A stretch of 42,645 nt of DNA from a virus, in IMG/VR virus record IMGVR_UViG_3300021406_000020, positions 1-42,645 of that record; one strand, given 5' to 3'. Positions within the stretch are counted from its first letter, which is position 1, and each line of letters begins with the position of its first letter. Positions 1-42,645 of this stretch are shown in pieces. Below the pieces are notes generated by a model. That model saw only the letters and a list, made by a program, of their open reading frames with translations, searched no databases and was not told where the DNA came from. Position numbers and translations under genes: made by a program.

Positions 1-1262
1 ATTATAATTCCACCTCCATTCCCACCACATCCACCACCACCACCACCACCACCACCACCATTACCACTACTTGCAAAGTTTCCATTACCTCCATTTCCAC
101 CCATCCCACCATTGCCACCATTTGCCGATACGATTCCATTATTTACAATCGAGGGAGCAGCAAGCCAAACCATGCCACCAGAGCCACCACCACCACCACC
201 TGCTCCCCCTCCTCCACCATAACCAAAATTGCCCGTACCTCCTGCGGCACCTGCTGCTCCACCGCCTGCTCCTGATGCTCCGCCACCCGATGGGCCAAGT
301 GTGAACGCAGTAAATGAAGGAAAAATATCGAATAAATTATATCCTGTGATAGGATTATGTATTGAATTAAATATCGTTCCGGAATTAACCCCAGCACTTC
401 CCGCAGAACCCGGTGAACCTCCGCTCGCTGAACTACTAAATCCTCCACTCCCTCCTGTACCTCCTGCCACACCTGAGTTTGCATTTGTGGATGCTATTGA
501 CTTTACGCTGGTCGCGCCTGCAGAAGCTGAAATACCTGACGCACCACCTACGGGATCACTTCCCTGTTGAGAAAACGCTCCGTTGCCTCCTGAACTACTT
601 GAAACTCCCGAAATCCCAGAGGGAAGGGAATTGCCTACGCCCCCAATTCCTCCTGACACACCAACACCCCCAATGCCGCCAATTCCTACTCCAACAGTGC
701 CAGGGTTACCTGCGGTTCCCGCTTTGCCAGAATTATCAATTGTTCCCCCCGAATCAACTGTTATTGAAACTGTCCCGTGAATCCTCCAGCCGTTTGAAGC
801 GACGGTGATACCGTTCTTTACTTCTACGGTTGTCCCAAAAATATCCCTTGAAAGCGTATAGACAGATGAAACAAGAGTAGCGAACGAAAATGTGTTCGTC
901 CCATCAAAAACTACTGCCGAATCTGAGCCGTCGCCATAAAGAGGATCATCGCCCGAAGATCCTGCAGCATTTATTGTAACCGCCCCCGTTGCTCCTGAAA
1001 TAGAAATATTTGAACCAGCAACGATTGAGGTAACGCCTGAATTAGTGACAGTAACAGCTCCAGTTGAACCAGAAGTTGTAATCCCTGGTCCACCAGCGAT
1101 CGAAGAAACTCCCGCGGTCGTACCAATAGTCGTAATTAATGGGCTGTCCACCCCGTTATGTGTATGATAAGGGATGGAAGAAACCCCATACTGATTTACC
1201 GCCGCAGATTGATCTATCGCATCTTGCGCTTGGTCGTTTTGTTTTTTGCTTAACTTACTCAT
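1..1262 (-). CDS. Glycine-rich collagen-like tail fibre, N-terminal part (continues at the right end of the window)
   Basis: This is an open minus-strand frame starting at the ATG at 1262-1260, which overlaps the stop of the upstream propeller gene as ATGA. It runs off the left edge and continues in the same frame at 42512, giving a 476-residue protein in the closed circle. The first 50 residues contain a YHTHNG motif common in phage fibre N-termini. A Ser/Thr/Gly beta-type region follows, then long Gly-rich stretches with GGNGG repeats and a run of ten glycines encoded by a CCA/TGG triplet repeat. Neighbouring tail genes suggest a fibre or tail-tip protein. The exact role and any receptor are unknown. 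Confidence 0.8.
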   Translation of the reverse strand, partial: MSKLSKKQNDQAQDAIDQSAAVNQYGVSSIPYHTHNGVDSPLITTIGTTAGVSSIAGGPGITTSGSTGAVTVTNSGVTSIVAGSNISISGATGAVTINAAGSSGDDPLYGDGSDSAVVFDGTNTFSFATLVSSVYTLSRDIFGTTVEVKNGITVASNGWRIHGTVSITVDSGGTIDNSGKAGTAGNPGTVGVGIGGIGGVGVSGGIGGVGNSLPSGISGVSSSSGGNGAFSQQGSDPVGGASGISASAGATSVKSIASTNANSGVAGGTGGSGGFSSSASGGSPGSAGSAGVNSGTIFNSIHNPITGYNLFDIFPSFTAFTLGPSGGGASGAGGGAAGAAGGTGNFGYGGGGGAGGGGGGSGGMVWLAAPSIVNNGIVSANGGNGGMGGNGGNGNFASSGNGGGGGGGGGGCGGNGGGII

Positions 1263-3148
1263 TGTGTTCCATACGGTTGTCCAGCGATTTGGGTTTTCGT
1301 AGTATCTCCGATAACACGAATCTGGGTAATTCGGTTATAGCTAGGATTTGAGGCAATGCCAGTCAAGATTGCCTGAACGATAAGCCATTGTTGATTTTGA
1401 ACGGTAATCCCTAAATGATTTGAGCTATTATCCGAAACCACAATGCCGTCGCCGTTAGTAGTGAAAACAGAAGTCATAGTTCCTCCCGTGTAATCTGCGA
1501 GTGAGCTTCCCGCAAGAATCTGTACCGATTCGCCCGTTTTTAACGGAACAGATAATTTATATTCAAACTGATACGGAGTCATTGGTTTTAAAAATGTCCC
1601 TACGGGGATTAAATCTGATGCAATAACCGATTGCCCTCCAGTGTAGATGGTAGATGAAGTTCCGTCTATGCCGTATGTCGAAGCCCCAGAGTTCCAACCA
1701 ATCCATAATCCCGTTCCCGAGGGAGTAGAAACATCAAATGCCCCTAGTGGTTGAAAAATTGGCGTAATAGCTGTTGCGTAGCCTGCATAAGTTCCATACG
1801 AAAGCTTATTAACCAAACGCAATGCGTTCGTATCAAGGTCAATCGCCCACAATCCTCCGTAGGCGGTAATAGCGGAATCAGCATTTGTAAAGCATTGTGC
1901 CGAAAAATAAAGTTGATTCTTTGATGACGCAACACCCCCCCATTGGAAATACGGTTCTACTGTTCCTGAAATATGATCGGGAATTTTCATAAACAACTGC
2001 GCTTGACTAGAATTGGTAATATAAATCCTTCCACGGTTCCCCACAAAGATATAGGTATTTGTATTTACTGTTACCATTTTTTGGATATAATTTTCCGCTA
2101 ATAAAATTGGGTAAGTAAACGACGTTGAAGTTCTGTCCCACGGATAAACTGCGTTTCGCTGCCCCCCGACCAATAAATTGACTCCCAATTCTGCGAGGCA
2201 ATTTGCGTTATCTTGCACGGGAAGTTCTAGCGCTTGTTTGGCAAACGTATAAGTGGCTCCGCTTGTTGGACTGAAAGTCTGTCCAGGTTTTTCAAACCAC
2301 GATCCCAAAAAATTAGAATCGCAATAATAAAACACGTTGTCTTGTCCCACGAGAGTATAGTGAGGATTATTTGTTCCGACGGGGGTATTGAGGTAATTGC
2401 TTGAAGTGTTATTAGAAGCCGAAGCGGGATTCCATCCATAATTCCACGAGACCGTGGCCGTAGGGGTATAGTCTATACCACCATTCCTAAAAACAAATAT
2501 ATATCCCACCTGTGTTGAAGATTCGTAATATCCCAATCCATTGCCATTGGCATTCCCCCCCTGAGAGAAAGGATCAAGTTTATTTCCCGTATATACCCAG
2601 TTCCCCGTTGCAGTAACACGTTGGTTCGTCCAAACCTGTCCCACGCCATCTACGCACCAATAAGAGTTCTGTGTCGTTGCATACGCAAAATAGGTCGGCC
2701 CATTTGGAATCGCAGGGGAAATCCCAGGGGTGCCAACGGAAAAAGTACTGAATGTTCCAGTCCCTGAACCACTTAATGTAACGACGCTAGAGACCGCGAA
2801 ATCCGAATATATTTCAAAAGTATTTCCTGATAAATTACCAATCCAATAGACTGTCCCTGCGACAATTCCTGACGGCAAAGACCCACCTGAAAATGAAATC
2901 GCATCATTGTTTTCCAACCCTACAGCTGAAGAAACCGTTATCACGTTTCCCGAAGCGGAAACCACAGACCCCGTAACCGCAGTGGGCGAAGCTAGTGTAG
3001 TCGAAAAGTTTACTGACGCCTCCCCAGGGATTGAAATAACGTTGATGTTTTTCAAATCCGTCAATCCGTCATATGGAGAATCAGCGATACCGTTTTGGAA
3101 TCCATCAATAATTAAATCGCCATTCGCACCGTCAATATGGTAACTCAT
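1259..3148 (-). CDS. Beta-propeller-like tail protein, 629 aa
   Basis: The protein starts with a conserved-looking DLIIDGFQNGIADSPYDGL segment and then has repeated beta-rich blocks with aromatic/Gly turns (for example LWIGWNSGAS and NQLYFSAQ), as in propeller-type short-tail proteins (P22 gp10-like; my inference, not a database match). It overlaps the coiled-coil gene upstream (ATGA at 3145-3148) and the glycine-rich fibre downstream (ATGA at 1259-1262), so the three are translationally coupled. No catalytic motif is visible. A role as tail hub or tube-closing protein is likely; a receptor-binding role is possible. Confidence 0.6.
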   Translation of the reverse strand: MSYHIDGANGDLIIDGFQNGIADSPYDGLTDLKNINVISIPGEASVNFSTTLASPTAVTGSVVSASGNVITVSSAVGLENNDAISFSGGSLPSGIVAGTVYWIGNLSGNTFEIYSDFAVSSVVTLSGSGTGTFSTFSVGTPGISPAIPNGPTYFAYATTQNSYWCVDGVGQVWTNQRVTATGNWVYTGNKLDPFSQGGNANGNGLGYYESSTQVGYIFVFRNGGIDYTPTATVSWNYGWNPASASNNTSSNYLNTPVGTNNPHYTLVGQDNVFYYCDSNFLGSWFEKPGQTFSPTSGATYTFAKQALELPVQDNANCLAELGVNLLVGGQRNAVYPWDRTSTSFTYPILLAENYIQKMVTVNTNTYIFVGNRGRIYITNSSQAQLFMKIPDHISGTVEPYFQWGGVASSKNQLYFSAQCFTNADSAITAYGGLWAIDLDTNALRLVNKLSYGTYAGYATAITPIFQPLGAFDVSTPSGTGLWIGWNSGASTYGIDGTSSTIYTGGQSVIASDLIPVGTFLKPMTPYQFEYKLSVPLKTGESVQILAGSSLADYTGGTMTSVFTTNGDGIVVSDNSSNHLGITVQNQQWLIVQAILTGIASNPSYNRITQIRVIGDTTKTQIAGQPYGTQ

Positions 3149-3867
3149 GCTAGTCTTCCTTGTTTAATACGTTCTAAACTACGCTGGAGAGTCTGACGCA
3201 TATCTTCAACCTTGATTTTTTCAATGGATAACAGTTTTCTGTCTGAGGCGAGATTCATCTGTTGTGTTAAAAGTTCCTGTTCTTTCGATTTAATACCATA
3301 TTCTCGGAGAATCAATGATGCTTCAATATCTTTTTGGTCGTTTACTGCCTTGTCATGGATGGTTCTCGCCGTGTCGAGTTCATTTTGAGCCTCTTGTTTC
3401 TTCTTTGAGGCCTGAATCAAAAGATTCCGGGTCGTTCGTTCGTTATCTTCGTTTCGTACGCGGGCAAAATCGGCTTTTTGACGAGCTTCTGCGACATCAA
3501 TCTCCTCTAAATTGGTTTTTTCTTCCTTTTTTTCCAATCGCTTTTCCCATGAAAAGAGTTTTTTCTCGAAATCGGCCAATTCTTTACGTTTGAGAGGAAT
3601 TTCTGGGAGTAAGGTCTCGTATTCCTTCCTTAACTGACGCAATGCTCCGGTTATTTTATCCTTTTCCTCTAAAGCTTTTTGAATTTCCTCCTGAATCGCC
3701 TGAAGGGTTGATACTTTGTACGTTTCAAATTCTTGTTCGGTCTTTGCTTGAAGTTGGCGCAGATTATCAACCCTCGTAGCGAGTTTTACTCCTTCCTGAA
3801 TCTCGCGTGAAGTTTCCTTCGCTTTAAGATTCGCCATTTCTGACTTGTTGAGGAGTTTTACTGCCAT
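3145..3867 (-). CDS. Coiled-coil virion-associated protein, 240 aa
   Basis: This is a highly charged Lys/Glu/Gln/Arg-rich protein with heptad-like leucine and isoleucine spacing along nearly its whole length (residues 20-235), so it should form a long coiled coil. No signal peptide or enzyme motif is visible. It overlaps the genes on both sides by 1-4 bp, in the middle of the head-tail operon. It could be a tail-assembly chaperone or a structural rod. The size is too small for a tape measure of a long tail, and no other long-tail genes are present. Confidence 0.6.
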   Translation of the reverse strand: MAVKLLNKSEMANLKAKETSREIQEGVKLATRVDNLRQLQAKTEQEFETYKVSTLQAIQEEIQKALEEKDKITGALRQLRKEYETLLPEIPLKRKELADFEKKLFSWEKRLEKKEEKTNLEEIDVAEARQKADFARVRNEDNERTTRNLLIQASKKKQEAQNELDTARTIHDKAVNDQKDIEASLILREYGIKSKEQELLTQQMNLASDRKLLSIEKIKVEDMRQTLQRSLERIKQGRLA

Positions 3868-4427
3868 TATCCGGTAAATTCTCGTTCGAGTTCCATCATC
3901 GAAGCGTTCCGTTTGATCGCTTTGGTGACGGTTTTGCCTTCTTCGTTCCGACTGAGTTTTTCTTCAAGTTTCGGTTTTACCGATTCGCTGACCTGTGCCT
4001 TCGAGGCAGGATAGACATATAGCCCTTTCTGAATCAAAGGAGCCAACTGATCATAGGAATACGATGCCGCGCCCTGTGTTCCCCCGATACCCAAGCGTGG
4101 AGTTCCGTCAGGATTCCGTTCACGCTTCAAATTTTGCTTGTACCATTCGCTCTTTGACCATTCCCTGACTGCGAGGTCTAATGCAAACTTCTTGGTGATG
4201 TTAATCAACTCAAGAGGCGATGCTAACTTCTGAAGAAACTGTCCGTTGTCGTAGGTTGAAATGTCCACGTTCACGAGTGGGGAGGTCGTATTCGCGGGAA
4301 AGAGATAATCTTTCGAGTTATATCGCCCTACAAAGTCCTCATCCGACCAATTCGTGAACCGCACGATACCGTCAAAGTTTTCGGGGAGCATCTTGACCCG
4401 CTCCATAGGGTCTTTTTTTGTTTCCAT
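3867..4427 (-). CDS. Conserved-type phage protein of the head operon, 186 aa
   Basis: The N-terminus reads as a small beta domain (VRFTNWSDEDFVGRYNSKDY, then PANTTSPLVNV), the kind of segment seen in virion proteins that bind a head or tail surface. The C-terminal third is charged and helical. It lies between the putative head-decoration gene and the coiled-coil gene. The start has AAGGA directly against the ATG, too close for normal Shine-Dalgarno use. Function is unknown; a virion or assembly role comes from position only. Confidence 0.55.
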   Translation of the reverse strand: METKKDPMERVKMLPENFDGIVRFTNWSDEDFVGRYNSKDYLFPANTTSPLVNVDISTYDNGQFLQKLASPLELINITKKFALDLAVREWSKSEWYKQNLKRERNPDGTPRLGIGGTQGAASYSYDQLAPLIQKGLYVYPASKAQVSESVKPKLEEKLSRNEEGKTVTKAIKRNASMMELEREFTG

Positions 4428-4454
4428 TCCTTTTTACAAGGTTAATTTTTTAAT

Positions 4455-4478
4455 GGGGCGGGTTCGATTGCCCGCCCC
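4455..4478. promoter_or_regulatory. Strong GC hairpin between two head genes
   Basis: Perfect 8-bp inverted repeat GGGGCGGG / CCCGCCCC with an 8-nt loop, lying between the stop of the 258-aa gene (4490) and the start of the 186-aa gene (4427). Neither strand has a U-tract after the stem, so a simple intrinsic terminator is unlikely. A stabilising or processing stem in the head mRNA, uncoupling high head-gene expression from later genes, fits better. Confidence 0.55.
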
Positions 4479-4489
4479 CAACTGACTGA

Positions 4490-5266
4490 TTAGATGTTCA
4501 AGAAAACACCTTTTGCGCTAGCCGAAACTGCCGCAACCGCAGTGTAGCCGATGACGGAACCCGTGAGGACGTTTCCTGCATACGAGACGCCTGCGATGGA
4601 GCCAGCCGTGGTCTTTGAGGCCATGACCGCATTTCCAACCGCCGGAGCCGTCGAATCCGACAAGACCGCGCCAAAACCTTTCGTTAAGAAGTAACCATAG
4701 GTTGAGGCAGGAACCGCATACAACGCAACACCAAACGATGAGTTCGTCGGAGTCGTCGGACTTATGATGACGTTATAGCCAACCGCAGGCCACAGGCTGA
4801 CTACCGAGGAGGTCGTGAGCGCAAGCGCCGGACCGTCTTCAAGTGTAATGACTACACCCGTTGCCGATAATACTGCCGCTGGGTTTTCTGCGATGCGAAG
4901 TGTCTGACCAATACCCGTACCGGAGTCTACCGTAAGGAAGCCTCCCTGATACTGATTTGCGGTAAGTGCCGTCGCGCCAAGAGTGACCGTAACCGTCGCC
5001 GGAGTATTGCCAGAATTGGAATACGCCTGTACTGCCGTTACGGTGAGTCCCTGATGGTTCGCTACGACTGCCGCGTTCTGATATAAATCCCCCGCAACCG
5101 CGGCGGTTGCAGAAGACGTAAGACCGAGTGCTACTTCACGGCCGTCTGACGTATCCCATCGAGTTCCCAAAAGCGTCTGTAATGACGCATCCGTGGAAGT
5201 TTGGAAAGTTCCGTTTGCCGTGAGACCGAATGGGCCTGTTGCCCCGCGCTGTGTAATTTGTGACAT
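4490..5266 (-). CDS. Putative head decoration / capsid-associated protein, 258 aa
   Basis: This Ala/Thr/Ser/Val-rich, Lys-poor beta protein lies directly after the major capsid gene. The N-terminus (MSQITQRGATGPFGLTANGT) has no signal peptide. Low charge, many short beta strands and the position match capsid-stabilising or decoration proteins of short- and long-tailed phages. A strong hairpin follows the stop. No sequence motif proves the role. Confidence 0.55.
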   Translation of the reverse strand: MSQITQRGATGPFGLTANGTFQTSTDASLQTLLGTRWDTSDGREVALGLTSSATAAVAGDLYQNAAVVANHQGLTVTAVQAYSNSGNTPATVTVTLGATALTANQYQGGFLTVDSGTGIGQTLRIAENPAAVLSATGVVITLEDGPALALTTSSVVSLWPAVGYNVIISPTTPTNSSFGVALYAVPASTYGYFLTKGFGAVLSDSTAPAVGNAVMASKTTAGSIAGVSYAGNVLTGSVIGYTAVAAVSASAKGVFLNI

Positions 5267-5286
5267 TTTTTTATGATGTTAGTTTA

Positions 5287-6240
5287 TTAGGCAGCAGCGG
5301 TGATACCACTGATGAGACCCTGACGCAACGGTGCCGTGCAGATAAGCTGGCCGCCGATAATCATGAATCCATTGATGGTTCCCTGATTGTACGCTTCGAT
5401 CATGCCAGTCCACGTGAATGCGGACGGCGTGTACAATTTTTCCTGATAGACGTTGCCTTCGATATTCTTCGCTTTGCCCGTGACCGACTCACCTTTCCAC
5501 CACTTGAGCGAGTGCCACTCCAAGAAGTTGAGGTTCATCATGTACAAGTTACCCGTCGTGAACTTTTTGTCACGCGAGATGATCATGCCGTCCCAGCGAA
5601 GCTCGGAGTAACCCGAAGCCTGCGAGACGATACGATCCTTCGGTGCGAAGTCCATATTGTTCCTCTGAAACGGGGTTTGGAGCTGTTCAACATATGCCCA
5701 GGTTGTGTAGTCCGTCCCGATGAAATCAGGAATGACACCGCCGTCCGAGATGTTGTTCCATGTCGTTCTCAACTGAAGCAATGAGATAGCCGAGTTCGTC
5801 GCGGTCGTGACATACGAGTTGAGACCGGAATACGTCGCACGAGTAAGTCCGCCATACGTCGAGGCTACAGTGCCATTGTCGATCGTGTTTGCCAAACCAT
5901 TCGGGGCTTTGCCGCCGAACGTGGTGCCGTCGCCCTGAAGGAAGTTGCCGAAATCATCGGAACCATCCTGTGCGCGAGACTCCATCGTCTGACTCATAAG
6001 TTTAATGGTCTGCATATCCGTATCATTGATGGACAAGTCCGTTCCCGCGAGGGAGACGTTCGTGGCCGTGAATGAGGGATAAAAAGTCATGTTCACGGAT
6101 ACTGGCTGTTGCGAAATCGGCAACAAATCATACCCATTGAATGCGACCGTTGAAATGCCTTTCTGATATTTAATTGGAATCAACTCCTGTGAGCCGTTCC
6201 ACTTTTTTGTCTTCTCCATAATCCGCCCGAAGAAGTAGTT
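5287..6240 (-). CDS. Major capsid protein, exon 2 (main body)
   Basis: A long frame opens at ATG 6219, but coding resemblance continues upstream through seven codons (NYFFGRI) to 6240, just after an intron-like ...CCTAG end. Joined to exon 1 (7016-7105) it gives a 347-residue protein with a typical coat start: short N-arm, then KKWNGSQELIPIKYQ. The rest is a mixed alpha/beta protein with no membrane segment and has an FQRNNMDF-type motif before a TRD/insertion-like beta region. It lies between the scaffold and decoration-type genes, the usual position of the coat gene. Capsid identity comes from this order and general likeness, not from a search. Confidence 0.75.
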   Translation of the reverse strand, partial: NYFFGRIMEKTKKWNGSQELIPIKYQKGISTVAFNGYDLLPISQQPVSVNMTFYPSFTATNVSLAGTDLSINDTDMQTIKLMSQTMESRAQDGSDDFGNFLQGDGTTFGGKAPNGLANTIDNGTVASTYGGLTRATYSGLNSYVTTATNSAISLLQLRTTWNNISDGGVIPDFIGTDYTTWAYVEQLQTPFQRNNMDFAPKDRIVSQASGYSELRWDGMIISRDKKFTTGNLYMMNLNFLEWHSLKWWKGESVTGKAKNIEGNVYQEKLYTPSAFTWTGMIEAYNQGTINGFMIIGGQLICTAPLRQGLISGITAAA

Positions 6241-6275
6241 CTAGGTGTTACCGCAAGTTTTTTAATTCTCTTGCT

Positions 6276-6791
6276 TCACGAGTTTTCTTTATTCTCGGCT
6301 AAGTACTGTACTGCATTTTTCAAGAATTGAACGTTGTCTTTTAGGAAACCGATTCCTCTATTACAGTTTGAACATAATAGACCCCTTACTCTTCCAGTCT
6401 TATGACAGTGATCTATGCTCAAATTACGTTTTTCCTCTTCTTGTTTGCAAATAGCACACCGATTTTCCTGTTCATTAAGTAATTTATAATATATTTCCGG
6501 CTGGATTCCGTACTTTCTAATCCTGGAATTTCTCATAAAAACCTTCCTTTGTTCGGGATGATTTTCTAGCCATTGTTCCATGTACTTCTTTACCCTTTCA
6601 GGATTTTTCTTCGCAAATTTCTTTGCTCTTTCCCGATTGGGAATAGGGTTCTCGAAATTGGATTGTTTTATTCTGGCTAGTACTTTAGGTTTATTGTCCT
6701 CATAGTATTTTGCACTCTTCGCTTTTATCCTATCTCGATCACGGATATAATATTCTTTCGCTTTTCTCTGTTTAAGAGTAAGTGATTCCAT
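6276..6791 (-). CDS. Intron-encoded HNH homing endonuclease, 171 aa
   Basis: The N-terminal half is Lys/Arg-rich and should bind DNA. The C-terminal half is a recombination endonuclease VII-type HNH domain: CAICKQEE, then NLSIDHCHKTGRVRGLLC and NCNRGIG. The Cys pairs should bind zinc, and the DHCH segment is the active site. It lies in the 3' part of the group I intron and would cut intron-less coat genes to spread the element. It has its own promoter (TTGAAA, 17 bp, TATAGT) with the -10 ending 6 bp before the ATG, so it does not depend on spliced capsid mRNA. Confidence 0.88.
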   Translation of the reverse strand: MESLTLKQRKAKEYYIRDRDRIKAKSAKYYEDNKPKVLARIKQSNFENPIPNRERAKKFAKKNPERVKKYMEQWLENHPEQRKVFMRNSRIRKYGIQPEIYYKLLNEQENRCAICKQEEEKRNLSIDHCHKTGRVRGLLCSNCNRGIGFLKDNVQFLKNAVQYLAENKENS

Positions 6792-6797
6792 AAGAAT

Positions 6798-6826
6798 ACT
6801 ATACTACATTATTTACTTAATTTCAA
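6798..6826 (-). promoter_or_regulatory. Promoter of the intron HNH gene (leaderless type)
   Basis: TTGAAA at 6826-6821, 17-bp spacer, TATAGT at 6803-6798. The predicted +1 is the A of the ATG at 6791. The element lies inside the intron, after the P7 strand. Confidence 0.6.
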
Positions 6827-7015
6827 GGTTCTCGTGTTCAGACTATATCATCATTCTTTCGAATGTCGGGCGCTCGTGGGTGGGTTATTGATTGCATTCT
6901 CACCACCTAGTCGTTAGAGCTTCAAGGTACTTTGATTGCTTTCCCTTGCTTGCTACGGGATTGTCCTTTGTGGAGTTTCCCCGTTTCACCCAATTTATTA
7001 TGCGAGACAACTTTT

Positions 7016-7105
7016 ATCACGCAAAGTCAAATCATACCACTTTGGCGCTAAATACTGGTTCGTTACGGTTTGGATAGTGACATTTGGTGCTGTACCTCCT
7101 GCCAT
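7016..7105 (-). CDS. Major capsid protein, exon 1 (30 codons)
   Basis: A 30-codon exon starts at ATG 7105 with MAGGTAPNVTIQTVTNQYLA and ends with LRD just before the 5' splice site. This N-terminal style is typical of coat proteins. Unspliced, the frame stops five codons later (KSCLA*), so the capsid needs splicing. The ATG follows the scaffold stop (7132) by 26 bp; the leader is very AT-rich and has no Shine-Dalgarno sequence. Exon 1 is 90 nt, so exon 2 follows in phase 0. Confidence 0.82.
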
Positions 7106-7131
7106 AGTTTTTTATATTTTTTAATTTATTT

Positions 7132-7869
7132 TTACCAATTCCCTGTGAGTCCGTTTTCTTCCATGAATCGGTCAATCGCGTTCTGGGGAAGTTTTGAAGG
7201 CTGGGATTCTCCTGAACGGGTCATCGAACGGGATGCAAGCTCCCTTGCTTTGCTCGATGTCTGACGCTTTTGGAGTTCCAAGTAGGTCTCTGCTACCGCG
7301 TCGGGGTCGGCGAACTCCTTAATATTGCCGTCGTCGTATTTTCGGGACATCTTCTCCATGAGAGTGATGTATCCTTTCCGCACGTTATCATCCGACATAT
7401 CAAGACCGTAATCGTCTTCCACCTGTTCGAGCATTTGATCTACTTCTGAATCCGCTTCCTTCTGTGCTTCGGTTTCCTGTTCGCTGCGTTGATTCAATTC
7501 TTCCTGAAGCTCGGATTTAGTCTTCTGACTAACGCCTTGTAATGCTTCTTTCAAGAGATTCGTCGCCGCGAGCTTTTCAGGGGTGTCAGTGCCGAAGATG
7601 GCTTCTACCTTTTTGAATGGGTCGTCGCCTGCTTCTGCTTTAAACTTATCAACCTCCGAAAGCCGTTTAACCACTTCATTCAACTGGGAAACTTCGTCAC
7701 GCAATCGTTCTGCTTCTTTCTCTTTTCTTCGCATGAGGCGATTTTTCAACCGCTTCTCATCCTCCACTGATACCTCTTCTTCAGGGGCTTCTACTTCAAT
7801 CAATGGTTTTTCCAAGAGTGATTCGCCCGGAACTCCCAAGTCTTTCAAAAATTCGTTTATTTCTGACAT
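7132..7869 (-). CDS. Putative capsid scaffolding protein, 245 aa
   Basis: This acidic, Glu/Lys/Gln-rich, mostly helical protein has coiled-coil stretches (residues about 45-85 and 115-165) and no hydrophobic core motifs, typical of scaffolds. It lies directly upstream of the coat gene. I chose ATG 7869 (MSEINEF); a TTG four codons earlier is also possible. The C-terminus (residues 200-245) is basic and polar, where scaffolds often contact coat. No protease domain is visible, so P22-type scaffold release is possible. Confidence 0.7.
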   Translation of the reverse strand: MSEINEFLKDLGVPGESLLEKPLIEVEAPEEEVSVEDEKRLKNRLMRRKEKEAERLRDEVSQLNEVVKRLSEVDKFKAEAGDDPFKKVEAIFGTDTPEKLAATNLLKEALQGVSQKTKSELQEELNQRSEQETEAQKEADSEVDQMLEQVEDDYGLDMSDDNVRKGYITLMEKMSRKYDDGNIKEFADPDAVAETYLELQKRQTSSKARELASRSMTRSGESQPSKLPQNAIDRFMEENGLTGNW

Positions 7870-7936
7870 ATCTTTTTTCAAGATTATTAGTTTATGATTT
7901 CAAGCTTTTAATGGGTGAGCTTTACAACCAATTTTG

Positions 7937-8116
7937 CTACACTGCTACTGGCAAACTCTGCGTGCTACCATCACTGAACGTCGCTACGATGCTTACGAGA
8001 GTTACTGGGGTTGCTACGGGTGCGGGTGGAAGTGCCTGAAGCGCCGCAACGATTGCCGCCAATGCCTGGTCGTCCGAGGTCTGCAATGCTTGTACTTGTG
8101 CGATGATAGTGTCCAT
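7937..8116 (-). CDS. Small Ala/Val-rich protein, 59 aa
   Basis: It starts with MDTIIAQVQALQTSDDQAL, an amphipathic helix, then a Pro-rich turn and a beta-like VATFSDGSTQSL end. The ATG overlaps the stop of the upstream gene as TAATG, so translation is coupled. Codon use looks like the neighbouring head genes. A minor virion or head-assembly protein is plausible; the function is unknown. Confidence 0.6.
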   Translation of the reverse strand: MDTIIAQVQALQTSDDQALAAIVAALQALPPAPVATPVTLVSIVATFSDGSTQSLPVAV

Positions 8117-8298
8117 TATTCTTGATCTCCGTTAATTTCTTTTTTATTGTATTCTTCCTCTGATTCTTTTCGACCTTCTTTTTCTTTCTTTTCGCTCAGA
8201 TGTTTCCCTTTCGGATGCTTCGCCTTGCAGTCAGGGCAATAGCCGATGTTGTTGCCGAGATGCTTTTCAAGGGCTTTTGTTTTTGATTCTTTAGACAT
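8116..8298 (-). CDS. Small zinc-ribbon-like Lys-rich protein, 60 aa
   Basis: One CPDCKAKHPKGKH segment (CxxC plus His pairs) suggests a half zinc site, followed by a very charged Lys/Glu tail. It is coupled to the downstream 59-aa gene (TAATG). Function is unknown. The Lys/Glu-rich tail is probably disordered. Confidence 0.55.
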   Translation of the reverse strand: MSKESKTKALEKHLGNNIGYCPDCKAKHPKGKHLSEKKEKEGRKESEEEYNKKEINGDQE

Positions 8299-8300
8299 GG

Positions 8301-8807
8301 TTATTTGAAGTTATTTCCCACTACGACGATAAGGGATGAGGATGAACTGTCGAAGAATGCGTTTTCCTGGATGGTAGAACTCGCAAGGATAGAGAATCCT
8401 GTTGCCGAGCAACCACCTACGACCGTGCTTGTTCCGACACCCGAAGTTTCGCACTTGAAGACCACACCCGTTCCTGCGGTGTAATTGACCGTGTTCGTCG
8501 AATCATTCACGACCAGTCCCCCGACCGACGTTCCGAGGTTATCAAGATTCGGACAGGAGGCGAAGGTTGAAGTTGCCGCATTGATAGTTCCCGTTGCCAC
8601 TGCTGACGTGCCGAGCCACTGTACGTTCTGCGGAGTACAGGAAAGTGTGTACGCCGTTGAGGTTGCATATGATGCCACGAATCCGCCTGCTGATTGAACT
8701 GGCGGCACATACGAACCGAGCTTTGGCCCTCCCGTGAAGAAGGAAAATCCCGCCACGACTAATGCGACTACTGCGATGCCTAATGCTGTTATTGTTGATT
8801 TATTCAT
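8301..8807 (-). CDS. Membrane-anchored or exported Thr/Ser-rich protein, 168 aa
   Basis: The first 28 residues form a signal-anchor (Lys3, then ITALGIAVVALVVAGFSFF). The rest is Ser/Thr/Val-rich with STS and CxTS phrases and few charges, predicted beta and outside the cell. The style (ATSTFAS, GTSTVVG) resembles exported proteins of Patescibacteria. It lies between virion genes, so it may be displayed on the infected cell or be part of the particle. No enzyme motif is seen. Confidence 0.6.
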   Translation of the reverse strand: MNKSTITALGIAVVALVVAGFSFFTGGPKLGSYVPPVQSAGGFVASYATSTAYTLSCTPQNVQWLGTSAVATGTINAATSTFASCPNLDNLGTSVGGLVVNDSTNTVNYTAGTGVVFKCETSGVGTSTVVGGCSATGFSILASSTIQENAFFDSSSSSLIVVVGNNFK

Positions 8808-8808
8808 G

Positions 8809-9177
8809 TTAAATTATCAACCAATTTACGTTATTCGATACGACCTGCAGTGCGGTGTACTGCGTAATGCTCTGCGTGCTTGCGCCGTCAATCGTCTGAC
8901 CCGACGTAGTTGCCAAGGTCACCGTTGATGCGGCGGTGTTTTTAATTGTGAACGTATATCCTACGCATCCGACCGCCGTCGGAAGGGTGATAGTATTCGC
9001 TCCTGACGTATTTTCTACCAACGAATGACAGTTGCCGACGTTGCCGATGGTATTCGCTACCAACGTGGTATTAGCCGTGACTGCCGTGTATTCGTAGGTT
9101 ACTTCCGACATTCTTACTTTTGCGCCAGAATAAAACTCTGGGTGGTACTGATGTACCGGGACGTTCATTGTTGCCAT
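8809..9177 (-). CDS. Beta-rich fibre-like virion protein, 122 aa
   Basis: The ATG at 9177 begins MATMNVPVHQYHPEFYSG, followed by a repetitive Thr/Val/Ala beta region (TLVANTIGNVG, TITLPTAVG, TVTLATTSGQTIDG) like the trimeric-fibre or adhesin motifs in which short beta turns repeat. There is no signal peptide and no Shine-Dalgarno site. It probably assembles on the virion near the portal or fibres. Function is inferred from composition and place only. Confidence 0.55.
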   Translation of the reverse strand: MATMNVPVHQYHPEFYSGAKVRMSEVTYEYTAVTANTTLVANTIGNVGNCHSLVENTSGANTITLPTAVGCVGYTFTIKNTAASTVTLATTSGQTIDGASTQSITQYTALQVVSNNVNWLII

Positions 9178-9192
9178 ACTTTTGTTTTCTGG

Positions 9193-9366
9193 TTATTTTA
9201 GTTTGTTTAATGCTTTTTGCTTTGCGTCGTGTTTTTCCTCCATGCGCCGACCCTTTTTGGTTTCCTTACTACCTCGCATGGCTCCTATTTTGTTGAGTGT
9301 CCCGAATACCGCGTGATTATCATTTCCATATTCTTTTTTCAGTTTTTCCTCGAGAAATTTTGGCAT
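9193..9366 (-). CDS. Small basic phage protein, 57 aa
   Basis: The frame starts MPKFLEEKLKKEYGNDNHAV and ends in a Lys/Arg-rich helix. This small protein type, often found near structural genes of phages, has no assigned function that I know. It follows the 51-aa gene by one base; no Shine-Dalgarno site is visible. Confidence 0.65.
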   Translation of the reverse strand: MPKFLEEKLKKEYGNDNHAVFGTLNKIGAMRGSKETKKGRRMEEKHDAKQKALNKLK

Positions 9367-9367
9367 A

Positions 9368-9523
9368 TTATTTCCTTCGTTTTAATGCTTTTGTTCTCAC
9401 ATCGCGGATGACCTTTGTATTCTTGTCCGCGATTTTGCCGAGCTTCTTTTCTTCTCTATCCAAGAACTTTTTGTTTTCTTTTTTTGAGTATTCCTTCTGC
9501 TCCTCACGGTTGCCGTATTCCAT
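9368..9523 (-). CDS. Small charged protein, 51 aa
   Basis: MEYGNREEQKEYSKKENKKF and onward: almost all Lys/Glu/Arg, helical. It sits directly between the 135-aa exported gene and the 57-aa gene with one-base spacings, so it belongs to the same operon. The pair of small charged proteins may work together. Function is unknown. Confidence 0.6.
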   Translation of the reverse strand: MEYGNREEQKEYSKKENKKFLDREEKKLGKIADKNTKVIRDVRTKALKRRK

Positions 9524-9524
9524 G

Positions 9525-9932
9525 CTAGTTCTGTTGATAAGTTGGGCTAAGGGTTGAGGTTGCCCCTGATTGTACTATCGTGAGTCCATTGAAGAATCTC
9601 GCATCAAAGGTCAGCGTTAGGGGAACTTGCGTAGAAGAACTAGGAATCGTTATCACTATCGGGGCGACCGCGCACGAAGAACTCGTGGCTGAATCGCAAA
9701 TCGTGATGACTGAGTTTGATACCGGCTTTGTAATCGTTACCGTATGAAGAATGCCGCCAAAAGCGTAGAGTGTAGTCGTCGCCTGAGTAGCTGTTGATGT
9801 AACCGAAAATGCCGAAACACCATACACCTGGCCAAGAGACGGCGAAGGAGATTCAATTTTTACAAGAAATGCGAATAACGCTACCGCAAGGGCTGTGCCA
9901 AATACCGAATAAACTTTCTGTCGTAATGTCAT
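9525..9932 (-). CDS. Signal-anchored Thr/Ser-rich protein, 135 aa
   Basis: The N-terminus MTLRQKVYSVFGTALAVALF followed by AFLVKI is a typical signal-anchor or signal peptide. The exported part has STATQATTTLYAFGG and other low-charge beta strands. It follows the portal gene and has its own late-type promoter: GTACACACA, 22 bp, TAAAAT, then 6 bp to the ATG, with the box inside the portal 3' end. A second promoter right here suggests a need for extra product. Function is unknown; a cell-surface or virion role is likely. Confidence 0.65.
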   Translation of the reverse strand: MTLRQKVYSVFGTALAVALFAFLVKIESPSPSLGQVYGVSAFSVTSTATQATTTLYAFGGILHTVTITKPVSNSVITICDSATSSSCAVAPIVITIPSSSTQVPLTLTFDARFFNGLTIVQSGATSTLSPTYQQN

Positions 9933-9938
9933 AGTGAT

Positions 9939-9975
9939 ATTTTACAACTTATTTATTTTTTGAATTTGTGTGTAC
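9939..9975 (-). promoter_or_regulatory. GTACACACA-box promoter of the 135-aa gene
   Basis: GTACACACA at 9975-9967, 22-bp spacer, TAAAAT at 9944-9939, predicted +1 on the A of ATG 9932. One of four copies with identical box and spacing; the box lies in the last codons of the portal gene. Confidence 0.75.
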
Positions 9976-11976
9976 AGTTCCTTTGGTCTTTGCCGCGAGC
10001 GCAGCCGAAGCCTGTTCTTTACTGAGTTCGAGTTTCTGCTTATGACTTTCTTGTTCCTGCCTCATTTTTTGCTGATGCGAAGCTTCGCCTTGCTTGAGTT
10101 GCTGTTGTCCGGCTTGGGCTTTCTGTTGTAACTGCTGACCGCCTTGCGCCGCCTGCATCTGAAGTTCCTGCTGTTGAGCTTGCGCTTGAGCCTGCTGCTG
10201 CTGTTGTTGCATCTGCTGGAGCTTCTGGGCAAGTTCGGGAAAGTTTAGAGTGATATAAGACATCCCACCGTCGGCTTCTTTTGAATACGCCCATAACGCT
10301 CCGTCGGCCGCTGCATCGTCAGGGTCAGGGAATGAAAGTGTCTCTAGGAGTGTTTTAGGCCCAATAGCACCCTCTGAGAAAAGAGTCTGTGCTTGATTGC
10401 CTTCCGAAATCTGATCTTTTGGCTGCATCGAGTTCGCCGTCACGCCGACGATCAACTGCTGATTTAGGTCTTGTGCGGAGAGTTCAACGTACTCGGTGGC
10501 TGCGCCACTTCCAAGAACTGCACCGAAATGAGGTTCATCGTAAAACACATGGTAGAGCTGTAAGAGCCAGTCAAAACATCCTACTGCGACGGATTGCTCG
10601 ATAATGTCTCCAATGCCTCCGCCGATTCTCGAAGTGTCTCTCCCTTGATTTAAGGTCATACCACGAGCCGTCTCATCGGGTTTCTGTTCCTGACTTGCGA
10701 TGCCTTGCGTTCCCCATGAGGAACGAAGATGATTCTCGGAGTTTTCTAAATCATCAAATGCCGCCTGGGGGAAATTCGGAGCGTCAAGTCTCTCTACGGC
10801 TGCGCGACCGTTCATTGACCCTTCGGCTTTCGGCACTAACACGCCCCCGTGGCCTTTCTTGGTCAATGCGTCATAGCCCTGCTTTGCGCTTTCCTGCGTC
10901 CACCCAGCATCCTCTGGGAACAACAACCCGTTGTTGGCTTGGCTGACGTTGTTATCAATCTGCTCTACTCGCTTGGTGATCTTCCGTTGATTCGGGATGT
11001 TCTGTTCGATAAGCCCCGTGATGTCGTGAGGTCGCTCTTGAAGGGAAAATACGCTAAGGAATATATACGGCTTTTTGGGAATAGCAAAATGATTCCGCTT
11101 GACTTGGGGGACTTGCCCTGTCAACTCGTCAGGCTGTTGGTCTTCCTGTTTCTCATAATTGAAATACTCGTTCTTGTGTTTGTCTAATACGATCCGCTTG
11201 AAGGTCGAAAAGCAATAATCATCGTTCCACCACTCCGTGTAACAAACCCTTGTTCCCATTTTGCCGTCCACTTCCAAGATAATATCGGCGGTCTTCTTGG
11301 GGAATAACTCGGTCAAACGTTCGGCCGTGACATAAATCCGTTCTCCGAGCCATGAACTGAAATCTCCATACACATCAATATACCCTTCGGGGTCGAAGAT
11401 AAAATCTTGAATCTTTCGGTTCTCGATAGCCACATCCTTGATGTCTTCGTTCCAGCCAGGTTTCAAGACTCCCAAATGATTGATTGACCATTGTCTGACC
11501 ATGACCGCTATTTTCCTTCTTAACTTCAACTGCTGGGCATGGAACTGGAGCATCGTCTGCACGGTCTGGGACAACTTATTGCCTTGTTGGTCGTTCGCCG
11601 CGAAGACGAATGGCGAAGGGTCTTGCGCGGTCGCCGCCGGGAGAAAGGTTTCCTCGGACTCAAACTGTAGGTTGGCCGCTACTACCTCGTCATCTCCTGG
11701 GATATTGCCCTGTGCGTTTCTGCCGAGATAACTCCGTAGATTCCTCTGACGAATCGGAATCGCTACGGCGGTCTCATAACTTGCGTATTCCTGCTCCCAT
11801 TGATTGCGAAGTTTCAATAACTTCTCATCGGACATGGGGAGATCCAGCACATCTACCTCATCCCCCACTTTCCCTTCGGGCGAAAAATCTCCTCGTGTGC
11901 GTATTTTATTCGTATCAGAAGACACTAAATCATCCACGCCGAGGATGTTTTGTACGAAGGAATCAAAATCAGCCAT
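9949..11976 (-). CDS. Portal protein, 675 aa
   Basis: Length, position after the terminase and composition fit a P22-type portal: an N-terminal acidic domain, YETAVAIPIRQRNLRSYLG near residue 70, a central alpha/beta crown with WWNDDYCFSTFKRIVLDK, and a long Gln-rich helical barrel at the C-terminus (about residues 590-660). The dodecameric portal forms the DNA channel and binds terminase. A GTACACACA-box promoter starts within 2 bases of its ATG, so the late head operon begins here. No frameshift was seen. Confidence 0.8.
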   Translation of the reverse strand: MADFDSFVQNILGVDDLVSSDTNKIRTRGDFSPEGKVGDEVDVLDLPMSDEKLLKLRNQWEQEYASYETAVAIPIRQRNLRSYLGRNAQGNIPGDDEVVAANLQFESEETFLPAATAQDPSPFVFAANDQQGNKLSQTVQTMLQFHAQQLKLRRKIAVMVRQWSINHLGVLKPGWNEDIKDVAIENRKIQDFIFDPEGYIDVYGDFSSWLGERIYVTAERLTELFPKKTADIILEVDGKMGTRVCYTEWWNDDYCFSTFKRIVLDKHKNEYFNYEKQEDQQPDELTGQVPQVKRNHFAIPKKPYIFLSVFSLQERPHDITGLIEQNIPNQRKITKRVEQIDNNVSQANNGLLFPEDAGWTQESAKQGYDALTKKGHGGVLVPKAEGSMNGRAAVERLDAPNFPQAAFDDLENSENHLRSSWGTQGIASQEQKPDETARGMTLNQGRDTSRIGGGIGDIIEQSVAVGCFDWLLQLYHVFYDEPHFGAVLGSGAATEYVELSAQDLNQQLIVGVTANSMQPKDQISEGNQAQTLFSEGAIGPKTLLETLSFPDPDDAAADGALWAYSKEADGGMSYITLNFPELAQKLQQMQQQQQQAQAQAQQQELQMQAAQGGQQLQQKAQAGQQQLKQGEASHQQKMRQEQESHKQKLELSKEQASAALAAKTKGTVHTNSKNK

Positions 11977-11984
11977 ATAGGCAT

Positions 11985-12021
11985 AGTATGCCTCAATTCG
12001 TCAATCCTTATTTGTGTGTAC
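11985..12021 (-). promoter_or_regulatory. GTACACACA-box promoter of the portal gene
   Basis: GTACACACA at 12021-12013, 22-bp spacer, CATACT at 11990-11985. The ATG is at 11976, so the leader would be about 2 nt; an overlapping TACTAT at 11988-11983 would place +1 exactly on the ATG. The box lies in the last codons of the 83-aa gene. Confidence 0.65.
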
Positions 12022-12259
12022 AGTCCTTATATTCTTTGATATATCGTTCGCATCCTTTCAAGGGATGTTTGTCGTGCCATTCATGGGACAATAAACATCC
12101 GCAGAATCCGCAATGTCCCGCTTCTTTCATGATGACTTCGATGGATATACTTCGTAGTTTAAATGCTTCCGTCTTAATGTATTTCCGTGGCTCGCCACGT
12201 TTTTTGATGCGATACTCCCGTGCTTTCTCTGTAAGATACTTTCGCCGTTGTTCGGTCAT
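12008..12259 (-). CDS. Small Cys-rich protein after terminase, 83 aa
   Basis: Start at the second ATG (12259, MTEQRRKYL), which overlaps the terminase stop as ATGA. Basic N-terminal helix, then CGFCGCLL and CERY...C, possibly one zinc site. HNH-like His residues (HEWHDKHP) are present, but a complete HNH motif is not clear. The portal promoter box lies in its final codons. It might be a small nuclease or a packaging accessory; this is uncertain. Confidence 0.55.
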   Translation of the reverse strand: MTEQRRKYLTEKAREYRIKKRGEPRKYIKTEAFKLRSISIEVIMKEAGHCGFCGCLLSHEWHDKHPLKGCERYIKEYKDCTHK

Positions 12260-14760
12260 TTCGGCCACATAAGTTGTACGCCCCCATCCGACACGATTTG
12301 GGCTTTCCTAATGCCGTCCATTGCACTTCTCGCCCCGAAGATTTTCACCTGACTGCCCGCAAATCGTTGCATCCCAATATCTGAATACAAGAGCGCATGG
12401 CAATTCGATACCAAAATACCCTCTGCGAAATACTCCGACTCATTACTTACTGCTATATTGATAACGTCCTTCTTTTCGATATTTTCGTGCAAACCAACGA
12501 TTTGAACATCGAGGGGAACAAAACTTACCGCCTGCCTTCCATTGTGTAGTTTTTTTAATATTGCACTCAATACAGTTAAAAGTTTTGGGTTCAACCAACT
12601 TAAAGGCTTTGATGGCATTAGCGCGTAAATGCCTCTTACCTTTGGTAGTTGTGAGCCATACATGGGATTTCTTTCTAATACGCCCCAAATGTTCCACGTT
12701 TGCTGTTCTAAACTTCTCATTCTTGAGTCTTTCGACAACGTGATGGCTCTGATGAAAAGCTCGCGGTTCACACAAAAGGTTTGTAATCTTGTTATTGAGC
12801 GGATTACCGTCTTTATGATGAATGACAAACCCCTCAGGAATTGCTCCATGAGTATCAATCCATATTTGCTGATGAAGCCTCGGTTGCCCATGTGCGCGAA
12901 GGGTTCCATTTGGAACGAAGTAAACTTTTGATTCGCGGCGGGATGAATTTGGATACCGTCTATAAGTAATTCCTTTGTATATAATGACTTCGCTTTTTGC
13001 CATGTGTATAGTTTAGCATGAGGACTGGTACTGTCAAGTCTGGTTTTCCCTTCCTCGGTAAAAATGGGATGGTCAGGAGTCGCCGTAAAACTAGAACCGT
13101 TAGAAAAATAAGCCGTGATAACCCTTACCTGACTTTGAGTTTTGCCTGCATGATACACCATATTGGTTCCTTTGCGGGTGAAAACCATATCGCCTATCTT
13201 GATGTCTTCGATATTTCTTTCCCCAGAAACCGTCAACACCTTAGTTCCGGCCACAAAACAGAAATGGTCTGGGCCGTTCCGTTTCCACACGTACTCTGCA
13301 CCCAAAAGACTTCGGTCATCCTTGCCAGGCTTTGCATCCACCGTGATTTCTTCTCGATACAAATACCCGAAGTGTGAGGCGAACTCCTCCCATTCCTCTT
13401 TTGTGCCATTCAGTCTATACCTCCCGATGTCCCGCATTTGTTCAACCATCAAGGTCATTTGTCTGTTCCGGTCAACTCTTACCGTGCCGTACTCATCATC
13501 CTCGCCCCATTCAACATAGTCATTTGATTTCCTATCCTTACGGTAGAACACTAAAAACACTCTGCCTGGATACTTTGCTTGGAGCTTTCTAACCCCAATC
13601 AAATCACCGCCCTGATCGAACACCGCGACCGACTTCTCGAACGTGTTGAGAAAACTCGCTATCTTGTCGTACGGGTCTTTGGTCGCCGTGATTTCAGTCT
13701 CATGGCCGTACAAGAATACCCCTTGATTATTTCGAAGCACATAATGAATCCCATGTCCTGTATCACATCCGATAATGACTCTGTCTTTCGGATTGTAGTA
13801 ATCATTCACCTCATCCACGCAATTCATCAAGACCGTCTTCGGCTCGATTCTGTCCTCGCTTCCGATATACGGAAGCCCTAAGATGTAGTTGTAGAAGTAT
13901 TGCTTGTCTTTTTGCGGGTCGTTAAACGCTTTGATGATGTCTTTTGCGCTCTTGTTGTAAAGCTGTAATTGTGAGATATGATAGCCGCTAAAATCTCCGC
14001 TTGCCGTGGGTTTCCAAATACCGTTAATACGTTCGGCGTCGGAAAGTCCGATGCCACAAGATTTGCATACATACTCCTGAGTTTCTTGATTGATAGACTC
14101 CGGCCACGTAAGGATTTGTTCATGATTGTTTTTGCATTTAATAAACCATTCTTTTTTATCCGATTGCTCCCAGTATACACTAACTCCGTGTCCTTGTAAA
14201 GACGGATGGCTGAAATACCAACGCATACCACCATCTTCTTGGGCCTGCAGACGATTCTCATATTGGGTGATGACCTGTCCGTCGCTTGCGTCAACTTCAT
14301 CATGAATATTCAACCCCGACGGGATCATCATAGCCTGCTTCGCACTGAATGTACCACGATAAAAAATCATTGCCTCGCCCACTTGTTTCTGTTCAACCGT
14401 ATCGTGGTCTTTTACAAGCTCCATTAACACGGGATTTTGGGCGATGATACGATTGATTGAACCACCAACCATGTCTTGAATATCAGACTGGGTAGGCAAC
14501 GTATATATGATTTGTCGCCGTTGCCTTGAAGCGATGAAGAAACTTTTCAAGGTAAACATGACCGTAGCTCCTATCTGCGGCGGCTTAAGAATCGCCTGTA
14601 GAGGGCTTAAATCATTGTAAATATCTATGAGGAACTTTCGCTTTTTGAACTCAATAGGGAAACCAACCTCGTTTTTTATCTCGTTCTGCTCTACCCATAA
14701 TGAGGGATATGCTTGGGCAGCCTCAATCTTTTGTTCAAGCGTGAGTATTTCTTTGGGCAT
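12256..14760 (-). CDS. terL: Large terminase subunit (lambda gpA-like) with an intein, 834 aa precursor
   Basis: Packaging motor. ATPase part: KPPQIGATV near residue 58, a deviant Walker A with lysine at the start as in lambda gpA, and Walker B NIHDEVDA near 150. CKSCG near 230 and GYHISQL fit the GpA family. Nuclease part: CDTGHG, VFDQGGD and PDHF/CHALLY. An intein occupies residues 501-786, exactly inside the last nuclease motif. Removal joins ...GPDHF to CHALLYSD and gives 548 aa. ATG 14760 overlaps the small terminase by 26 bp. A separate HNH gene lies in another frame inside the intein. Confidence 0.9.
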   Translation of the reverse strand: MPKEILTLEQKIEAAQAYPSLWVEQNEIKNEVGFPIEFKKRKFLIDIYNDLSPLQAILKPPQIGATVMFTLKSFFIASRQRRQIIYTLPTQSDIQDMVGGSINRIIAQNPVLMELVKDHDTVEQKQVGEAMIFYRGTFSAKQAMMIPSGLNIHDEVDASDGQVITQYENRLQAQEDGGMRWYFSHPSLQGHGVSVYWEQSDKKEWFIKCKNNHEQILTWPESINQETQEYVCKSCGIGLSDAERINGIWKPTASGDFSGYHISQLQLYNKSAKDIIKAFNDPQKDKQYFYNYILGLPYIGSEDRIEPKTVLMNCVDEVNDYYNPKDRVIIGCDTGHGIHYVLRNNQGVFLYGHETEITATKDPYDKIASFLNTFEKSVAVFDQGGDLIGVRKLQAKYPGRVFLVFYRKDRKSNDYVEWGEDDEYGTVRVDRNRQMTLMVEQMRDIGRYRLNGTKEEWEEFASHFGYLYREEITVDAKPGKDDRSLLGAEYVWKRNGPDHFCFVAGTKVLTVSGERNIEDIKIGDMVFTRKGTNMVYHAGKTQSQVRVITAYFSNGSSFTATPDHPIFTEEGKTRLDSTSPHAKLYTWQKAKSLYTKELLIDGIQIHPAANQKFTSFQMEPFAHMGNRGFISKYGLILMEQFLRGLSFIIKTVIRSITRLQTFCVNRELFIRAITLSKDSRMRSLEQQTWNIWGVLERNPMYGSQLPKVRGIYALMPSKPLSWLNPKLLTVLSAILKKLHNGRQAVSFVPLDVQIVGLHENIEKKDVINIAVSNESEYFAEGILVSNCHALLYSDIGMQRFAGSQVKIFGARSAMDGIRKAQIVSDGGVQLMWPK
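12443..13003 (-). CDS. HNH endonuclease nested out of frame inside the terminase intein, 186 aa
   Basis: This gene is on the same strand as terL but in another frame and lies wholly within the intein DNA. The N-terminal half holds an HNH_3 motif: GFVIHHKDGNPLNNKITNL, then RAFHQSHH. The C-terminus has CIECNIKK and CSPRCS zinc-type pairs. Its own promoter (TTGACA, 16 bp, TAAACT with extended TG) puts +1 on its ATG. It probably spreads the intein by cutting intein-less terL. Both frames stay open for 560 bp, so each constrains the other. Confidence 0.88.
   Translation of the reverse strand: MAKSEVIIYKGITYRRYPNSSRRESKVYFVPNGTLRAHGQPRLHQQIWIDTHGAIPEGFVIHHKDGNPLNNKITNLLCEPRAFHQSHHVVERLKNEKFRTANVEHLGRIRKKSHVWLTTTKGKRHLRANAIKAFKLVEPKTFNCIECNIKKTTQWKAGGKFCSPRCSNRWFARKYRKEGRYQYSSK
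13010..13037 (-). promoter_or_regulatory. Promoter of the nested HNH gene
   Basis: TTGACA at 13037-13032, 16-bp spacer ending ATGC, TAAACT at 13015-13010, then 6 bp to ATG 13003. It is embedded in intein-coding DNA and shares ATGCTAAACT with the plus-strand promoter at 36.97 kb. Confidence 0.68.
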
Positions 14761-15064
14761 CTAAGAGTTGATCGGCATACGCTTTCATTGCGGGGCTTAA
14801 ATCCGGCACTAACTCTTTCCCGTCTTTTCCTACCAATCCCTGCTCAGGATTGCCTTCTGCCATTTTCCAAATCGTTTCTTTCGATAATTCCTTTAAAAAA
14901 GCTAACTTCTGGTCATCACTCATTGCCGCTATGACTTCTCTCGCAAATACCTTTAACGGCTCTTTTGGTCTACCCTTCGGATTACCGCTTTGTCCTTTCT
15001 TCCATTTATACGCTTCAAGCCAATCAAACTTTCGCGCTGTTTTATTGGTGTTAGCAGTATTCAT
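14735..15064 (-). CDS. Small terminase subunit-like protein, 109 aa
   Basis: The segment WKKGQSGNPKGRPKEP (residues 21-36) is the signature of the DUF5681-type DNA-binding proteins found next to phage terminases. The rest is helical. It ends inside the start of terL, so the two are coupled. Its promoter is near-perfect (TTGACG, 17 bp, TATAAT) with the predicted +1 on the ATG. A DNA-recognition role in packaging is likely. Confidence 0.7.
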   Translation of the reverse strand: MNTANTNKTARKFDWLEAYKWKKGQSGNPKGRPKEPLKVFAREVIAAMSDDQKLAFLKELSKETIWKMAEGNPEQGLVGKDGKELVPDLSPAMKAYADQLLDAQRNTHA

Positions 15065-15070
15065 ACCCGA

Positions 15071-15099
15071 ATTATAACCCTCCCTTATGAACTCGTCAA
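15071..15099 (-). promoter_or_regulatory. Sigma70-type promoter of the terminase genes (leaderless)
   Basis: TTGACG at 15099-15094, 17-bp spacer, TATAAT at 15076-15071, then six bases to ATG 15064. It is the closest to consensus in the window; the predicted +1 is the A of the start codon. Confidence 0.75.
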
Positions 15100-15387
15100 C
15101 TCAAGGACATTCCAGTCAACTTTACTTCCATCCGTCTCTGTCGCTCTTGTGTAATCTTCCTTTAAATCTTGTAACCTACTTTCTCTTACATTTTCTTTAT
15201 TATCTTCCGGCGCGAAACTTATATTTGTGGCGAATAAATCTTTCCCTTTCCAACTTTCAGGATTCGTACATGGGTCTCCATTCAAGAAGTAATACTCCGT
15301 CTTATCGTCAATAATTTGATGCACCACTCGAAATGGGTTCTTTTTCGCAAACAATACTCCTTCCATTGATTCGTTTAATTCATTCAT
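15085..15387 (-). CDS. Unknown early protein, 100 aa
   Basis: Soluble, acidic C-terminus, one CTNPESW segment and no motif that I recognise. It is the last gene of the chaperonin operon; its ATG overlaps the 74-aa gene by 8 bp. The terminase promoter lies in its last codons. Confidence 0.6.
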   Translation of the reverse strand: MNELNESMEGVLFAKKNPFRVVHQIIDDKTEYYFLNGDPCTNPESWKGKDLFATNISFAPEDNKENVRESRLQDLKEDYTRATETDGSKVDWNVLELTSS

Positions 15388-15604
15388 GGGTTAAAAATTC
15401 GGTTAATACATCTTCCGGCTTTCCTGACCGTATCACAAGCATCTTCCCGTGCTTCAGGCCGAATACCTTGAAATTACCGTCCTCCATTTGCATGATACTG
15501 ATTACCTTTGGATTCTTTACCGGGTTGAAATCCTTATCTTCATAGCTTACCCAGTTCTTTCCTTGTTGTTCTTCTGCTTTTTTTATTTCTTCTTCGGGGG
15601 TCAT
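15380..15604 (-). CDS. Unknown small acidic protein, 74 aa
   Basis: N-terminal helix rich in Glu/Lys (TPEEEIKKAEEQQGK), then a small beta region (VISIMQMEDGNFKVFGLKHG). The ATG overlaps the stop of the 70-aa gene as ATGA, a tight operon arrangement. Function is unknown. Confidence 0.6.
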   Translation of the reverse strand: MTPEEEIKKAEEQQGKNWVSYEDKDFNPVKNPKVISIMQMEDGNFKVFGLKHGKMLVIRSGKPEDVLTEFLTHE

Positions 15605-15813
15605 ATATTTCTTTCTTTAATGGCGTTTTGTAGTATATTTTTGCATCGACCACATATCTTAGGGCCTTGATTTACTCCTACCCATTCCTTGATTTGCTCT
15701 ACCCAAATAGGTCTTCGTTTTACCTGCCATTTGAATCTCCAACGACCACACCCTCCGTTCTCGCATTTCTTAAAAATGAACCATTCTTTCTTTTTTTCGG
15801 GGCGGTAGGTCAT
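15601..15813 (-). CDS. Small zinc-ribbon protein, 70 aa
   Basis: Start set at ATG 15813 (MTYRPEKKKEW), overlapping the 67-aa gene as ATGA. CENGGCGRW and ICGRCKN give two Cys pairs, a probable zinc ribbon. Basic and Trp-rich in the middle, so nucleic-acid binding is plausible. Part of the chaperonin operon. Confidence 0.6.
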   Translation of the reverse strand: MTYRPEKKKEWFIFKKCENGGCGRWRFKWQVKRRPIWVEQIKEWVGVNQGPKICGRCKNILQNAIKERNI

Positions 15814-16013
15814 TTTATGGGTGATTGCCAATTATTTCTTGCTTTTCTATCCCTCATCGCTTGCCATTCAAGCATATTATCCACAGGATGATGCAAAAAC
15901 TCCCAATTCTTTGCAGGGCGACCATTATCATCTGCTTCGCCCATCATCCATTCAAGAATATCGGGGTCTAATTCTTCTCCAACCTTTTTAATTGTTTTTT
16001 CAATCTCGGACAT
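15810..16013 (-). CDS. Unknown small protein after GroEL, 67 aa
   Basis: Acidic helical N-terminus (MSEIEKTIKKVGEELDPDIL) and an aromatic, polar C-terminus with HHPVDNMLEWQAMRDRK. Its ATG overlaps the groEL stop (TAATG), so it is co-translated with the chaperonin. No family recognised; a chaperonin partner is possible but unsupported beyond position. Confidence 0.6.
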   Translation of the reverse strand: MSEIEKTIKKVGEELDPDILEWMMGEADDNGRPAKNWEFLHHPVDNMLEWQAMRDRKARNNWQSPIK

Positions 16014-17629
16014 TATTGAGGTGTTTGCATTATCTGTTTTATCGCTTCATCTACGCTATTTTCATTTCGAGGGAGGAGAACAATAGTCCCTATTGTTAAT
16101 ATTCCGGCGGCGACCCCAATTGCATTTTTAAGTGCCTCAAAAACCACATCATAACTATCGACGATCCCTTCCCTGAACATATCTACCACTCCTCCCGTTT
16201 TAGAATCAAATCCATGCGTCGGCGTAGCTTCTGAAATGAATTTATATATCTGTTCTAGATTGGTTGCGCCCGTATTTTTGACTATCTGCTCAAATGGCTT
16301 TTTTAATGCTTCCTTCAAAATTTCATTTTTAATTTCCTTTGAAGCGTTGAGGAGTGCTACTCCGCCGCCGGGTAAAATGCCGTTTTGAAGCGCAGAATAG
16401 GCCGAACCAATAGCGTCTTCCACTTTATCCCGGCGCTGTCTTAAAGCGGAATCCGAATGTGCACCAACAAAATAGGTAGCAGTTTTGGTATTCAATCTCG
16501 CCGCCCTTGCGAGGGCTTCATCGCTTCCGTCCACCTTGAGCGCAAGCAAGTGGGTAGTTAAATCCTTAATTCCGTCAATAAAAGTATCTTCACGGGTTAC
16601 GGTGATCTTTCCGAATTTTCCCATGTAAGCCATCTTTGCGTCCTTCATCTTAATGCCTGATGCCGGGCTGATGATTCTACCGCCAGAAGCCTTTTCGAGG
16701 TCTTCCCACCACAAATCATTGAACACCGTAGGCATTTTAATCACCAAGAACCTGATTCCTAACGCTTGTGGCGCTCTCGCAAGGATAAAACTATTGAGAA
16801 TTGGCGCGTCCATTTCATCACAAAAGATAACAACATCTTTAACTCCCGCTTGGACTAATTCTCCTAAAAGTCCGTAGGCACTCCCATTTCCGTCTATCCC
16901 TCCCATTTCGCTTTGGTTCGTTATCTTGGACTTTGCCAAAAGCACCAAAGGGTTTTCAATCGTCGCCTGATAGGTAAATCCGTCCCCTTCCGCATCGCAC
17001 ATATACCGTGATGCATAAGTAGCCCCGTCAATCTTTATTCCCGTGCCGATTTCATAAGAGTCTTTAGTATCTTTTGACGCGGCCCAATTGACGATACCCG
17101 TGGTTCCGATATGGGAATAGATTTCTGCCAATAACTTCCCGATTGATTCATCCTCTGCGCTGATTGTTGCCACTTCTTCCAAGAGTTTAAAATCAATATT
17201 GCCGTCTTTGTCAACCAATTCCTTGCGTTGTTTTTTTAGGGATTCCTCGATCAAGGGGATACATTGTTCCAAATTCCTTTTCAAATCCATCGGGGACGCT
17301 TCGCCTAGATGTTTCATTCCTTCTTCGAGGACGGCCGAACAAAGCACGCAGGTCGTCGAGCTACCATCCGCCGAGTTTCGATTAGCTCGGTTGATAGCTT
17401 CTTTCAAAACGGTTGCACCGAGATTTTCCAATGGGTCTGCTAGCCTTATTGCGGCCGCGATTGAGTAACCATCATTCGTCGGATAGTAATGGGGCGCGGC
17501 AAATGCTTCAAGAAGCGAGTTTTTTCCCGCACTTCCTAAGGTAACGGCAACTGCACCAGAAACCTTCTTGACTCCTTCCATGAGTCCTTGCATCGCCTCC
17601 TTGCCGCTGTAGAGATTGTCGCGTTTCAT
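16013..17629 (-). CDS. groEL: Phage-encoded group I chaperonin GroEL, 538 aa
   Basis: The protein aligns by eye with GroEL over its full length. Nucleotide site: VTLGSAGKN (P-loop-like), NDGYS (catalytic Asp of the Asp52 type), ADGSSTTCVL (GDGTT-like, Asp87) and DKVEDAI plus GGGVALL near 400-420 (Asp398 type). The apical domain is divergent (KMPTVFNDL where GroEL has KAPGFGD). The C-terminal GGM repeat is absent. Start at ATG 17629 (MKRDNLY), 4 bp after the upstream stop; the longer upstream frame is not conserved. It would form a folding chamber, probably for capsid or other late proteins, with the GroES-like protein two genes upstream. Confidence 0.93.
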   Translation of the reverse strand: MKRDNLYSGKEAMQGLMEGVKKVSGAVAVTLGSAGKNSLLEAFAAPHYYPTNDGYSIAAAIRLADPLENLGATVLKEAINRANRNSADGSSTTCVLCSAVLEEGMKHLGEASPMDLKRNLEQCIPLIEESLKKQRKELVDKDGNIDFKLLEEVATISAEDESIGKLLAEIYSHIGTTGIVNWAASKDTKDSYEIGTGIKIDGATYASRYMCDAEGDGFTYQATIENPLVLLAKSKITNQSEMGGIDGNGSAYGLLGELVQAGVKDVVIFCDEMDAPILNSFILARAPQALGIRFLVIKMPTVFNDLWWEDLEKASGGRIISPASGIKMKDAKMAYMGKFGKITVTREDTFIDGIKDLTTHLLALKVDGSDEALARAARLNTKTATYFVGAHSDSALRQRRDKVEDAIGSAYSALQNGILPGGGVALLNASKEIKNEILKEALKKPFEQIVKNTGATNLEQIYKFISEATPTHGFDSKTGGVVDMFREGIVDSYDVVFEALKNAIGVAAGILTIGTIVLLPRNENSVDEAIKQIMQTPQ

Positions 17630-17633
17630 TGTA

Positions 17634-17867
17634 TTAAAGTTTAATGTGTGGATACTCGCGGGCAAACAAGGGATCGTGGCTCTGCAACATCTCTCTCGCA
17701 AAGTATGAGGCCGCTATATGCCGGGGAAAATCGCTTCTGAGATGTAATTTTGTTCCACATCGTTCGCATCGTACTAATTCTCCTTTTTCTGTGTATCGTA
17801 TCGTTAGCCATTTGTGTAAAATCGGGGTGTCGTCTCTGCATAAACTATTTTGATAGCGCGTCTTCAT
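17634..17867 (-). CDS. Zinc-ribbon protein between GroES and GroEL, 77 aa
   Basis: Start chosen at ATG 17867 (MKTRYQNS), overlapping the GroES-like stop as ATGA; an ATG eight codons earlier is less likely. RCERCGTKLHLR gives one CxxC, and a further Cys and His residues are spread along the protein. It is the middle gene of a three-gene chaperonin operon and ends 4 bp before groEL. A gene in this position is unusual. Function unknown. Confidence 0.7.
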   Translation of the reverse strand: MKTRYQNSLCRDDTPILHKWLTIRYTEKGELVRCERCGTKLHLRSDFPRHIAASYFAREMLQSHDPLFAREYPHIKL

Positions 17868-18115
17868 TTTTTCGCTTTCACATCCCTCCATTTAACGAGC
17901 CAGAAATAATTATCGTCTTCCCCTGTAGGATGCTTGCTTGAAAGCCATGAATCGAACCAAACCTTCTCCCCCCTTTTTGCCCACCAAAACTTGTACCACG
18001 GGCGCTCACTCAATACTATTCCAACCTCATCGAAAGTACCTTTATCGGTCGGCAAGAATGTCGTTTGTTTGAGTGGATCAATTACCAAATGGCCATTTAC
18101 TGGTCTAGGAATCAT
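17864..18115 (-). CDS. GroES-like co-chaperonin, 83 aa
   Basis: The order of elements follows GroES: IPRPVNGHLVIDPL at the start (compare IRPLHDRV), a short mobile-loop-sized segment, FDEVGIVLS (compare GEVLAVG), RGEKVWFDSW (compare VGDIVIFND), and DDNYFWLVKWRDVKA at the end (compare EVLIMSESDILA). It is shorter than the usual 95 residues and Trp-rich. Position upstream of groEL strongly supports it. Its promoter (TTGACA, 18 bp, TAAAAT) starts 1 nt before the ATG. Phage GroES homologues with little sequence likeness are known (T4 gp31). Confidence 0.8.
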   Translation of the reverse strand: MIPRPVNGHLVIDPLKQTTFLPTDKGTFDEVGIVLSERPWYKFWWAKRGEKVWFDSWLSSKHPTGEDDNYFWLVKWRDVKAKK

Positions 18116-18122
18116 TATCTTG

Positions 18123-18152
18123 ATTTTATCATAGTTTTTCTTCTTTTGTCAA
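18123..18152 (-). promoter_or_regulatory. Promoter of the GroES/GroEL operon
   Basis: TTGACA at 18152-18147, 18-bp spacer, TAAAAT at 18128-18123. Predicted +1 at 18116, one base before ATG 18115. A consensus -35 suggests strong early expression without an activator. Confidence 0.7.
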
Positions 18153-18177
18153 ACAGGGTTAATCTTTTTTTGGTTTT

Positions 18178-18279
18178 TTACCGGGCGATTACTTGATTTA
18201 TCAGCATCAAACAGACAATAAAGCCAACTAGGAAAGCACCACATAGAATACCCGCGGCAAATATCATTAGTTCTTTCAT
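18178..18279 (-). CDS. Single-pass membrane peptide, 33 aa
   Basis: MKELMIFAAGILCGAFLVGF and onward forms one transmembrane helix of about 22 residues with a short polar end. Its ATG overlaps the stop of the 220-aa gene (ATGA). It lies just before the chaperonin promoter. A small membrane-acting phage protein; role unknown. Confidence 0.65.
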   Translation of the reverse strand: MKELMIFAAGILCGAFLVGFIVCLMLINQVIAR

Positions 18280-18938
18280 TTTGATTTTAAGTGTTTATCA
18301 CGGAGAGAGGAGAGGATTTCGTTCCAATCTTTTTTTGTTATCGTCCAATGGTCAGCGTAGGGTTCTTCTAATCCCGCTATATTGTGTATTGCTTTCTCAA
18401 AGAACAGTCCCTCTACTTCTTTTGCCATTCCCTCCCGCGTCCTTTCGATGGCTTCGGCAACGGCTTGAGGTAAATCTATATGCACTGCTTCTTGATGTCC
18501 GTCATTCCACGCTTCGGCAACTGCAGTATCTTTTACTTTCTTCAAGGCATATTGCGCGGCGACTTCAATAAATGGAGCTTCAAAACATTTGGCAATAAGT
18601 TTGCTGTATAGCTTTCCATCTTCTCCAAGTTCGGGCGACAAACCCTCTAACGCGATTTGTTTTTCTACTCCTTCTTTTTTCCCGCACTCAAAAGCTTCGG
18701 TAATCTTCTTTCTTTCTTTTTCTCTTTCCGCCGCGAAAACATCTCCCGTTTCTTGATGGTATAAACACCACATTTCTTCTATACCTTCTTTCTTCCCCCG
18801 CTCATATCCCTGCTCGTCGATGGTGTGGGCAAGTTCCTCAAGGCGGCGACGCACTTCGGATTTTGCCCGTGTCATATAATCAACAGAAGTAAAATCCCTT
18901 ACTATCTCATCAATGAGTTGTTCTGTAGGTTTGGTCAT
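18276..18938 (-). CDS. Unknown charged helical protein, 220 aa
   Basis: Start set at ATG 18938 (MTKPTEQL), overlapping the methyltransferase stop as ATGA; the longer frame upstream is a shadow. It has repeated EGxExG(K)KEG-like turns (YERGKKEGIEEM, FECGKKEGVEKQ, WNDGHQEAVH) and is helical throughout. This repeated pattern may be a coiled or spectrin-like repeat. No enzyme motif. It is in the early operon with the methyltransferase. Confidence 0.6.
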   Translation of the reverse strand: MTKPTEQLIDEIVRDFTSVDYMTRAKSEVRRRLEELAHTIDEQGYERGKKEGIEEMWCLYHQETGDVFAAEREKERKKITEAFECGKKEGVEKQIALEGLSPELGEDGKLYSKLIAKCFEAPFIEVAAQYALKKVKDTAVAEAWNDGHQEAVHIDLPQAVAEAIERTREGMAKEVEGLFFEKAIHNIAGLEEPYADHWTITKKDWNEILSSLRDKHLKSK

Positions 18939-19621
18939 AGTAGACTTTTTTGTTTTTTTTCGGCGGGGATTTCCATTGAAAATAGGGAGGTGTTTTTCTC
19001 TACGGCTTTCAAGATGTGTACGCCGACTTCTGGTTCTACGCAATTTCGCAACACCAATTCCCTATCAACCCCTTCCAACTCGTCCCAATCGTATCCCTTG
19101 CGAACTGCGATAGATTTCGCCGTATCATTTTTACCCATCGCCCGTCCCTGTGTCGGAATAGCCGTTGAAAATAGGAAGTTCGTCCAAAACCAATGCTTTC
19201 CAAACTCCACCGGTGGAATGAGCGGATCGTAGTAGGCGATGACATTCTCCACACACCACTTGCCTTGAAAGAAATGCTTTAGGAAGATGATTTCCTGATA
19301 TAGTGTCATACTAGGATACCGCGGCGTTATACCCCCCCCTTGCTTCAACTGCGCCGAATTATCCTTGTAGGGAGATAATTGGTTGGCTATGTTCATCTTG
19401 GTATGCGTAGGGCATGGAGGCGACGACCAAATGAAGTCAAACTCGTGGTAATGCTTCAAAAGATACTCGTGTGCATCTCCTACAACCATTGTATCGGCCG
19501 GAAAAAAACGAGAATAAACATCAGCGATTTTCTGATTATGTTCCACTGCCGTTATCTCATGTTCATCGCCCCATAACTTCCTATTACCCCCTATTCCCGC
19601 ATAAAGATTTAATATCTTCAT
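18935..19621 (-). CDS. C5-type DNA cytosine methyltransferase, 228 aa
   Basis: Motif I is LNLYAGIGGNR (residues 4-14, AdoMet site), motif IV SSPPCPTH with the catalytic Cys70, motif VI VENVIAYY. The C-terminal TRD and motifs IX-X are short or absent; this compact form occurs in phages. It would methylate cytosine in viral DNA, perhaps against restriction. No cognate nuclease is near. Start ATG 19621. Confidence 0.85.
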   Translation of the reverse strand: MKILNLYAGIGGNRKLWGDEHEITAVEHNQKIADVYSRFFPADTMVVGDAHEYLLKHYHEFDFIWSSPPCPTHTKMNIANQLSPYKDNSAQLKQGGGITPRYPSMTLYQEIIFLKHFFQGKWCVENVIAYYDPLIPPVEFGKHWFWTNFLFSTAIPTQGRAMGKNDTAKSIAVRKGYDWDELEGVDRELVLRNCVEPEVGVHILKAVEKNTSLFSMEIPAEKKQKSLL

Positions 19622-19632
19622 TGTTTATATTG

Positions 19633-19779
19633 TCATATGTTAGGACTCTTTTTGTTTTTCTTTGCAGGGCGGATTACGTTCTGTATTTCAGGATTTATTA
19701 AGGTATTAAGGCGTATCACGAGCCATTTTATCTCGTTTAATCTGTCGCTCGCTTGCATCTCAATCATCACTTCGGTCAT
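19633..19779 (-). CDS. Small unknown protein, 48 aa
   Basis: MTEVMIEMQASDRLNEIKWL followed by a Lys-rich tail (PAKKNKKSPN); helical N-terminus. It fills the gap before the methyltransferase in the same direction; stop TGA at 19635-19633. Function is unknown and the call rests on frame, size and placement. Confidence 0.5.
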   Translation of the reverse strand: MTEVMIEMQASDRLNEIKWLVIRLNTLINPEIQNVIRPAKKNKKSPNI

Positions 19780-19799
19780 CGTTTTTGTTTGTTTCTTCT

Positions 19800-20282
19800 T
19801 CATTTCTTTTTAGCTTTATTTATTACCTCGGTGAATGCTTCAGGGGGAAGGGATTTGATGTTCTTTATCATTTCTTCGCGGGCGGCGTTCCACCAAAAAC
19901 ATTGCTCATAATCATTTCCAGATGCTAGCTTTTGTTTTTTCGCCGCCGGAAGAATAGAAATAAATAACTCCCTTAATCCTTCCACGAGAGAATCTAATGA
20001 TGGCTCTGGGAAATGATGGCACGCACAAGGACACGCTTCGGAATCAATACTGCCGCCGATAAATCGAGTAATAAAACCGTTGTGGCAATCTTTTACTTCG
20101 CACTTTTTCGGCAACCTACACTCACTCACCTCTTTAGGGGATTCTTTTGGGGGTTTAGGACGAAAAGCACGACAATCACAAACCATCACAAAATCGCCGG
20201 AACAAACCGTACAGCCAATATCGTCCCGATGTTTTATATCCTCATGCCCACATACGCACTCACTTATCTCTTGGTCTTTCAT
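19800..20282 (-). CDS. Cys-rich protein with zinc-binding N-half, 160 aa
   Basis: The first 90 residues carry many Cys/His pairs (CVCGHEDIKHRDD, GCTVCSGDFVMVCDC, KCEVKDCHNG, CPCACHH), enough for two zinc sites. The C-terminal half is an Ala/Lys helical region ending EVINKAKKK. It recalls phage proteins made of zinc ribbons plus a helical domain. Possible DNA- or protein-binding role. Confidence 0.6.
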   Translation of the reverse strand: MKDQEISECVCGHEDIKHRDDIGCTVCSGDFVMVCDCRAFRPKPPKESPKEVSECRLPKKCEVKDCHNGFITRFIGGSIDSEACPCACHHFPEPSLDSLVEGLRELFISILPAAKKQKLASGNDYEQCFWWNAAREEMIKNIKSLPPEAFTEVINKAKKK

Positions 20283-20306
20283 GATCTCTTTTTTTATTTT
20301 TTTTCT

Positions 20307-20636
20307 TTAATACGAAGATTCGGAGTTCTTTTTTGCCACGCGAATTAACTCATCCATCGTAACTATCTTCGCTTCTTGATCTTTCATCTCCACGAACTTA
20401 TCCATCGTCGCAATTTCTATCTCGGCGGCCGCCACGTTCTTTTTATCCTGTTCCTTGAGAATTGAGAGTTTTATGACGGCCACTTCCTGATTCAACTTAT
20501 TAAGTTTCTGCGCTTCAGTTTCCCGCAAAAGGGAAAGATAAAACGCTGCCTCTAGCCATAACTCCCGATTGAGGGGTTTACGCTCGGATACAATCTTCCG
20601 AAGGTCTGAAATGATGCTGTCGGCGGTACGTTCCAT
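20307..20636 (-). CDS. Coiled-coil phage protein, 109 aa
   Basis: RELWLEAAFYLSLLRETEAQ (residues 24-43), then coiled-coil Lys/Glu/Val stretches and a Ser-rich end. Similar helical proteins occur near phage recombination genes, but I know no fixed function. It starts one base after the HNH gene stop. Confidence 0.6.
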   Translation of the reverse strand: MERTADSIISDLRKIVSERKPLNRELWLEAAFYLSLLRETEAQKLNKLNQEVAVIKLSILKEQDKKNVAAAEIEIATMDKFVEMKDQEAKIVTMDELIRVAKKNSESSY

Positions 20637-21197
20637 TTATTTATTTGCCGTTCTTGTATTTAAGTTCCCGTACCTTTTTATCATTGTTATCTTTCTTGTT
20701 GCTGAATGACCGTCGTATTTCATATGGCACTTCCTACAAAGTCTTATCCAATCACTTTTTTCTCTCAGATATTTATGACTTTTATTTGCCCAATCTATTT
20801 GATGAATCCCGAATCCAGTTTTTAAACAATGCTCACATTTATTTGGTTTACCAAGAACTCTTTGAACCCAGTTGTGTAATCCTTCTTTCTTAACTTTATT
20901 TCCTTTCCAATTAGGACTATTTTCTTCTGAATGATTTTTTGCCATCTCCACAAACTTGACCATAAAACATTTTCTAGAACAGTATTTTCCACCACCACCC
21001 CTTCTTTTGGTTTCGTGGAGAGTAGTTCTAAATTTATTTCCACAAAGTAAGCATTTTCGTTCGATCTTTCCATTAGATATTTTGTTATCCTTTATGGTAC
21101 ATACCTTACATTTTCCTAGATGTCCGTCGTCCATTTGTTTATGAACATAGAACTCAGAAATATCCTTTGACTCGCCACATTTAAAACATTTCTTCAT
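20637..21197 (-). CDS. Free-standing HNH endonuclease with zinc fingers, 186 aa
   Basis: N-terminal Cys pairs (CFKCGESKD, CKVCTIKD, CLLCGNKF, CSRKC) form two zinc sites; the C-terminus has CEHCLKT, HQIDWANKSHKY and CRKCHMKYDGH, an HNH-like core. Its promoter (TTGATT, 17 bp, TAGAAT) puts +1 on the ATG and lies within an 11-bp inverted repeat. It separates the SSB-like gene from the 109-aa gene and looks like a late-arriving selfish insert. Confidence 0.82.
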   Translation of the reverse strand: MKKCFKCGESKDISEFYVHKQMDDGHLGKCKVCTIKDNKISNGKIERKCLLCGNKFRTTLHETKRRGGGGKYCSRKCFMVKFVEMAKNHSEENSPNWKGNKVKKEGLHNWVQRVLGKPNKCEHCLKTGFGIHQIDWANKSHKYLREKSDWIRLCRKCHMKYDGHSATRKITMIKRYGNLNTRTANK

Positions 21198-21198
21198 T

Positions 21199-21229
21199 AT
21201 TCCATTCTAACATATCTCTAGAATGGAAT
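21199..21229. repeat. 11-bp inverted repeat over the HNH promoter
   Basis: ATTCCATTCTA (21199-21209), 9-nt loop, TAGAATGGAAT (21219-21229): a perfect dyad between the SSB-like stop and HNH ATG. The left arm carries the complement of the -10 TAGAAT. In RNA from upstream it would form a hairpin just before the HNH start. Confidence 0.75.
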
Positions 21230-21232
21230 CAA
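21204..21232 (-). promoter_or_regulatory. Promoter of the free-standing HNH gene
   Basis: TTGATT at 21232-21227, 17-bp spacer, TAGAAT at 21209-21204, 6 bp to ATG 21197. The -10 matches consensus in five of six bases. Confidence 0.62.
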
Positions 21233-21640
21233 GTCCTCCGGCTTAATTTCTTTGTCTTCGAGATTATGCACGGGAAGGTCATTAAGGCTTGGTAACTTCT
21301 CGGTCAAACCATAATTTGCCGCCTTAGCATCAATCTTGGCCTCCATCCTATCTAGTCGTGCAAATAGCTTTTCCCATAACACTGGAATGCCGTTTAATGG
21401 CTCATTAAGGATTTTGACCTGTGGGGCGTTTTCTCCCCCAACTACGCCCGTGATACTAGTAAACTTGCCCTGCGTGGATGTAGCGACTTCTAGGGTTTGC
21501 CCGACCACAAAGAAGTGCCATATCGCCTGAACGTCCGACCAGACATAAAACCAATTCCCATTAGTTGATTTGACGTTCAAATAGGGCTTGCCTCCTTTTG
21601 TCGTCTTATTCTGTACTTCCGCGATAGTTAGTTTAGCCAT
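21218..21640 (-). CDS. SSB-like single-stranded DNA-binding protein, 140 aa
   Basis: The first 90 residues look like an OB fold (KPYLNVKSTNGNWFYVWSDV, then QTLEVATSTQGKFTSITGV). The protein ends in an acidic stretch with the tip EDLIPF, close to the DDDIPF tip of bacterial SSB that binds host replication and repair enzymes. It overlaps the ERF stop by one base (TAATG). It would coat viral ssDNA and may recruit host replication proteins. Confidence 0.68.
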   Translation of the reverse strand: MAKLTIAEVQNKTTKGGKPYLNVKSTNGNWFYVWSDVQAIWHFFVVGQTLEVATSTQGKFTSITGVVGGENAPQVKILNEPLNGIPVLWEKLFARLDRMEAKIDAKAANYGLTEKLPSLNDLPVHNLEDKEIKPEDLIPF

Positions 21641-22122
21641 TAGAGTTCAATATCAATTTGTGTGTCGTCGAGGTTCTCTTGGAACTTCGGCTGTCTGCGT
21701 TGCTCTGCTTTCTTCTGGTAAGCAGTTCTAGGATTTGTATTAACTGGCTGGCTGACCGAGTTACCGTCATCATCTACCGCTTCGAGGGCGAAGAATGACT
21801 GCAAAGCATAGCGACGGAAATAGGTTATTGCTGAACCTTGTTTTTGTGCGTCATTTACATCGGGCAAAATAGTCATTGCCCTTACACTATCCCCCGATTC
21901 TGCGTCAGCAAGAATAGTATTTAACGCAAGATGCCCATTGAGTTCTGCGAGGGGTTGAATCAATACTAATCCGTGCTTTGACAGAACCGGCTTTAACGCC
22001 GCCAAAAGTCCGTTTACATCAAAGTACATTGACTTGAAAAACGGGTTCGCTTCGGTCTTTTTGATCTTTCCGACTTCCTCTTGAACCTTTAAGAGTTTTT
22101 GATAGATGTTTGTTTTTTCCAT
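21640..22122 (-). CDS. erf: ERF-family single-strand annealing protein, 160 aa
   Basis: The ERF signature is clear: QKQGSAITYFRRYALQSFFA followed by LEAVDDDGN (about residues 95-125), with an N-terminal alpha/beta annealing domain (NPFFKSMYFDVNGLLAALKP). The C-terminal tail is Gln/Lys-rich. It would anneal homologous single strands in phage recombination and genome circularisation. The SSB-like gene directly downstream is its natural partner. Confidence 0.85.
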   Translation of the reverse strand: MEKTNIYQKLLKVQEEVGKIKKTEANPFFKSMYFDVNGLLAALKPVLSKHGLVLIQPLAELNGHLALNTILADAESGDSVRAMTILPDVNDAQKQGSAITYFRRYALQSFFALEAVDDDGNSVSQPVNTNPRTAYQKKAEQRRQPKFQENLDDTQIDIEL

Positions 22123-22123
22123 G

Positions 22124-22318
22124 TTATTGAGATTCTTTTATTTTTTCTTTCTGCTTGAACCATGCGATACAGACTTCACATCCTTGACCTTGTTCGGTGC
22201 GGCAGTCGTGATCGGGTAAAAACTTGATGCAATCATTGCAGAACGGAGCGTTGAAGAAGTGGCCTGCCCAAGTCTTGTCGCAACCTTCGCAACGAGTTGA
22301 TGTTAGTGTTTGTTCCAT
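22124..22318 (-). CDS. Small zinc-finger protein, 64 aa
   Basis: Three Cys pairs: RCEGCDKTW, FCNDCIKF and GCEVCIAWF, with His18. It binds zinc probably in two sites and is followed closely by erf. A DNA- or RNA-binding accessory of the recombination operon is plausible. Confidence 0.65.
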   Translation of the reverse strand: MEQTLTSTRCEGCDKTWAGHFFNAPFCNDCIKFLPDHDCRTEQGQGCEVCIAWFKQKEKIKESQ

Positions 22319-22393
22319 TGATTTGTTTTTATTTTTTTCTTAATTCTTCTGAGGGGAAAAGCTGGACGGCCGCCCCCCAGAGGAATGTCCACC

Positions 22394-22528
22394 TTATGCG
22401 CTAATGTTCGCGTCTTCGAGGCCGTCCGCTTCGTCCTGCGCTTCACGCTCGTCGTCTTCTACTTCAATGCCCTGCTCCTCTAATTCTTCTTTCGTCGGTA
22501 AAATTGCTTCGATGTCCTTGATGCTCAT
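22394..22528 (-). CDS. Small very acidic protein, 44 aa
   Basis: MSIKDIEAILPTKEELEEQG, then a long Asp/Glu run (VEDDEREAQDEADGLEDAN). It could mimic DNA charge as anti-restriction or inhibitor proteins do, but this is only a charge argument. Start at ATG 22528 just after the stop of the 77-aa gene; ATG 22537 three codons earlier is possible. Confidence 0.55.
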   Translation of the reverse strand: MSIKDIEAILPTKEELEEQGIEVEDDEREAQDEADGLEDANISA

Positions 22529-22530
22529 GG

Positions 22531-22764
22531 TTAGCATATTGTTTGGTTTCCTTTCCAGCTCGACCTTGATGTTTCGCTACCGTCTTTTAATGCGTTTTCT
22601 TTCATGTTCCCCTGCTGCAACTCCCATAATCCGAGAATCCCCGTGAAGCGCATACTGACATTCTTTGCTTCGGTGAAACGTCCTTCCCTGATTAACTTGG
22701 CAACTTCACGAACATATTGTCGACTGATCTGACGTTGATGTAACTCCAATGCGGTTAAATCCAT
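22531..22764 (-). CDS. Small basic helical protein, 77 aa
   Basis: Start set at ATG 22764 (MDLTALELHQRQISR), which overlaps the end of the 37-aa peptide gene. Arg/Lys-rich helices with MRFTGILGLWELQQ in the middle; a small DNA-binding protein is possible. No motif recognised. Confidence 0.55.
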   Translation of the reverse strand: MDLTALELHQRQISRQYVREVAKLIREGRFTEAKNVSMRFTGILGLWELQQGNMKENALKDGSETSRSSWKGNQTIC

Positions 22765-22868
22765 TGTTTTATTAAGTACGCTATACACGCCGCGAGGATA
22801 AAGACAGAAAACCCTATGAATGCTTCCTTATCTCTCTTTGCTTTTTCTTTTTCTTCAAGACTTTTCAT
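22755..22868 (-). CDS. Single-pass membrane peptide, 37 aa
   Basis: Charged N-terminal half (MKSLEEKEKAKRDKEA), then one transmembrane helix (FIGFSVFILAACIAYLI) and KQWI at the end. The stop overlaps the next gene start. A promoter (TTGACA, 16 bp, TATCCT) lies upstream at 22943-22916. Confidence 0.6.
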   Translation of the reverse strand: MKSLEEKEKAKRDKEAFIGFSVFILAACIAYLIKQWI

Positions 22869-22915
22869 ACCTTTTTTATTTTTTTTGGGTGGTTCGACTA
22901 TTTCCACCTATCATT

Positions 22916-22943
22916 AGGATAGCACAGGGGTATGCCATGTCAA
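22916..22943 (-). promoter_or_regulatory. Promoter with a GGGG dyad, upstream of the recombination cluster
   Basis: TTGACA at 22943-22938, 16-bp spacer, TATCCT with extended TGC at 22921-22916. The spacer holds AGCACA GGGG TATGCC (22921-22936, plus strand), one of three copies of a dyad. Unlike others, it leaves about 40 nt to the next ATG. Confidence 0.5.
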
Positions 22944-22954
22944 CAGCTCAATAG

Positions 22955-23488
22955 CTATGTTGGGGATAGCGTATTTCCCACATTTCTGTCAAGTTTCCAC
23001 GTCGATTTTCGCTCCCCTATTTCCATCTTTTTCTTTACGCTATCGAGATTCAAATGACACCGATGGCAAAGCGTAATCATCTTATCCATATTTTCCCTAT
23101 CCCACTTTATATGCCCTCTTTCTGCGCTACGTCCTTCGTGTTCTTCGTCGGTGTGATGTACATCGAATCGTCTATTTCCTTGTATCCACTCAATTTTGCA
23201 AATCTGACACATATGGTTATCTCGAATCCTGACTAATTCCCTAACCCGATCACGGCTACCAGAGGCCATACCAGTAATTTTTCTTATATTTTCCCCATCG
23301 CCAATGGGAGTATACTCGTTTATTTTTGCTTCAAACTCTTCCCAATTATATTTGGGCTTCTCTTTAATTTTATAATAATCAGTTCCTATTTGATGAACCC
23401 TCTGCCGCGTTAATCCAACTAACTTTCCGATAGCAGTCCATGTAAGACCTTTTGCCCTGCACTCTTTGATAAATTGTTTTCTTTCCAT
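22955..23488 (-). CDS. HTH-HNH endonuclease, 177 aa
   Basis: N-terminal helix-turn-helix (GLTWTAIGKLVGLTRQRVHQ, residues about 14-33), then an HNH domain: CQICKIEWI, FDVHHTDEEHEG, and LCHRCHLNLD. Own promoter (TTGACA, 18 bp, TAAGAT) with +1 on the ATG. It lies between a basic 49-aa gene and the membrane peptide gene in the early region and looks like a free-standing homing endonuclease. Confidence 0.85.
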   Translation of the reverse strand: MERKQFIKECRAKGLTWTAIGKLVGLTRQRVHQIGTDYYKIKEKPKYNWEEFEAKINEYTPIGDGENIRKITGMASGSRDRVRELVRIRDNHMCQICKIEWIQGNRRFDVHHTDEEHEGRSAERGHIKWDRENMDKMITLCHRCHLNLDSVKKKMEIGERKSTWKLDRNVGNTLSPT

Positions 23489-23494
23489 ATAGCT

Positions 23495-23524
23495 ATCTTA
23501 CCAAAGCATATTGACGTTTGTCAA
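23495..23524 (-). promoter_or_regulatory. Promoter of the HTH-HNH gene
   Basis: TTGACA at 23524-23519, 18-bp spacer, TAAGAT at 23500-23495, six bases to ATG 23488. A short dyad TTGAC/GTCAA overlaps the -35. Confidence 0.65.
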
Positions 23525-23531
23525 GCATACC

Positions 23532-23681
23532 TCATTTCTTTCCCCATTTCCGCTTTGCCCCCAATAACCCGCGACGAGCCATCTCTCGTTTATATCCTTC
23601 TTCGCCGCCGAAAAGAAGAATTTGAGAAGCCTTACTCTTTCTTCCGTCTTGTAGAGTGAGTTTTTTTGAACGTTTTTTCAT
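23532..23681 (-). CDS. Small very basic protein, 49 aa
   Basis: MKKRSKKLTLQDGRKSKASQ followed by LLFGGEEGYKREMARRGLLG and a basic end. Nearly a third Lys/Arg, so nucleic-acid binding is likely. Frame, direction and spacing fit the early operon. Confidence 0.55.
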   Translation of the reverse strand: MKKRSKKLTLQDGRKSKASQILLFGGEEGYKREMARRGLLGAKRKWGKK

Positions 23682-23749
23682 GTTTTTTTTATATTCCTAG
23701 CCTTCTATCCTTCTGCTCGACCATTGAGTCTTTTTTATTTTTTTCTTTT

Positions 23750-24319
23750 TTATCTCCCGCCGGAAAAATCCTTGACCTTGATTTTATACATATCTCCGTT
23801 TTCACAATGCCAGACTATTCCCTCAATGCCACACTCTTTGCCATATTTTGACTTCTGTGCGGGCAACCATGCTTTTAACCCTTCATAGTCCGTCGGCACA
23901 TCCTCAAAGACTGGTGCTTGTCCCAGCGAAAAGAACACAACACGGTTGCTATCAAGATTTAACGGATTTCCTTGAATGTTTGTACCCAATGCTTCGCCGC
24001 TCCACTCGCCGTCAGGGATAGTAGAAAAGTCGGTGTTCTTAACTGCGTCCATAATCCATTTATCCTCGTTTGATTCGGAAGCGTCCACATACCACGGTTC
24101 AACAATGCCTTTATGCTTTTGGATTTTGTCGGGGTTTCTCCGCTTCTCCACCCTAACCACTGTCTTATTTCGCACTGTAACCCGAATGTTCATGCCATCC
24201 AGTTTCTCGGTGGCTTTCGCGCCGGAAAGCAAAGAGGGGTCAAATCCCTCGACATATTTGTTTACTACTGCAGTGTTACCGTCCCAATCCCTGTCAAATA
24301 TTGTTTTAATTTTTCTCAT
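23750..24319 (-). CDS. RNA ligase-like nucleotidyltransferase, 189 aa
   Basis: Motif I is ATEKLDG, with Lys39 the predicted AMP-acceptor; motif IV GIEGIVWH and motif V YKIKVKDF lie near the C-terminus. RVEKRRNPDK and WSGEALGTNIQGN fit the middle of the core. Only the adenylation domain is present, as in short phage ligases of the RNA ligase group (DUF5565-like). It could repair cleaved tRNA or other RNA during infection; a DNA-ligase role is less likely because no OB domain is visible. Confidence 0.72.
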   Translation of the reverse strand: MRKIKTIFDRDWDGNTAVVNKYVEGFDPSLLSGAKATEKLDGMNIRVTVRNKTVVRVEKRRNPDKIQKHKGIVEPWYVDASESNEDKWIMDAVKNTDFSTIPDGEWSGEALGTNIQGNPLNLDSNRVVFFSLGQAPVFEDVPTDYEGLKAWLPAQKSKYGKECGIEGIVWHCENGDMYKIKVKDFSGGR

Positions 24320-24621
24320 ATTAGTTTTGCTTGATTAGTTTCTTTCTCGACTTTTCTGGGCGCGATGCCATTGATTGAATAATCTATTGGCGGCGGGGAA
24401 AAAGAAGAAAAAGATTCCTCCCTGGGCTCGCTTACTAACCGATACTTTTCTAACCCATTTTCTTTTTCACTTTCTAGTATTTTTTCCGCGCGCATTTTTC
24501 TGCATACCCGCGATAATTCCGCGCCAAAGAATCCGCCGCCGTAAGACTTGTCTAAGTTTTTCGCCGGAATGATAAAGGGATATTCTTTGAGATATTTCAG
24601 CACCAACTCTTTTTGTGTCAT
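24316..24621 (-). CDS. Winged-helix-like protein, 101 aa
   Basis: TQKELVLKYLKEYPFIIPAK starts a winged-helix-like fold (LSRVCRKMRAEKILESEKE as recognition part), then a Ser/Pro-rich disordered tail. ATGA overlaps with both neighbours. A regulator or DNA-binding adaptor. Confidence 0.6.
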   Translation of the reverse strand: MTQKELVLKYLKEYPFIIPAKNLDKSYGGGFFGAELSRVCRKMRAEKILESEKENGLEKYRLVSEPREESFSSFSPPPIDYSINGIAPRKVEKETNQAKLI

Positions 24622-25625
24622 AGAAATAATGGAACACCTATTTTAGCTATTCGACGGTTAGCTATTTCGATATATTCTGGGTTAAGTTCGACGCCCAGAT
24701 AATTTCTTCCCAATTTCGCCGCAACAAGTCCAGTAGTCCCAGCTCCCATAAAAGGGTCTAAGACAACCCCACCTGCGGGGCAACCCGCTAAAATCATTGG
24801 CGCAATAAGTTCTTCGGGATAGGTAGCAAAATGCGCTTCGGGAAACGGGGAAGTAGTTACGGTCCAAACATCTCGCTTGTTTCTCATACCCGGCGTTCCT
24901 ATAGGTTCGCCGTTCGCTTTGAAGTATCCATCATGCCCCATCATTGAAGTTCCACCGCCCGCTTGGTCGGGAGTATACTGCTTTCTGTTAGCGGAGTTCT
25001 GCGGATCGTCCTTGTGTTTTCCATTGATGGATTTGTTCCCAAATCCATCAACCATCCTCGGGTCCGAATAGACAGATTTTTCCTTGATAGCATCTGCATC
25101 GTAGAAATAGTCCTTATTCTTTGACATTAAGAACACATACTCATGGCTCTTAGTGCATCTATCCGTTACGCTTTCAGGCATAGGATTAGGTTTAGCCCAG
25201 ATAATGTCTTGGCGGAGATACCAACCATTCGCTCGAAGCGCAAAAGCCGTCATCCACGGAATACCTACAAGGTCTTTCGTCTTAAACCCCTTTGGGGCTT
25301 TGCGTTGTTTTATCTCTAACCTTTCCCCACCGAAACGGCCGTTACTTCCGCTATCATCCCTCCCGCTTTTACCCGCGGCATAACTATCCCCTAAATTGAG
25401 CCACAGCGTGCCTTCTTTTTTTAGAACGCGCTTTACCTCACCAAACACTGAAACGAGGTTCTCAACGTATAATTCGGGCGTTGTTTCAGCTCCTAGCTGT
25501 CCATCTACTCCATAATCCCGCAAACCCCAATAAGGCGGGGAAGTAACACAACAATCCACGCTTTCGTCGGGAAAAGATTTAAGAACATCCAAACAATCGC
25601 CTTGTATGATTTCGTTAAGTTTCAT
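24618..25625 (-). CDS. Beta-class DNA methyltransferase, 335 aa
   Basis: Motif IV SPPYW (residues 29-33) near the N-terminus and motif I DPFMGAGTTG near residue 295 give the beta order (IV, then TRD, then I). SPPY favours N4-cytosine; N6-adenine cannot be excluded. The middle 120-250 region, rich in Asn/Gly, is the target-recognition domain. ATGA coupling to the next gene. With the C5 enzyme this phage carries two methyltransferases and no restriction nuclease. Confidence 0.87.
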   Translation of the reverse strand: MKLNEIIQGDCLDVLKSFPDESVDCCVTSPPYWGLRDYGVDGQLGAETTPELYVENLVSVFGEVKRVLKKEGTLWLNLGDSYAAGKSGRDDSGSNGRFGGERLEIKQRKAPKGFKTKDLVGIPWMTAFALRANGWYLRQDIIWAKPNPMPESVTDRCTKSHEYVFLMSKNKDYFYDADAIKEKSVYSDPRMVDGFGNKSINGKHKDDPQNSANRKQYTPDQAGGGTSMMGHDGYFKANGEPIGTPGMRNKRDVWTVTTSPFPEAHFATYPEELIAPMILAGCPAGGVVLDPFMGAGTTGLVAAKLGRNYLGVELNPEYIEIANRRIAKIGVPLFL

Positions 25626-25662
25626 TTTTCTTTCACAAGGTTATAGAGATTATCTTTGAAGC

Positions 25663-25905
25663 TCATGGTTCTAATATTCTCGTATGAATTTTTTTATATT
25701 CTTGGACTTTTTCCTTGAATGTTTCGTATGAAATTCTTTCTATCCAACCAAAGCTCGTGCCTTCTTCATTGGACGCGAAGCTTATCTCTAAATCTTCGTC
25801 GTTCGCATAAATGGTAAAAACCCTCTCTGTTAAATTAACATCGAAAATGAACTCCGCTACTTCCTTATCTGTCCCTAGTTTTATACTTTTTCCGACGCTT
25901 ATCAT
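25663..25905 (-). CDS. Unknown small protein, 80 aa
   Basis: Beta strands at first (SIKLGTDKEVAEFIFDVNL, VFTIYANDEDLEISF), then a C-terminal helix. Acidic, soluble, no motif. It stands alone between the methyltransferase and the Cys-rich gene. Confidence 0.55.
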   Translation of the reverse strand: MISVGKSIKLGTDKEVAEFIFDVNLTERVFTIYANDEDLEISFASNEEGTSFGWIERISYETFKEKVQEYKKIHTRILEP

Positions 25906-25933
25906 ATCTCTCTTAATAGTGTTATTCCTTGAT

Positions 25934-26200
25934 TCATTTTTTTATTTCTTTTTCCGGGAATAATTGATTTTTGCGGTTATGTTCATACATTATTTTTTCC
26001 GCGTCGCCCTTGCACATACATTCATCTTCGTCCTCGCATTCGCTATGCTTTCCTTCGTAACAATTTTCGCATAATGATTTATCAGGGTTGCATCCAGGGC
26101 AATCACAACTGCAGGTCTGGGATTCATAGAAGTGGTAACAGCCTACGTTTGGTCTATGGTATCCACTTCCGCAATGTTCAACGTGAAGGTTTGTAATCAT
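25934..26200 (-). CDS. Cys-rich small protein, 88 aa
   Basis: At least nine Cys: HCGSGYHRPNVGCYH, CSCDCPGCNPDK, CENCYEGKHSECEDEDECMC. Two or more zinc sites are expected. The start is preceded by CCCGCGAAA directly before ATGA, as at the 62-aa gene (27231). Function is unknown. Confidence 0.6.
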   Translation of the reverse strand: MITNLHVEHCGSGYHRPNVGCYHFYESQTCSCDCPGCNPDKSLCENCYEGKHSECEDEDECMCKGDAEKIMYEHNRKNQLFPEKEIKK

Positions 26201-26267
26201 TTTCGCGGGAAAAAAATTAAAAGGGGAAAAAGATTAAAGAGGGTTAGGGGGACTTTTTTGTTTTTTT

Positions 26268-26576
26268 TTAAGAAAATTCATGATCAAAAAAGTGGTAGCC
26301 ATCAATGATTATCACATCCCTACTTTCTTCGGGGTCGGTTATCGCTTGTTTTGCGTCCACCATCTTCCAAAAGTCCTTATGCGATATTTTGCGATTATAT
26401 TCATCCTCTATTTTCTTTCCCTTTAACCAGTTCTTAAAATCCTCGATTGATTTGTATATTTCGCCGTTTATTTGAAATGCGAACTTCCAACCCGCCGAAG
26501 ACTTCCCAATATGAAAGTTATCTCTGCGCTTACACGTTGGACACGCTTTTTCTGTTGCGTAGTAGTTTGTTCCCAT
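26268..26576 (-). CDS. MGTNYYA-type phage protein, 102 aa
   Basis: The N-terminus MGTNYYATEKACPTCKRRDN, with HIGKSSAGWKFAF after it, is a widespread phage protein type of unknown function. CPTC may bind a metal. It has its own promoter (TTGACG, 18 bp, TAATAT) carrying a GGGG dyad, with +1 on the ATG. Independent control suggests an early regulator or host-takeover protein. Confidence 0.7.
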   Translation of the reverse strand: MGTNYYATEKACPTCKRRDNFHIGKSSAGWKFAFQINGEIYKSIEDFKNWLKGKKIEDEYNRKISHKDFWKMVDAKQAITDPEESRDVIIIDGYHFFDHEFS

Positions 26577-26582
26577 GAATCT

Positions 26583-26612
26583 ATATTAGCATACCCCTAT
26601 AGCACACGTCAA
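26583..26612 (-). promoter_or_regulatory. Promoter with GGGG dyad for the MGTNYYA gene
   Basis: TTGACG at 26612-26607, 18-bp spacer containing GCTATAGGGGTATGC, TAATAT at 26588-26583, six bases to ATG 26576. It shares ATAGGGGTATGCTAA with the plus-strand promoter at 36.97 kb. Confidence 0.7.
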
Positions 26613-26635
26613 ACCCCTTAACTGTTAATAACTTC

Positions 26636-27046
26636 TTAGCTCTTTTTCGGGGCGATAAGCTCCAACCGTCCTAACTCCGCTTCGTATTCTTTCCTACCAA
26701 AAGGCGGCGCAATCGTTTGGCTTTTTCTTTTGAGTGCAAGGAATGCTTTATCTCCCATTCGTTCAGTAATCCACAAAGTAAACTCGACTGGTTCTCGATG
26801 CGCCCAATAAAGATGACAATAAAAACAAAGTCCTATCGAATTGGAGGTGTCCCAGCGAGTCGAGAGATTGCCTCTAGTAAAAATGTGCGCACACTGCGTC
26901 GCTCCTGTTTTTCCGCATCGTTGGCATATCGGATCACGCGCCCGGATATATCGGCTAAATAACTTATCGAGTTCTTTTTTCGCTTTTTTAACATTGAAAG
27001 GTTTTGATTTCTTTTTAGGGTCTTTATGGATGCCGGAGATTCTCAT
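26636..27046 (-). CDS. NinG-like HNH recombination nuclease, 136 aa
   Basis: CQRCGKTGATQCAHIFTRGN and LCFYCHLYWAHREPVEF match the NinG/Rap type in which zinc Cys pairs hold an HNH-like core. The lambda protein resolves recombination intermediates. ATGA overlap with the 62-aa gene. Together with ERF and SSB it completes a recombination set. Confidence 0.78.
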   Translation of the reverse strand: MRISGIHKDPKKKSKPFNVKKAKKELDKLFSRYIRARDPICQRCGKTGATQCAHIFTRGNLSTRWDTSNSIGLCFYCHLYWAHREPVEFTLWITERMGDKAFLALKRKSQTIAPPFGRKEYEAELGRLELIAPKKS

Positions 27047-27231
27047 TTTTCTTCTTTATCTTCTTTTGCGTGCCACCCCGCGCCGATTACTTTATACCAA
27101 ACATCCAGTCCTTTCGTCGCTAACCCGCACATCGAACAATCCTTAGGAACGCCAAATCCAAAAGTTCCCGTGGCAATATTATCTTGGTGTCCACACTTCT
27201 TACATTCAATGGTATCCATTATAAAACTCAT
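27043..27231 (-). CDS. Small zinc-ribbon protein, 62 aa
   Basis: CKKCGHQDN and CSMCGLA flank a Gly-rich loop, a complete four-Cys zinc ribbon. CCCGCGCGAAA precedes the ATG, as at the 88-aa gene. Coupled to the NinG-like gene. Confidence 0.65.
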   Translation of the reverse strand: MSFIMDTIECKKCGHQDNIATGTFGFGVPKDCSMCGLATKGLDVWYKVIGAGWHAKEDKEEK

Positions 27232-27259
27232 TTTCGCGCGGGAAGAAATTAAAGAAAAA

Positions 27260-27637
27260 TTAAAAAGAGTTATTCGCCATTACGCTAGGGGGGATTCTTT
27301 TTATTCTATTTGCTGGGTTCAATTTAGATTCTGCCCAGTCCCACTTCATGCGTTTAAAAAAGTCTTCATGTACTTTCATTGACTTGTTTTTACTTTCTTC
27401 GCTGGGTTCAATCCATTGCGGAGCGCGTAATTTTAATCGTTCGTCATTCTGCTTCTCCTGCTCGTCCGTTAATTGTTCGGTTTCCCTAATGAGACGGATA
27501 AAATTAACATTGATAGCTAACTCGTCATTCCGTAAATATACCACAGACTTTCCGCTTTTTATCTCATCCTTGATGCGATCATTTTCATCTTGGGAAACAA
27601 TTATATCCTCTCCGTCCACCTTATAGCGATAATTCAT
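27260..27637 (-). CDS. Unknown early protein, 125 aa
   Basis: N-terminal beta part (YRYKVDGEDIIVSQDENDRI) resembling small LytTR-like or PH-like folds, then charged helices with Trp and a basic C-terminus. ATGA overlap with the Rep-like gene suggests a partner in replication. No catalytic motif. Confidence 0.6.
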   Translation of the reverse strand: MNYRYKVDGEDIIVSQDENDRIKDEIKSGKSVVYLRNDELAINVNFIRLIRETEQLTDEQEKQNDERLKLRAPQWIEPSEESKNKSMKVHEDFFKRMKWDWAESKLNPANRIKRIPPSVMANNSF

Positions 27638-28323
27638 TTTGTAAATGCGAATTTAGTTTTATTCTTTTCTTCAATTTTTCCTTTCTTCTGATTCCAAAAC
27701 GATTCTAGTTTTGCCATTTTTTCTTCTAATTCTGCGGGGCTGGTTATCACAGGAGCATACGGCATTCCATTAGACGTCCTAACGAGACGCACGACCTTTT
27801 CCAAATACGGGATACCATATCGTTCATTGAGCCGTTTCGCAGCCGCCCATTCATGCTTGCGCCGGAACAATTCTTTATACGATGGCCTGATTTCCTTAAA
27901 TAAGTCAAAAACCTTATTTGAATCCGCGTCAGCGGTAATGGTTATATTTCTATTAGTTTTCTTAAATACTGGTTGGAGTACAGTTTCTGTACTACCTTTG
28001 AGTACAGTTTCTGTACCTATTGAGTACGCTTTCTGTACTCTAGAATCATACCAAGTAATATCGTAAATATTATTTTTTCTATGGGTTCTTTCTATTTTTA
28101 GGTGTCCACTTTTTTCCATATCCGATATTAAATGCGATAGGGTGCTTTTTGACCCCATACCTAGATCGTCCATGATAGTTTTATAGCTTGGGAAAGCATC
28201 ATGTTTGTTTATCGCCCACAATTTTAACCAAAGATAAAAACGTAATTCCTGCGGAGTACATTCCTTAATAAGTTCGTACGATGCGATAGAGAATTTCTGT
28301 TCGAGGTGTTTTATTTTTGGCAT
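27634..28323 (-). CDS. Replication-initiator-like HTH protein, 229 aa
   Basis: Start at ATG 28323 (MPKIKHLEQKF), after the attenuator; the longer frame runs through the hairpin. Residues about 25-80 form an HTH_36-type winged helix (FPSYKTIMDDLGMGSKSTL, then MEKSGHLKIERTHRKNNIYD). The C-terminal 90 residues are charged helices, like the partner-binding tails of phage O-type proteins. It heads the early operon, so it probably starts replication with host enzymes, as no phage polymerase or helicase is seen. Confidence 0.65.
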   Translation of the reverse strand: MPKIKHLEQKFSIASYELIKECTPQELRFYLWLKLWAINKHDAFPSYKTIMDDLGMGSKSTLSHLISDMEKSGHLKIERTHRKNNIYDITWYDSRVQKAYSIGTETVLKGSTETVLQPVFKKTNRNITITADADSNKVFDLFKEIRPSYKELFRRKHEWAAAKRLNERYGIPYLEKVVRLVRTSNGMPYAPVITSPAELEEKMAKLESFWNQKKGKIEEKNKTKFAFTK

Positions 28324-28329
28324 GGTGAT

Positions 28330-28363
28330 TAAAAAAGACAAAAGCCCATGCGCGAACATGAGC
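28330..28363 (-). terminator. Intrinsic terminator in the leader of the Rep-like gene
   Basis: GCTCATG, loop TTCGCG, CATGGGC (one G-U pair), then TTTTGTCTTTTTT on the minus strand (28343-28330). It lies between the promoter at 28454-28425 and ATG 28323, so transcription of the early operon must pass it. The loop strand GTTCGCGC can pair instead with GCGCGAAC 20 nt upstream, which would open the terminator. Confidence 0.7.
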
Positions 28364-28424
28364 TTGTGTCTTCCTACGGTTCGCGCCGCGAGAGAAAATA
28401 GTTAATTGATTTGATTGCCATTTA
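28364..28424 (-). promoter_or_regulatory. Attenuator leader with antiterminator sequence
   Basis: The leader RNA carries TCGC-GGC-GCGA (a small stem) and GCGCGAAC, which is the exact complement of GTTCGCGC in the terminator. Three mutually exclusive structures are possible. No known riboswitch was recognised. Confidence 0.5.
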
Positions 28425-28454
28425 AATATAGCATGAAGATTCCATGAATGTCAA
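28425..28454 (-). promoter_or_regulatory. Early promoter of the Rep-like gene
   Basis: TTGACA at 28454-28449, 18-bp spacer ending ATGC, TATATT at 28430-28425. Unlike most here it makes a leader of about 95 nt, in line with attenuation. The -35 overlaps the stop of the 77-aa gene. Confidence 0.72.
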
Positions 28455-28684
28455 TACTCCAAAAGCCGCCCCGTAGAAAGAAAATAAGAGGAAATGTATT
28501 CTGCTCTTACACTCATCGCCCTTTCCATATCTTTAGGGTTATAGACGTATTTTGATCGTTCTTGGGATTTTTTCATATATTTTCGGTGCGCCTCGGCCAT
28601 ATGTTTATATTTACATTGAACACAATATAGATTTTTATTGTTCGTTGGCATGAACAAATTGCTACAACGGGCGCAAGATTTCAT
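28451..28684 (-). CDS. Small zinc-ribbon protein, 77 aa
   Basis: Start at ATG 28684 (MKSCARC), overlapping the lysozyme-like stop as ATGA. CARCSNLFMPTNNKNLYCVQC is a good four-Cys ribbon; the remainder is basic (KKSQERSKYVYNPKD). A DNA/RNA-binding regulator is possible. Confidence 0.65.
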   Translation of the reverse strand: MKSCARCSNLFMPTNNKNLYCVQCKYKHMAEAHRKYMKKSQERSKYVYNPKDMERAMSVRAEYISSYFLSTGRLLEY

Positions 28685-29124
28685 ATCGTTTGGTATTTTC
28701 CCCAGCAGTTTTTTGATGGTGTCCACGGCGCGCTTCCATACTTATCGAATAGATACTTTCCAAAAGCGATATTTCCCTGTTCGGTGTTTAGATCATCGCC
28801 CATTGAAGTTGCAAGTTTCTGCCAAACGTATGTATTTATCTGCAAAATCCCTTCATCACGCTTTAGTGGCTTCCCAGTCGTCGGGTCATTTCCCCACAAG
28901 ATAGTTCCATCCGGCAAGAACTGGCGAGGGGCAGAATCTGGGCTTCCAGTGCTTTCACAAGAGGCGATATGCTTTAAGAGAGAGTATCCAGTCCACACAC
29001 CCACTGGGATTTGCGAAATTTGGGGGGTAGGCGGGGTTTTTGGGATTAAAACGATGGTTGGGGTTATTGCGTAGACTTTAGGGGCTACAATGGCTAAAAA
29101 GAGAATCCATAAATAGTGTTTCAA
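28681..29124 (-). CDS. Exported lysozyme-like (SLT-type) protein, 147 aa
   Basis: The N-terminus KHYLWILFLAIVAPKVYA is a signal peptide; the start codon is TTG at 29124. The mature part holds LLKHIASCESTGSPDS, where the Glu in SCES is the likely catalytic acid, then DEGILQINTYVWQKLA and an AFGKYLFDKYG helix, the layout of small transglycosylase domains. It would act on host peptidoglycan from outside the membrane. No Shine-Dalgarno site or promoter was clear. Confidence 0.7.
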   Translation of the reverse strand: MKHYLWILFLAIVAPKVYAITPTIVLIPKTPPTPQISQIPVGVWTGYSLLKHIASCESTGSPDSAPRQFLPDGTILWGNDPTTGKPLKRDEGILQINTYVWQKLATSMGDDLNTEQGNIAFGKYLFDKYGSAPWTPSKNCWGKYQTI

Positions 29125-29531
29125 AGTAATGGGAGAGTCCTCTGAATACCTCCCCGCCGAGTTTTCGGCATCTAGGCGAATTTAATCCCTAGAGATTGGT
29201 TAGCGACCTAATTAAGTATGACCGATTATTGAAAATTCACAAGGTCTTCATGTGCATAACCCTATACTACCCCCTTAGCCTATTATGGAGGCGAGAAACT
29301 TACTTAACGGGGCTTTTGGCGATATATCCAGCATTATTGGTTCGCCGTTTCTTCCCCGCCGATTCGTACTATGTTCATATCCGCCAACTGCCTATTATTC
29401 AATAAGCACGAGAAGTGCGCTTATCCTGATAAGTGTTTTTGTCCATGTCATTCGGGGGGACTTCATATAGCTGGGGCGTTAGAGGAAAAAGATGGTGGCG
29501 GGTTATCGTACCCGCCAAACGCTCCCGCAGT
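29125..29531. other. 407-bp gap with hairpins and no convincing gene
   Basis: No frame of reasonable size or codon style fits. Hairpins: GCCGA/TCGGC near 29157-29170, ATAAG...CTTAT (29400-29430), and GGCGGGT/ACCCGCC (29497-29516) with a weak T-stretch on the minus strand, a possible terminator for the cluster upstream. A 61-aa frame at 29399-29584 overlaps the 64-aa gene and was rejected. Confidence 0.5.
29480..29516 (-). terminator. Possible terminator after the 3-gene SD cluster
   Basis: Stem GGCGGGT/ACCCGCC with loop ACGATA, followed by ACCATCTTTTT on the minus strand. The T-tract begins five bases after the stem, which weakens the call. It follows the 64-aa gene stop (29532). Confidence 0.45.
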
Positions 29532-29726
29532 CTAGTTTGACGTTGGAAGAAAGTGTTGGGAGATTTCATGTTTCCGTTTTTCACGCTCGATCCACTTGCG
29601 GAGACAGTTTTTTGGCGGCATCGCCTCGTTGTGGAAATACCACTTCATGCCCGGACGATATGGAATCGAAATGGGCGTCAGGGTATCAGAAAAGTCTCCA
29701 CACATTTCGCACACTTCGATTTTCAT
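29532..29726 (-). CDS. Small Cys protein of the SD cluster, 64 aa
   Basis: CEMCGDF near the N-terminus and further Cys/His (KWYFHNEAMPPKNCLRKW); a possible zinc site. AGGAGG lies 4 bp before ATG, the best Shine-Dalgarno site in the genome. It is the last gene of a three-gene set with such sites. Confidence 0.65.
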   Translation of the reverse strand: MKIEVCEMCGDFSDTLTPISIPYRPGMKWYFHNEAMPPKNCLRKWIEREKRKHEISQHFLPTSN

Positions 29727-29734
29727 ATCCCCTC

Positions 29735-29902
29735 CTAGTTAGGACGAGTTCCGGCAGGATAGGTTCGACCGATTAAAGCAAAACCTTCTGCCCATTTTTG
29801 ATCGAGCGACACCTCTTTGGGTCGCCCACATGACCGACAAACGGCGTCGGATTTCTCCGTAATATGCGAGCAATATTTGCACGCTTCTTGTGTGAGTTTC
29901 AT
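29735..29902 (-). CDS. Zinc-ribbon protein of the SD cluster, 55 aa
   Basis: MKLTQEACKYCSHITEKSDA then VCRSCGRPKE gives a complete four-Cys ribbon; the C-terminus has KWAEGFALIGRT. ATG follows the upstream stop directly (TGAATG), with GGAGAG before it. Function unknown; likely a small regulator. Confidence 0.7.
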   Translation of the reverse strand: MKLTQEACKYCSHITEKSDAVCRSCGRPKEVSLDQKWAEGFALIGRTYPAGTRPN

Positions 29903-30127
29903 TCATCTCTCCTGTATCTCCAGTCGGTGAGCGAGTTCTTTGATTTTTCGCTCGCGTTGAATGTTAAGGATTCCCTTGTGGTCTTCTTCGAGGGAAGCCC
30001 GTAGCTCGTTGATGAGTTCCACTTTGGTTTTGGCGACATCAATTCTGTCGGCCGGAATGGTGATGGTTTCTGCGAGGGCAATAGCGGCGCAGAAAATAAA
30101 GAGTAAGACGAACTTGAGTAAGCGCAT
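29903..30127 (-). CDS. Exported helical protein, 74 aa
   Basis: Signal peptide MRLLKFVLLFIFCAAIALA, then a charged helical mature part. It may be an Rz-like or periplasmic protein. The SD sequence AGGAG (30138-30134) is partly in the base of a 9-bp hairpin, so translation may be controlled by RNA structure. First gene of the SD cluster. Confidence 0.6.
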   Translation of the reverse strand: MRLLKFVLLFIFCAAIALAETITIPADRIDVAKTKVELINELRASLEEDHKGILNIQRERKIKELAHRLEIQER

Positions 30128-30240
30128 AGAAGTCTCCTATTCAGTTGGGAATGTGCTGAATTGGAGAGTTTGAACGCTCTCCGTTCTGCCCCTGATAACC
30201 TAGTTGTATAGATAGTGAGGTTAGGAGCAGAGCGGAAAGC
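30128..30240 (-). promoter_or_regulatory. Structured leader upstream of the SD cluster
   Basis: Three stems in a row: CCTATTCAG/CTGAATTGG (30136-30164, one T-T mismatch), GGAGAG/CTCTCC (30163-30182) and GTTCTGC/GCAGAGC with inner TAACCT/AGGTTA (30183-30233). The first covers part of the AGGAG site of the 74-aa gene. No promoter was found for this strand here. Confidence 0.5.
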
Positions 30241-30242
30241 AC

Positions 30243-30272
30243 TTGACGATAGTAACAGAAATGAGTTACAAT
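30243..30272 (+). promoter_or_regulatory. Plus-strand sigma70-type promoter of a small RNA
   Basis: TTGACG at 30243-30248, 18-bp spacer, TACAAT at 30267-30272; predicted +1 at 30279. The RNA start coincides with the base of a stem-loop. Confidence 0.7.
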
Positions 30273-30278
30273 ACGTTA

Positions 30279-30361
30279 TGTAGAGGTAGGTTATCCGTAA
30301 AAACTCCTACTACATCCCAAGCTAGGATGGGTCTCCGCATAATGAGTGCGGAGATTTTTTG
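30279..30361 (+). ncRNA. Candidate plus-strand small RNA, about 83 nt, three stem-loops
   Basis: Stem 1: TGTAG (279-283) and TAGG pair with CCTA and CTACA, with AGG bulge and 15-nt loop. Stem 2: CCCA/TGGG or ATCC/GGAT. Stem 3: TCTCCGCA/TGCGGAGA with loop TAATGAG and TTTTTT, an intrinsic terminator. A consensus promoter stands 6 bp upstream. It fits exactly into the gap between two minus-strand genes. No known RNA family recognised. Confidence 0.7.
30332..30361 (+). terminator. Plus-strand intrinsic terminator of the small RNA
   Basis: Perfect 8-bp stem TCTCCGCA/TGCGGAGA, 7-nt loop, then six T. On the minus strand there is no T-run, so it works for plus transcripts only. Confidence 0.75.
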
Positions 30362-30365
30362 TTGC

Positions 30366-30560
30366 CTATGCCTGATTAGAGGTAATAGGCGTGGAAGGAA
30401 AAAACTCTTGTTCTACGACCGATAAGATACCGACGATAATCGCCGTTGCCGAACCGAGCGTAGCGGGATTAGCATTAAGAAACGGAACAAGAGAGGAAAC
30501 AATAAGCCCTGCGACCGCATAACCTGTTTTAAGTAAAAACTCTTTTAAATTTTCGTTCAT
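30366..30560 (-). CDS. Holin-like membrane protein, 64 aa
   Basis: Charged N-terminus (MNENLKEFLLK), then one long or two short membrane segments (YAVAGLIVSSLVPFL and ATAIIVGILSVV) and a polar end. Overlaps the peptidase stop (ATGA). Size and place suit a holin or antiholin, but topology is a reading only. Confidence 0.55.
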   Translation of the reverse strand: MNENLKEFLLKTGYAVAGLIVSSLVPFLNANPATLGSATAIIVGILSVVEQEFFPSTPITSNQA

Positions 30561-31480
30561 TTTTTGAGAGAATAATCATTTAATATTTCTCGACCTTTTG
30601 CTTTACCGAGTCCATTAACTAAAGATGATAACCACTGCACAAGTTGCTGAAGCCATGTTTGCTCTTGGACTGTCGTAGGATTGGCTGGAAGCGTCGGTGC
30701 TGGAGGTGGCGGCACAACGTTTACCGTTCCTTGAAATGCATAGATGACCGGATAATTTACCAAATCCTTATCTGCTGGCTGGTAGTGGTCGTAAATCCAT
30801 ACGTTCGTTCCGTTGAATATCTGATAATTCATCACCGCGTGGTTCGGATCAGTCCCTGATGGTGGCGGAGTGGGGTTTGTTTGATTCCATCCTGCGTCCG
30901 TTACGACGCCGAGAATAAGGGGAGCTGACGGAAGCGCGGCAATCATATTTTTTATATTCTCAGTTCCGTCGCATATCCAGCTGTACGTTATAGAACTTTT
31001 CCCCCCAATGGCTGAAAGAAACTGCTGGCCCTTGTTTAAGACAGCTTGAGAAATCGGTGCAAGATATTGTTCGGGAGTCAGTTGTAAATCTACCGGTAAA
31101 TCGCTCCACGGCACACAACCGTATTTTTGAATTACTTGCCATCCCTCCTGCACTGAATTGCCGTTAAAACCATTTCCGGTCAAAATTTGAAGATAGCGAG
31201 GGGAAGAGTGAAAGTGGGCTTTCCCATCGAGAGAATTAGAATCCATAAATCCTAATTCGGTGAATAGATTTAACGTTCCGGCGGGGATTTGATTGTTCGC
31301 GATCAGATAATTTATCTGTGCGTCAAACGCCTCTTGGGTGGAAAACAAAACGCACCCGTCAGAATCCTGTCCCTCGATGAGTTGCCCTTCGTAGAAATCT
31401 ATATAGGGTTTCCAGTTTCCATCCGTGCGAGGAAGGCCTTTGATACCACGATAGTCTGTTGGAGTCGGTTGGAATATCAT
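30557..31480 (-). CDS. Papain-like cysteine peptidase of the lysis region, 307 aa
   Basis: QDSDGCVLFS (Gln38, Cys43) matches the papain QGSCGSCWAFS layout. His214 in NHAVMNYQ and Asp231 in WIYDHY fill the His-Asn/Asp positions, and GCVPWSDLP matches the papain G(I)VP-SDYP segment. There is no signal peptide; export would need the holin-like proteins beside it. The Pro-rich linker (about 253-265) leads to a small helical tail. Endolysin with peptidase activity is likely; processing of a host surface protein is possible. Confidence 0.62.
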   Translation of the reverse strand: MIFQPTPTDYRGIKGLPRTDGNWKPYIDFYEGQLIEGQDSDGCVLFSTQEAFDAQINYLIANNQIPAGTLNLFTELGFMDSNSLDGKAHFHSSPRYLQILTGNGFNGNSVQEGWQVIQKYGCVPWSDLPVDLQLTPEQYLAPISQAVLNKGQQFLSAIGGKSSITYSWICDGTENIKNMIAALPSAPLILGVVTDAGWNQTNPTPPPSGTDPNHAVMNYQIFNGTNVWIYDHYQPADKDLVNYPVIYAFQGTVNVVPPPPAPTLPANPTTVQEQTWLQQLVQWLSSLVNGLGKAKGREILNDYSLKK

Positions 31481-31713
31481 TTATGTTTAAAAAAGTTTAT
31501 TGTTTCCCATAATCCTGCGACTGCTGTTCCTACACTTCCGAGAAATAATGCTACCCACATCACGGCCTTACCAAATAATCGAAACGCAGAAAGGATTTCA
31601 TCGACATTATCCATTTTTTGAATTAATCCCTTTTCACCATTTGCTCCGAAAAGAGCTTGGTGGATTTCCTTATTGATGGCATCTTGGGTTTTTTCTTCAA
31701 CGTATTCGCTCAT
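31477..31713 (-). CDS. Holin-like protein with helical head, 78 aa
   Basis: Start at ATG 31713 (MSEYVEEKTQ); the longer frame upstream covers another gene. LFGANGEKGLIQKMDNVDEI is typical of small phage membrane proteins, followed by one transmembrane segment (VMWVALFLGSVGTAVAGL) and a basic end. ATGA on both sides. Confidence 0.62.
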   Translation of the reverse strand: MSEYVEEKTQDAINKEIHQALFGANGEKGLIQKMDNVDEILSAFRLFGKAVMWVALFLGSVGTAVAGLWETINFFKHK

Positions 31714-31805
31714 ATCGGTAAGTGGGAAAATAATGATGCAAAAAGAGCTAATCCAAATCCAAGTCCGACAATAATAAGAAATTGTGGAAATCGTTTTGGC
31801 ATCAT
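31710..31805 (-). CDS. Single-pass membrane peptide, 31 aa
   Basis: MMPKRFPQFLIIVGLGFGLA then FASLFSHLPI: one membrane helix with basic N-terminus. ATGA overlaps with both neighbours (31802-31805 and 31710-31713). First gene of the lysis-type set; perhaps a holin regulator. Confidence 0.6.
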   Translation of the reverse strand: MMPKRFPQFLIIVGLGFGLALFASLFSHLPI

Positions 31806-32635
31806 AATATATATAAAGAGCCTTTTGAATAGAATGATTGCGTGGAATTGAAAACCCCCAGTACAGAGGCCATCGTATTTGAATTGGCATTCGTGGCGGA
31901 TGGAACCGCAGGTGGTTCAAAGGTCGCCATCATATTCATCGGATCATCTGCGGGATTGATAGTTCCCCACGCCGAAACAGCTCCGGCGGTCGGTTGGATC
32001 ATATATTCCGAGGCGAACCCAGCGGCAACACCGTTATTTATTCCCGTCGTGAATCCTGTTCCGGGGGTGAATGTCCAGCTATTAACGGAAACTCCCATTA
32101 AGGAACCGAAGATGAGTTCTCCGTTTGCGTTCGTCGTTGATGTTCCCGTTGTAAGCGTGGTCGTCGTCGTATTATCAGCCTCAAAAGTTGAACTCGAATC
32201 GAACGCGTTGGTGGTCGCTACGCCGCTGAACTCGTATATGGCGAGATAATTGAACGTCTGTGCGACTGACATGGTGCAAGTTACCATTGGCTTCGTACCG
32301 CCCGTGATGTTGAGCGCATACCAAATCGAAGCACTCTCGCCATGTCCACTCGCAATGCTTGTCGCTTTTACATATGAAGAAGTCGCATTGACCGTATCCC
32401 TACATCCCGTAACTTGGTCGCTATTCGCCCCATTTTCCGCGATGACAATGATGGCATCTCCCGATGTGGTGTTCGCACCGAACGTGGAGGTTACGTTGCT
32501 CTGTGCGACGCTTTGAGCAACAAAGTCTCCCGTAGAGGTCGCTTGAACGAATGTGATGGCAGCACGTGCACGAGGCACACTTAGCCCTAGACAAAGCGTT
32601 AAGGCGATACCTAAGAAAAATAGAGATTTTTTCAT
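31802..32635 (-). CDS. Secreted Thr/Ser-rich beta-sandwich protein, 277 aa
   Basis: Start at ATG 32635; signal peptide MKKSLFFLGIALTLCLGLSV, cut near RAA. The mature part has beta strands with DAIIVIAENGANSDQVTGC and FNYLAIYEFSGV, a jelly-roll-like pattern seen in exported bacterial adhesins. No catalytic motif. Probably displayed at the host surface or part of the fibre complex. Confidence 0.62.
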   Translation of the reverse strand: MKKSLFFLGIALTLCLGLSVPRARAAITFVQATSTGDFVAQSVAQSNVTSTFGANTTSGDAIIVIAENGANSDQVTGCRDTVNATSSYVKATSIASGHGESASIWYALNITGGTKPMVTCTMSVAQTFNYLAIYEFSGVATTNAFDSSSTFEADNTTTTTLTTGTSTTNANGELIFGSLMGVSVNSWTFTPGTGFTTGINNGVAAGFASEYMIQPTAGAVSAWGTINPADDPMNMMATFEPPAVPSATNANSNTMASVLGVFNSTQSFYSKGSLYIL

Positions 32636-32636
32636 A

Positions 32637-33158
32637 TTAGAACGGATCATATATTTTTACCTCAAATAAGAACTTCATTCGTTTTCTTAATTGTGCTTCT
32701 CGATTCCTATGACATCCAACACAAAGCGTTATTGCATTAGCTGATTCCATACGAAGACGTGGATATAAATCCCATGGATATAGATGATGTAATTGCATCT
32801 TTTTATCTTTTTCTCCACAATCAAAACAACGATAATCGTCTCGATTCAAAATAGACATTCTCCAATCTCGATATTCTTTCCTTATAGAAATAGCATCTCT
32901 CTCAGGCGTAATTCCGCCCTTCCAGTTATAGTGATTTTCGTTTCTATTATTCTTATGCCATGCTTGGAACCTTTGGCTATTTCGTAATGATTGCCCAAGT
33001 TTTTTCCTTATCTCAATCTTTTTCATCGGATTATTTTCTCCTTTAATACTTGCGAAGTATGCAAGGCGTTTTTGACTCTTAACTGGCTTATGAACATAAG
33101 TACGCACTAAAGCAGACTGTCTCATTTTTTCTTTTGTTTGTTCGGAAAGAATTTTCAT
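32637..33158 (-). CDS. HNH endonuclease inserted after the fibre gene, 173 aa
   Basis: Start at ATG 33158 (MKILSEQ), 4 bp after the fibre stop; the longer frame is a shadow. NUMOD-like N-half (YNWKGGITPERDA), then CFDCGEKDKKMQLHHLYPWD and LCVGCHRNREAQ, a full HNH core. It ends IYDPF, copying the YDPF end of the fibre, because 13-bp direct repeats flank the gene. No own promoter was seen. Confidence 0.84.
   Translation of the reverse strand: MKILSEQTKEKMRQSALVRTYVHKPVKSQKRLAYFASIKGENNPMKKIEIRKKLGQSLRNSQRFQAWHKNNRNENHYNWKGGITPERDAISIRKEYRDWRMSILNRDDYRCFDCGEKDKKMQLHHLYPWDLYPRLRMESANAITLCVGCHRNREAQLRKRMKFLFEVKIYDPF
32641..32653. repeat. 13-bp direct repeat flanking the HNH gene (copy 2)
   Basis: AACGGATCATATA, identical to 33167-33179, 526 bp apart. 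The two bracket the HNH gene; both encode YDPF on the minus strand. Confidence 0.85.
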
Positions 33159-33162
33159 TTCG

Positions 33163-36100
33163 CTAAAACGGATCATATAAAACGCGGAAGTAATTAGCGA
33201 TCGTATCCGACGCGTTTGTACCATTTCCATAGATTTTAATGACGGTAGAAGATGTTGTCGTGATTGCCACTGTTTTATTTCCCGCATCTCCCGAATCATC
33301 GGTCAATGCGTTCTGGCAGGAATCGGTATATTGCGTTACCCATGTCGTCGAAGCTGCAGAGATGAGCAGTCCCCGCCCTTCTAAGAACCAGTTACATGCA
33401 GCATTTGCGGGAGCGAACGATGTCCCGGTATCAAAGATGACGGTGCTGCTCACCGTAGCTTGTACTTGCTTATTTGTAGCCGAAGTAGATGAGTAAGTTC
33501 CCCCGACATAGAAATCTACTTCATCACCTACCGTGAGGAATGTCGAGGTTGGAATGGTAAAGGTTTCAATGGTCGTCGAAGCTCCAGCGCCGTTACCAGT
33601 CGAAGTCGCGGAGTATGCCAATGTTCCCCCGATGGTCGCCGCTACCGTTGAGCTTCCTGCTTCCACATAAGACTTTGTAGTCGAGGCGGTTGAGGTGAAT
33701 TGAAACGGCCCAGACGAAGCGTTTGTGCCAATATATGTAGCGGAAGCATTCACATAGGTCGTAGTAGCCGTAGGGCTAGAGATATTCGAGAGGCCTAATG
33801 CCGAAGCAGAAGTCCAAATAGGAAGCGTGTTTGCCGTACCAGCCGATGAGGTCGTTACGGTGCCAAAATTGGTAGATGTGGAATACTTATTCCCCGATGC
33901 GTCTACGAGGTTATTTGAGTTTATCTGAACCTGCCCCGTTGACGAAACAGTTAAAATATTGGTGGAAGTTCCTACTTCTAAAAGATATGTTGAAGATGTC
34001 GTCGTCCCGACCGACAATGAAGTCCTAAAATCTCCTGTACCATTCACGTCAAGCGTGTTCTGTGGCTTGCCGGTCCCGATCCCTACTGAAGGATTAGTAG
34101 AAGTCGTATTCGAGATATATAGTACTGCGCCATTCGCGTCATTTTGGTATCCCTGCGGGCTATAAAGTGTCGTACCGACAACATCAATCACCGAACTCGA
34201 TACGTTTGTAAGCCCTTGCCAGGAAACGTGGTCGCCGATGTCTTGATTGACAATAAAATCCTGCGTCGAACTGACGACGTTTGGGCCGGAGGTAAGAACA
34301 TCGCCGTCCGAAGTCACATTCCCACCATTATTGATATATTCAGCTGCAGTTCCTGAACCATTATCGAGCTGAAAGTCATTGCCAAAATCTACGATAGTAT
34401 TAGATATAACAGTAGATGGCATCGTAATAAAGGGATAAGAATTTGCTCCTGCATTGGGTTCTTCAAAGTGGTCATTCGTATTGTCGATGATTTCCGGGCC
34501 GGACGTTGCAGTCAAAGCCTCTTGGCAGTCATCAAAAGAATCATTAGTGAAATGCCACTGATTGTTTCCGTTCCATGCGATTTGTACGCAGTTTGCCGCG
34601 ATCGAGGAGCTTGAAGCATTAGAATCTGCTAAAACAGAATTGAGTACACGGTTATTTTCGCCATTTGCGCCCGAAGCATTGGGTTGATAGAGGTCTTGGC
34701 CGTTTTTATTGATGGTCGAGTTTTCGATTGTCATAAACGAAACCGACGATGTTACATAGACTCCCGTACCGAAACCTGATACGTGGATATTATCTCCCGT
34801 CCATCCAAAGGCACCATTCCCACCGCCGAGTGAGATACCATAGCTAGAGGTTACAGTGGAAGAGCCAATATTCCCATTCCCCGCTGGGCCGACAAAAGAA
34901 CAATTTGTAATCCCCATTCCCGAAATGGCAAAGTTATTCGTGTTATCTGAGTACGCCGAACCCGAACCGGTATAGTTCAAAACAGTTCCAGCGTTATCAA
35001 AGAATCCCCCCCCGACAGGACAATAGAGCAACGCGGGTTTTCCATTCGTGCCAATGACAATGCCTGTCGAATAAGACCACGTTCCTTGAGGGATGACGAT
35101 TTCACATCCGTTCGAAGGACAGGCGGCATAGGCGGCGTTGATTTGTGCGCCGATGTCTGCGCCCGAAAATTGATCGGCGTATTTGATGGTATCGAAACTT
35201 TGTGTGGTAAACGTCCCCGAACTCGTTATGAGGTTCGATGGATTCCCGAAGGCAAATTGGGTAGATGTAACTGACGTGCTACCACTCGTAGAAGTGGCAA
35301 AGGTCGTGCAGGTTACTGTTCCCGTCGCGGAGATCCCCGATACTCCCTGATTGGTACACGATGAACCACCATATGCCGTTTCATGGCCGCTTCCGTTATC
35401 TAAGACGAGCGCATTTTTTACTGCCGCATTCGTGAAGTCGGTAACGGTCGTAGTCGCAAGTGTTGAAATGCCAATGACACCGAGCGTTCCCTCATCTCCG
35501 ACGTTGTATCCCAAATCGCCTCCCGAACCGAATGTAACGTCATCCATACCGCCATGGGAACCGTGGATATAAAGAACATAGCTTCCTGTTTGAGCGTCAT
35601 ACCAATAGCCGTCATATTCCGATAAAGTGCCAGTCGAACTAATCGTGCCTTCCGCGCCGATATTGAAAAGATTAGCAAGGGCGCTACTAGGATTTACCAA
35701 TCGAAATCCTATCTCGCAGTATGCGTAGCCGCTACTTGTCGCATCGCCAAGTGCCTCGCACTTAAATCCACCTCCTTCGTCTGGGTTGTCGGGGATATAG
35801 AACGTGTAGTATCCGGTTCCCGATGCATACGAAAGACTCTGCCCTGCCTCTCCTGTCGAGGATGCAAGATTGCCGTTTCCATCAAGCCACGAGGGATAAT
35901 AGTCCTGCGTCGAAGAACCCGTGAGATGAACGGTGGAAGTAGGTATTGAAAGTGTTATCGTTCCTGTCGCGCCATTAAGCGACGTAACACCTATATTTGA
36001 AATGATATAGCCATTCGTTCCCGATGCATTGACCACCGTGCTTGTTCCCGCATAGATGACCGTAGAAGAACCGCCGCCACCGGAACCACAAGAAGAAGAC

Positions 36101-36255
36101 CAAGTAGAAGTGGCTCCATTAGTCGTAAGACAATATCCATTGACAGGATTCGTACCGACCTGGTTGGAATTTAAAACCGCCGCATGGGTTACGAGATACA
36201 TCCCCCCGAAAATAATAGAAGAAAAAACGAGAAAAGATAAAAGAAATTTTTTCAT
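33163..36255 (-). CDS. Secreted beta-helix tail fibre/spike, 1030 aa
   Basis: Signal peptide MKKFLLSFLVFSSIIFGGMY ends near VTHAA, unusual for a tail spike. Residues about 30-340 are Gly/Ser/Thr-rich beta strands; about 355-660 show a pectate-lyase-like right-handed beta-helix (FSGADIGAQINAAYAACPSN, IVIPQGTW, ITNCSF, NIHVSGFGTGVYV). A second repeat part follows (SVGIGT, LDVNGTGDF). The style is close to Patescibacteria adhesins. It may bind host surface, or coat the infected cell. Stop TAG 33165-33163. Confidence 0.75.
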   Translation of the reverse strand: MKKFLLSFLVFSSIIFGGMYLVTHAAVLNSNQVGTNPVNGYCLTTNGATSTWSSSCGSGGGGSSTVIYAGTSTVVNASGTNGYIISNIGVTSLNGATGTITLSIPTSTVHLTGSSTQDYYPSWLDGNGNLASSTGEAGQSLSYASGTGYYTFYIPDNPDEGGGFKCEALGDATSSGYAYCEIGFRLVNPSSALANLFNIGAEGTISSTGTLSEYDGYWYDAQTGSYVLYIHGSHGGMDDVTFGSGGDLGYNVGDEGTLGVIGISTLATTTVTDFTNAAVKNALVLDNGSGHETAYGGSSCTNQGVSGISATGTVTCTTFATSTSGSTSVTSTQFAFGNPSNLITSSGTFTTQSFDTIKYADQFSGADIGAQINAAYAACPSNGCEIVIPQGTWSYSTGIVIGTNGKPALLYCPVGGGFFDNAGTVLNYTGSGSAYSDNTNNFAISGMGITNCSFVGPAGNGNIGSSTVTSSYGISLGGGNGAFGWTGDNIHVSGFGTGVYVTSSVSFMTIENSTINKNGQDLYQPNASGANGENNRVLNSVLADSNASSSSIAANCVQIAWNGNNQWHFTNDSFDDCQEALTATSGPEIIDNTNDHFEEPNAGANSYPFITMPSTVISNTIVDFGNDFQLDNGSGTAAEYINNGGNVTSDGDVLTSGPNVVSSTQDFIVNQDIGDHVSWQGLTNVSSSVIDVVGTTLYSPQGYQNDANGAVLYISNTTSTNPSVGIGTGKPQNTLDVNGTGDFRTSLSVGTTTSSTYLLEVGTSTNILTVSSTGQVQINSNNLVDASGNKYSTSTNFGTVTTSSAGTANTLPIWTSASALGLSNISSPTATTTYVNASATYIGTNASSGPFQFTSTASTTKSYVEAGSSTVAATIGGTLAYSATSTGNGAGASTTIETFTIPTSTFLTVGDEVDFYVGGTYSSTSATNKQVQATVSSTVIFDTGTSFAPANAACNWFLEGRGLLISAASTTWVTQYTDSCQNALTDDSGDAGNKTVAITTTSSTVIKIYGNGTNASDTIANYFRVLYDPF
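33167..33179. repeat. 13-bp direct repeat flanking the HNH gene (copy 1)
   Basis: AACGGATCATATA in the last codons of the fibre gene; see copy at 32641-32653. Confidence 0.85.
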
Positions 36256-36256
36256 A

Positions 36257-36625
36257 TTAACTAGTGGCGTACATCCAATTAATTATTGACCCAACGACTG
36301 CGCCCGATGAAAGCGTTGCCGTGTTTCCCGAAACAGTATAATAGGGATTATCAACATTGCTCGGCGTTTGAATTTGTCCATTGATGGAAAGATAAATCGT
36401 TCCAGCGACGGTTTTAGTTGCATTGAATACCGTCTGATTGGCTGTTGCGACAAAAATATCATTCTGTAATGCTCCTGCGACCCCTCCCCCTCCTGCGAGG
36501 TCAACGAGTATCCTTCCAGTAATTTGGTCAATTTGGCCTGGAGCGACAAAACTCGTCGCACCTTGCTGTGCAAAAAGTGCCGTGGGTACCGCGTTGTCAT
36601 CATGGGGAGCGTTAAAATTGGACAT
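36257..36625 (-). CDS. Small beta virion protein, 122 aa
   Basis: Polar N-terminus (MSNFNAPHDDNAVPTALFAQ) then beta strands with Gly turns; IINWMYATS at the end. Similar short beta proteins sit before tail fibres in many phages. Coupled to the 89-aa gene (one-base overlap). Confidence 0.6.
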   Translation of the reverse strand: MSNFNAPHDDNAVPTALFAQQGATSFVAPGQIDQITGRILVDLAGGGGVAGALQNDIFVATANQTVFNATKTVAGTIYLSINGQIQTPSNVDNPYYTVSGNTATLSSGAVVGSIINWMYATS

Positions 36626-36894
36626 TAGTTCTCAACGAGTAATTCGCCATTTGCATTTGCGACCGCGGGATAGGTTTTCCCATCAAGTCCCTGAAATAAC
36701 CAAACACCGAGATAGTTTTTATTCCGTGGAGAAACTGGATGCATTGTGAATGATATAGTATCGGTGGTATTGCAGAGAATTTGATTGCTTGCATTGATTT
36801 GAATTGGAACGATATTAATTCCCTGTATAGGATCGGAATTTAAAACTGCCAAACGCGGAATTATAAAGTTGTCATCGCGGTTAGAGGCTTGCAT
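36625..36894 (-). CDS. Small virion-type protein, 89 aa
   Basis: Beta-rich (NFIIPRLAVLNSDPIQGINI, QILCNTTDTISFTM); no signal peptide. First gene of the fibre operon, with a GTACACACA-box promoter whose +1 is its ATG. A connector for the fibre is plausible. Confidence 0.6.
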   Translation of the reverse strand: MQASNRDDNFIIPRLAVLNSDPIQGINIVPIQINASNQILCNTTDTISFTMHPVSPRNKNYLGVWLFQGLDGKTYPAVANANGELLVEN

Positions 36895-36900
36895 TGCTTA

Positions 36901-36937
36901 ATTATAAAGCCCCGAAAAAGACTATATTTGTGTGTAC
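36901..36937 (-). promoter_or_regulatory. GTACACACA-box promoter of the fibre operon
   Basis: GTACACACA at 36937-36929, 22-bp spacer, TATAAT at 36906-36901, six bases to ATG 36894. Confidence 0.8.
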
Positions 36938-36947
36938 AATTATCCCC

Positions 36948-36976
36948 TTGCGTTTAGCATAGGGGTATGCTAAACT
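36948..36976 (+). promoter_or_regulatory. Plus-strand promoter with palindromic operator
   Basis: TTGCGT at 36948-36953, 17-bp spacer, TAAACT at 36971-36976, six bases to ATG 36983. TTTAGCATA GGGG TATGCTAAA (36953-36974) is a perfect dyad over the spacer and -10. Confidence 0.75.
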
Positions 36977-36982
36977 TTAACT

Positions 36983-37462
36983 ATGACCCCACACCAAATA
37001 GTGCTGTTAGCCTTAATTAAGGCCTTAACTCAAGAAGTAACCTTATTGGAGAATGAACTCGCCCAACAGACTATGGTGGTAGCCACGACTACACCGATAG
37101 TTTTTGCGCCTCCAATACAATCCGAAGTGATTACGACGACAATTCCGCCCGTGATAATTCAACAACCCACTCTCCAAAGTGCCCCAATTAATATCGCCCC
37201 ACAACCTGTTATAACGCCTTCATGCGATCTCGTGATAACACCCGATACTGGGAATGGATTGGGTCTTTCTTGGAGTTCCCAGAATGAATCAGGTAGTGGA
37301 ACACTATTTGATAATTATAAAGGAATCTATGATGGTGGAGTACCCCAATTTCAAGTAATTGAACAATACGTCGCCCCATCGGGGACACAAATTGATCTAC
37401 AGAATTTCACCCAAGCAAAACTACAATTTAGCGATGGAACAACCTGTAGCGCACAATTCTAA
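36983..37462 (+). CDS. Plus-strand protein with coiled head and beta domain, 159 aa
   Basis: The N-terminus (HQIVLLALIKALTQEVTLLE) is an amphipathic/coiled helix, followed by a Pro/Thr-rich linker and a beta domain (SCDLVITPDTGNGLGLSWSS to the end). This layout recalls Patescibacteria surface proteins. Only two genes in this window are on the plus strand. TAATG coupling to the next gene. A repressible early function is suggested by its operator. Confidence 0.65.
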   Translation: MTPHQIVLLALIKALTQEVTLLENELAQQTMVVATTTPIVFAPPIQSEVITTTIPPVIIQQPTLQSAPINIAPQPVITPSCDLVITPDTGNGLGLSWSSQNESGSGTLFDNYKGIYDGGVPQFQVIEQYVAPSGTQIDLQNFTQAKLQFSDGTTCSAQF

Positions 37463-37665
37463 TGGATATTGATTGGAAGGGTGAACTAATCGGAGGAGCG
37501 GTAATTATTTTTGCCGTTTTGACGGGGACTGAACTTTTCGTGTTCCCGGCACTGGTATTAGCCCTGATTGTTTTTTACTGGAAGGGGGAAGTGGCGGCTC
37601 GAAATCTTGTAATTTTTCTTTCTGTTTGGCTTTTAATATCGCTTGCGCTTTGGAAGTTGCTTTGA
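37462..37665 (+). CDS. Plus-strand membrane protein, 67 aa
   Basis: Two membrane helices (GGAVIIFAVLTGTELFVFPALVLALIVFYW-type region and LVIFLSVWLLISLALW-type region) separated by a Lys/Glu/Arg turn. It overlaps the 3' end of the minus-strand ejection gene by 161 bp, tail to tail. Superinfection exclusion or holin-like functions are possible. Confidence 0.62.
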   Translation: MDIDWKGELIGGAVIIFAVLTGTELFVFPALVLALIVFYWKGEVAARNLVIFLSVWLLISLALWKLL

Positions 37666-39532
37666 CCATATCGGGGTCTAAGGGATGAGCGATACCAGCC
37701 TTTTTTAGTTCGGCGGCGATAACCTTATAGGCTTGTGGGGCTTTTTTCTGCAAATCTTGCAATCCGCGATGCACGGCAGGCGATTCAAATATGGTCTTTC
37801 CAAACTTCTTATCGGTGGCACGAGTAACGTAATCTCCTACCATCGTTCCTAAGATAGCGCCAAGTGGGCCGCCGATTTTATCTCCGATATACGTTCCGAG
37901 ATATTTCCCTCCGGCTTTCAAAGCAGAATGAAGAAGACTGCTTTTCATAGGAACCTTCTTCTTATCAAGCTTCTTCATGATATTCCGCGCCTGTACTAAT
38001 CGTTGGGTCTTCTTCATGGCACGGTTATAAAGCTCTTTATGTTTCGTGTTTTTTTCGACAGTCCTTCGAGCAGCCATTGAAAGCGACTTCATCGCCTCGC
38101 GTTTTGCGTTTGATTCAGTCATATCCCATTTTCTCCCCGAACCAGTTTCACTTCGCATCTTGTCAAAATGCGCGGTAGACATTTTTCGGTTTCCCACCTT
38201 TTTCCCTCCATTGCCGTAATTTTTATGATATTTTTCTGCTTCAGCACGAATGGCTTTTGCAGCTTCCTCACGATCAGATTCGGTGTACCCTTTCTTCATA
38301 TTCATATCCTTGATGGCGTCGTTTACGGTTTCATCCACATCTCCCGTAGAACCTTCAGCAGCAAGCATAGGGGCGATGTCGTCATGCACGGAGCCGATGT
38401 CTTTTTGATTCTGTTTCAAGGCATTGGAATAATCCGCAACATGATTTTCGTCTACTTCAGGGATATACCCATTGATGCCCATTTCTTCTATTCCTGCTTG
38501 ACCGTTTTTATCTGCGAGAGTTTTTCTTCCACTAATGGTCGGTTGAAGCATCTCTTGAGTGCCTTGTACGATTGCCTTTGCCGCCTGATTACTTGCAACA
38601 ATATTCTCATCAGGTGCGGGAGCGACAGGGGAAGATGGTGTTGGACTGGTTGTTTGAGTTTTTGTCGAAGGATTGGCTTGTGGTTCGGGGGGTAAATCGT
38701 TTGCTCCTGTATCAGTCGCAGCGGTAGTTCCTGTGTCCGTCGGTGCGGAAGGGGCAGAAGTGCCTCCCGTAAAATCTTGTGCGATACCTTGTGCAAGTCC
38801 TACGCCAGCCCCTATCGCTTCACCAGGAAAATCTTCGGGACCAGTCGTTACCGCAGCAATTCCCGCGTCCACTCCCGCGTCAGTTAAAGGTTTAGAAATA
38901 TAAGGCCATGCAGCAGAAATGCCTGCACCCAACGCGCCTACGCCTCCTAAAATCCAATCAGCCAATGAGGGAGATGACCCTGATGCATTAGAAGTATCCG
39001 AAGTTGGATTAGTCGCCGCATTTGCCGTGTTAATTCCTAGCGAAGAATTAAATCCATCCATGATTTTATTCACATAATTCTCCGTACTCCCATACGTGTT
39101 GTTCTCACCGTAAGTCGGATCGGTGTATGCCTGCGGGTCTCCCGTATTCCAATAGGATGCAATTTGAGAAGGGTTTAATTTCCCTAACGATGGGTCGGCG
39201 GGGTCGCCACTTGTTCCGAGGGTATAAATCGTGTTATAGGCAATTTCATTCTGTTGTTGGGGGGTGAGTTGTTGTCCTGGAGTATACTGAATCCCTGACT
39301 TCGGTGCCCAATTTTCTAAAAATCCTGGGGTCATTTGGAACGCACCGTTTGATTTCGCGCCATCCCCCGTTGAATCCCCCGCAGTATAATCTCCCCCTGA
39401 TTCCGCAAGTCCTATTTGTTTTTCCAACGCCAATACCCCAGGATCGAGAGAAGAAGCCTGAGAGGGTAATGAAGGGGGTTGAGCTTGTGGCTGAACCCCT
39501 CCCGCTGGTTGTGGGGCGAGTTCTGTATCCAT
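37505..39532 (-). CDS. Ejection/internal virion protein with lytic transglycosylase domain, 675 aa
   Basis: Residues 35-130 form a lysozyme-like SLT domain (LEKQIGLAESGGDY with likely catalytic Glu, SNGAFQMTPGF, SYWNTGDP). A membrane-like Ala/Gly segment (190-260) and a long basic helical C-terminus (390-675) follow. This layout matches ejected proteins that open the cell wall for DNA entry. Last gene of the late operon, overlapped by the plus-strand membrane gene. Confidence 0.72.
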   Translation of the reverse strand: MDTELAPQPAGGVQPQAQPPSLPSQASSLDPGVLALEKQIGLAESGGDYTAGDSTGDGAKSNGAFQMTPGFLENWAPKSGIQYTPGQQLTPQQQNEIAYNTIYTLGTSGDPADPSLGKLNPSQIASYWNTGDPQAYTDPTYGENNTYGSTENYVNKIMDGFNSSLGINTANAATNPTSDTSNASGSSPSLADWILGGVGALGAGISAAWPYISKPLTDAGVDAGIAAVTTGPEDFPGEAIGAGVGLAQGIAQDFTGGTSAPSAPTDTGTTAATDTGANDLPPEPQANPSTKTQTTSPTPSSPVAPAPDENIVASNQAAKAIVQGTQEMLQPTISGRKTLADKNGQAGIEEMGINGYIPEVDENHVADYSNALKQNQKDIGSVHDDIAPMLAAEGSTGDVDETVNDAIKDMNMKKGYTESDREEAAKAIRAEAEKYHKNYGNGGKKVGNRKMSTAHFDKMRSETGSGRKWDMTESNAKREAMKSLSMAARRTVEKNTKHKELYNRAMKKTQRLVQARNIMKKLDKKKVPMKSSLLHSALKAGGKYLGTYIGDKIGGPLGAILGTMVGDYVTRATDKKFGKTIFESPAVHRGLQDLQKKAPQAYKVIAAELKKAGIAHPLDPDMVKATSKAQAILKAKQKEKLQDFEPPLPPSSKKQSGLIPVPGTRKVQSPSKRQK

Positions 39533-39533
39533 G

Positions 39534-41159
39534 TTATGAACCGAAGATACTTCCCGATAGAGGATTTGGTGGGTTTGTTCCGCCAGGCACCGAGGTTACC
39601 GAAGTACCGCCCGCAACCGTCCCTCCCCCTGCTGCACCTGATGCACGGTTCGCAAGCGTCGCTTGCGCTTCTGCAGTGAGTTGGGCAAGAACCTGTTGAA
39701 TCGTCTGATTGTTCGCAGAACCTGCAACCAATGACTGTTGAAGCGCGCGTGAAGCATCGGTTACTGTTCCCCCTGGAGCCAAGAGAGGTGCCATCTGCGT
39801 TGCGAACGTCGTCAGATAGTTTCCAAGAGTTTGATATTTCGCCGCATCGGCACCCCTATACTGTCCACTTGCCCATTGCGCAGCGAGATTGCCGAGATTT
39901 AAGGTACTGGAATTAAGGTCGGGATTCTGTTGAAGATAACTTGTGATATTATCTGCTGCTCCTGTTCCTGCCGCGAGTGCTTGTTCAAGAGGAACCTGTG
40001 CCGCCCCTGCAGTTTCGCCACCCAATGTAGTCCCCAAATTAGCCAATGCAGATTGTGCTGACTGTCCCGAAGAACCACCTGCAGAAAGCGCAGCCAAGCC
40101 TGAATACTGCCCCGTCGCAGGGTTGAAAGTCTGCGTTGCAGGAGATTGACCAGGTTGCGGAGCGACCAATCCTGCTGCGCCTTGTAACCCAGTCTGTTGA
40201 GTTGACTGTTGACCAGTAGCCGTTCCTTCGAGTGCTGCCGCGCCTTGATACTCCGAAGCTAATGCTTCTTGTTGTTGGGTGTACTGATTCTGAATTACCT
40301 GTCCGCGTCCCTGCTGAAACTCTAGGGGGATAGGATTTTCGGAATTGAGAGCCAATGAATTAGCTTCGTTCTGCTTGCTCGTATTTAAATCTGCGAGTGC
40401 CTGTTGAGCGGTCTGTTGGGCCTGTGTGAAAGCTGCGGAAGGTTGAGAAGCAATTTGCGATTCCGTACCGACATCATTGTTAAATGTATTTCCCGTTGCG
40501 GTATTCGGGTTGCCCGAAGCATTCAAATCGGTTACAGGAGTTCCGTTCGGCCCTTGAGTTTGTGAAATAGAGGAAGTAGGCACTAACTGTCCTGCACCAT
40601 TATATGAGTATCCAGTCGGAGCTTGTCCACCACCAGTTCCTGAACCTGCGGAAGTACCAGTCGAATTATATTGTGGGGTAGTCGTTCCACCCGTAGTTCC
40701 TCCCGTTGCTGGTTTTTGATATTCTTGCCCCGCGCCATTTTGAAGCACTCCTTGAGCATTAAAAGCATAACCGGTAGGAATAGAGCTAAGTCCATACTTT
40801 GCAAGATTCTGTTGATATATTGAAGGCGTAGAAGAGCCACCGCCTGAAGGGGCGACTGAGGATACAGTCGCAGGATTTACATAGCCTGCGTAGCCACCTG
40901 AAGTACCTGGAGTTCCCGCAATAGTCGCTTGGGAAGGAACTGAAGAATAAGGGATACTCGAACCCGGAAGCGAATACCCCGCAAGACCGACATTTCCCCC
41001 TACCAATCCACTGACGGAAGGCCCTCCCGAACCCGCAGAACCCGCAGTTGCTGGTGTCGTTACACCACTTGTCTGCAATAAATTGCCTTGCGATTTATTA
41101 AGAAATGCATTCGTTGAAACTAATCCTGGTTGTGGAGCGAGATTTGATACGCTTTGCAT
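39534..41159 (-). CDS. Gly/Ser/Gln-rich internal or ejection protein, 541 aa
   Basis: Low-complexity Gly/Thr/Ser/Ala first 240 residues, then helical Gln/Ala-rich parts (FTQAQQTAQQALADLNTSKQ and onward) and a Gly-rich tail. The order neck, this, transglycosylase suggests an ejected virion protein. No signal peptide. Function by place and composition. Confidence 0.6.
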   Translation of the reverse strand: MQSVSNLAPQPGLVSTNAFLNKSQGNLLQTSGVTTPATAGSAGSGGPSVSGLVGGNVGLAGYSLPGSSIPYSSVPSQATIAGTPGTSGGYAGYVNPATVSSVAPSGGGSSTPSIYQQNLAKYGLSSIPTGYAFNAQGVLQNGAGQEYQKPATGGTTGGTTTPQYNSTGTSAGSGTGGGQAPTGYSYNGAGQLVPTSSISQTQGPNGTPVTDLNASGNPNTATGNTFNNDVGTESQIASQPSAAFTQAQQTAQQALADLNTSKQNEANSLALNSENPIPLEFQQGRGQVIQNQYTQQQEALASEYQGAAALEGTATGQQSTQQTGLQGAAGLVAPQPGQSPATQTFNPATGQYSGLAALSAGGSSGQSAQSALANLGTTLGGETAGAAQVPLEQALAAGTGAADNITSYLQQNPDLNSSTLNLGNLAAQWASGQYRGADAAKYQTLGNYLTTFATQMAPLLAPGGTVTDASRALQQSLVAGSANNQTIQQVLAQLTAEAQATLANRASGAAGGGTVAGGTSVTSVPGGTNPPNPLSGSIFGS

Positions 41160-41168
41160 AGTATTATT

Positions 41169-42299
41169 TTATACGTTTGATGAAGGTGAGAAAAGGAAAA
41201 GATTTGGATTTCTTGGTACGGGGGTCGAGCCGAGATCAACATTACTTTGTTTATTGGAGAGATAATACTCCATTCGTCCTAATCTTTCTTGATATAGTCC
41301 CCCGAAATAACCTGCTTTATCGGTGTCTTTGGCGATGCTTGAGAAGTATGTTCTTAATGCTCCATAAAGGATAGCATCGTGGAAATTGGGGTCTAGGAGA
41401 GGATATTGACCGATAGTAAACGTCCCTGCCCCTGCCTCGTTCGGGGCGTAGACAACAGGTTTTAAGAGCGTCGCTACGGTGTTTGATGTGAAGTTTTGAA
41501 TCTGATAGTTAAGTCCGTCTCCGAATGGCGGTGTAGCCGAGAATTGAAGATTCGTGAAAGTGAGGTCTACATTTTGCGGATAGCTTGAAAACGGCGTCCC
41601 AGTTGCCGTCACGATATTTGAATTAACCGAAATCCCTGCCGAAGCGATAGTCCCCGTTACATCCGCATAAGTCAGGTCAGGAGTGTTAATCTGGGCGTAA
41701 AGAGTGATAATTTCGCCCGTAGCCGAAGGGATAGGCCAAAACTGAAGCTCGTTGTTATACATGAAGAAATACGCAGGATACGCCGCAGTGTAGGGCAGAG
41801 CATTGATTTTGACCCATTCTTGGACGGAGTTTATTGGATACGCAATATAAACCAGTTGTCCGATGGTAATCGAAGCAGTCTTTAACTTGGAGATATTTGC
41901 CGGAAGTCGATAAGACTGTACCCCAACACAGGACAATGAATTAGTAGTTTGGATTGCTGTCGTGGGGGACTGCCAAGTGATTGAGGTTGAGCCTTGTGTG
42001 AAAAATACCGTTCGTTGTTCGCCGTCCGAAAAGACTACTAACTGATGACAGGAAATGAATGTCCACGCCGATGAAAGCGTAGCCGATGTAGAACCTGAAG
42101 CGAGAGTCGAGGTAGTAATTGTAAGCGTCTGCGGCCCGACGGTCGTCATGGTGAATGAACGTTCGTTGTCAAAATACCGCAAAAGTAAATACCGATGCTC
42201 CTGATTTAAGAGAAACGAAGCCAACGTCTGATTGGCCGTCGTGTTGTTCTGAGCGAGGGTGGTAAATTGCGTCTGAAGTTGTTGGAAGGAAAGGGCCAT
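41169..42299 (-). CDS. Putative head-tail neck/adaptor protein, 376 aa
   Basis: LQFWPIPSATGEIITLYAQ and the helical end (FHDAILYGALRTYFSS, KAGYFGGLYQERLGRMEYYL) are common in head-completion/neck proteins of short-tailed phages. First gene of the tail-ejection operon with a GTACACACA-box promoter whose +1 is the ATG. No enzyme motif. Confidence 0.65.
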   Translation of the reverse strand: MALSFQQLQTQFTTLAQNNTTANQTLASFLLNQEHRYLLLRYFDNERSFTMTTVGPQTLTITTSTLASGSTSATLSSAWTFISCHQLVVFSDGEQRTVFFTQGSTSITWQSPTTAIQTTNSLSCVGVQSYRLPANISKLKTASITIGQLVYIAYPINSVQEWVKINALPYTAAYPAYFFMYNNELQFWPIPSATGEIITLYAQINTPDLTYADVTGTIASAGISVNSNIVTATGTPFSSYPQNVDLTFTNLQFSATPPFGDGLNYQIQNFTSNTVATLLKPVVYAPNEAGAGTFTIGQYPLLDPNFHDAILYGALRTYFSSIAKDTDKAGYFGGLYQERLGRMEYYLSNKQSNVDLGSTPVPRNPNLFLFSPSSNV

Positions 42300-42305
42300 A
42301 ATTGA

Positions 42306-42342
42306 ATTATATTCTTTATTTTTTAGGAAATAATGTGTGTAC
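42306..42342 (-). promoter_or_regulatory. GTACACACA-box promoter of the neck gene
   Basis: GTACACACA at 42342-42334, 22-bp spacer, TATAAT at 42311-42306, six bases to ATG 42299. The box touches the stop of the glycine-rich fibre. Confidence 0.8.
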
Positions 42343-42645
42343 TAGAAGGTTATCTGATATACAACGCCATTATTTCCGTTATTCCCAGTTGTTCCATTAC
42401 CTCCATTTGTAGAATGTCCACCTCCCGATGCTGTGCCTCCTATTCCTCCTGTGCCTCCGGTGCCGTGATTGACATTCCACGAACCCGACCCTGTGATTGA
42501 ATTTGAAAGTATTATAATTCCACCTCCATTCCCACCACATCCACCACCACCACCACCACCACCACCACCATTACCACTACTTGCAAAGTTTCCATTACCT
42601 CCATTTCCACCCATCCCACCATTGCCACCATTTGCCTCTACGATT
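42342..42645 (-). CDS. Glycine-rich tail fibre, C-terminal part (continues from the left end)
   Basis: The frame is open at the right edge and in phase with the left-end part (position 2 equals 42512). It ends NGNNGVVYQITF*, after further GGTGG/GNGG repeats. Together they form one 476-aa fibre. Confidence 0.8.
   Translation of the reverse strand, partial: IVEANGGNGGMGGNGGNGNFASSGNGGGGGGGGGGCGGNGGGIIILSNSITGSGSWNVNHGTGGTGGIGGTASGGGHSTNGGNGTTGNNGNNGVVYQITF
42511..42645. repeat. Terminal direct repeat (same as 1-135)
   Basis: 135 bp identical to positions 1-135 except two adjacent bases (GA at 127-128 against TC at 42637-42638). It is the overlap of a circular assembly. It includes the (CCA)10 triplet run that encodes polyglycine. 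Confidence 0.9.

Follow-up and report, generated by a model that had tools for sequence, protein, structure and literature searches.

Can one stretch of viral DNA serve both as the linker of a self-splicing protein and as a complete endonuclease gene in another reading frame? Canonical inteins carry an in-frame endonuclease of the LAGLIDADG type, or an HNH as in the GyrB inteins, and the prior view has been that the homing endonuclease either lies in frame within the intein or has been lost. The question is raised by the terminase large subunit gene (terL) of the window, by which we mean the whole 42,645-nucleotide stretch of viral DNA that was analysed (IMG/VR record IMGVR_UViG_3300021406_000020).

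We consider it very likely that this gene contains a TerL splicing intein and that a separately expressed HNH homing endonuclease gene overprints its linker, although splicing, HNH synthesis, cleavage and homing are all inferred. The precursor would be translated straight through in the TerL frame, after which the two Hint halves (residues ~1-87 and ~247-286) would fold together, excise the intein and join DHF to CHALLY. The HNH protein would not derive from the TerL polypeptide; it would be made from its own ATG on a leaderless mRNA, transcribed from a sigma70-like promoter situated within intein codons. The nuclease would then cut intein-free terL at the insertion site or close to it, with the entire intein copied in during repair. 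Both open reading frames, the constraint acting on the two of them, the conserved promoter geometry, the exact empty sites and the discordance between intein and extein are direct observations.

The precursor and its intein are arranged as follows.

12256..14760, minus strand: TerL precursor ORF, 834 aa, a gpA-type terminase large subunit with the intein read through in frame
12403..13260, minus strand: intein, 286 codons, Cys1 to Asn286, ending Ser-Asn and followed by Cys
12256..12402, minus strand: C-extein of TerL, 48 aa plus stop, with Cys as the +1 residue
13006..13260, minus strand: N-terminal Hint half with blocks A and B, outside the HNH overlap (from the Hint_2 match, AlphaFold and Foldseek)
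12403..12468, minus strand: C-terminal splicing blocks F and G (DVINIAVSNESEYFAEGILVSN)

The precursor matches Pfam GpA_ATPase (2.2e-18) and PHROG 675, terminase large subunit (3.8e-73), and the intein, which matches Pfam Hint_2 (E=2.3e-7), is inserted in the TerL nuclease domain between ...RNGPDHF and CHALLYSD.... In the window terL is a single 834-aa ORF, with the intein halves not on separate ORFs. Block A is CFVAGTKVLTVSG, the intein starting with CFVAGTKV; block B is TATPDH at 13086-13069, block F is DVINIAV and block G is YFAEGILVSN followed by C. Cys1, the T-x-x-H of block B (T61 and H64) and the C-terminal Asn286, where the window reads LVSN before the C, are invariant in an alignment of 30 inteins. 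Two residues that are usual in inteins without being universal, the block F His (SEYF vs HEYF) and the penultimate His (VSN), are absent from the intein of the window; one or both are also missing from several relatives in the 30-intein alignment, and their absence could make splicing slower. Sequences from phage records were left out of alignments A4 and A5.

Within this intein, between blocks B and F, a second ORF runs on the same strand in the -1 frame relative to TerL (an offset of 2 nt).

12443..13003, minus strand: putative HNH homing endonuclease gene, 186 aa, ATG to TAA, overprinted on the intein linker
12776..12829, minus strand: HNH active-site motif FVIHHKDGNPLNNKITNL; the intein frame of the same bases reads ...SFIIKTVIRSITRLQ...
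12506..12574, minus strand: C-terminal zinc-ribbon-like cysteines C144, C147, C162 and C166 of the HNH protein

The encoded protein matches Pfam HNH_3 (PF13392; 4.6e-13) and PHROG 15471, HNH (6.1e-18), and its residues H62, H63, D65, N70, N71, N75, H84 and H88 are invariant across 23 relatives. A Pfam search of the window's intein frame gave no LAGLIDADG or HNH match. The TerL and HNH frames are both open across the 558 coding nt of the HNH gene, and the block F strand of the intein doubles as the last HNH codons. All of this agrees with an earlier note made from the bare sequence, which had put the intein at 12403-13260 with blocks A, B, F and G in the terL frame (exactly where we find them), a full 186-aa HNH protein inside it on the same strand in another frame (here 13003-12443), and both frames open for about 560 bp. 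In most lineages, as in the window (12443-12468, minus strand), the HNH stop falls at or near the block F strand; a Tyr TAT followed by an Asn codon, as in VYN, reads TAA in the HNH frame, so that block F can itself supply the stop.

Predicted structures distinguish the two products of the overlap. AlphaFold places the Hint halves of the intein-frame model (1-87 and 247-286) at about pLDDT 90 or more and most of the linker below pLDDT 60, and with this model Foldseek returned the gp41-1 intein 6qaz as its top match (TM 0.86 by target length), the others including DnaB, RecA and further inteins and almost all being inteins or Hint domains. The HNH model is confident throughout (pLDDT 93.1), and in comparison with PDB folds it gave no significant match and resembled HNH or zinc-ribbon folds only in part. 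Given the low confidence of the linker and the high confidence of the HNH model, the overprinted linker looks, as far as such models can tell, like tolerated filler, with the HNH frame coding the folded protein.

We then asked how far the arrangement extends. A tblastn search of named phages with the HNH frame led to the terL genes of Acinetobacter phage Highwayman, Tetrasphaera phage TJE1 and Rhodobacteraceae phage LS06, and in these, together with a faecal phage contig, the HNH lies inside the intein with the same frame offset as in the window. The nuclease has been missed in the annotation of terL in Highwayman and TJE1. Megablast found no match that would represent a near-identical phage. 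For a census, IMG/VR and GTDB contigs were scanned with a conserved HNH peptide as bait and the hits classified by HMM, which yields a sample; a locus was scored as nested where N-intein, HNH and C-intein were present and one open TerL frame covered the HNH. We obtained at least 117 nested loci, representing at least 88 lineages at 80% HNH identity, and inspection added several more beyond this threshold-based set. Thus, what the earlier note had implied to be a singular oddity is a recurrent arrangement.

The host ORFs of the nested loci are terminases of several families (Terminase_3, Terminase_6N and GpA), and with few exceptions the intein junctions fall in the nuclease motif of TerL, around DH..DA.RY. 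The HNH begins ~230-330 nt past the first intein base and stops no more than ~76 nt from the intein end, again with few exceptions. Among the matches listed, the HNH is in phase -1 to TerL in 117 of 117 scored nested loci, and an in-frame fusion of this HNH family to the TerL intein occurs in none of the 117. Among the outcomes that would have refuted the original proposal were relatives with the terL frame broken through the HNH region and relatives with the HNH frame interrupted. For the first, the matches listed contain 117 open frames against three HNH relatives with both splicing halves and no single open TerL frame, two of which (L008 and L184) resemble split-intein 'fractured' terL and the third of which (L182) has ambiguous bases; for the second, the HNH is open at full length in every nested lineage. 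As a separate observation, the TerL ORFs of L142, L128 and L095 contain two inteins, an N-terminal one with LAGLIDADG_3 in frame and another, in the nuclease domain, with the HNH out of frame; a second intein is also present in L023.

How might a gene in this position be expressed? Immediately upstream of the HNH start, within the intein, are two promoter-like elements.

13032..13037, minus strand: predicted -35 hexamer TTGACA, also found in L010, L016, L019 and others
13010..13015, minus strand: predicted -10 hexamer TAAACT with a TG extension (TGcTAAACT), 6 nt before the HNH ATG

The order is TTGACA, a 16-nt spacer, TAAACT, 6 nt and the ATG at 13003; the two hexamers and the 6-nt gap are exactly those that had first been remarked on. 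TAAACT agrees with the consensus at only 4 of 6 positions; the promoter as a whole scores higher than every control ATG or GTG of the same gene. The -10 hexamer also holds a TAA (13015-13013) that closes the HNH frame upstream of the start. We predict that the HNH start in the window lies on a leaderless mRNA from a sigma70-like promoter, synthesis of the protein being inferred. Taking the best -10 hexamer within 34 nt of the HNH start in each of 85 lineages, we found a gap of exactly 6 nt between its end and the start codon in 27, with the runner-up gap accounting for 6, and this sharp peak across lineages supports the leaderless-promoter idea. Promoter scores exceed all ATG/GTG controls in their own gene in 30 of the 85, and an in-frame stop precedes the HNH start at a median distance of 12 nt (within 30 nt in 65/85). 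Shine-Dalgarno matches of at least 5 are found at 0/34 promoter-type loci vs 23/51 other loci. The latter figure indicates that translation from a long mRNA occurs in the HNH family, which seems to have two options, a leaderless promoter (the case in the window) and a Shine-Dalgarno sequence on a long mRNA. A promoter of its own would, by inference, uncouple the endonuclease from late terL transcription.

The alternative that survives best concerns only this last step. It accepts both frames as functional and treats the promoter-like element as a by-product of the protein motif LD-L-YGD-I, the HNH being made from terL mRNA by coupling or re-initiation. The -35 and -10 elements do overlie conserved intein codons (LD-x-L-x-YGD-I), and the 23 of 51 promoter-less loci with a Shine-Dalgarno sequence favour such a route. 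However, because the elements overlie these codons, the same amino acids recoded synonymously provide a control, and such recoding rarely gives as good a promoter (P=0.006 for the window, 0.0015 for L010 and 0.0015 for L016; combined p=3e-15, the lineages not being fully independent), while control ATGs show no enrichment. The fixed 6-nt gap and the lack of Shine-Dalgarno matches of 5 or more at promoter-type loci also speak against a by-product. We regard this explanation as unlikely, though it keeps some standing.

A separately expressed, overprinted HNH gene also implies a claim about the overlap, for which dual-coding statistics had been suggested as a check. Expected stop counts took the HNH protein and the codon usage of its gene as given. 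Over the 88 lineages, the intein frame contains 0 stops in 17,650 HNH codons vs 224 expected and the third frame 1,612 vs 1,724 expected; in free-standing HNHs, the frame matching the intein's contains 71 vs 71.5 expected. Synonymous shuffling of the HNH codons of the window gives a mean of 3.8 intein-frame stops vs 0 seen (P=0.004), and the 20 stops of its third frame equal the expectation from the same shuffling. A frame open by mere chance was considered as well, and is ruled out by 0 stops against 3.8 in the window and against 224 in the 88 lineages. The nested loci were chosen by their open covering frame, and the zero-stop count is therefore partly definitional. However, only three loci with both intein halves failed this test, so that the dual-frame conclusion is independent of locus selection, and a pairwise divergence test is free of the weakness altogether.

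Between the window and L010, synonymous differences amount to 191/367 outside the overlap, as against 28/136 in the HNH frame (p about 1e-10) and 16/117 in the intein frame (p=3e-14) within it, and comparisons with L209, L011 and L012 show the same lowered synonymous divergence. Third positions of the N-intein diverge as fast as those of the extein, which rules out recent gene conversion as the cause. As measured by sequence divergence and stop counts, then, both reading frames are under selection, and the suggested check comes out in favour of dual coding. This evidence also bears on the notion that the HNH frame is the decaying relic of a formerly in-frame endonuclease, frameshifted and open by chance. 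Inteins routinely gain and lose in-frame endonucleases, but here the HNH is full-length with all catalytic residues in every nested lineage, 78% of its amino acids are conserved between the window and L010, the intein-frame synonymous sites are conserved because of the HNH, and no in-frame fusion of the family appears among the matches listed. We give the relic very little credence.

The constant phase of the overprinted gene can be understood from codon composition. Each HNH gene is expected to produce ~2.5 stops in its +1 frame (the intein's) vs ~20 in the other. A stop in the intein frame requires a hydrophobic HNH codon NTA or NTG followed by A or G, and such cases are few; a stop in the other frame requires a T-ending codon before a Lys, Asn, Ser, Arg, Asp or Glu codon, and these are abundant. 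The stop-poor frame is thus the cheap phase, and no frameshift mechanism is necessary to account for its constancy. Programmed -1 ribosomal frameshifting, by which the HNH would be fused to the N-intein, would likewise explain a -1 phase in all 117 scored loci among the matches listed, but we rank it slightly below even the relic. A stop precedes the HNH start by a median of 12 nt (in the window, TAA at 13015-13013) and leaves scant room to shift, the HNH starts have a leaderless promoter or a Shine-Dalgarno sequence, and the stop-poor frame is the simpler explanation, to which the opposite-phase cases L187, L195 and L254 may be added. Least probable of all is an HNH carried by a self-splicing RNA intron with the open TerL frame incidental, since although group I introns commonly carry HNH genes, Rfam intron families gave no match up to E=5, the element is bounded by protein-splicing residues and has a Hint fold, and at least 117 loci keep an open TerL frame.

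An absolute phase rule was entertained and rejected on account of the same three loci, each of which has an HNH in the opposite phase with 0 stops vs 7-9 expected. L187 (1470-3536; a Planctomycetota MAG) is a TerL intein with the same HNH family, where the gene starts earlier and overlaps block B, and upstream of it are both a Shine-Dalgarno sequence and a TTGACA/TACAAT pair. L195 (285-4211; a MAG contig) and L254 (1399-4767; an IMG/VR contig) are DNA polymerase I inteins with an HNH_3 nested in the opposite phase. The N-terminus of their HNH differs from that of the terL-nested family, and going by sequence they apparently represent an independent origin in another host gene. With the L195 HNH as query, nothing was found in viral contigs, and in phages only ordinary HNH genes.

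If the window's intein and its overprinted nuclease form one mobile element, how have they moved? Intein-free terL alleles with a contiguous site were found in 47 relatives, and the presence of the intein among relatives is patchy. The nearest empty sites, for example in L202 and L204, read KRNGPDHF directly followed by CHALLYSDIGMQRF and are ~90% identical to the window there, the nucleotide sequence of this type of site being that around GACCATTTT followed by TGTCA; alignment of the spliced terL with intein-free relatives, as the earlier note had advised, thus gave an exact match. L209 and L010 share 86% identity in the N-intein and 81% in the HNH but 69% in the N-extein, and the window and L209 share 83% in the extein but 68% in the intein and 74% in the HNH. 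This discordance indicates that intein and HNH moved as one.

In Acinetobacter phage BP10 (L002:2498-3139) a free-standing HNH of this family, which shares 51% identity with the nested Highwayman protein, lies upstream of terS, and terL is intein-free. Nested and free-standing forms interleave in the HNH tree with at least 7 changes, the deep branches being weak. The suggestion that a mini-intein had been invaded by a free-standing endonuclease gene, with terL preserved by overprinting, accordingly holds in so far as the intein carries an HNH of the free-standing type and terL is kept by overprinting, whereas invasion from the free state is plausible and, with so weak a tree, not shown.

Fractured genes, in which a free-standing endonuclease lies between the halves of a split intein, were reportedly described by Dassa et al. 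in 2009. They resemble the window in that the endonuclease is expressed separately between intein halves, and differ in that the window's intein is one unsplit polypeptide. Two terL loci appear to show the fractured layout: in Lactobacillus phage CL2 (L008:455-2771) and in a spirochaete MAG (L184:1427-3712) the N-intein and the C-intein of terL are on separate ORFs, with an HNH of the same family between them. The terL of CL2 is annotated as an ordinary complete gene. With a separately expressed nuclease, the linker frame can break and mobility be kept, so that the nested form is possibly ancestral to the split one; that nested inteins are precursors of split inteins, or the reverse, is a hypothesis.

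With canonical inteins the window shares the Hint domain, an endonuclease placed between blocks B and F, empty alleles and insertion at a conserved active-site motif; it departs from them in that the endonuclease is a gene in the other frame with its own start and not a domain of the intein polypeptide. Its best fold match is to gp41-1 and other mini-inteins (PDB 6qaz), but true mini-inteins have a short linker or none, whereas the linker of ~160 aa in the window is the HNH gene in the other frame. Out-of-frame HNH insertions are known from mycobacteriophage methylases, in ShiLan (PMC11855218) and Applejack (PMC12613952), and in the ShiLan insertion, which presumably remains part of the methylase, no splicing domain could be detected (PMC11855218). 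ShiLan and the window have in common an out-of-frame HNH, an insertion that leaves the frame of the host gene open, a homing-like distribution and proposed leaderless translation. In the window, unlike ShiLan, the HNH lies inside a complete Hint intein, terL is the host gene, zinc-ribbon cysteines occur in the HNH family and the promoter has a fixed geometry. In the literature we found no true intein containing an endonuclease that is out of frame and has its own start, though an earlier mention cannot be excluded.

One DNA stretch would here provide two unrelated proteins and a promoter, namely the linker of a self-splicing protein and a separately expressed selfish nuclease. Recurrence in ~90 lineages suggests that many annotated terminase 'mini-inteins' are probably complete mobile elements, their nuclease overlooked because automatic annotation reads one frame, and this looks like a widespread, largely unrecognised route for inteins to remain mobile. 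Whether overprinted endonucleases with leaderless promoters are a standard and widespread means of intein mobility, having arisen more than once (in terL, for the most part in one phase, and in DNA polymerase I in the opposite one) and forming a bridge to split inteins, is a broader proposition that we advance only tentatively and would not yet bet on. The loci nevertheless amount to a large natural data set on overprinting with a clear phase rule (the stop-poor frame), and offer a setting in which leaderless expression of a selfish gene can be tested, as well as a candidate path to split inteins.

Next to this locus in the window, an 86-aa ORF with a GTG start (12008-12268, minus strand) overlaps the 3' end of terL by 13 nt; it contains a CGFCGC cysteine cluster and a HEWHDKH histidine stretch, and no identity is assigned to it.
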